Shown piece by piece: positions 1 through 28,574 of a stretch of DNA of 28,574 nucleotides. Below the pieces are notes generated by a model. It was not told the DNA's origin. It saw only the letters and a program-made list of their open reading frames with translations, and searched no databases. How positions within the stretch are numbered: position 1 is the stretch's first letter; each line of letters begins with the position of its first letter. The position numbers and the translations under genes were made by a program. Origin of the DNA: a virus; the IMG/VR virus record IMGVR_UViG_3300032294_002849, positions 1 through 28,574 of that record. The stretch is one strand, 5' to 3'.

Positions 1-3000
1 CAGAAAAATCAAGATAGTAATAACTACCTGTTTTTCCAATAGAAACGTAGTTGTTTCCCTGCCCTGGGGTAGCCTGGCCAATAACGATCTGGTTTGAGCC
101 ACCAGCCGCTGAAGCGCGCGCATCGACGCCTATAATGACGTTGTTTGCGCCTGTTGTCGTGGCAGTTCCGGTATAACCTGCGCCAGACCCAATAAATGTA
201 TTTCCAGCGCCCGTTGAAGAATATCCTGCGAAATAGCCCAGACCGACAAGGCCTGAGTTAGTCGTATTTGTATAAAGCGCTCCGTAACCTATAGCCGTAT
301 TATTTGCGCCTGTCGTATTGCTATATAAAGCCTGAGTGCCAATAGCCGTTTGATTGGACGATGTGCTGGAATTAAGAGCCTGAAAACCAATGCCGACGTT
401 ATTGTTTCCGGAAACATTTAACGCAAGAGCGTTGGACCCTACAGCAACATTGCCATATGCGACGTCAGATGTTTGAGAAGCGCCGGAGCCTATTGCAACA
501 TTATTATTCCCTGTAGTGCACGCAGTTAGGGCAAAATATCCAATGCCCATATTAGAAAAACCGGATGTATTTGCGAATAAAGTTGCCCAGCCAATGGCAA
601 CATTGTTATTGCCGTTGTTACTTTGCAAACAAGCGTGGCCAACCGCGACATTTGAATATCCTGACGTATTTGCGTTTAATGCATTATTGCCAACAGCAGT
701 GTTTTGATTACCATCAGTGTTTGATGCCAACGCGCCGTTGCCAATAGCCGTGCATTGAAGCCCGGTTGTATTTGCATTTAATGCAGAAACACCAAATGCA
801 GTATTTGTGGCAACAGCGTTTTTACCCTTACCGGCTCTCAAGCCATTGACGACCATGTCGCCTTGCGTTCCAAGAGAATAATTATTTGTAAGAGTTACGT
901 TTGATCCAGCCGTCGCTAACCCAATATATGTAGTGTAATAGTTAGTAAAGGTTGTAGAATTGGTCGCAGCAATTGTATTGCCGGAGAAAAGATTTGTATA
1001 ACCGTTTGCAACCGTTCCGCTTGAAGTTTTGTCTGTAAGCGTAACAGATGTGTCTTTGTATTTAATGCCGCTTGTAGTCCAGGCATTGGCGCTAATATTT
1101 CCGGAAAGCGCCAAAGATCCACCTGATACAGATATGCCGCCAATAGTAGCCGCGCCGCCCGTCCCAAGCCCGGTAGCTGTTAAAAGCCTGTTGGTATTAT
1201 CCCATGTAAGAGATGAGCTCTCCTGGAGAACTGAGCCAGAATCATACATAATTTGGCCAGAAGCACCTCCGCTCGTCGCTGTCGTCCCGACAGTTAACAG
1301 GCTAGTAAGAGCGGATGGAGCTGTCCAGGAAGAAACACCAGACCCATTGGTTGTTAAAACAAATCCATTCGTGCCAGCCGTGACGGGTAACGTCAGCGTC
1401 CACGCGGCGCTCGTCAAATTGCTGGACTGTAGCGTTACCGGGAAAGCGCCCGCAGCCGTATTGGCTAAGGTTAGCGTGCCCTGCGTTGTTTGCTGAACAC
1501 CAAGCGTCGGCGTTGCAGAAGACGTAACTGTGTTCGCCGATGCAGAAACAAGTAACGTCCCAGCAGTCGTTGTTGTCGGGTAAGTCGCTGTCGTTGCAGA
1601 CCAATTTGTGCCATCTGCACGCAAAATTGTGCCGGTTCCGGTAGCCGTGGACGGGAAGGCTGCTGTCGTCCAGGCCGTAACTCCGGAGCCGGTCGTTGTG
1701 AGAATCGTTCCGGAAGACCCATTTGATGACGGGAATTGGAAGATTGTCCCCGTTCCAGCCGCTGCGGCAGTCTGAAGCGTGACCGTTCCGCTTGTTCCGC
1801 CAGAAAGCGTAAGAGTGCCAGCCGCTGATCCCGGAACACCAAGAGTTGGCGTAGCAGTAAAAGCCGGAGAAGCGCCAGCAAGAACCTGACCGGCAGCTCC
1901 TGTAATGGAGATAGCGCCGGTGGCCGAATTAATCGAAAGAGGCGAAGAAGACGTAGACACCAATGTGCCGCTCAATGTCGGCAAATTAAGAGTAGGCGTG
2001 CCGGCAGTCGCTTGAGCAGAAATAGTAGCTGTGCCGCTTGTGGACCCCGTAAGAGCAACAGCGCCTGTAGCAGAAGCAGCAACGCCGATTGTAAGTGTGC
2101 TTGATGAAAAGGTTAAATTGGCGCTTTCCTGAAGGACATTTGAAGCGCCTTCAAACAGCAACCTACCCGCAACGCCGTTTGTGATGGCGGTCGTCCCAAC
2201 ATCCAAATCAATTCCGAGAGACGTAGGGTTGGTCCAGGACGAAACGCCGGATCCATTTGTCGTTAAAACAAATCCATTTGTTCCGGGGTTTGTCGGGAGA
2301 GTAAGCGTCCAGGACGCAGATGGATTGTTGCCTGCCTGGATTGTTGTCGTATATGCAGATGCAGAATTAGCGAAGGCAATAGAGCCCGTAGATGAAGAAG
2401 CCACACCCAGCGTAGGGGTAGCTGTAAACGCGGGAGAAGCGCCAGCAAGAACCTGACCGGCAGCTCCTGTGATCGAAATAGCGCCTGTTGTCGAATTAAT
2501 GGACAAGGGGGAGAATGACGTAGAAACCAAAGTGCCGCTTGTATCAGGCAAATTTAACGTTGGCGTGCCTGCTGTTGCCTGCGCAGTAATTGTAGCTGTT
2601 CCGCTTGTTGATCCCGCAAGAGCGATTGATCCAGTGGCTGAAGCCGCAACGCCGATTGTAAGTGTGCTTGATGAAAAGGTTAAATTGGCGCTTTCCTGAA
2701 GGACATTTGAAGCGCCTTCGAACAAGATTCTGCCGACTGTGCCGTTCGTGATAGCCGTAGAACCTATATCCAGATCAATCGCAAGAGACGTGGGATTTGT
2801 CCAAGACGAAACGCCGGATCCATTTGTTGTTAAAACAAATCCATTTGTTCCGGCACTTGTGGGGAGCGTTAATGTCCACGATGCAGAAGGATTATTTCCG
2901 GCCTGTATTGTCGTCGTATATGCAGATGCAGAATTAGCAAAAGCAATGGAGCCAGTAGATGAAGAAGCCACACCAAGGGTTGGCGTAGATGTAAAAGCAG

Positions 3001-3769
3001 GCGTCGAGCCGGCAAGGACTTGTCCGTTAGCCCCGACGATTGAAATTGCGCCAGTGGTCGAATTAATCGACAACGGAGACGATGCTGTGGAAACAAGCGT
3101 TCCGGTTGAAGTCGGTAGCGTAAGATTCGGAGTTCCAGCAACCGCCTGCGCGGTAATAGTAGCAGAACCACTCGTCCCGCCGGCAAAAGAAATAGACCCA
3201 GTGGCCGAAGCGGTTTTGCCGATTGTAAGCGTGCTAGAAGCAAATGTCAGATTTTCGCTTTCTTGAAGGACATTTGATGCTCCCTCAAAAAGAAGGCGAC
3301 CAACAACGCCATTGGTGATGACCGTTGAGCCAATGTCCAGATCAATGCCAAGAGCCGTCGGATTTGTCCAGGCAGTAACGCCGCTGCCATTGGTCGTTAA
3401 AACATAGCTATTAGACCCGGGAGACGTTGGTAGCGTCAGGGTCCATGCCTGAGAATTAGAATTAGAAGATTTAATCGAAGTATATTTTGAACCAGAAGCT
3501 TCGTTGTTTAATACAAGCTCGCCTTGAGTCGAAGAATCTATTCCTAGCAGGATTTTTGATAAACCATCAGTCAATACGCCATTGGACCCACCAAAAAGCC
3601 CGGCATCATTATATTGCAAAGAGAAAAACGGGGCAGATGGAGACCTGAGAAGAGTCGCTATTTGAACCGTTGTAATTCGGACGGATGTTCCGCCCTGAAC
3701 AGCCTCAAGTTGCTCTTGTCCGTCAAGGGCAATAGCAGCCGGGAGATTAGGGATCTGAACATTCGCCAT
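1..3769 (-). CDS. Giant tail fibre / adhesin, 3' end outside window
   Basis: An uninterrupted minus-strand frame of 1256 codons starts at ATG 3769 and runs off the left edge without a stop. I read it codon by codon. The start follows a purine-rich GAGAGACAAAA leader. Residues about 1-125 form the N-terminal part that probably attaches to the virion. Residues about 130-810 are Ser/Thr/Gly-rich beta repeats, including two exact-length 189-residue units with signatures such as SPLSINSTTGAISI and NGFVLTTNGSGVSSWT. Residues about 980-1240 carry short repeats of the type NVAIGxxALxxNTxGxN, the pattern of YadA-like trimeric adhesin head domains. Such phage fibres often end in a self-cleaving intramolecular chaperone, which would lie outside the window. 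It probably forms a homotrimer that binds the host surface. It is the last gene after the tailspike. Confidence in fibre identity is high; the receptor is unknown. Confidence 0.88.
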   Translation of the reverse strand, partial: MANVQIPNLPAAIALDGQEQLEAVQGGTSVRITTVQIATLLRSPSAPFFSLQYNDAGLFGGSNGVLTDGLSKILLGIDSSTQGELVLNNEASGSKYTSIKSSNSNSQAWTLTLPTSPGSNSYVLTTNGSGVTAWTNPTALGIDLDIGSTVITNGVVGRLLFEGASNVLQESENLTFASSTLTIGKTASATGSISFAGGTSGSATITAQAVAGTPNLTLPTSTGTLVSTASSPLSINSTTGAISIVGANGQVLAGSTPAFTSTPTLGVASSSTGSIAFANSASAYTTTIQAGNNPSASWTLTLPTSAGTNGFVLTTNGSGVSSWTNPTSLAIDLDIGSTAITNGTVGRILFEGASNVLQESANLTFSSSTLTIGVAASATGSIALAGSTSGTATITAQATAGTPTLNLPDTSGTLVSTSFSPLSINSTTGAISITGAAGQVLAGASPAFTATPTLGVASSSTGSIAFANSASAYTTTIQAGNNPSASWTLTLPTNPGTNGFVLTTNGSGVSSWTNPTSLGIDLDVGTTAITNGVAGRLLFEGASNVLQESANLTFSSSTLTIGVAASATGAVALTGSTSGTATISAQATAGTPTLNLPTLSGTLVSTSSSPLSINSATGAISITGAAGQVLAGASPAFTATPTLGVPGSAAGTLTLSGGTSGTVTLQTAAAAGTGTIFQFPSSNGSSGTILTTTGSGVTAWTTAAFPSTATGTGTILRADGTNWSATTATYPTTTTAGTLLVSASANTVTSSATPTLGVQQTTQGTLTLANTAAGAFPVTLQSSNLTSAAWTLTLPVTAGTNGFVLTTNGSGVSSWTAPSALTSLLTVGTTATSGGASGQIMYDSGSVLQESSSLTWDNTNRLLTATGLGTGGAATIGGISVSGGSLALSGNISANAWTTSGIKYKDTSVTLTDKTSSGTVANGYTNLFSGNTIAATNSTTFTNYYTTYIGLATAGSNVTLTNNYSLGTQGDMVVNGLRAGKGKNAVATNTAFGVSALNANTTGLQCTAIGNGALASNTDGNQNTAVGNNALNANTSGYSNVAVGHACLQSNNGNNNVAIGWATLFANTSGFSNMGIGYFALTACTTGNNNVAIGSGASQTSDVAYGNVAVGSNALALNVSGNNNVGIGFQALNSSTSSNQTAIGTQALYSNTTGANNTAIGYGALYTNTTNSGLVGLGYFAGYSSTGAGNTFIGSGAGYTGTATTTGANNVIIGVDARASAAGGSNQIVIGQATPGQGNNYVSIGKTGSYYYLDFS
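60..825 (-). repeat. YadA-head-like short repeats in the fibre C-terminal half
   Basis: About fifteen imperfect repeats of 14-20 residues follow each other in the fibre frame, with cores such as TAVGNNALNANTSGYSN, NVAIGWATLFANTSG and TAIGTQALYSNTTGANN. The (V/I)G step followed by AL and N-T-x-G matches the left-handed parallel beta-roll of trimeric autotransporter heads. At DNA level the copies are strongly diverged. Confidence 0.8.
1680..3377 (-). repeat. Three tandem ~567-bp in-frame repeat units in the fibre gene
   Basis: The anchor ACGCCG (ACTCCGG in the oldest copy) recurs at 1680, 2244, 2811 and 3378. The spacings are 564, 567 and 567 bp, i.e. 188, 189 and 189 codons. A shortened copy begins near 1335, 345 bp away. 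Each unit encodes the same order of beta motifs. The exact codon multiples show in-frame duplication of a protein module. Confidence 0.9.
2079..2719 (-). repeat. Pair of identical 74-bp segments 567 bp apart
   Basis: Bases 2079-2152 and 2646-2719 are identical over 74 bp. They encode the segment ending in GASNVLQESANLTFSSSTLT. Flanking bases diverge, so this is the most recently exchanged or most conserved part of the tandem units. Confidence 0.88.
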
Positions 3770-3794
3770 TTTTGTCTCTCTATCCTCTTGCCTT

Positions 3795-3821
3795 GTTATA
3801 CCACTTATTTTTCAATATCAA
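3795..3821 (-). promoter_or_regulatory. Candidate extended -10 promoter for the giant fibre gene
   Basis: In the 55-bp gap between tailspike stop and fibre start, the minus strand reads TGGTATAAC, an extended -10 with hexamer TATAAC at 3800-3795. TTGATA lies 15 bp upstream at 3821-3816. The spacing is short for sigma70, but the TGn extension could compensate. Seen by eye only. Confidence 0.4.
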
Positions 3822-3824
3822 AAA

Positions 3825-6455
3825 TCATGCTGGAAGAATCTCCACAAGAGCGCTTTGCAATGTCACCTCGTCAGATCCAACTGCTTTTTGAGCGGTAATA
3901 GCAATAGTTACTGGAGCCCCAAAGTTTGCCGCCAATGAACCAGCTCCATACTCAACTGGGGCGGCGTTTATTAACGCACTGAAATTCGTTGTCTGCGCCG
4001 TCAAAGAATTTGTGCAAAAAATTTCAGATATAATTTTGCCGCCAAATGAATTTGCCAGATTTGCCTGAGTAATAATGGTCCCTGACGTATTTGTAAGCTT
4101 TATGTAAATATTCTTGGCGTTGGCGTTTGTCGTCGCAAACCAGTTTGTTGTAATTCGCAGAGATCCATTTTTTCCAATAACATTTGGAGGGACGATAAAA
4201 GTCGTCAACACATTTTCGCTTGTATTTAAAGGAGAGTTTATAAAAAAATTACTACGCCAAAGAGAGTAGCTTCCTGTTAAAAACGACCCAGAGTAGCCGC
4301 TAAATGTTGTGTAAACATTTGAAACTACATTTGCAAAGAACCCTAAATCATCATAGGAGACATTACCATATTGGGTAATAACAACTCTCGGGTCATTTGA
4401 AGTTATGCCAGCCAGTGTTACGGCATGGAAACTATTGTCGTGTATGTCTGTGGTTACTTTTACAAGCGGGTTAGAATTATTTATATTAAACGAAATTGCA
4501 GATTGAGCCGCGCCGCCATTCCAGCCCTTAAATGTATTGCCAGCTATAGTAAGGCTTTCAATATTAATGACATCAGTCCCAAAAACATCAAAAACCTGAA
4601 GCGCTCTTTTCGCCACAGACGGCGTATTAGCTCCAAATACATTGTCCCGAACAACAGATCCTGTTGTAAATATTCCTTTCGCGTAAGGTCCGGTTGTAGT
4701 AAGCAATATTGCATTGTCAAACCATTCAAAATAGTTATTTTCAATAAAGAAGTTTCCCGTGCCGGTTTGAATGCCGGTGGACATGGCAAAAATATTGCAG
4801 TCTTGTATCCAAATCTCACCGCCCTCGGCATAAATAGCGGTAAAGAAAAACGATGGCCAACAATATGTTATGTAAGACAAAGCAAAGTCATCCAAATAAA
4901 ATCCATACTGGCAACCAAAGTTTGTGTTTGGATAAATGGCAGCGCCTCCAATGCCCTGTGGAATGATGTATTCAAAAGCGTATTGGTTTAACATTTTTCC
5001 ATAAATAGCGCCGGGGCATGGCTGCGAGCAGATGACGCCAAATTCCCTCAAAATACCGCTATAGGTATAAGCATAGTTAAAAGCTTCAAATGGCACGTTT
5101 GTTAATGGCGGCCCATAAACGTCGTTCAGGGTTAGTTGAGTAGGACTATCAATTGATTTAATGAAGCTAAAACCAGACCCATCAATTTTGCAATTCATTC
5201 CAACATACATTCCTGCTGTTGAGCCAACTGTGACAACAGCCGTAGAACCTGTAAGTGTAGCGGTTGTAAAAACTTCTTTATAATATCTGCTTCGAATAAA
5301 AAGAGCCCAAAAATCACCATCGTAACTGATATACGCGCCATCATAAACGTTAACAAAACGCTGGCCATTAATGCGGCCTCCAAACAAACTGTTAATAAGT
5401 ATGGGATGAGAAGTCATATACCCGCCGGACGGAATCCAAACGCTGAATTGACGGTTATAGTATCCCTCCGCCCAATTAATCGCGGCCTGAATTCCTGCCC
5501 AATCTACTGTTTCGGTAGCAATGTTTGTAGCAAACGGAAAAATTGCCTGCGCTTGCGCAAGCGTTGAATAGTAGGTATTCAAGGTCCGCTTTGTTTGATC
5601 TCCAATAGCGCCAAACCATTTTACATTTATCTGATTGTTAAAGTAGCGCTTTTCCCTGCCGGGGCTTAAAATCACACCAGCGCGAAGCCATGCGCGAGTC
5701 CCGTCTCCCCCATTCGGCACGAAAGTCATGCCGCCGTCGCTGCTGTAATATACGCCTGTTAAAGATGCGCTTGCGACCGTAATGTCTTTAGGGGTTAAAT
5801 CTCCACCCAAAATTTCATACACACCTGCGCCGCCAAAAACCCCTGATAAAAATTGCGCGACAAATAGCGGCTCTGTAATTCCAGGCCCTATGATTTTCAT
5901 GCCAGGTAAAATTATTCCGGATGCAGCCGACGAAACAATCATCGTCAACTGCGCGCCGCCAGTGGAAGAATACCCGGCAAAAACAGCATCAACCAAAGAG
6001 CCGCCAGCCCATGTTGAACTAAGCGTTATGACATTGCCGGAAATATTCGTAATGGAGCCGGAATCGGTCCCATTGATTGTCGTATTCATCCCGACATAAA
6101 AAATGCTGCCGTCATTAACAGTGATGGTATTTGTATTGTTGAAAATATCTCCGGGTGAAGAATTTGCTCTACCTGTATAAAACATGCGGCCGGTAAAGTT
6201 CGCATTTGCGACATAAGGACCGGCGTAAAAAAGGCCGCCGCCACCATCTCCATCAGAATAATAACCATTAACCTGCATATTAAAGTCATCAGATACAGGC
6301 TCGCTATATAGTGCAGATGCGCTATTTACGATTTTTTCAGGCAAAAGCGGTATATTGGCTATTTGCGTTTCAATATACGCAAAATTATCGTCTAAATGAG
6401 AAAGCGGGATTGAAGAGCCGCCCGGTGTGCTTCCGAAAACATAAGGAACAGCCAT
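3825..6455 (-). CDS. Tailspike with pectate-lyase-like beta-helix
   Basis: This 876-aa protein begins with a short N-terminal segment (residues 1-30, with FGSTPGGSSIPLSHLDDNF) of the type that links phage fibres and spikes to the tail. Residues 278-286 read VKWFGAIGD and residues 318-332 read DWAGIQAAINWAEGY, followed by IPSGGY at 341-346. That is the characteristic entry into a right-handed pectate-lyase-like beta-helix. The following section is rich in Asn/Gly/aromatic turns (IQDCNIFAMSTGIQTG, FFIENNYFEWFDNAI), as expected for stacked coils. Two smaller beta motifs (VGMNTTINGTDSG near 121-133 and a similar VGMNCKIDGSG later) look like duplicated modules. It probably binds or degrades surface polysaccharide. 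No catalytic residues can be assigned safely. It sits just upstream of the giant fibre, so the virion may carry two adhesins. Confidence 0.82.
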   Translation of the reverse strand: MAVPYVFGSTPGGSSIPLSHLDDNFAYIETQIANIPLLPEKIVNSASALYSEPVSDDFNMQVNGYYSDGDGGGGLFYAGPYVANANFTGRMFYTGRANSSPGDIFNNTNTITVNDGSIFYVGMNTTINGTDSGSITNISGNVITLSSTWAGGSLVDAVFAGYSSTGGAQLTMIVSSAASGIILPGMKIIGPGITEPLFVAQFLSGVFGGAGVYEILGGDLTPKDITVASASLTGVYYSSDGGMTFVPNGGDGTRAWLRAGVILSPGREKRYFNNQINVKWFGAIGDQTKRTLNTYYSTLAQAQAIFPFATNIATETVDWAGIQAAINWAEGYYNRQFSVWIPSGGYMTSHPILINSLFGGRINGQRFVNVYDGAYISYDGDFWALFIRSRYYKEVFTTATLTGSTAVVTVGSTAGMYVGMNCKIDGSGFSFIKSIDSPTQLTLNDVYGPPLTNVPFEAFNYAYTYSGILREFGVICSQPCPGAIYGKMLNQYAFEYIIPQGIGGAAIYPNTNFGCQYGFYLDDFALSYITYCWPSFFFTAIYAEGGEIWIQDCNIFAMSTGIQTGTGNFFIENNYFEWFDNAILLTTTGPYAKGIFTTGSVVRDNVFGANTPSVAKRALQVFDVFGTDVINIESLTIAGNTFKGWNGGAAQSAISFNINNSNPLVKVTTDIHDNSFHAVTLAGITSNDPRVVITQYGNVSYDDLGFFANVVSNVYTTFSGYSGSFLTGSYSLWRSNFFINSPLNTSENVLTTFIVPPNVIGKNGSLRITTNWFATTNANAKNIYIKLTNTSGTIITQANLANSFGGKIISEIFCTNSLTAQTTNFSALINAAPVEYGAGSLAANFGAPVTIAITAQKAVGSDEVTLQSALVEILPA

Positions 6456-6464
6456 CTTACCCTC

Positions 6465-7085
6465 TTAAAGATTCGTCGTTATCCAGTTTACATAAGCGGT
6501 CACGTTATTTGACCAGTAAGATCCTGTTAACACACCAAACTGCCATACGTTGTTCCACTGAACAACATAATTATATGGTGGAGATAACGGTCCCGTAAAC
6601 GGCACAGATATATTATCATAAGGCATCCCAATTTCGAATCCGTTATATCGCACAACAGGCACATTCCAATCTGTGCCGGGCAACTGATTCTTGCCGCCGT
6701 TAGGCTCTCCTGTTTGCTGTGTAACTCTCGTCTGATCGTCTTGAGTGATTCGGGTATCGCCACCCGGGACAGGAATGCCCGTCGTTGGATTAATCGTATT
6801 ATCCCCTGAAGTCTGGCGATAATCCGTTGACGCTTGCACATAATCCTGCGTGCGCGGGTTCTGGATTGGCACCGGATCTGCCGGCACGACAATTGCCCGC
6901 AACTGGTTTTGCGGCTTGTCTTCGCAGGCAGAACAAACCAGAATGCGCTTGTTGATAAGAGACGCGCCGGCCCAATCAAATTGCCAGCGCAGGTGATTGT
7001 GATTAAAGAGAAATCCGCATCTGTCGCAAATGCCAAAAGCGCGCGGGCTCCTTGCGCTGACCCTGGCGCGACCGTGGGGCCTCAT
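6465..7085 (-). CDS. Conserved tail-region protein with CxxC pair
   Basis: This 206-aa protein starts at an ATG overlapping the upstream stop as ATGA (7085-7082). Near the N-terminus it has ICDRCGF and about 30 residues later VCSACED, two CxxC knuckles that could bind one zinc. Between them is LRWQFDWAGASLIN, and after them LRAIVVPADPVPIQNPR. From memory, this arrangement recurs in proteins encoded in podovirus tail regions. The C-terminal half (from about residue 120) is Gly/Pro/Asn rich with PLSPPYNYVVQWNNVWQFG and ends in aromatic beta-like sequence. The position between adaptor and tailspike suggests a virion tail protein, perhaps linking the adaptor to the spike. Function is not known. 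Confidence 0.72.
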   Translation of the reverse strand: MRPHGRARVSARSPRAFGICDRCGFLFNHNHLRWQFDWAGASLINKRILVCSACEDKPQNQLRAIVVPADPVPIQNPRTQDYVQASTDYRQTSGDNTINPTTGIPVPGGDTRITQDDQTRVTQQTGEPNGGKNQLPGTDWNVPVVRYNGFEIGMPYDNISVPFTGPLSPPYNYVVQWNNVWQFGVLTGSYWSNNVTAYVNWITTNL

Positions 7086-7762
7086 CTAAAATATCCAGAA
7101 ATTTGAGGCGAAATATATTGCTGCGCCGTTTCAATATTCTGAGCTGCGGCAATCGCATAAGCCTCGTCAGCAGCCGGCTTCATAATGGCGATCTTCTCCG
7201 GCGCCCAAATCATCGCAAGCCTCTCCGCAAGGCCGTAAACCATAGCCTCCAGCCAAATCGGAGGAACATCTACCTGCTGCGTGCCATTCATGTTGGCGTC
7301 TTCCAGCCGGGTAACGCGATAGTATTTCAAAAAAGCCTGCTGGCCATTTGGGACCGGCCAAAGCGTTACAGTCGGAGACAAGGTGCGATCAAACCAGAAT
7401 GTCGTCGGAAAACCCTGCTGATCCTTATTGGGATAGGATGCATATTCCGTGCGGCTGATTGGCAAAATAATTCGATCAATCGGCGGGTTGCCGTATTCAA
7501 TATAGGCATCAAGCATAACGACAGTATTGGCGTTTACGCTATAGGTGGCGACCCCCTGAGCCAGAGGCACGGAAACAAGATCAACCTGCCACAGGTTTAC
7601 GCCCTGATTGCTCCACCGGGTAAACATCATATTCGTGGCAGTGCGCGCTACGTCAATATGTTCCTGAAGGATAGCAGTTGGCCTGACGCCTATCAATTGA
7701 TAGGCATAGATCGTCAGTTCGCCGAGAGACGGGTTAAAATTATATGTTCCGCTTGTGGCCAT
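7082..7762 (-). CDS. Head-to-tail adaptor / gp4- or gp11-like tail protein
   Basis: This 226-aa protein has a helical N-terminal part (YAYQLIGVRPTAILQEHIDVARTATNMMFTRWSNQG) and a beta-rich middle (PLAQGVATYSVNANTVVML and FWFDRTLSPTVTLWPVP). It ends in helices with PPIWLEAMVYGLAERLAMIW. This order resembles podoviral proteins that extend the portal into the short tail (P22 gp4-like or T7 gp11-like). Its place between the small beta-rich proteins and the CxxC tail protein fits. It overlaps the next gene by ATGA, suggesting coupled translation. The assignment is by general pattern; a different head-completion role is possible. Confidence 0.6.
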   Translation of the reverse strand: MATSGTYNFNPSLGELTIYAYQLIGVRPTAILQEHIDVARTATNMMFTRWSNQGVNLWQVDLVSVPLAQGVATYSVNANTVVMLDAYIEYGNPPIDRIILPISRTEYASYPNKDQQGFPTTFWFDRTLSPTVTLWPVPNGQQAFLKYYRVTRLEDANMNGTQQVDVPPIWLEAMVYGLAERLAMIWAPEKIAIMKPAADEAYAIAAAQNIETAQQYISPQISGYFR

Positions 7763-7773
7763 TCAATCATCCT

Positions 7774-8259
7774 CTATCCAATTTGCGCAACAGTCAAAAC
7801 AATAGACGGCGAAGCAGGCTGATTTGGGGGATAACCGGTCGACCCCGTAATCGCAGAAACAGCATCAAGCCTTACGCCCGTGGATTGGCCCGACCACCAA
7901 AGTTCATAATAATCCCCAACCGCTGTGCAAGGAAGATCAAAAACAACTGCAATCAGCATATTATTGTTTTTTGGAACCGTTAAATATGTGTTTGTGTTTG
8001 CGACATCATTATCGTTTTTTCTAAACCAGATTGAGGCTCCCTGATCGCCGCCTGCGGAATTAAAGGCAACGGCGGATATTGAAAAAAGATAATTTCCCCT
8101 CTGAGGCAAAACGACCTTTGTGTTGTTCAGAAGTATAATTCCATTTGTATTAATAGTCGTGTCAAAAGAAACAACCTGCGCATTGACCGGATTTGCGATA
8201 GATTGATCCTGCGAAGAAGAAAATGTCGCGTGCGGATTTGGCGCAATGTGATACGACAT
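7774..8259 (-). CDS. Small beta-rich virion protein, possibly jelly-roll
   Basis: I chose ATG 8259 (161 aa). It overlaps the upstream stop as TAATG and has GGTGA a few bases upstream, while the longer frame would need TTG. The sequence alternates hydrophobic beta strands with turns: VVSFDTTINTNG, GNYLFSISAVAFNSAGG, MLIAVVFDLPCTAVGDYYEL and IVLTVAQIG. The 'Y-F-S-I-S-A' strand after a GNY turn and the paired strands resemble C1q/TNF-like jelly rolls seen in phage surface proteins, but the similarity is only visual. It is part of a chain of coupled small structural genes from 9905 down to 6465. Role in the virion is unknown. Confidence 0.62.
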   Translation of the reverse strand: MSYHIAPNPHATFSSSQDQSIANPVNAQVVSFDTTINTNGIILLNNTKVVLPQRGNYLFSISAVAFNSAGGDQGASIWFRKNDNDVANTNTYLTVPKNNNMLIAVVFDLPCTAVGDYYELWWSGQSTGVRLDAVSAITGSTGYPPNQPASPSIVLTVAQIG

Positions 8260-8576
8260 TAAATCACCGCCCAATTCGCTCCATTTGAAACCACAGTGAC
8301 CGACTCATATTGAGTGGACAGCGTGAAATCAGGAGACCCATCAATAGTTTCGGAGCCAGCGCCGTCAACTGTTATAACACCAGCGCCGCTATTCTTGATG
8401 ACAAAATACTGCCCTTCAATTCCGACTGCGGTCGGCAGCGTGACCGTGAACGTGCCCGACGTGCAGTTCACAACGCAATCTGTCGTTGCGTCAGCCGTAT
8501 AATTACTTGTCTGATTCGTAAGGGGAAGCGTCGTCGTGCCGACGAGGCTTGCCGGGACATAAGCAGGTCCGGTCAT
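8259..8576 (-). CDS. Small beta-structured fibre-like protein
   Basis: This 105-aa protein starts in an ATGA overlap with the preceding gene (8576-8573). It consists almost wholly of one module: FTVTLPTAVGIEGQYFVIKNSG, then ITVDGAGSETIDGSPDF, then QYESVTVVSNGANWAVI. That series is common in phage fibre and receptor-binding proteins as a repeated beta domain. Here it stands alone as a complete gene, so it may be a small decoration protein or an exchangeable tip domain. Confidence 0.65.
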   Translation of the reverse strand: MTGPAYVPASLVGTTTLPLTNQTSNYTADATTDCVVNCTSGTFTVTLPTAVGIEGQYFVIKNSGAGVITVDGAGSETIDGSPDFTLSTQYESVTVVSNGANWAVI

Positions 8577-9232
8577 TTGTTCACCGCGTTAAATTGGGCA
8601 AATGTGCCAGAAACTGAGCCACTTCCGCTGTTTAGAAGCAAACGGGCAAATGTCGGCGTCCAACTGAAGTTGGTGAATACGTCGCCAATTGCCGTTACGG
8701 CATCAAGATCGTCCGTATTGAGCCACGTAACCGCATTAACGGCGACAGGGCTGACCGGATCATTTGGATCGTCCATCGTAACCTGAACGGTATAGTTCAC
8801 GGTCCCGGTAGCATTACACTGGATGGCGGTTTTCGCGTCAGCCCAGCTATCAAGCCGCAGCCAGCGGGATCCGGCAATCGTGTTTGTTCCGACAGTAATA
8901 CTGCCGACCGAATTATTAGAAATAGTTACAGACGTAACCGTTTTGAAATCAACGGTTGAAGAAACGGAAGTTGCATTTGGGCCCGTGATCGTTTCCGAAA
9001 TAGACGCGCCATTAAATGTCGTGCCCGTAACAACAAATGTTCTGGTCGAATCATTTCCGCTGGACGTAATGCTTACGCGCCGGGGGACATCAAACGTAGC
9101 AACGCCTCCAGACGCAAGAGCGCCGTTAATGGTAAGGCTTTGCACGCCGCCGCCAGCCGGGGCCTGAGATTGGCAAATCCCGTCCGCATCAGCAGCAGCA
9201 ATCGGGCCGACGGTAATTGTAATCGGCTGCAT
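8573..9232 (-). CDS. Beta-rich virion protein, function unknown
   Basis: The best start is ATG 9232 (219 aa). It overlaps the upstream stop as TAATG and follows AAGGAAAG, while the upstream GTG at 9277 would overlap that gene by 46 bp. The protein opens with PITITVGPIAAADADGIC and has Ig-like repeats such as VSITSSGNDSTRTFVVTGT and VSSTVDFKTVTSVTISNNS. It ends with VFTNFSWTPTFARLLLNSGSG. Threonine, serine and valine dominate. The region suits a virion surface or tail accessory protein. No specific family is recognised beyond general phage structural look. Confidence 0.62.
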   Translation of the reverse strand: MQPITITVGPIAAADADGICQSQAPAGGGVQSLTINGALASGGVATFDVPRRVSITSSGNDSTRTFVVTGTTFNGASISETITGPNATSVSSTVDFKTVTSVTISNNSVGSITVGTNTIAGSRWLRLDSWADAKTAIQCNATGTVNYTVQVTMDDPNDPVSPVAVNAVTWLNTDDLDAVTAIGDVFTNFSWTPTFARLLLNSGSGSVSGTFAQFNAVNK

Positions 9233-9636
9233 TATTTCTTTCCTTCTCTCGTCGCCCCGGAGGGCGAAACAGGCCACGACTCACGCGCGGGCCCTGTCTT
9301 TTTTCTGGCAATAGACTTTTTCTGCTCTTTGGACATTGCCGCAGCGGCGGCGGCAGGACGACATGCCGGATAAGGACGACTGCCCTTTTCTCCCGGTATC
9401 CTACCACACTCCTTGCCGGTTTTCACATCTCGCCAATCTTCCGCAAACCATTTCCCAAGGCCGCCACCAGTAGCCTTATTGACGCGATTATCTGAACCGG
9501 ACCATTTACCGCCGCGGGATTTATACCATTTCGCCGCCCATGCGTTAGCATAGGCTGACGGATAAACGTCAAATTTGGCGCGAGCCGCAGCCTTGGCCCT
9601 GCCCCACAAACCAGAATTTTGAGGCTTGGCCGTCAT
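9232..9636 (-). CDS. Small basic conserved protein (DUF5872-like)
   Basis: Start set at ATG 9636 (134 aa), overlapping the previous stop as TGATG; a start at 9648 would lie deeper in the previous gene. Sequence signatures are KFDVYPSAYANAWAAKWYK, WFAEDWRDVKTGKECGR and PYPACRP, followed by a Lys/Arg-rich tail (MSKEQKKSIARKKTG). The YPSAYAN plus EDW-x-D plus CGR and CRP combination matches, from memory, the DUF5872-type proteins of environmental phages and some viruses. Function is unknown; the basic character suggests nucleic-acid binding. It is the first of a chain of coupled genes with its partner at 9636-9905. Confidence 0.66.
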   Translation of the reverse strand: MTAKPQNSGLWGRAKAAARAKFDVYPSAYANAWAAKWYKSRGGKWSGSDNRVNKATGGGLGKWFAEDWRDVKTGKECGRIPGEKGSRPYPACRPAAAAAAMSKEQKKSIARKKTGPARESWPVSPSGATREGKK

Positions 9637-9905
9637 CAGCAGTCCCACTTCCGGAGCGACTTGTTGATTCGGCTATTCGGGTCAGCCGCAGCCGCAGAGC
9701 CCGTCAGCTTCTTTTTCATGCCGGTCATGCGCGCACAAAATGACTTACGCCGACTTGCCGCCTTGTCGCTCTTTGCGGCCTGCTCTTTTGATACAGGCGG
9801 CTTCAGGTTCATGCCCTGAGCCTTCGCGGAGCGCCGGCCAGCCTCATTAAGGCCGCCTTCAGGATTCTTCCCGGCCTTCCGGGTCCATGCAGGACTTTTA
9901 ACCAT
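9636..9905 (-). CDS. Small basic conserved protein (DUF6321-like)
   Basis: ATG 9905 (89 aa) is preferred over the frame opening at 9944 because it follows AGGAAA and gives the family-like N-terminus VKSPAWTRKAGKNPEGGLNE. The longer version would run through the terminator hairpin. Further signatures are KSFCARMTGMKKKLT and DPNSRINKSLRKWDC at the very end. This fits the DUF6321-type proteins I recall from aquatic phages and viruses, usually encoded near other small basic proteins. Function is unknown. It lies immediately after the hairpin at 9921-9947, so it either depends on read-through or on an unrecognised promoter. Confidence 0.68.
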   Translation of the reverse strand: MVKSPAWTRKAGKNPEGGLNEAGRRSAKAQGMNLKPPVSKEQAAKSDKAASRRKSFCARMTGMKKKLTGSAAAADPNSRINKSLRKWDC

Positions 9906-9920
9906 TTTCCTGATCCCGGG

Positions 9921-9947
9921 AAAAAGGTGGGGCCGCAGCCCCACCTT
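9921..9947 (-). terminator. Rho-independent terminator after the KGGK gene
   Basis: Arms 9924-9933 and 9938-9947 pair perfectly over 10 bp around a 4-base loop. On the minus strand the stem ends in TT and is followed by TTT. It sits between the stop at 9963 and the start at 9905, so it would stop or reduce late transcription here. Confidence 0.75.
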
Positions 9948-9962
9948 AGTTCAGGTCCGCTC

Positions 9963-10208
9963 TTAGTAATGCGACGCCTTGCCGCGCGGCGTGCCGCTAT
10001 GCGCCGACGAGAAGACGCCGCCGCCCGTAGCGCGAGCAGGCTTCTTGCCCTTGGCCGCCTCAGACATGACGGCCTTACCGCCCTTCTTCATGCAGCCGGA
10101 CTTGCCGCCATAAGCCTTTTCGGCCTTGCCGCCCTTTTTAAAGCCGTTGGTGCCGGACTTCGCAGATTTGACGACCGCCGGGCCGTCCTGACCTTCGTAA
10201 AAACCCAT
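9963..10208 (-). CDS. Small basic KGGK-motif protein
   Basis: This 81-aa protein has a very good ribosome-binding site (AGGAGG) upstream of ATG 10208. It carries FKKGGKAEKAYGGK and CMKKGGKAVM, and a Gly/Ala/Lys composition. The same KKGG spacing dominates the 449-aa protein at 15221-16570, suggesting a shared module or a common partner. It may be a virion-packaged basic protein; no catalytic domain is visible. The gene is isolated between the beta-helix protein and a strong terminator. Confidence 0.7.
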   Translation of the reverse strand: MGFYEGQDGPAVVKSAKSGTNGFKKGGKAEKAYGGKSGCMKKGGKAVMSEAAKGKKPARATGGGVFSSAHSGTPRGKASHY

Positions 10209-10220
10209 GTGAGCCTCCTG

Positions 10221-11255
10221 TTAGGACGGGTTGACGGCGAGACCGGAAGTGGCCGCAGTCGGGGGAGCGTTATCAACATACGAGTTCGCCAGCGCGCCCG
10301 CGTCGCCCCACTTCGTGGCGCCGACAGCCGTGCAGTTGTTGAACACAAGGCTACCGCCAGCGGCAGCATTGAGGCTCGCAACAGCACTGATGGTCGTTGA
10401 CGCTGAATCAACAGCGTTGAAGAACATGCACTGCTGGAACTTGTTCCAGCGGTCAATTGATCCAGCGCCGCTGCCGATGATGGCGAGCGTCGTTGCCGAC
10501 CACGTCATGACCGGGAAGTCGCAGTTGATGAACTTGTTCCGCGGCGTCGCAGAGGCGAACTCAAGGTTCGCGTTCGCAACGGTGCGCGTAACAGTATCAA
10601 GACCAACGGTGCAGTTGACGAAGGTGTTTTCGCCAGCGCCCATAACCTTCAGCGCGCGAGCATTGGCGCCCTGCGCGGAAGCCGTATCGCCGAAGCCGCC
10701 AAACTGAACGTCGCTGTAGTAGTTGCGACCGCCGTTCTCAATCCACACCACCTGCGAGGCATTGCCGGTTGAGAATCCGCCAAAGACGGAGAAGTTCGCA
10801 AAGATACAACCAGACGCCGTTACGTTGAACATATTGCCGCTGTTGCCGAACGTGGCAGCGGTATAGGTTCCCGTCGGAGGCGCGAAACGAGCGCGATTTG
10901 CAACGCCCGTCGGCGCCGTCACGCCAATAAGGTGCGTCGCGTTTTTCGCCCAGGTCAGCGTGCCTGTGGTGGCGGCTGGCGTAATCGACTGAGCAAGGGC
11001 CGTCGACATGCGGGCCGTGCCGCTCGTTGAACCATTGCCGATCAGGACGATGACGTCGTTATTGCCAGCCGTCGCCGCCGCATAGGCCGCGTAGATCGTC
11101 TGGAAGGGCGTCTCAGGCGAAAGGCCGTCGTAAGCGTCAGAACCGGCCGCCGGGTCAACGAAGAAATAAGTGCCCGTCAGCGGAAGACCGCCGATCGTGC
11201 CAAGAACGGGAACGCCGAAAGACGTAATGCCGTTCGGGAAGTTTGTAAGAGCCAT
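10221..11255 (-). CDS. Beta-helix-like virion protein
   Basis: This 344-aa protein starts at ATG 11255 after AAAGGAAG. Near the N-terminus is YFFVDPAAGSDAYDGLSP followed by TPFQTIYAAYAAAT, the start often seen in phage parallel beta-helix proteins. The later part has stacked motifs such as MFNVTASGCIFANFSVFGG, NTFVNCTVGLD, KFINCDFPVMT and KFQQCMFFNAV, in which NC/QC pairs recur at coil intervals. It is the first gene after the capsid terminator. It could be a head fibre, a tail appendage or an enzyme against host glycans. No active-site residues can be assigned. Confidence 0.68.
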   Translation of the reverse strand: MALTNFPNGITSFGVPVLGTIGGLPLTGTYFFVDPAAGSDAYDGLSPETPFQTIYAAYAAATAGNNDVIVLIGNGSTSGTARMSTALAQSITPAATTGTLTWAKNATHLIGVTAPTGVANRARFAPPTGTYTAATFGNSGNMFNVTASGCIFANFSVFGGFSTGNASQVVWIENGGRNYYSDVQFGGFGDTASAQGANARALKVMGAGENTFVNCTVGLDTVTRTVANANLEFASATPRNKFINCDFPVMTWSATTLAIIGSGAGSIDRWNKFQQCMFFNAVDSASTTISAVASLNAAAGGSLVFNNCTAVGATKWGDAGALANSYVDNAPPTAATSGLAVNPS

Positions 11256-11271
11256 GTTGGCTTCCTTTCAA

Positions 11272-11304
11272 AGAAAGAGAAAAGGCGGGAGATGTCCTCC
11301 CGCC
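11272..11304 (-). terminator. Strong terminator downstream of the major capsid gene
   Basis: Arms 11284-11291 and 11297-11304 form an 8-bp GC-rich stem with a 5-base loop. On the minus strand it is followed by TTTTCTCTTTC. It starts 8 bp after the capsid stop at 11313 and ends the decoration-capsid transcription unit. Confidence 0.82.
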
Positions 11305-11312
11305 AATCTTTA

Positions 11313-12224
11313 TCAGGTCGGGGTCGATCCGAAGATCGAGCGCCAGTTGTAGTAGCCGAACGAATAACGCTCGTAGCCTTTGACCAGCAGGTTGTCCGTA
11401 ACGAAATCGACCTGCATGTCGGTTTCGAAGCGCACGCGCTCCATATACGACAGGCCATCGATGTTCGTCAGCAGGAACCATGCACGCGCCGAGGTCAAGA
11501 AGTCGTTGACCATGTAGCCTTCCGGCAGGCCGCCGGCCGTCATCATGATCGCGTTGACGTCGTTGTTTGCCGTGCCCGGACGGAGTTCCGTCTTGGTAAG
11601 GCGGATCGCGACGGGCTCCAGCGCCGGCGGGATAACAAGACGACGACCGCGGGCGAAGACCTTCAGGCCAGCCTGATCCTTGAAGTTCGTCCTGATCGCG
11701 ATCATCGCGTTCAGAAGCGAAGCTTCGTTAAGATCAACCTGAACAGCAGGCGTATTCGCAACGGTGCCGCTGTCGATCGGGTGCGAAGAGCTCAACAGAG
11801 GAACGCCGTCGCCGCCAATCGAGGCATTATACGTCGTCGCCGTGTTAAGAACATTCGCGCCATAGATCTCCTTGGTCTGCTGGAAAGATTCCATCAGGCC
11901 GAGGTTTGACGGCATGAACTGCGTCTTATACACGTTGTCGTCGATCGCCTTGCGGGTGATCGCGTAACCGAGAGCAATTTCGACATGCTCCTGGTTATAC
12001 ACGTAACGCTCGCCGGCGTTATTGTCGAAGGCAGTCTGGCCGCCTTCGGTCTTCAGCTGGGCAAGACCCAGGAAGCGCATTTCCGCCGTGCGCTCGAGCG
12101 CCATTTTGGAATCGTGCTTCGTGAAAATCTTGTCGTACTGAGACGGGATCATCTCATACTTGCCTTCGATCCCCCGGAGACCGGGAAGGAGAAGGTCTTT
12201 AATAGCCGAAAGATTAACAGCCAT
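11313..12224 (-). CDS. Major capsid protein
   Basis: This 303-aa protein follows AAGGAGTAAGGA upstream of ATG 12224. The N-terminal half contains GKYEMIPSQYDKIFTKHDS, then EHVEIALGYAITRKAIDDN and LMESFQQTKEIYGANVLNTA. The middle carries PLLSSSHP. These are the hallmarks of the Mu gpT-like, HK97-fold major head subunit family, and the length is typical. The C-terminal LLVKGYERYSFGYYNWR closes the protein. It would form the icosahedral shell. It is cotranscribed with the decoration-like gene from a promoter at 12962-12990 and closed by a terminator, giving separate high-level expression. No separate prohead protease was recognised nearby. Confidence 0.87.
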   Translation of the reverse strand: MAVNLSAIKDLLLPGLRGIEGKYEMIPSQYDKIFTKHDSKMALERTAEMRFLGLAQLKTEGGQTAFDNNAGERYVYNQEHVEIALGYAITRKAIDDNVYKTQFMPSNLGLMESFQQTKEIYGANVLNTATTYNASIGGDGVPLLSSSHPIDSGTVANTPAVQVDLNEASLLNAMIAIRTNFKDQAGLKVFARGRRLVIPPALEPVAIRLTKTELRPGTANNDVNAIMMTAGGLPEGYMVNDFLTSARAWFLLTNIDGLSYMERVRFETDMQVDFVTDNLLVKGYERYSFGYYNWRSIFGSTPT

Positions 12225-12237
12225 TGGTCCTTACTCC

Positions 12238-12846
12238 TTAGATCGTGGCCAGGGTCTTGGTCGCGACGTTGTTAAACGCCACAAGCAGACGAGCATAGGC
12301 GCCCCATTCCGTGCCGTTGGTGCCCGGGGGGTTGCCCGCAAGACCAAGGATACGGAACGGCCCCGTGCTGTCCGTGTTCGGACCAGAGACGCTATAGTTG
12401 ATATAAGCGCCGGAAAGACCGTTTGCGGTATTGCCAACGCCGATGTTGTAACCGCAGGTCGAGCCAACCGCAGCTTCCGTCACGCCGTTCGCGTCCGTCC
12501 ATACGATGAACTTGGCGTTCGGGTCATTGACGTAATAGACCTCAACAGTCTGCGAAGCAGCAACGTCAGTGCCGGGAGCATAGTTGCTCCAGACAACGCG
12601 CTTCTGGCTGACAGAGAGATATTTGGCGCCGACAAAAATGCCAGCCACCGGGGTAGCGCCGGTCGTGCCAGAGGTCGTTGAACCCTGGGCAATGTAGCCG
12701 GTCGAGCCGTCAATAACGACGGGATCGCCAAAGTAAATAGTAGCGTTATACGCAGCCTTACCAGCGATCTGCTCATAGGTCGGAGCAGAACCGTTTCCCT
12801 GATACTGCTGGAAGCCGTTATAGGAACCGGGATCCGTGTTCGCCAT
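12238..12846 (-). CDS. Putative capsid decoration / head protein
   Basis: This 202-aa protein, directly upstream of the major capsid gene (13 bp gap), follows AAGGAG near its ATG at 12846. It starts with NTDPGSYNGFQQYQGNG, then contains YFGDPVVIDGSTGYIAQGS and TPVAGIFVGAKYLS. The next part is a beta-rich section with QTVEVYYVNDPNAKFIVW and a C-terminal RILGLAGNPPGTNGTEWG. The GDPV...G...GI-x-G pattern is reminiscent of head decoration proteins. It may cement the capsid or be a minor head protein. Being first in the capsid transcription unit supports a high-copy virion protein. Confidence 0.62.
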   Translation of the reverse strand: MANTDPGSYNGFQQYQGNGSAPTYEQIAGKAAYNATIYFGDPVVIDGSTGYIAQGSTTSGTTGATPVAGIFVGAKYLSVSQKRVVWSNYAPGTDVAASQTVEVYYVNDPNAKFIVWTDANGVTEAAVGSTCGYNIGVGNTANGLSGAYINYSVSGPNTDSTGPFRILGLAGNPPGTNGTEWGAYARLLVAFNNVATKTLATI

Positions 12847-12961
12847 GACGGGTTCTCCTTCTTCAGGAGGCTCATCATCGCGCGCCGGGGCGATATGTTA
12901 GCCGGGGGATAGTTAAATGCTCCACGCCGGGGGAGCTCAGGTCTTTTACAGACTTGCGCGG

Positions 12962-12990
12962 ATTATATATTGACAATGAAGAAAAGGCAA
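12962..12990 (-). promoter_or_regulatory. Sigma70-like promoter for the capsid unit
   Basis: On the minus strand TTGCCT (12990-12985) and TATAAT (12967-12962) are separated by 17 bp. The -10 is a perfect consensus. It lies between the upstream terminator and the decoration-like gene, leaving a leader of about 110 nt. The -35 overlaps the T-rich tail of the terminator. Confidence 0.65.
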
Positions 12991-13010
12991 AGGGGCGCAA
13001 AAGCGCCCCT
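12981..13010 (-). terminator. Terminator upstream of the capsid unit
   Basis: Arms 12991-12998 and 13003-13010 pair perfectly over 8 bp with a TTTT loop on the minus strand. It is followed by TTGCCTTTTC and starts 3 bp beyond the stop of the gene at 13013. It insulates packaging/scaffold transcription from the capsid promoter. Confidence 0.75.
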
Positions 13011-13012
13011 CT

Positions 13013-13585
13013 TTATTCCTCCGGAACGGGAATCGCCTCGTAGGATTTCTTGATCTGGGGCCGAACGCGCGCATGGTCCCGGGTCATTGTCCCGTCCGGC
13101 GTGCCGGCGATCTGCTGTTCCTTGAATCGAACCTGATCGCGAGCCGCTTTCAGTTCAATCCGTTTGCGCTCCTCAACGATTTCAGTCGGACACTCCATAA
13201 GAACAAGGCCGTCCCGCATAATGATCGAATTCGGATCAGTATTGTGCGGCATCATTTCAGGATGGCGCGAAGCCGGAACGGGCGTCCACCCCTCACGCTT
13301 GACGCGAAGTTGGTTGCCGGTGTCTTCCCACTCATAGGCGGAAAACCGCTTCCAGTTATACGTCCACCCATCCGGGATGGTGTTTTGGTCAACGTAAAGC
13401 TGATCCGTCCCCTCGTCGAGATCGACAAGATGACCGCGAAGTTCAGCCGCCCGGCGCGCCGCAGCAGCTCGAGGATCGTCGTCACGCATGGCTGGCCTCA
13501 TAGGCGCGATCTCAACTGATTCGCCCTTGGCGATCTTCGTAAAAGTTCCCGGACGAAGCCCGCGGATTCCTGTATTCTGTTCCAT
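13013..13585 (-). CDS. Conserved head-region protein
   Basis: This 190-aa protein lies between scaffold and capsid genes. Its middle reads IPDGWTYNWKRFSAYEWED and then REGWTPVPASRHPEMMP, followed by MRDGLVLMECPTEI and a helical AARDQVRFKEQQIAG. The C-terminus has KKSYEAIPVPEE. This WTYNWK / GWTPVPASRHPEMMP combination is, from memory, common to proteins encoded beside capsid genes in several phages, but no function is established to my knowledge. It could be a capsid accessory or assembly protein. It is the last gene before the terminator. Confidence 0.66.
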   Translation of the reverse strand: MEQNTGIRGLRPGTFTKIAKGESVEIAPMRPAMRDDDPRAAAARRAAELRGHLVDLDEGTDQLYVDQNTIPDGWTYNWKRFSAYEWEDTGNQLRVKREGWTPVPASRHPEMMPHNTDPNSIIMRDGLVLMECPTEIVEERKRIELKAARDQVRFKEQQIAGTPDGTMTRDHARVRPQIKKSYEAIPVPEE

Positions 13586-13596
13586 CTATTTGATCC

Positions 13597-14508
13597 TTAA
13601 TGGTTATATCGGTTCTCTTTGATTAGAAGGGCTTTGTTTTTGGCGTATTCTTCCGGCGTCATACCAAGGTCACGCGCTGTTTCCGCCTCTGCCCTTGTCA
13701 GCCGCATAACATTTGGCCGGGATTGGTTGCTGCGCGAAACAGGCGCAGGAGGCGGCGCGACAGACTTGCGCGGCGCAGGAGCAGAAGCCTCCGACAAGGG
13801 CGACTCAGCCTCGTCGTTTCTGCGAATGCCCATGCGCGACTCAATGAACTGGAAATATTCATCCGTATCAGGCTGAATACCATCGTCTACCGCATCTTCA
13901 TGCGCACGAAACATCTTTCGGACGTCCCGCTCACCCCTGATAAAATCACGGGAGCTTCGCAGCCATTCCGCTGACTTCTGCGACACATTGGCGGCAAGCT
14001 GGTCAACAATATCGCCCTGCGGCAACGGGACAGGGTGAACAGGCTGCGCCCTTCCGCCCTCTTCCTTCTGCTGCTTCATGACTTTTTCGCCCTCTTTCAG
14101 CTTTTCAAGCTGATGGGCGTTCGTTGCCATGGCCTGCTGTATTTCTGCGGCCCGATTATAATCCCCTGCCCCCATTGATTCCGCATAGGCGGCCTTCAGG
14201 GCCTGCGCTCTCTCCTTTACCGTTTCAATCGCATTGACGATTAACTGGTAATCGGACTCAGACTTATCCTCATTGGCCTTTTGAGCCTGCAAGTAAGCCT
14301 CATGAGCGCGCCTTTCAGCCTCCTCGCGAGCTCTTTTCTCTCGCTCAAGGTTCTTTTTTAGCTCACTAATGCCTTCTTCAGGCTCAACTTCTTTCTTTTT
14401 TTCAGCCTTAAGCGGCGTTTCATCAGTAATTTCTACTTCCGGCGCCTTTTCGTCGTTCTTTTTCGGCTCTTCAAGCACGATTTCGACGTCATTTTCTTCA
14501 TCAGACAT
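13597..14508 (-). CDS. Scaffolding protein
   Basis: This 303-aa protein has a very acidic N-terminus (residues 2-50, many Glu/Asp with Lys), then a long predicted coiled-coil (about 50-160, SELKKNLEREKRAREEAERRA and later EKLKEGEKVMKQQKEEGG). A Pro/Gln-rich linker follows, and the C-terminus has LTRAEAETARDLGMTPEEYA. This composition and a helical basic tail, with the position just upstream of the capsid genes, match podoviral capsid scaffolds. It would direct shell assembly and leave before or during DNA packaging. A separate protease is not obvious. Confidence 0.78.
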   Translation of the reverse strand: MSDEENDVEIVLEEPKKNDEKAPEVEITDETPLKAEKKKEVEPEEGISELKKNLEREKRAREEAERRAHEAYLQAQKANEDKSESDYQLIVNAIETVKERAQALKAAYAESMGAGDYNRAAEIQQAMATNAHQLEKLKEGEKVMKQQKEEGGRAQPVHPVPLPQGDIVDQLAANVSQKSAEWLRSSRDFIRGERDVRKMFRAHEDAVDDGIQPDTDEYFQFIESRMGIRRNDEAESPLSEASAPAPRKSVAPPPAPVSRSNQSRPNVMRLTRAEAETARDLGMTPEEYAKNKALLIKENRYNH

Positions 14509-14519
14509 ATAAAATCCTC

Positions 14520-14912
14520 CTACCAGGCAGAATCAGGAGACGGAATACGCATTTTTACCTGCGTATCAGCCATCATACGGCACAAGACGCCATTAACATT
14601 GATGCTCCAACCATCTGATGGCCGGAAAACCAGCCAATCGTGCAGATTAAAGCTTGTATTGTTGAACCATGCGCCGGAATCATCCTGAAACGCAGCTGGC
14701 CCCATGCCGACAAGAAGACCAACCTTGCCCTGATAGCGGTCTTCATCAATAGTTTTGTCGGATAGATACAATCCGCTCTTTGTTTTGGTTGGCCGGACAT
14801 AGACTGCAACGAGAATCTGATTATTGAAAATTTCAATATTTGATATATCGCCCAGATCTTCGAGCAGCTTACGCTTCGGGTCAACATCATGGTCCATAAG
14901 CAAAGCTGGCAT
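14520..14912 (-). CDS. GroES-like phage co-chaperonin
   Basis: This 130-aa protein matches the layout of GroES-fold co-chaperonins. A beta strand NQILVAVYVRP is followed by TKTKSGLYLSDKT, comparable to the mobile-loop region where GroES has a hydrophobic tripeptide. Then come YQGKVGLLVGMGPAAF, matching the GEVLAVGNG strand, and later DWLVFRPSDGWSI, matching the VGDIVIF-x-DGYG section. It would cap host GroEL and help fold capsid or other virion proteins, as T4 gp31 does. It lies directly upstream of the scaffold. Identification is by aligned motif order; no search was done. Confidence 0.75.
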   Translation of the reverse strand: MPALLMDHDVDPKRKLLEDLGDISNIEIFNNQILVAVYVRPTKTKSGLYLSDKTIDEDRYQGKVGLLVGMGPAAFQDDSGAWFNNTSFNLHDWLVFRPSDGWSINVNGVLCRMMADTQVKMRIPSPDSAW

Positions 14913-14929
14913 TTATTTTCCCCTTCCTT

Positions 14930-15136
14930 TTATCCATACTTTTCCATACATACCCGCTCGGCCTCGAGCAGATATTCCCGTGCGAGACGCAGTCCCGCAA
15001 TTTTTCCCGCCTCAAACCTGTAGGCAGAAAAATTCTCCAGATGACCGTTGGAAACCGATTCCATTAATCTTTCGATTTCCATGTCGATCAATGCCGCAAG
15101 CTCGCGCTCATACGCCTGCTGCGTTGTAAAAGTCAT
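14930..15136 (-). CDS. Small helical protein, function unknown
   Basis: I place the start at ATG 15136 (68 aa), preceded by GAAGGGGC. An upstream ATG at 15220 would extend the frame through two GC-rich hairpins and give an N-terminus with a Pro/Arg-rich low-complexity stretch. The protein is all-helical in appearance (YERELAALIDMEIERLMESV, AGKIAGLRLAREYLLEAERV). Small helical proteins of this size often lie in phage head modules. No function can be given. Confidence 0.6.
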   Translation of the reverse strand: MTFTTQQAYERELAALIDMEIERLMESVSNGHLENFSAYRFEAGKIAGLRLAREYLLEAERVCMEKYG

Positions 15137-15174
15137 AACGAGCCCCTTCAACTCGCCTTCCTCTATGTAATGGT

Positions 15175-15209
15175 GGGGCCGCCGCCGAGGAAGAGGTAGC
15201 GACGGCCCC
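15175..15209 (-). other. GC-rich inverted repeat in the gap after the KKGG gene
   Basis: Arms 15175-15181 and 15203-15209 pair over 7 bp, with two further pairs after one mismatch. It lies with the next hairpin in the 84-bp non-coding gap 15137-15220. No minus-strand T-tract follows, so a classic terminator is unlikely. Confidence 0.4.
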
Positions 15210-15211
15210 GA

Positions 15212-15233
15212 TCGCGACAATTACTTGTCGCGA
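15212..15233. other. Perfect 9-bp hairpin over the KKGG gene stop codon
   Basis: Arms 15212-15220 and 15225-15233 are perfect, with the stop codon (15221-15223) in the 4-base loop. A T-tract (GCTTTTTT) follows on the plus strand, not the minus strand. It would therefore stop antisense rather than sense transcription, or protect the mRNA 3' end. Confidence 0.5.
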
Positions 15234-16570
15234 GCTTTTTTCGCTTTCGCGATATCTGTCTTCTGCAAGCGCCCTTCGCCGTCACCAGCGCCAGCCGTCA
15301 TATCTTTATAGGATTTGGCGACCTTGCTGATTCGACCGCCAGCCTTGCGGGCCGGAGCATCCCGGTGATGCTTTGCAATGTCGGTCTTCTGGAGGCGGCC
15401 TTCGCCCGAGACAGCGCCAGCTTCCATGTCCTTGTAGGACGAAGCAACCTTTGTAATGCGCCCACCAGCCTTGCGCGGCATCGGCAGACCAGCAGCGCCG
15501 GGAAGCATAGGCGGCATGCCCGCTCCCATCATTGCCGGCGGAGGAGCCGCTGGCACCGGAACAGGCACGGCGCCATCACGCGGAGGCTGCATCGGCATGT
15601 CTTCTGAAGGATGCCGGCGCTGACCAGCCGCAATCACAATGTTGATGTTGGTCTTGCCCTTGCCTTTCGTGCGGCCGCCAGACTTGCGACCCGGGCGATC
15701 TTCCGCGGCACCGCCATGAGCCTTCTTCAGGCCCTTCAGCGTCATAGCAAGACGCGCACGCTTGCCAATCTTGCCGGGCTCTTCAGCGGCCTTCTCCAGC
15801 TTCTTCGCCGGGATGGTTTCGCCTTCCTTGACCTTCAGAGCCTTGCGCAACGCGCCGGGCTTCTCAATGGCTTTCTGGATCCACTTTTTTGGCGTTCCGC
15901 CTTTTTTGTAGCCACGCTCCATGCGCCGGAGCTGATCAGACTCATAAAGGTCGCGCGCTTCTGGCTCGCGTGGGCGCCTGTCTTCAATGTCCCGCGGGCG
16001 CATGACTGAGCGGCCGCGCTCCGTGACCGACTCCGCGCCGACATAGCTCGGATCCTTGCCGCCCATGGCGCGGCCAGCCTTACCGCCCTTTTTGTAATGC
16101 TCTGCGGCGGCGCGCTTTGGCTTCACCTGAATCGTGCCGACGCGATCCTTCTCGAGCATCGTTTCCTTGTCGGACGGGACAGAACCGCCCGTGGCGCGCT
16201 TCGCCATGCCACCCTTTTTGAAAGCGCCGACATGCTTGATGCCCTCGCGCTCTTCATTGGCGGCGCGGACGTCGCGATTAACTTTGGCGTTTGCGTATTC
16301 CTTTGCGTCCGCCTCCACCTTGCCGCCAGCCTTGCGCGGCTTGCGATCGGCGCGAGCATGCACGGCGGCGCCGGAAACCTTGCCGCCCTTATTGTAAAGA
16401 CGGGCCTTGCCCACGGGGCGAGCGCCAGTTTTGACATCGGCGTTCAGCGGCTCTGCGGGCGTCCAATCAGCCTGCGTGGTATCCTGATCCTTTTTCAAGG
16501 TTCCCGGCGAAGCAAGCATCCGGGCTTTCGCCTTCAGCTTCTCGCGGGCCGATTTGGCCATGGCATACAT
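15221..16570 (-). CDS. KKGG-repeat basic polyvalent-type protein
   Basis: This 449-aa protein (start ATG 16570, GGAG 9 bp upstream) is very basic and low in hydrophobic content. It contains scattered motifs FKKGGMAKRATGG, YKKGGKAGRAMGG, YKKGGTPKKW, YNKGGKVSG and RKAGGKVEA. About the middle lies IQKAIEKPGALRKALKVKEG followed by PAKKLEKAAEEPGKIGKRAR and LAMTLKGLKKAHGG. I recall that helical segment from large virion proteins of many phages. A Pro/Met-rich linker follows, then two 42-residue tandem copies (366-407 and 408-449) starting RKAGGRI. It probably binds DNA or is packed into the head with the other polyvalent proteins. No enzyme motif is seen. Confidence 0.72.
   Translation of the reverse strand: MYAMAKSAREKLKAKARMLASPGTLKKDQDTTQADWTPAEPLNADVKTGARPVGKARLYNKGGKVSGAAVHARADRKPRKAGGKVEADAKEYANAKVNRDVRAANEEREGIKHVGAFKKGGMAKRATGGSVPSDKETMLEKDRVGTIQVKPKRAAAEHYKKGGKAGRAMGGKDPSYVGAESVTERGRSVMRPRDIEDRRPREPEARDLYESDQLRRMERGYKKGGTPKKWIQKAIEKPGALRKALKVKEGETIPAKKLEKAAEEPGKIGKRARLAMTLKGLKKAHGGAAEDRPGRKSGGRTKGKGKTNINIVIAAGQRRHPSEDMPMQPPRDGAVPVPVPAAPPPAMMGAGMPPMLPGAAGLPMPRKAGGRITKVASSYKDMEAGAVSGEGRLQKTDIAKHHRDAPARKAGGRISKVAKSYKDMTAGAGDGEGRLQKTDIAKAKKARDK
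15224..15475 (-). repeat. Tandem 126-bp duplication encoding 42-residue units
   Basis: Two in-frame copies (15350-15475 and 15224-15349) encode RKAGGRI(T/S)KVA(S/K)SYKDM followed by AGA, GEGRLQKTDIAK. The AGCCTTGCG anchors at 15341 and 15467 are exactly 126 bp apart. DNA copies are diverged, so the duplication is old and maintained as protein. Confidence 0.85.
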
Positions 16571-16609
16571 TCTTTGTCTCCAGCTAGAGATTCGGGCGTC
16601 CCCGTTCCG

Positions 16610-19045
16610 CTAACGCGGAAGCCCTGATAATACAGCAAGTGCGCGCCTAATTATAGAGCCTCCGCGGTCGTAATTGACTGCGCCGCCCTTTTCGTAGGCC
16701 GGGAGCCCCTTCAGGATGGCGGCGCGCATGCGCGGCGTGATCTCAAGAGAGTGCAAATCGTAGTTTTTTTCGTCACCATCATCTTCGTAAGAGATGTTGA
16801 ACTTCCCGAACTTCGCGTCCGGATCAAGCTTTGAAACAAGTTTCTTCATACGCTGCGGGACGAGGCGGTCGTAGTAGCCCCTCATGCCTTCGCCGCCGAT
16901 AGAAAGATCCTGACCTCGCAAATGATGCGTGGCCATATTGCCGGATATCTCCGGCTCCTGCTCCAAAAGGCGTGAGGCGACTTCCTTGCCAAGGTATTTT
17001 TCAAGCTCGTCCTTCTCCACCTTATGGCCGAGAGCTTCAGAGCCATCATGCGTGATTGCGCTCAGGATTTTATTGTCAGGCGACCACATGACGTGCTTGA
17101 CCTGATTGCTCAGGTCATACCGCTCTGCCTGATCCTTGCCGGGCGTCCAGACAAGCTTCTTGTAGCCGCCTTCAGCCGCCTCGCGCAGGGCGCGCTTCAG
17201 AGCAAGGTCGGTCCAGCTTTCTGTTGATCCGATATGCGGGCCGGGCAGAACAGCAGAATGACTCTTTGTCCGTTGGTCATAACGGGCTTCTCTGTAATCT
17301 CTCAAGGCGTTAAATTCTTCCTGAGAAATAACTCCTTGGGAAAGCAAGTGAATTGCTTCTCGCCCAGAATGGTTTTCCAAAAAATCTTCGCGAGTTCGCA
17401 TATTTTGCGGAAGAAATTTATTTCCCCCAAGAGATAATATTTTATCAGCCGCATCCTTCGCTTCGTTTGAAGCTTCTATAGCTGGTGGCTTTATGCCATG
17501 CTCGCGGGCATCTTGCCCCCAATCGCTTTGTATCTCCTCAACATGCAAAATCTTTCCGCCCATAGGCTCGCGGCGATCTGACATGCGAAGATGAGCGACG
17601 ACGTTAGGGACGTTCCAGTGGGAGGATTCATAATTTTCTGGATCTTTTTGAGACGCAATAATATTTTCATAAGTTGCGTGCTCATCATCAGACATCAAAC
17701 CAGACCATCGCTCCCCGTATTTTTCCTGCATTAATTTGGCATATTTTGCAGCTTTTTCGGCACCAGAAGTGTCGATCTTTTTCGGCAAATGCAGCAGGAC
17801 TTCCCGGTAATTTTCTCCATCTGGGATTGTGTATGCAGCATATTTGGCAGCATTTTCTTTGCGCCATGCAGGATTGTAGGTTTGCGCTATTGTATCCTTC
17901 ATGGCCTCCGCTTCATCGCTTTGGCCATTAAAAATCAAAGATTGCCTTTTTGCGTGCAACTTATTGACGAGGGCGATAGGATCATATTTCACCGTCTCCT
18001 GAATCTGTGGCAGATTTTCCTGAAAATGCCGCGCAACTTCCTTCGGATCCACGCTCTTCTGCCCAGCAAAAGCGTCTCTAACGCCTGACCAATCAAGCTC
18101 TTCGGCTTTGACATTGGGCGATCCTTTTATCTTGTTCAGGATCTGGTCAATCGGGGCGCGCTGGGGCATTGTGCTGGCCGCCTCGGCTGCGGCGCTGTAA
18201 AGGCCCATCGGCGTCAGGTTTCTCGCCGTTTCTACCGCCTTCTGCGCGTCCGACTGCCGGGCCGCTCCAGCAACAGAGAGAGCCTGATTAACAGGATCGT
18301 CAATTGCGCCGCCCTCAGCGCGAGCAAGAGGGCGACCGATTGGAGCAACGGCGTAGGACCAAAGAATAAGACGGCGCGCCATATCTTCCGGGTCATCGCG
18401 AAGCTCAATCGGGTTGATGGCGCCGCCGTAGGATTTTGCAGTCTTTTTGCAAGCTATAATTGCCCCTCGGGAAATCTCAGCTTCCGGAAAAACAGACTTT
18501 ATCTCCGAAAGATATGATGCAAGCTTTCTGTTTTCTTGCCATCCATCTCGCGTTGATGTCCCTATTCCGCTGCCATTCCCTTCATATACCGAAAAATAAG
18601 CCTCGCTATCTGGCTTTAAATATTTATGGGCGTTTTTAATAACGCTCATTCTGTGTTCGGGCTCTTTAATTACATTAAGGACATTAGCTACCGTCGCCAT
18701 ATCTGCGGGGGTTTCGGTAAACTCGTCATGAACCGAATTGTTATGCTCTTCTGTTCTATTAAATGGATCAAATACCTTACTGCTTATTTTATATTTATCG
18801 CGGAGGTGCTCTGTCCCCTTATCAAAGCGACCGCCACCGATATCAATATTTCTGGCGTTTTGTTTGCCGGAAAACGCAGGGTGGTTAAATAAAGCAGGAA
18901 CCTGATTGCGAGATGTTTTCGCAGAATTAAATTCCTGAACCGCCTCAATTCCCATTGCAGGCCGGATATCTTCGTGCGTTTCAACAGCGCTGAAAGGCTC
19001 GACGCCCGTCGCGGGCATTATGTCGTCATGCGTATCGACGGGCAT
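16610..19045 (-). CDS. Methyltransferase-like domain fused to polyvalent-protein region
   Basis: This 811-aa protein starts at ATG 19045 after AAGAGG. Residues 5-32 contain a duplicated THxDIxPAxG motif. Residues about 50-202 look like a class I SAM-dependent methyltransferase: NIDIGGGRFD (67-75, motif I-like), FDPFNRTEEHN (92-102), ATVANVLNVI (117-126), then SVYEGNGSG and GWQENR, and REG-like ISRGAIIACKK. Residues 300-811 resemble large polyvalent protein-associated regions: WNVPNVVAHLRMSDRR, HVEEIQSDWGQ (501-511), WTDLALKRALREAAEGGYKK (611-630), QAERYDLS and EGMRGYYDRLVP (719-730). The end is AYEKGGAVNYDRGGSIIRRA. It probably travels in the virion or modifies host or phage molecules. Substrate is unknown. 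The architecture itself is the notable point. Confidence 0.72.
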   Translation of the reverse strand: MPVDTHDDIMPATGVEPFSAVETHEDIRPAMGIEAVQEFNSAKTSRNQVPALFNHPAFSGKQNARNIDIGGGRFDKGTEHLRDKYKISSKVFDPFNRTEEHNNSVHDEFTETPADMATVANVLNVIKEPEHRMSVIKNAHKYLKPDSEAYFSVYEGNGSGIGTSTRDGWQENRKLASYLSEIKSVFPEAEISRGAIIACKKTAKSYGGAINPIELRDDPEDMARRLILWSYAVAPIGRPLARAEGGAIDDPVNQALSVAGAARQSDAQKAVETARNLTPMGLYSAAAEAASTMPQRAPIDQILNKIKGSPNVKAEELDWSGVRDAFAGQKSVDPKEVARHFQENLPQIQETVKYDPIALVNKLHAKRQSLIFNGQSDEAEAMKDTIAQTYNPAWRKENAAKYAAYTIPDGENYREVLLHLPKKIDTSGAEKAAKYAKLMQEKYGERWSGLMSDDEHATYENIIASQKDPENYESSHWNVPNVVAHLRMSDRREPMGGKILHVEEIQSDWGQDAREHGIKPPAIEASNEAKDAADKILSLGGNKFLPQNMRTREDFLENHSGREAIHLLSQGVISQEEFNALRDYREARYDQRTKSHSAVLPGPHIGSTESWTDLALKRALREAAEGGYKKLVWTPGKDQAERYDLSNQVKHVMWSPDNKILSAITHDGSEALGHKVEKDELEKYLGKEVASRLLEQEPEISGNMATHHLRGQDLSIGGEGMRGYYDRLVPQRMKKLVSKLDPDAKFGKFNISYEDDGDEKNYDLHSLEITPRMRAAILKGLPAYEKGGAVNYDRGGSIIRRALAVLSGLPR

Positions 19046-19055
19046 CTCTAACCTC

Positions 19056-19253
19056 TTATTTGAAATGGTCGGACAGTTTAACCTTTTCAGGCTCCACTGC
19101 GTCTACCGCGCCGCCCTCTGCGCGAGCCTCGCGCGGAACTTCTTCGTCCCATTCATACCATTCCTTGCGCGAATAGTTGGACGAGTCATGGTGCTTATCC
19201 AACCCCGGAAACTGCGCATAAAAATGACCACGGTCTAATTCAGGCTTTTCCAT
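19056..19253 (-). CDS. Small orphan protein of the polyvalent block
   Basis: This 65-aa protein starts at ATG 19253, immediately after the stop of the GP88-like gene, with GGGGAAATAA as ribosome-binding site. It is charged and aromatic (GHFYAQFPGLDKHHDSSNY, RKEWYEWDEEVPRE) and carries ARAEGGAVD, almost the same tripeptide context as ARAEGGAID in the 811-aa protein. This shared GG motif suggests that it is a detached piece of, or co-evolves with, the polyvalent proteins. No known family. Confidence 0.6.
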   Translation of the reverse strand: MEKPELDRGHFYAQFPGLDKHHDSSNYSRKEWYEWDEEVPREARAEGGAVDAVEPEKVKLSDHFK

Positions 19254-20666
19254 TTATTTCCCCTTCCCTGCTTGCGGCTTGATGCTGACCCTGAAGTTGG
19301 TGGCAATCGGATTGCCATCCTCGTCGCGCTCAAGCGTGCCTTTCGGCGTTTTCTTGAACTGCGGATCATACTTAACAAAGAAACCCTTGGATTCGACATG
19401 CGCCGTGTCGTTCTTACTGGCGACGTTCTTGTTCTTCAGGCCGACAATGACGCCCTCTCCGGGGTTTTCAATACTGTCCAGCGGCCGGAAGTCATGCGTG
19501 TCGCCAGAAATTACGCGATAAACCTTGCCGGTCTCCTCGTCGTGAACTTCCTGCGGGATGGCGTCCTTGTGGCTAAATGCCATGGCAACATTGTTGCCCT
19601 GATCCAGACGCCGGCGCATCTCTTTCCAATTGCTGTGCGGGTTATCAACGCCCTCCTGAGAGACGCCCGTTGAAGAATAGGTGTAATGATGATTTGGCGC
19701 GACAGGATCGTAGCCCATTTTGGTGTAATCGTAAAAGTCAACTTCCGGATGGCCTTTAATAATCGGCTCAAGAATCTTGGGGCTCAGGTCAGAAAGAACA
19801 TTCAGGCGCACGCCAAGCTTGTTGCCGTTATATTCTGCCTCGCGCTTGGCGCTCTGAATTTCATCAAACAGGCGAACAGCAAAAGCTTCCGGCTCCTGCA
19901 ACATCGCAATCGTTTTGTTCAGGCTGTTAAGGCGCGGTCCCTTGAATGCGTCAAGGTCGCGGCCGCCACCAACTTGGAAATAATTGCCTGACGTCTTGCC
20001 AAGGCATTCGTCCTTGCAGGACGCATGATTGGGGCACGTCTGGAAGTTGCCCATCTTGAACGCCGGAGCCAACGCAAGGCCGGTCGTCTCAACGCCCATG
20101 CCGTCAACTTCAAGCGGCTTTCCGCCCTTGTAGCCGGCCTCCGCCTTCATAAGCTTCTCGTTGCGGCCCAGAAGCGGGACAGGCTTGCCGTCCTTGCGCA
20201 TGCCGATATACGGCGCCAGCTTCTCAATAGCCGACTTCGTGTTAGCGACGCGCTCCTTGTAGGGGAGGTTCATATGTTCTTCGATAGCTTTATTGAACGC
20301 GTCCGTTAGCGTCTGGACGCGAGGCATGTTCGCCTCTTCCTCAGCACGCTCCGCCCATGGGGCGCCTTCCGGAACATTATACATAGAGCCAAGCGTTGGC
20401 TTCGGCTGCATCCCGACACGCCCCTCAAACGGGCTTTTGGGCGGCGGCGCAGGCGCGGGCATCGGCATCTGTGGCGCTGCTTCAGGAAGCGATCTGGCGA
20501 CATCCATAGCCCCGACGACAGGCTCTTCCGGCATGCCGCCCTTCGCCATCACCTGACGCCCGACATGCGGCATATATTGCGTCGGATATTCGTCCTCCAG
20601 AAGCCGTCCGCCTCTGGCCATTTTGGCAATACGAAGCGCCTGATTAATGAGATCAAGCCTGCTCAT
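19254..20666 (-). CDS. GP88-like protein with CxxxxxCxxxC motif
   Basis: I chose ATG 20666 (470 aa), after GGGAG, over ATG 20684; it overlaps the portal stop by 14 bp. The N-terminal 110 residues are Pro/Met/Gly rich and include ARGGRLLEDEYPTQY and MAKGGMPEE. From about residue 200 the family core appears: TCPNHASCKDECLG (Cys 211, 217, 221), RLNSLNKT, GVRLNVLSDLS, HPEVDFYDYTK, HHYTYSSTG, NNVAMAF, VISGDTHDFRPLD and GVIVGLKNKN. This sequence of motifs matches phage proteins named gene product 88. The Cys cluster followed by VRLNxxSD and FYDYTK suggests a metal- or iron-sulphur-binding enzyme. Such proteins are often near replication or metabolic genes; here it sits in the head module. Confidence 0.72.
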   Translation of the reverse strand: MSRLDLINQALRIAKMARGGRLLEDEYPTQYMPHVGRQVMAKGGMPEEPVVGAMDVARSLPEAAPQMPMPAPAPPPKSPFEGRVGMQPKPTLGSMYNVPEGAPWAERAEEEANMPRVQTLTDAFNKAIEEHMNLPYKERVANTKSAIEKLAPYIGMRKDGKPVPLLGRNEKLMKAEAGYKGGKPLEVDGMGVETTGLALAPAFKMGNFQTCPNHASCKDECLGKTSGNYFQVGGGRDLDAFKGPRLNSLNKTIAMLQEPEAFAVRLFDEIQSAKREAEYNGNKLGVRLNVLSDLSPKILEPIIKGHPEVDFYDYTKMGYDPVAPNHHYTYSSTGVSQEGVDNPHSNWKEMRRRLDQGNNVAMAFSHKDAIPQEVHDEETGKVYRVISGDTHDFRPLDSIENPGEGVIVGLKNKNVASKNDTAHVESKGFFVKYDPQFKKTPKGTLERDEDGNPIATNFRVSIKPQAGKGK

Positions 20667-22986
20667 TCGGAACTCCCGGGACATTTAACAGCGGCGGCTC
20701 CTCGCCCTCCAGCTGCGCCATCATTTCAGGCGTCAGAACCTGTTCAAGCAATGGGGCCGACTGCGGGTTTGCAATCAGCTCTTTGGCAAGATTAATCGCC
20801 GCAAGTCGCTCGCGAGTTTCGCGATCGCGTTGGCGGTTGGCCGCATCAAGCCGGGCGTCAATCGCGCGCGACTCAATCTCTTGCTGGCGCACCTGAAGCT
20901 CGGCCGCCTTCATGGCGTCGCCCTCCTGATCCGCGCCGACAACGCCTCCGCCGGTCGCCCGCATCTGTATTTCCTGCGCCTTGGCCTGCGCCGTCAGCAT
21001 GCGGGAATCCGCGTCCTGCTTCTTGATCTTCAGTTCTTCAATTGCCTGAATCATCTGCGGCGGCATCTGGCCCTGCGCTTCCGCCGGCGCCATAAACTGC
21101 TCCGGATTGCTCCAGCCCATAGCCTTCATGGCGGCAATGTCGATCTGCTTGGGATCATACATTGCGGGGTTCGCCTGTTGCAGTTGCTTCAGGGCCATAA
21201 TCTTCATCATGCGCTGCGTCTGGCTCGCCGTATTCGGGTCCGCCTGAGGGACCAGATCGCAGTTGTCCAAAGCCTGAATGAAGGTTTTTTCGTCCCAATT
21301 CCGGCACGCCTTCTTGTTCCGGCCCCAGAAAGACTCAGGATGCTCCCGGAAACAACGCACCAGCAATGCAAACTCTTCAGCCTGCGCCGCATGCAGTCGC
21401 TTGTGGACGCTGTTCAGGATCTTCGTCGCCTGATCAATCAGCGCAAGCGTCGTCCCGACAGGCGCGTCCGCCCTGCCCTCGCCAACCTGCAATTCGCTGG
21501 TCGACCCGACACGCTGGCCGGTTTCAACCATGTATTGAACAAGGTTCATCAGGGCCATGCCGGGCTCCTTGTAGGGTAGCGGCATGACAGCCTGATTGAT
21601 CGGAACGCCTCCGGTTTTTACAAGGGCGCCGCCGCCGGGCGGCACGCGGAAGATGTTGGTGTTTTGCCGGGCTCCCGTGTCTGCCATCAGGAAGCCCGGA
21701 AAATTGGCATACATGCCGGCGTCAAGCATTTCCCTTACGGCCGCTGTGACCGCATTCGTGGTATTACCCAGAATATGAAGTAGACCGATATCGTAAAACC
21801 CCATACCAGGCACAAAGGTAAACTTGACAAAATTCGTTCTGGACTCAGGCAGCTCGTCGCCTTCCTGTCCCGTCGGCTCGTCATAATTCCTCACGATCGA
21901 GAGGATTTCGCGAGACGACGCATCAATCGTTACGCGATAGGGGATTTCGAGACCCGTGACTTTCCCCTTATAGCGATGCTCAAATCCGCTGATGTCGAGC
22001 TCGCAATATATCTCGTAGATTTCCCGGTCACGGTCATCGGCATTAAACGTATCCACTTTGATGCCCTGAACATCCGCCTTCTCTCTCTGGACGGCGTCAG
22101 GCTGTTCCGGCTTTGGCGTCGAAAGATTGATGTCGCGGTAGACGCCCAGAATCTGTAACCGCCGGACTGTAGATGGGCGCATAAAAACGCGATGCGTTAT
22201 ACGCTTCGCGTCAGAAAGCGCCGTCGCCGCGTTATTGACTATCAGGTCGTCGGCGTCGACCGTTTCACTGACGGGCCTGCCCCGCAGCGGACAGTAGTAA
22301 ACCTTTTTGAAAGCCGTCCCGCCAAAGCCGAACATGAACAACATGCGGTCGGTGTCGGGGTAATATTCCTTGGCGATCGACGTCAGATAGTGATTCAGAT
22401 CCGTCTCGAGAGCATGCGCCATCTGATCCTGCTTCAGGGTCGTCTCGGCGCTTTCGCTTTTAACCTTTACCGGGCCGTCCGTAGGCAACATCTCGCTGCG
22501 GGCATTGGCCTGAAAACGAAGAACCGCCTCGAGCAGAAGCGGGTGGCGAACCTTTGACATGCCCTCGACCGGCGCGCCGTCAGCGGCCCCCTGAAGGCCG
22601 GGGATCTCTACCTTCAGGCCAAGAAGCTTGATGCCCTGCGCCCGGTCTTCAATCCAATCCTGCCGGCTGTCCAGATCGTCCTGCACGCCCTTCAGAAGTT
22701 CTTCCGCAATGCGGCCAAGCTCGAACTGGTCGATTTCGTCAACGAGGTTGGAAAACCATTCCCTGGCCTTATCTGCGTCGCCGACCCGCTCAACAGGCTC
22801 GCCATCAAGCGAAACGCTCAAGGATCCGTCGTCGTGCTCAATGCGCAGAATGTTGCCCCGATCGTCCGTCTCAGGTTTGTCAACGTCGTTAAGAATTTCA
22901 ACGAGGACGTCTTCCGCCGGCGCGAGCCCCGCGACCTCCCCCTCTGACTGCCGGATTGCGGGATTAAGGCCGGGAACCATTGGCAT
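20653..22986 (-). CDS. Portal protein
   Basis: This 777-aa protein has the size and composition of podoviral portals. ATG 22986 follows AAGGAAATTAATT. The N-terminal part contains LVDEIDQFELGRIAEELLKG and the conserved-looking MSKVRHPLLLEAVLRFQANARSE. Mid-protein are DRMLFMFGFGGTAFKKVYY, DADDLIVNNAA and FVPGMGFYDIGLLHILGNT. Towards the end are GSTSELQVGEGRADAPVGT and TLALIDQATKILNSVHKRLH. The C-terminal 180 residues are a Gln/Ala/Glu-rich helical region (barrel-like). It would form the dodecameric DNA channel at the head vertex and bind the terminase. It lies downstream of the large terminase with one small gene between, the usual order. Confidence 0.85.
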   Translation of the reverse strand: MPMVPGLNPAIRQSEGEVAGLAPAEDVLVEILNDVDKPETDDRGNILRIEHDDGSLSVSLDGEPVERVGDADKAREWFSNLVDEIDQFELGRIAEELLKGVQDDLDSRQDWIEDRAQGIKLLGLKVEIPGLQGAADGAPVEGMSKVRHPLLLEAVLRFQANARSEMLPTDGPVKVKSESAETTLKQDQMAHALETDLNHYLTSIAKEYYPDTDRMLFMFGFGGTAFKKVYYCPLRGRPVSETVDADDLIVNNAATALSDAKRITHRVFMRPSTVRRLQILGVYRDINLSTPKPEQPDAVQREKADVQGIKVDTFNADDRDREIYEIYCELDISGFEHRYKGKVTGLEIPYRVTIDASSREILSIVRNYDEPTGQEGDELPESRTNFVKFTFVPGMGFYDIGLLHILGNTTNAVTAAVREMLDAGMYANFPGFLMADTGARQNTNIFRVPPGGGALVKTGGVPINQAVMPLPYKEPGMALMNLVQYMVETGQRVGSTSELQVGEGRADAPVGTTLALIDQATKILNSVHKRLHAAQAEEFALLVRCFREHPESFWGRNKKACRNWDEKTFIQALDNCDLVPQADPNTASQTQRMMKIMALKQLQQANPAMYDPKQIDIAAMKAMGWSNPEQFMAPAEAQGQMPPQMIQAIEELKIKKQDADSRMLTAQAKAQEIQMRATGGGVVGADQEGDAMKAAELQVRQQEIESRAIDARLDAANRQRDRETRERLAAINLAKELIANPQSAPLLEQVLTPEMMAQLEGEEPPLLNVPGVPNEQA

Positions 22987-22988
22987 AA

Positions 22989-23207
22989 TTAATTTCCTTC
23001 AGCGTCTTCAAGGAGGCCAGAAATATCTTTGACAAAGCGGTCGAGACCCTCGCGAGCCGCCATATTATCATCCAAAGCCTGTATTTCATAGATGCGCACA
23101 TAGTCGTGGGGTTCCTTCCCCCAGACCGTCACCTTGAACTTGCCAAGCCCCTGCCCGTGGGCCGGCGGCGCGTCGACCACGTCGACAACAGCATTTGCAT
23201 AGATCAT
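22989..23207 (-). CDS. Small conserved protein between terminase and portal
   Basis: This 72-aa protein contains VVDVVDAPPAHGQGLGKFKVTVWG and EPHDYVRIYEIQA, then a helix AAREGLDRFVKDISGLLEDA. The short beta-sheet/helix plan and the GQGLG-x-F-x-V-x-VWG string are distinctive. From memory similar small proteins sit in this position in aquatic phages. Two bases separate it from the portal start. Function unknown. Confidence 0.68.
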   Translation of the reverse strand: MIYANAVVDVVDAPPAHGQGLGKFKVTVWGKEPHDYVRIYEIQALDDNMAAREGLDRFVKDISGLLEDAEGN

Positions 23208-23221
23208 TGTGATTTTCCGGA

Positions 23222-24868
23222 TTATATGGGGTAAAGCGGATCGTTCTCTTCAGCCGATCGACCGCGGTGCATCATACTATCGTCAACCGCTGCTGTGAAC
23301 TCTGCGCCTCTGACAAGGAGGCCGATATCGCGCAAGTGCTTCAGCGACATGGAAACCGTATCGACAAGGTCATCGTGCTTCGACCGCGGGAAAGAGGCGC
23401 ACTGGTTTATGACCGTTTCCGCCCATGACCTGTCCGGCGCGTGGATCAATCCTTCATAAAACAGATGCTGGATTGAATAGAACCGGGCGACCTTGTCGGC
23501 GCCCTTCGGGTCAACGAGCTGCACAAAAAACTCCTCATGGCCATACAGCCGGCGCAGCTCCTGCGCCACGCTGATGCCGGAAGCCTTGCTCTCGACAAGT
23601 AGCTTCTCAACGCCGTATGACGACATTGTGTCCTGTATTTTTTCGATCAGGTCGTGGAACTCCAGCCTTTCAGACCATGCGTAAATCAACATGGCCTTCG
23701 GGTGCTCCTGCGTATAGGTGCGCTCCAGAACCGCCATGACGTCCCCCTGGCGGTTCGGCTGACGGGTGATCTGCGCCGTCTGATCGCCACCCGTCCAGAC
23801 GCCCCAGACGGTCATGGCTGAAGGATCGTTTTCTGTTTTTACCGTGTAGGCTGTATCGACCGACGCGATTATGTAATCGAAGGGCGGGTATGACGCCTGA
23901 TCCCAGAGCCTCCACCATTCTCGCTTGACGATACCGCCTCCGCGTGGCTCGGGAGATTGCTGATGCTGCCCGGCTGTCGCGTATGGCCCCATAGCGAGTT
24001 CATCCCGATCGACGACAGATTCGGGAAAACGAGACGGAAAAAGAAGCTGGCCTTCTCTTTTTCTGGGATCTTCAATGCCGAGCATTGTCGGGAATGCTCG
24101 CCCCGGGTCGTAGCGCATCGGAAGCATAATATGGTCATACGGGAGCCCCTTCTCCAGAATGATGCCGCTTGTGTCTTCCTCATGCAGGCGTTGCATGATG
24201 ACGATGATCGCCGATTCCATTGGCTTGTTGATGCGGCTGGGAACGGCCTCGAGGAACCATTCCCGCCGGCTCTTGCGGACGGCGTCGGACGCCGCATCCT
24301 CGACGCTGAGAGGGTCGTCGATGATCACCCTGTCGCCACGGGCGCCAGTGATCGACCCTGCGGCGATCGCCTGCCGGAAGCCTGTCGCGGTCGTCTCGAA
24401 TTTTGTCTTCTGGTTCTGATCCCGCGCGATCTTTACCCGATCGCCCCATCGATCCTGATACCAATCCGATTCGATCAGGCGGCGCATTTTGGTCGAATCG
24501 CGGATGGCGAGATCCAACGAATGCGACGCGCAGACATACCGCATGTGCGGCATGTTGCGCGGGCCCCATTCCCATGCCGGCCAGAATACGTTTGTCAAAA
24601 GCGACTTCATCATGCCTGGCGGCACGTTGATCAGGAGGCGATTATATCTGGATCCGTCGTCCAGTTCGACGCCGTCTGTGATGGCCTCGAGGTGCTCGGC
24701 GATCATATTGACGTGCCAATTGTGGAAATATTCCGCGCCCGGCTCAACAACATGCCACGCTTGCCTGATGAACTCGCAAAGATCTTCTTCGCATTCGGCG
24801 GCGCTGATTTCGATCAGTTGCCGATCGATATCAATTGCGACGCCTTCGATTTTAATTATCTTGTTCAT
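23222..24868 (-). CDS. terL: Terminase large subunit
   Basis: This 548-aa protein has a Walker A-like motif VPPGMMKS at 82-89 and a Walker B VIIDDP at 181-186, with GSITGARGDR just before. The C-terminal nuclease shows SVDTAY (first acidic residue at 338), LLVESKASG (about 423-431) and SKHDDLVDTVSM (acidic pair at 499-500). Motif order and length fit the T4/P22-type packaging motor. It translocates DNA into the prohead through the portal and cuts the concatemer. The Walker A has Met in place of the usual Gly/Thr-containing loop, a common deviation. It overlaps the upstream 66-aa gene by 17 bp, and its own ribosome-binding site is weak. Confidence 0.92.
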   Translation of the reverse strand: MNKIIKIEGVAIDIDRQLIEISAAECEEDLCEFIRQAWHVVEPGAEYFHNWHVNMIAEHLEAITDGVELDDGSRYNRLLINVPPGMMKSLLTNVFWPAWEWGPRNMPHMRYVCASHSLDLAIRDSTKMRRLIESDWYQDRWGDRVKIARDQNQKTKFETTATGFRQAIAAGSITGARGDRVIIDDPLSVEDAASDAVRKSRREWFLEAVPSRINKPMESAIIVIMQRLHEEDTSGIILEKGLPYDHIMLPMRYDPGRAFPTMLGIEDPRKREGQLLFPSRFPESVVDRDELAMGPYATAGQHQQSPEPRGGGIVKREWWRLWDQASYPPFDYIIASVDTAYTVKTENDPSAMTVWGVWTGGDQTAQITRQPNRQGDVMAVLERTYTQEHPKAMLIYAWSERLEFHDLIEKIQDTMSSYGVEKLLVESKASGISVAQELRRLYGHEEFFVQLVDPKGADKVARFYSIQHLFYEGLIHAPDRSWAETVINQCASFPRSKHDDLVDTVSMSLKHLRDIGLLVRGAEFTAAVDDSMMHRGRSAEENDPLYPI

Positions 24869-25052
24869 CTTGCTTTTTAAATATGGCGAAGGCCATTCCG
24901 CGGCTGTTCAGCTCTTTGTCCAGAGCGTGCAGATACGCCTCAACAACCTTTCTGGCCTGCTGTGGGAAATGGCAAAATGGATACGAGGCGCCTATGGCGG
25001 CCTCATGTGCATCGATCAGATCCTGACCTAATGCGGAGTTCCCCTCACCCAT
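24852..25052 (-). CDS. Small orphan overlapping terL
   Basis: This 66-aa frame starts at ATG 25052 within the end of the previous gene (25 bp overlap) and ends 17 bp inside terL. It contains IDAHEAAIGASYPFCHFPQQ, then a helix VVEAYLHALDKELNSRG. No family is recognised and no good ribosome-binding site is visible, but double overlap with two real genes and a sensible helical composition support coding by coupling. Confidence 0.5.
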   Translation of the reverse strand: MGEGNSALGQDLIDAHEAAIGASYPFCHFPQQARKVVEAYLHALDKELNSRGMAFAIFKKQDEQDN

Positions 25053-25573
25053 GACGCCAGCCCACTTTGTTTTGATGCAGATATGATATGCTGAATGGTG
25101 CCGTTTAGCCGCTGATAGGCATACATGGCGGATTCTTCGGTCGCAAATCTGTTCGATATAAAATAGGACGAAACCGCAGCTAACATTTTCAGAACAACGT
25201 CCGGATCTTCTATCTGATTGATCGTATCAACCCATCCTGACGATATAACGACGGCCTCCTTATCGCATATTTTCTTTTTAACGCCGTCAACCCTCTTCTG
25301 ATCAATATCAAAAACATCCATCGGGTCGATGTCGGCCTCGGCGCAATCCTTGACGATGGTTTTTATTCTTTTACAAAATTCATCAATTTCTATTTCAGCA
25401 TTTATAGCCTGACCTTCGTTATCAAGCATACGGGAAAAAAGCATGCTTGAAGCGAAAACAAGAACGCCTGTTACATGAGAAGGAGAGCTTTTGTCTTGCA
25501 GCATATCCATAATGGCTGTCGCGCAAGATATAATCTCCCTGGACTTCTCTTCTTCTTCGGGCGTCATTTCCAT
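25028..25573 (-). CDS. Orphan protein between the terminase genes
   Basis: This 181-aa protein begins in a TGATG overlap with the small terminase stop (25575-25571). It is mostly helical (EEEEKSREIISCATAIMDMLQ, CKRIKTIVKDCAEADI, AMYAYQRLNGTIQHIISAS) with VTGVLVFASSMLF as a possible buried helix. It has several Cys and no signal peptide. I do not recognise it. Position inside the packaging cluster suggests a packaging accessory or a moron; that is inference only. Confidence 0.66.
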   Translation of the reverse strand: MEMTPEEEEKSREIISCATAIMDMLQDKSSPSHVTGVLVFASSMLFSRMLDNEGQAINAEIEIDEFCKRIKTIVKDCAEADIDPMDVFDIDQKRVDGVKKKICDKEAVVISSGWVDTINQIEDPDVVLKMLAAVSSYFISNRFATEESAMYAYQRLNGTIQHIISASKQSGLASWVRGTPH

Positions 25574-26034
25574 CAGCTGCTTCCCTTCTTTGCAGCAAGC
25601 AAAATTTCTTTCAAAGCCTGACGCTGCTCAGGATCCATCGATCGCGCGTCAATAACAGACGACTCAACCTTGATGGCGCCGCCTTCAGGGCCGCTAACTT
25701 CCGTTACCTGCTTCTCTGTGTAATCCTCGCGGAATCTTGATGCTACGCTCTTCAGCCAAAGATGAGCATTAAAGTCTCTGCAAGCAAGATTTTGTTGGGC
25801 TTTGTCCTCCCACCACGTCTGCGAAAGCGTCCTTGCCCGCGCAAGAGCGGTGGAAAAATCTTCATGCGCCGCGGCCCAATCAAAAATCGACGCCTTGTCC
25901 ACCTCGAACGCAGCGGCCATTTGCGCGATGCTTTTCCCTTCGCGACCAAGCTCGATGACCCGCTCGCAATACTCAGGCTTATATTTCGTCGGCCGTCCAA
26001 CAGGTCGCTTTTTGGGTGCTTCGACGTCGCTCAT
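25573..26034 (-). CDS. terS: Terminase small subunit
   Basis: This 153-aa protein starts PKKRPVGRPTKYKPEYCERV, followed by a helix-turn-helix EGKSIAQMAAAFEVDKASIFDWAAAHEDF. Next come helices with WWEDKAQQNL and NAHLWLKSVASRFREDY, and an acidic tail DPEQRQALKEILLA. The DNA-binding helix-turn-helix, the basic GRPTKY N-terminus and the position before terL match phage small terminases. It would recognise the packaging site. ATG overlaps the previous stop as ATGA (26034-26031). Confidence 0.85.
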   Translation of the reverse strand: MSDVEAPKKRPVGRPTKYKPEYCERVIELGREGKSIAQMAAAFEVDKASIFDWAAAHEDFSTALARARTLSQTWWEDKAQQNLACRDFNAHLWLKSVASRFREDYTEKQVTEVSGPEGGAIKVESSVIDARSMDPEQRQALKEILLAAKKGSS

Positions 26035-26219
26035 TTTCTTACCATCTTGCCTAGCGTTACATTCTCGTTGTTGATCTCTACGTATTTTTTAATGATTGTC
26101 ATCACTTCGCTTTTTCTGGCCGGCCTTCCGAGACAGACCAGATAGACCATGATACATAAAGGCGCGTGTTCGTTTATCCATTTTGATATGACGTAGGCGT
26201 TCATTTCGCCGTCGGTCAT
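26031..26219 (-). CDS. Small orphan, possible winged-helix-like
   Basis: I use ATG 26219 (62 aa), 2 bp after the lipoprotein stop, rather than the TTG at 26225. The protein reads MTDGEMNAYVISKWINEHAP, then MVYLVCLGRPARKSEVMTII and a basic end. Hydrophobic spacing could form a small winged-helix fold, but nothing specific is recognised. It overlaps the terS start as ATGA, so it may simply couple the two. Confidence in coding is moderate. Confidence 0.52.
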   Translation of the reverse strand: MTDGEMNAYVISKWINEHAPLCIMVYLVCLGRPARKSEVMTIIKKYVEINNENVTLGKMVRK

Positions 26220-26221
26220 GG

Positions 26222-26365
26222 TCAATTACAGTTTTCTGGCTGGGTTACGGTGCAGTGAAAGACATATTTGGCAGCGGAGCATCCTGAAAGGATCGTTGCG
26301 GCGCCGAAAAGCAAAAAGCTATATGCGGCTGCGATGGCAAGGGCCCGCGCTGTCATTTCTTTCAT
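26222..26365 (-). CDS. Small lipoprotein
   Basis: ATG 26365 (47 aa) follows AAGGAACGGGACG. Residues 1-24 form a signal peptide (basic MKEMTAR, then hydrophobic AAAYSFLLFGAAT) ending in the lipobox ILSGC. The mature part, CSAAKYVFHCTVTQPENCN, is only 19 residues with two further Cys. Small phage lipoproteins act as outer-membrane spanins, superinfection exclusion factors or host-surface modifiers; no partner inner-membrane protein is visible here. The longer frame at 26410 lacks support. Confidence 0.66.
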   Translation of the reverse strand: MKEMTARALAIAAAYSFLLFGAATILSGCSAAKYVFHCTVTQPENCN

Positions 26366-26393
26366 CGTCCCGTTCCTTCTTCGAAAATACAGA

Positions 26394-26418
26394 CCCCGGC
26401 ATGATAACACACCCGGGG
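26394..26418 (-). terminator. Weak hairpin between gapR-like and lipoprotein genes
   Basis: Arms 26394-26399 and 26413-26418 pair over 6 GC bases, with a 13-base loop, and TCTGTATTTT follows on the minus strand. It sits in the 65-bp gap after the stop at 26431. It may attenuate transcription into the terminase genes. Confidence 0.4.
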
Positions 26419-26430
26419 CCGTTTGTTTAC

Positions 26431-26742
26431 TTAGAAGTCGTCGTCGTTTTCGTCGCCTGCTTCTTCGCTGTTTTTGATTCGATCCACTGCCGCCCTGCCC
26501 AGGGGGGTATCCGCCAGCATGCCCAGAGCATCCATATAAACTGCCAGAACAGCCTGCTCTTCGGCGCGCTTCTGAGCGTCCTGTTTACGAAGAGACAGCA
26601 GTTTTTTGAGGATTTTGACATCATATCCATTTGATTTCGCTTCGGAAAAGACATCCTTGATGTCTGCTGCGATCGCTGCCTTTTCCTCTTCAAGCCTTTC
26701 GATTCGTTCCACCAAAGCTTTGATTTGATTGTTGTTTGACAT
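26431..26742 (-). CDS. GapR-like (DUF2312) DNA-binding protein
   Basis: This 103-aa protein matches GapR/DUF2312 very clearly: LVERIERLEEEKAAIAADIKD, VFSEAKSNGYDVKILKKLLSLRKQD and YMDALGMLADTPLG. Alphaproteobacterial GapR binds overtwisted DNA ahead of replication and transcription complexes and works with topoisomerases. The C-terminal acidic end (AGDENDDDF) differs from usual chromosomal forms as I recall them. ATG 26742 follows GAGG. It overlaps the upstream gene by 53 bp. The phage copy may organise phage DNA or compete with the host protein. High confidence in the family. Confidence 0.86.
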   Translation of the reverse strand: MSNNNQIKALVERIERLEEEKAAIAADIKDVFSEAKSNGYDVKILKKLLSLRKQDAQKRAEEQAVLAVYMDALGMLADTPLGRAAVDRIKNSEEAGDENDDDF

Positions 26743-26914
26743 TCTGTTCGCCCTCTATGGATTGCATAATGTGATCTGCCGCCATACGACAATAGTCGCA
26801 AGGAGCAGGGCATGTGTCTGCTGATATGTGAGGTTGGATCCTTCCATCGATATCGACGCCAACATTGAATCTGCATATTGCAGCGACGATAGTCTCGCGA
26901 ATATTTCCCGGCAT
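26690..26914 (-). CDS. Small Cys-containing protein at the start of the minus operon
   Basis: This 74-aa protein starts at ATG 26914 after AAGGGGATG. It reads IRETIVAAICRFNVGVDIDGR, then ADTCPAPCDYCRMAADHI, a four-Cys set (three as CPAPCDYC) that could bind a metal, and a Gln/Asn-rich tail. It is the first gene of the leftward operon, and its end runs 53 bp into the GapR-like gene. The overlap is long, but the ribosome-binding site and motif support it. Confidence 0.6.
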   Translation of the reverse strand: MPGNIRETIVAAICRFNVGVDIDGRIQPHISADTCPAPCDYCRMAADHIMQSIEGEQNVKQQSNQSFGGTNRKA

Positions 26915-26940
26915 GTCAACATCCCCTTCCTGCGACCGTC

Positions 26941-26968
26941 AACATACAGCCCATGAAAAAAAATTCAA
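26941..26968 (-). promoter_or_regulatory. Candidate leftward promoter of the packaging operon
   Basis: Minus strand TTGAAT (26968-26963) and TATGTT (26946-26941) are spaced by 16 bp, with a T-run inside the spacer. Both hexamers match consensus in 4 of 6 bases. The position, 27 bp before ATG 26914, is right for the minus operon, but the match is weak. Confidence 0.35.
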
Positions 26969-26986
26969 AAATATTTCAGAAGGCGC

Positions 26987-27019
26987 TTGACCAGAAGAAA
27001 CTTCTCATGTAGTTTCTTC
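26987..27019 (+). promoter_or_regulatory. Candidate rightward promoter with operator-like inverted repeats
   Basis: TTGACC at 26987-26992 is followed after 17 bp by TAGTTT (27010-27015), a poor -10. Inside lies AGAAG-AAA-CTTCT (26993-27005). A larger perfect inverted repeat has 9-bp arms GAAGAAACT (26994-27002) and AGTTTCTTC (27011-27019) around 8 bases. The same GAAGAAACTTC core is in the promoter at 27624. It is probably a regulated early promoter. Confidence 0.55.
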
Positions 27020-27051
27020 ATATTGGTTGATCTTGATATGGAGTTACGCAA

Positions 27052-27354
27052 ATGTCCAACACCGCCGCCCTCGCCGACGCCTACGCCGCCCTCAAGCACG
27101 AAGAAGCCGCCGTCAAGGCGCGTCTTGAAGCCGTCAAGGCGGAGATCGTTTCCGTCGGCGAGAAAGAGCTCGTTGGCGATACCTGCGTCGTCGCCATCGT
27201 CGAAAAGAAGGGCGCCACGACGCTCGACAAGGACGCTGCTATCGCGCTGCTGCGCCAGCTCGGCGCGACCGACGAGCAGATCGCCGGCCTCAACAAAACC
27301 GGCAAGCCGTCGCAGTCGCTGATGATCAAGGCGAAGCTCGCACTCGCCGTCTGA
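27052..27354 (+). CDS. Early-type small protein, function unknown
   Basis: This 100-aa protein starts at ATG 27052, with GGAG 8 bp upstream. The N-terminal half is a heptad-like helix (AALADAYAALKHEEAAVKARL, EAVKAEIVSVGEKEL), then a beta section CVVAIVEKKGATTLD, and a C-terminal AAIALLRQLGATDEQIAGL with the basic end KPSQSLMIKAKLALAV. Such coiled-coil plus beta small proteins occur among early phage genes. No specific family is recognised. It is the first gene of the rightward cluster and is followed by a hairpin. Confidence 0.68.
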   Translation: MSNTAALADAYAALKHEEAAVKARLEAVKAEIVSVGEKELVGDTCVVAIVEKKGATTLDKDAAIALLRQLGATDEQIAGLNKTGKPSQSLMIKAKLALAV

Positions 27355-27357
27355 CGC

Positions 27358-27376
27358 GAGGGGCCATCGGCCCCTC
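27358..27376 (+). terminator. Hairpin downstream of the first early gene
   Basis: Arms 27358-27365 and 27369-27376 pair perfectly over 8 GC-rich bases with a 3-base loop, 3 bp after the stop. It is followed by CGTTTCT, a weak T-tract, so it may act as an attenuator or an mRNA-stabilising hairpin. Confidence 0.55.
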
Positions 27377-27410
27377 CGTTTCTGGAGAGAACCCCTTCCA
27401 TTTCTGGAGA
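27376..27410 (+). repeat. Duplicated Shine-Dalgarno-like element
   Basis: CCNTTTCTGGAGA occurs at 27376-27388 and 27398-27410, 22 bp apart. Only the second is at correct distance (8 bp) from ATG 27418. The first has no start codon nearby. It may be a relic of duplication or a ribosome standby site. Confidence 0.6.
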
Positions 27411-27417
27411 TATCGAT

Positions 27418-27627
27418 ATGACCATCGCCAAACCCATCCCCGGACATCACTTCCACCAATACGACGATGAGCTGCTGACCACGCTGATCAGATCCTGGCG
27501 CGAGCAGCACGACAAGGGCGAGGTCGAGACCGAAGTGTTCAAACGTCTTCTCGCTGACGCCTATGCCGTGCTCGGCTACCGTTGCGCGCTCGAGTATCTC
27601 GAAAAGTATAATCCAGAGACCGCTTGA
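27418..27627 (+). CDS. Early-type small protein, function unknown
   Basis: This 69-aa protein starts at ATG 27418, with GGAG 8 bp upstream. It has a Pro/His N-terminus (IPGHHFHQYDDE), a helix with LLTTLIRSWREQHDKGEVET and a second helix LLADAYAVLGYRCALEYLEK. The stop TGA (27625-27627) lies inside the -35 of the next promoter. No family recognised. Confidence 0.66.
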   Translation: MTIAKPIPGHHFHQYDDELLTTLIRSWREQHDKGEVETEVFKRLLADAYAVLGYRCALEYLEKYNPETA

Positions 27628-27651
27628 CAGAGTGAAGAAACTTCATATAAT
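27624..27651 (+). promoter_or_regulatory. Consensus sigma70 promoter with embedded inverted repeat
   Basis: TTGACA (27624-27629) and TATAAT (27646-27651) are perfect hexamers spaced by 16 bp. In the spacer, TGAAG-AAA-CTTCA (27633-27645) forms a 5-bp perfect inverted repeat, the same core as at 26994. It drives the genes from 27679 onward and is placed so that a bound repressor would block RNA polymerase. Confidence 0.8.
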
Positions 27652-27678
27652 ACAGGCCATCAACTGATGGAGATTGAA

Positions 27679-27891
27679 ATGGCGATCAAGACCTACTTCT
27701 GCGAATGGATGAGAGAATGGGTTGCTTACGACGAAGCCTGGGTCGACGAGCATACGCCGCATGGCCGCGGCGAGACGGAAGAAGAGGCGCTCGAGGATCT
27801 CGCTGAAGTCCTCGCCTGCTACATTAACAATATGGAAATGCTTGCCGACTATCATGCGCAGGCGTCACAGTTCGACGTGAAAAAGGATTGA
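27679..27891 (+). CDS. Small acidic early protein
   Basis: ATG 27679 (70 aa) is preferred over ATG 27667, since GGAG at 27668-27671 gives a proper 7-bp spacing to 27679. The protein has IKTYFCEWMREWVAYDEAW, then ETEEEALEDLAEVLACYINN and an alternating end. It is strongly acidic. Small acidic early phage proteins often bind and inhibit host enzymes or mimic DNA, but nothing specific is identified. It is the first gene behind the strong promoter. Confidence 0.72.
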   Translation: MAIKTYFCEWMREWVAYDEAWVDEHTPHGRGETEEEALEDLAEVLACYINNMEMLADYHAQASQFDVKKD

Positions 27892-27895
27892 TATC

Positions 27896-28225
27896 ATGGA
27901 CCAGACACGCCCCTATATCATCGCGTCCAAAGAGCCCTGTTACGACGTCAACCCGACATTGTGGAATTTGTATTGCGCCCTCACGGGGCGCGCCATTGGT
28001 CAGGCGAACTACAACTGGACCGAACAGGACGTCATTATTGCAATGCTCGCCAGAGGGCTTCAGAAACATGACTTCGGAACAAATGATACAGATAATGAGC
28101 CGTCAGAATCTGTCCAATCAGGACGTCGCTACGATATCCGGCGTGACCTATCGACAGGTAATGTCATGGCGGTCAGGAAGGTATCCGATTCCGATGATGC
28201 TGTCCTTTTTGTTATCGGCTCTTGA
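27896..28225 (+). CDS. Early-type protein overlapping an HTH gene
   Basis: This 109-aa frame starts at ATG 27896 with AAGGA 8 bp upstream, just after the previous stop. Residues 1-60 look protein-like (CYDVNPTLWNLYCALTGRAIG, WTEQDVIIAMLARGLQKHD). After that the sequence becomes low-quality (Ser/Asp/Arg) where the HTH frame at 28068 overlaps it by 158 bp. Either the genuine product is short and the C-terminus is unselected, or a +1 shift joins the N-terminus to the HTH part. The start is well supported, the C-terminus is not. Confidence 0.5.
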   Translation: MDQTRPYIIASKEPCYDVNPTLWNLYCALTGRAIGQANYNWTEQDVIIAMLARGLQKHDFGTNDTDNEPSESVQSGRRYDIRRDLSTGNVMAVRKVSDSDDAVLFVIGS

Positions 28226-28292
28226 TGAAGGGGAGCTGTCGGCAGATTGGCTTATGGACAAGCTGCAAAATGAGCTAAGAGAGCATGTATAA
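28068..28292 (+). CDS. Helix-turn-helix DNA-binding protein
   Basis: This 74-aa protein (ATG 28068) reads MTSEQMIQIMSRQNLSNQDV, followed by ATISGVTYRQVMSWRSGRY, PIPMMLSFLLSALDE and DWLMDKLQNELREHV. The spacing of DVATISGVTYRQVMSWRSG is that of a Cro/CI-type helix-turn-helix. It could bind the GAAGAAACTTC inverted repeats nearby. No clear Shine-Dalgarno precedes the ATG (AGGG is 12 bp away), so translation may be coupled to the overlapping frame. The next element is a terminator at 28297. Confidence 0.68.
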   Translation: MTSEQMIQIMSRQNLSNQDVATISGVTYRQVMSWRSGRYPIPMMLSFLLSALDEGELSADWLMDKLQNELREHV

Positions 28293-28296
28293 AAAA

Positions 28297-28328
28297 GAAG
28301 GCCACGGGACATCACTACCGTGGCCTTC
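28297..28328. terminator. Bidirectional terminator between converging units
   Basis: Arms 28297-28307 and 28318-28328 form a perfect 11-bp stem with a 10-base loop. On the minus strand TTTTTT follows directly, making a strong terminator for leftward transcription from the methyltransferase side. The plus strand has only a weak T content. It begins 5 bp after the HTH stop. Confidence 0.82.
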
Positions 28329-28434
28329 GCGTTACGCGATGTTGCGATTTCCCATGTTTCCGATGGCGTCTCCGTTTCAATGCTTCACCGATAGCGTCGC
28401 TGCCGGCTTTAGTCTCCTTACCCGTCATTGCCAT
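28315..28434 (-). CDS. Possible very small basic protein
   Basis: A 39-codon minus-strand frame runs from ATG 28434 to TAG 28317-28315, reading MAMTGKETKAGSDAIGEALK then a strongly basic tail (RRRHRKHGKSQHRVTRRPR). The stop lies in the loop of the terminator. It follows the methyltransferase end by 18 bp. No clear ribosome-binding site and no family; it may be non-coding. Confidence 0.3.
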   Translation of the reverse strand: MAMTGKETKAGSDAIGEALKRRRHRKHGKSQHRVTRRPR

Positions 28435-28452
28435 GACCACGGAGCGACGGGC

Positions 28453-28574
28453 TTACTCCTGTGATTCCATGAATGCCTTTACGACTTCTGCCGCGAGCGG
28501 CGGGACGATGGCGTTGCCGTAGGCGCGCAGGCGTCCCACTCTGGCGGGAACCCCATGAGCCAGGAGACGAACTC
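28453..28574 (-). CDS. DNA cytosine methyltransferase, C-terminal end only
   Basis: Thirty-nine codons at the right edge end in TAA (28455-28453). They read LLAHGVPARVGRLRAYGNAI, then VPPLAAEVVKAFMESQE. The GVPARVGRLRAYGNAIVP segment is the typical C-terminal signature of phage C5-cytosine methyltransferases, where the conserved GN-x-I helps bind target and cofactor. The catalytic part lies beyond the window. Such enzymes protect phage DNA from restriction. It runs towards the terminator at 28297. Confidence 0.75.
   Translation of the reverse strand, partial: VRLLAHGVPARVGRLRAYGNAIVPPLAAEVVKAFMESQE

Follow-up and report, generated by a model that had tools for sequence, protein, structure and literature searches.

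The DNA analysed here (the window) is a single metagenomic contig, IMG/VR record IMGVR_UViG_3300032294_002849, positions 1 to 28,574. On balance, we favor the view that P0001, a large open reading frame within it (Table 1), encodes a polyvalent cargo protein of the late head operon, packaged and ejected, that joins a SAM methyltransferase acting on something other than DNA to a GNAT-like module. P0001 would be made late as a cargo protein, enclosed in the particle, and delivered into the host together with the phage DNA. In the newly infected cell, the methyltransferase may methylate host RNA, protein or a small molecule, and would thereby weaken a defence or turn host machinery to other ends; the role of the GNAT-like module may be to acylate another target or, alternatively, to bind a partner or ligand. 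Phages inject proteins before expressing genes of their own, and, to our knowledge, few of the injected proteins have known activities.

The P0001 ORF is real and under purifying selection. It reads from an ATG at 19045, with AAGAGGTTAGAG before it, to a stop at 16610. A preliminary description of this DNA had placed a two-domain protein here without giving its strand, and the ORF is as described, with every motif present: DIGGGRFD, DPFNR (residues 93-97), NVLNVI (121-126), HVEEIQSDW, and GEGMRGYYDRL (718-728). The nearest full-length relative, L003, comes from a separate contig with the same gene order as the window. Between the two proteins, dN/dS is 0.17 in the methyltransferase region (residues 1-204), 0.30 in the C-terminal module (271-811), and 0.56 in the linker (205-270). 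Low values on both sides of a faster linker are the pattern expected of two constrained domains with a spacer. P0001 is known from one metagenomic contig and its Pfam match is under the cut-off, as might be seen with a chance similarity or an assembly artefact, but the probability of either is practically nil: L003 is full length in the same gene order on another contig, the predicted model is of high confidence, and relatives number in the hundreds, which together refute that reading. With the whole protein as query, phmmer finds no match in PDB, and scans of Pfam, NCBIfam, PADLOC, and PHROGs return a sub-threshold methyltransferase, a PHROG labelled endolysin, and nothing else. The endolysin label is dropped because the structural matches of the labelled region point to other folds.

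Table 1. Features of P0001 and of its neighborhood in the window (residue numbers are those of P0001).
Feature	Position	Strand	Evidence
P0001, whole ORF: methyltransferase, linker, and GNAT-like module, 811 aa	16610..19045	-	ORF call, purifying selection
Class I SAM-methyltransferase domain (predicted), residues ~41-204	18434..18925	-	predicted model, Foldseek and VIA matches, family alignment
Motif I (DIGGGRFD), residues 68-75, a loop predicted to bind SAM	18821..18844	-	D, G, G, G invariant in 60 homologues
GWQENRK, residues 168-174, motif specific to this family, following strand 5	18524..18544	-	family alignment, Q invariant
RRLILWSYAVAP, residues 224-235, inter-cargo spacer motif of portal-proximal slot proteins	18341..18376	-	46 matches in 8381 frames, 23 distinct
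Small helical domain opening the C-terminal module, residues ~279-347	18005..18211	-	predicted model, alignment
GNAT-like fold (predicted) with large insertions, residues ~348-780	16706..18004	-	mean pLDDT of module 88.6; VIA-align Z up to 10.1
HVEEIQSDW, residues 501-509, strand 4 and next turn of the GNAT-like core (predicted)	17519..17545	-	alignment, model
Terminase large subunit	23222..24868	-	PHROG 38, 1.9e-82
Portal protein	20653..22986	-	PHROG 1216, 9.8e-30; Pfam SU10_portal
GP88-domain gene directly upstream of P0001	19254..20684	-	Pfam GP88, 1.3e-17
LLEDEYPTQYMPHVGRQVMAKGG, near-invariant peptide on the GP88 protein	20535..20603	-	common to slot proteins with different cargo
Lysine/glycine-rich (KGG) 449-aa protein, downstream bound of slot	15221..16570	-	conserved synteny
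GroES-like protein	14520..14912	-	Cpn10 sub-threshold, synteny
Major capsid protein	11313..12224	-	PHROG 371, 3.9e-12

A high-confidence predicted model (mean pLDDT 87.7) gives residues 41-204 a class I SAM-dependent methyltransferase fold. A methyltransferase had been proposed here from motifs, and the proposal stands: the predicted fold is of the Rossmann type and its structural matches are methyltransferases. The leading Foldseek matches in PDB are SAM methyltransferases, with Trm9-Trm112 (5cm2) as the best (E 3.8e-7), and in VIA-align comparisons Z reaches 12.6, with 829 of 1000 chains at 8 or above. In 60 aligned homologues, D68, G70-G72, and D93, the acidic residue after strand 2, are invariant, and NVLNVI is invariant or nearly so. 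The HMM search suggested for residues 50-202 gives Methyltransf_23 (PF13489), at 24.8 bits for P0001, below the 27-bit gathering cut-off; the relative L046 scores 41.6 bits, above it. Trm9 is also the best, if weak, profile match in PDB. With Trm9/METTL6-type and other Methyltransf_23/11-type enzymes the domain shares the predicted Rossmann fold and the SAM-site motifs, but identity is about 21% or less, and NVLNVI and T-x-x-x-G-W-Q-x-N are unique to the phage family. The substrate cannot be read from the structural neighbors because many of them, small-molecule and RNA enzymes alike, are tied within Z 1 of each other, and assignment from the best Foldseek match, Trm9, is rejected on that ground.

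DNA is an unlikely substrate, judging from motifs. Neither the amino-methyltransferase motif (N/D/S)PP(Y/F/W), which includes NPP(Y/F), nor the C5-methyltransferase motif PC(Q/E) is found in P0001, and Pfam finds no LPD36 or SF2 helicase partner in it. With no amino-methyltransferase motif and no helicase partner, action on DNA is improbable, and of the targets named earlier (host DNA, RNA or protein) the first is not borne out. These results also bear on the possibility that P0001 is a virion DNA methyltransferase that, like DarB, shields the incoming genome against restriction. DarB is found in the head of phage P1, and the text of Iyer et al. (2017, PMC5512222) describes the methyltransferases of polyvalent proteins as mostly monophyletic TaqI/EcoKI-like DNA adenine enzymes, the best known methyltransferases of such proteins. 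P0001, however, lacks the motifs and partners just named, and its family matches Methyltransf_23-type enzymes and not DNA methylases, so a DarB-like role is quite improbable. The family is set apart from the TaqI/EcoKI-like enzymes by that text description, and it may figure in the paper's supplementary domain list. Two other candidate identities were rejected. The methyltransferase of Caulobacter phage KcrB, considered as a cultured relative, does not match the family profile, and the dnd_rel_methyl identity of some relatives, raised by an NVLNVI-like resemblance, scores far under its cut-off. The annotation of KcrB (L272, 2445-5248) splits the terminase large subunit in two around this small methyltransferase gene, which has an NPPW motif.

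For the C-terminal module, structure prediction gives a GNAT-like fold interrupted by large insertions. As we read its secondary structure, strands and helices over residues ~348-780 follow each other as in a GNAT, the insertions coming after strand 2, strand 4, and helix 4. The matches returned by VIA-align against PDB are nearly all GNAT folds. The best is the C-terminal domain of ICL2 (Z 10.1, 2.3 A over 127 residues), which we take to be an acetyl-CoA-binding regulatory domain and no acetyltransferase; further matches include one at Z 9.8, NatD (8.4), NatA (8.1), and many more. In predicted strand and helix order, and at Z up to 10.1, the module is thus like members of the GNAT superfamily such as the ICL2 domain, NatD, and SSAT. 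Unlike them, it has large insertions and lacks both the canonical pyrophosphate loop and a sequence-profile match. Foldseek against PDB gives E 0.05 at best. In hhalign, comparison with a small, 17-sequence alignment of Acetyltransf_1 gives a probability of 0.1% and no profile support. The C-terminal profile finds nothing credible among PDB sequences, and no credible Pfam family matches the module, including residues 450-811 searched separately as had been suggested. The canonical acetyl-CoA loop, R/Q-x-x-G-x-G/A, has no match at strand 4 in P0001; near strand 4 it is matched in 14 of 68 homologues of the module. In view of the Foldseek value, the negative profile comparison, and the absent loop, we call the module GNAT-like and not a GNAT acetyltransferase. 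In the preliminary description it was a polyvalent-protein region: that kinship holds, and the unspecific label gives way to a specific predicted fold.

The absent loop leaves room for the reading that neither fold is catalytic, both being structural domains for the virion or for ejection. GNAT-like folds can be non-catalytic, and chimallin is among the weak matches to the C-terminal module. Conservation argues the other way. The SAM-site residues are invariant in 60 diverse homologues and the methyltransferase domain has the low dN/dS given above; in the C-terminal module, 73 aligned homologues keep the E, E, Q, S, D, and W of HVEEIQSDW, and other polar residues, nearly unchanged. Inert folds are accordingly an unlikely explanation of both domains.

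The relatives of the two modules tie P0001 to polyvalent proteins. Relatives of the methyltransferase domain in IMG/VR number seven loci when searched by single sequence and 211 by profile, and those of the C-terminal module at least 574. By these searches, neither Pfam nor NCBIfam, the libraries covered, has a dedicated model for the methyltransferase family. The family is rare in annotated phage records, where it occurs in one uncultured huge phage and in Vibrio T4-like phages. Some copies of the domain stand alone; others lie inside proteins as long as 3881 aa, at positions that differ from protein to protein. In a set of 21 proteins that host the domain, the Pfam matches are ART-PolyVal (in seven), LPD23 (in three), and InPase, LPD39, LPD3, LPD22, PBECR3, GP88, and HIRAN (in one each); in P0001 itself no LPD domain is matched. 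The viral structures that match the C-terminal module are phage proteins, several of them named GP88, ART-PolyVal-like or LPD. P0001 has the hallmarks of a polyvalent protein, namely disparate domains (as predicted folds) in one polypeptide beside portal and terminase genes, and the relatives of both modules link it to the known domain network through ART-PolyVal, LPD23, PBECR3, and InPase. The kinship suggested at the outset is therefore strongly supported by the ART-PolyVal, PBECR, InPase, and LPD domains of the relatives together with the place of the gene in the head operon.

In the polyvalent proteins as described in the text of PMC5512222, unrelated domains likewise share one polypeptide beside portal and terminase genes, and the methyltransferase relatives share theirs with ART-PolyVal, PBECR3, InPase, and LPD domains. 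There are two differences. The P0001 methyltransferase is not of the TaqI/EcoKI-like DNA adenine type described there, and, whereas RimI-like GNATs are described in the same text among polyvalent-protein domains, the GNAT-like module has no detectable relation to an Acetyltransf_1-type profile, the one profile with which it was compared. P0001 would add to polyvalent cargo proteins a variant in which a methyltransferase unmodelled in the searched libraries is combined with a predicted GNAT-like module.

The gene order on the minus strand is terminase large subunit, portal, GP88-domain protein, a 65-aa ORF, P0001, the lysine/glycine-rich protein, a GroES-like protein, a scaffold-like protein, and major capsid protein. 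In phage isolate ct7L0027 (MW202675), the order is the same and the position of P0001 holds the C-terminal module only. The portal protein of the window retrieves 80 loci, 40 of which have an intact interval from portal to KGG protein, in 29 distinct arrangements. The GNAT-like module is present in 13 of the 40 and the methyltransferase in three, and other proteins fill the rest, some with ART-PolyVal (below the cut-off), LPD23 or PBECR5 and some without a known domain. Judged by its gene content, the interval is a hypervariable cargo slot within a conserved head operon. In L025, methyltransferase, C-terminal module, and GP88 are fused in one protein of 1339 aa, so that the GP88 gene and P0001 of the window look like a split version of it. 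Three cysteines (C-x5-C-x3-C) of the GP88 domain, together with RLN..SD, FYDYTK, and N.H.T.SSTG, are conserved in 90% or more of 19 sequences; on the strength of this pattern, an iron-sulfur or radical-SAM-like barrel deserves consideration.

Two short peptides recur among proteins of the slot regardless of their cargo. RRLIxWSYAxAP, followed by GG, occurs in 23 distinct forms in slot proteins of differing cargo, and in P0001 it lies between the two domains. The other, LEDEYPTHYLPxVGRQVMADGG (~22 residues; 32 distinct), is carried by the proteins encoded immediately downstream of portal genes, with any cargo, among them the GP88 protein of the window and proteins of L002, L020, L021, L112, L219, and L266. 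We would guess from their distribution that the two segments are candidate packaging or processing signals. The slot and its tag peptides may reveal how these heads select cargo.

Packaging in the head is also suggested, independently of the polyvalent-protein argument, by the start of standalone relatives. A T4 protein needs no more than its first ten residues to be targeted to the head; residues 4 and 7 are decisive for that step, and residues 8 and 10 decide processing (PMC9026906). T4 IPII and IPIII start with MKTYQEFIAE, and standalone methyltransferases on large contigs start in the same register, MK-x-F-x-x-F-L-x-E (MKTFKQFLFE, MKSFKSFLVE, MKKFKEFLRE, and similar). A pattern that fixes the decisive T4 positions at the start codon, xKx[FY]xxF[ILVFM]xE, has 23 matches among 76,556 candidate starts in the loci scanned with it. 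Eleven of the 23 are methyltransferases (nine distinct) and the other 12 are neighbor genes in the same group of loci; on a T4 segment the pattern matches IPII and IPIII only. The likeness to the T4 internal head proteins (IPI, IPII, and IPIII) extends to this neighborhood, as standalone relatives adjoin further genes with a capsid-targeting start. Unlike the T4 proteins, which are not methyltransferases, P0001 and the polyvalent versions have no targeting sequence: P0001 starts with MPVDTHDDIM and no T4-type sequence is found in it. The targeted copies form one clade (100/100) on a long branch among polyvalent copies, and this signal therefore stems from one other lineage. A gp23-type capsid protein and a gp21-type protease are present on L058, L062, and phage KVP40 records, the other records checked for such markers being shorter and fragmentary; the methyltransferase copy of KVP40 is divergent and matches over only part of the domain. 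A literature search found no paper with virion proteomics of a relative. Runs of neighbor genes with T4-type targeting starts are seen at L046 7425 and 8530, L062 5109-6686, and L067 1888 and 5573, and are probable clusters of injected proteins in T4-like contigs.

These observations bear on whether P0001 leaves the producing cell with the phage. Its gene sits among structural genes, from portal to scaffold, and a late enzyme could act locally in assembly, methylating capsid, portal or scaffold in the producing cell or on the particle, with no injection. However, the slot is hypervariable whereas the structural genes are conserved, the module accompanies early-effector domains such as ART-PolyVal and PBECR3, and the T4-like copies carry a head-targeting sequence. 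A non-injected late enzyme is, in our judgment, rather unlikely, and P0001 is probably carried in the particle and injected. A broader reading has about an even chance of being right: that the methyltransferase domain represents a widespread virion-delivered family of non-DNA SAM methyltransferases with at least two packaging routes, T4-type targeting on standalone copies and fusion into portal-proximal polyvalent cargo proteins, joined here to a new and divergent family of GNAT-like injected enzymes. The methyltransferase family is compact (~170 residues) and strongly conserved, and recurs both within giant cargo proteins and as standalone copies in T4-like phages, where the recognised head-targeting sequence makes delivery and activity testable in cultured phages. 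For the very common phage module EIQSDW ... GEGMxGYYD, which is unannotated in Pfam, the predicted fold provides a lead.

Elsewhere in the window, lysine/glycine-rich proteins with KKGGK and RA-x-GG repeats are encoded at 9636-9944 and 9963-10208 as well as at the downstream bound of the slot. A repetitive protein of 1256 aa, on the minus strand at 2-3769 and cut by the window end, has trimeric-adhesin-like AxGNxAL repeats near its visible C-terminal part and is a probable tail fibre.
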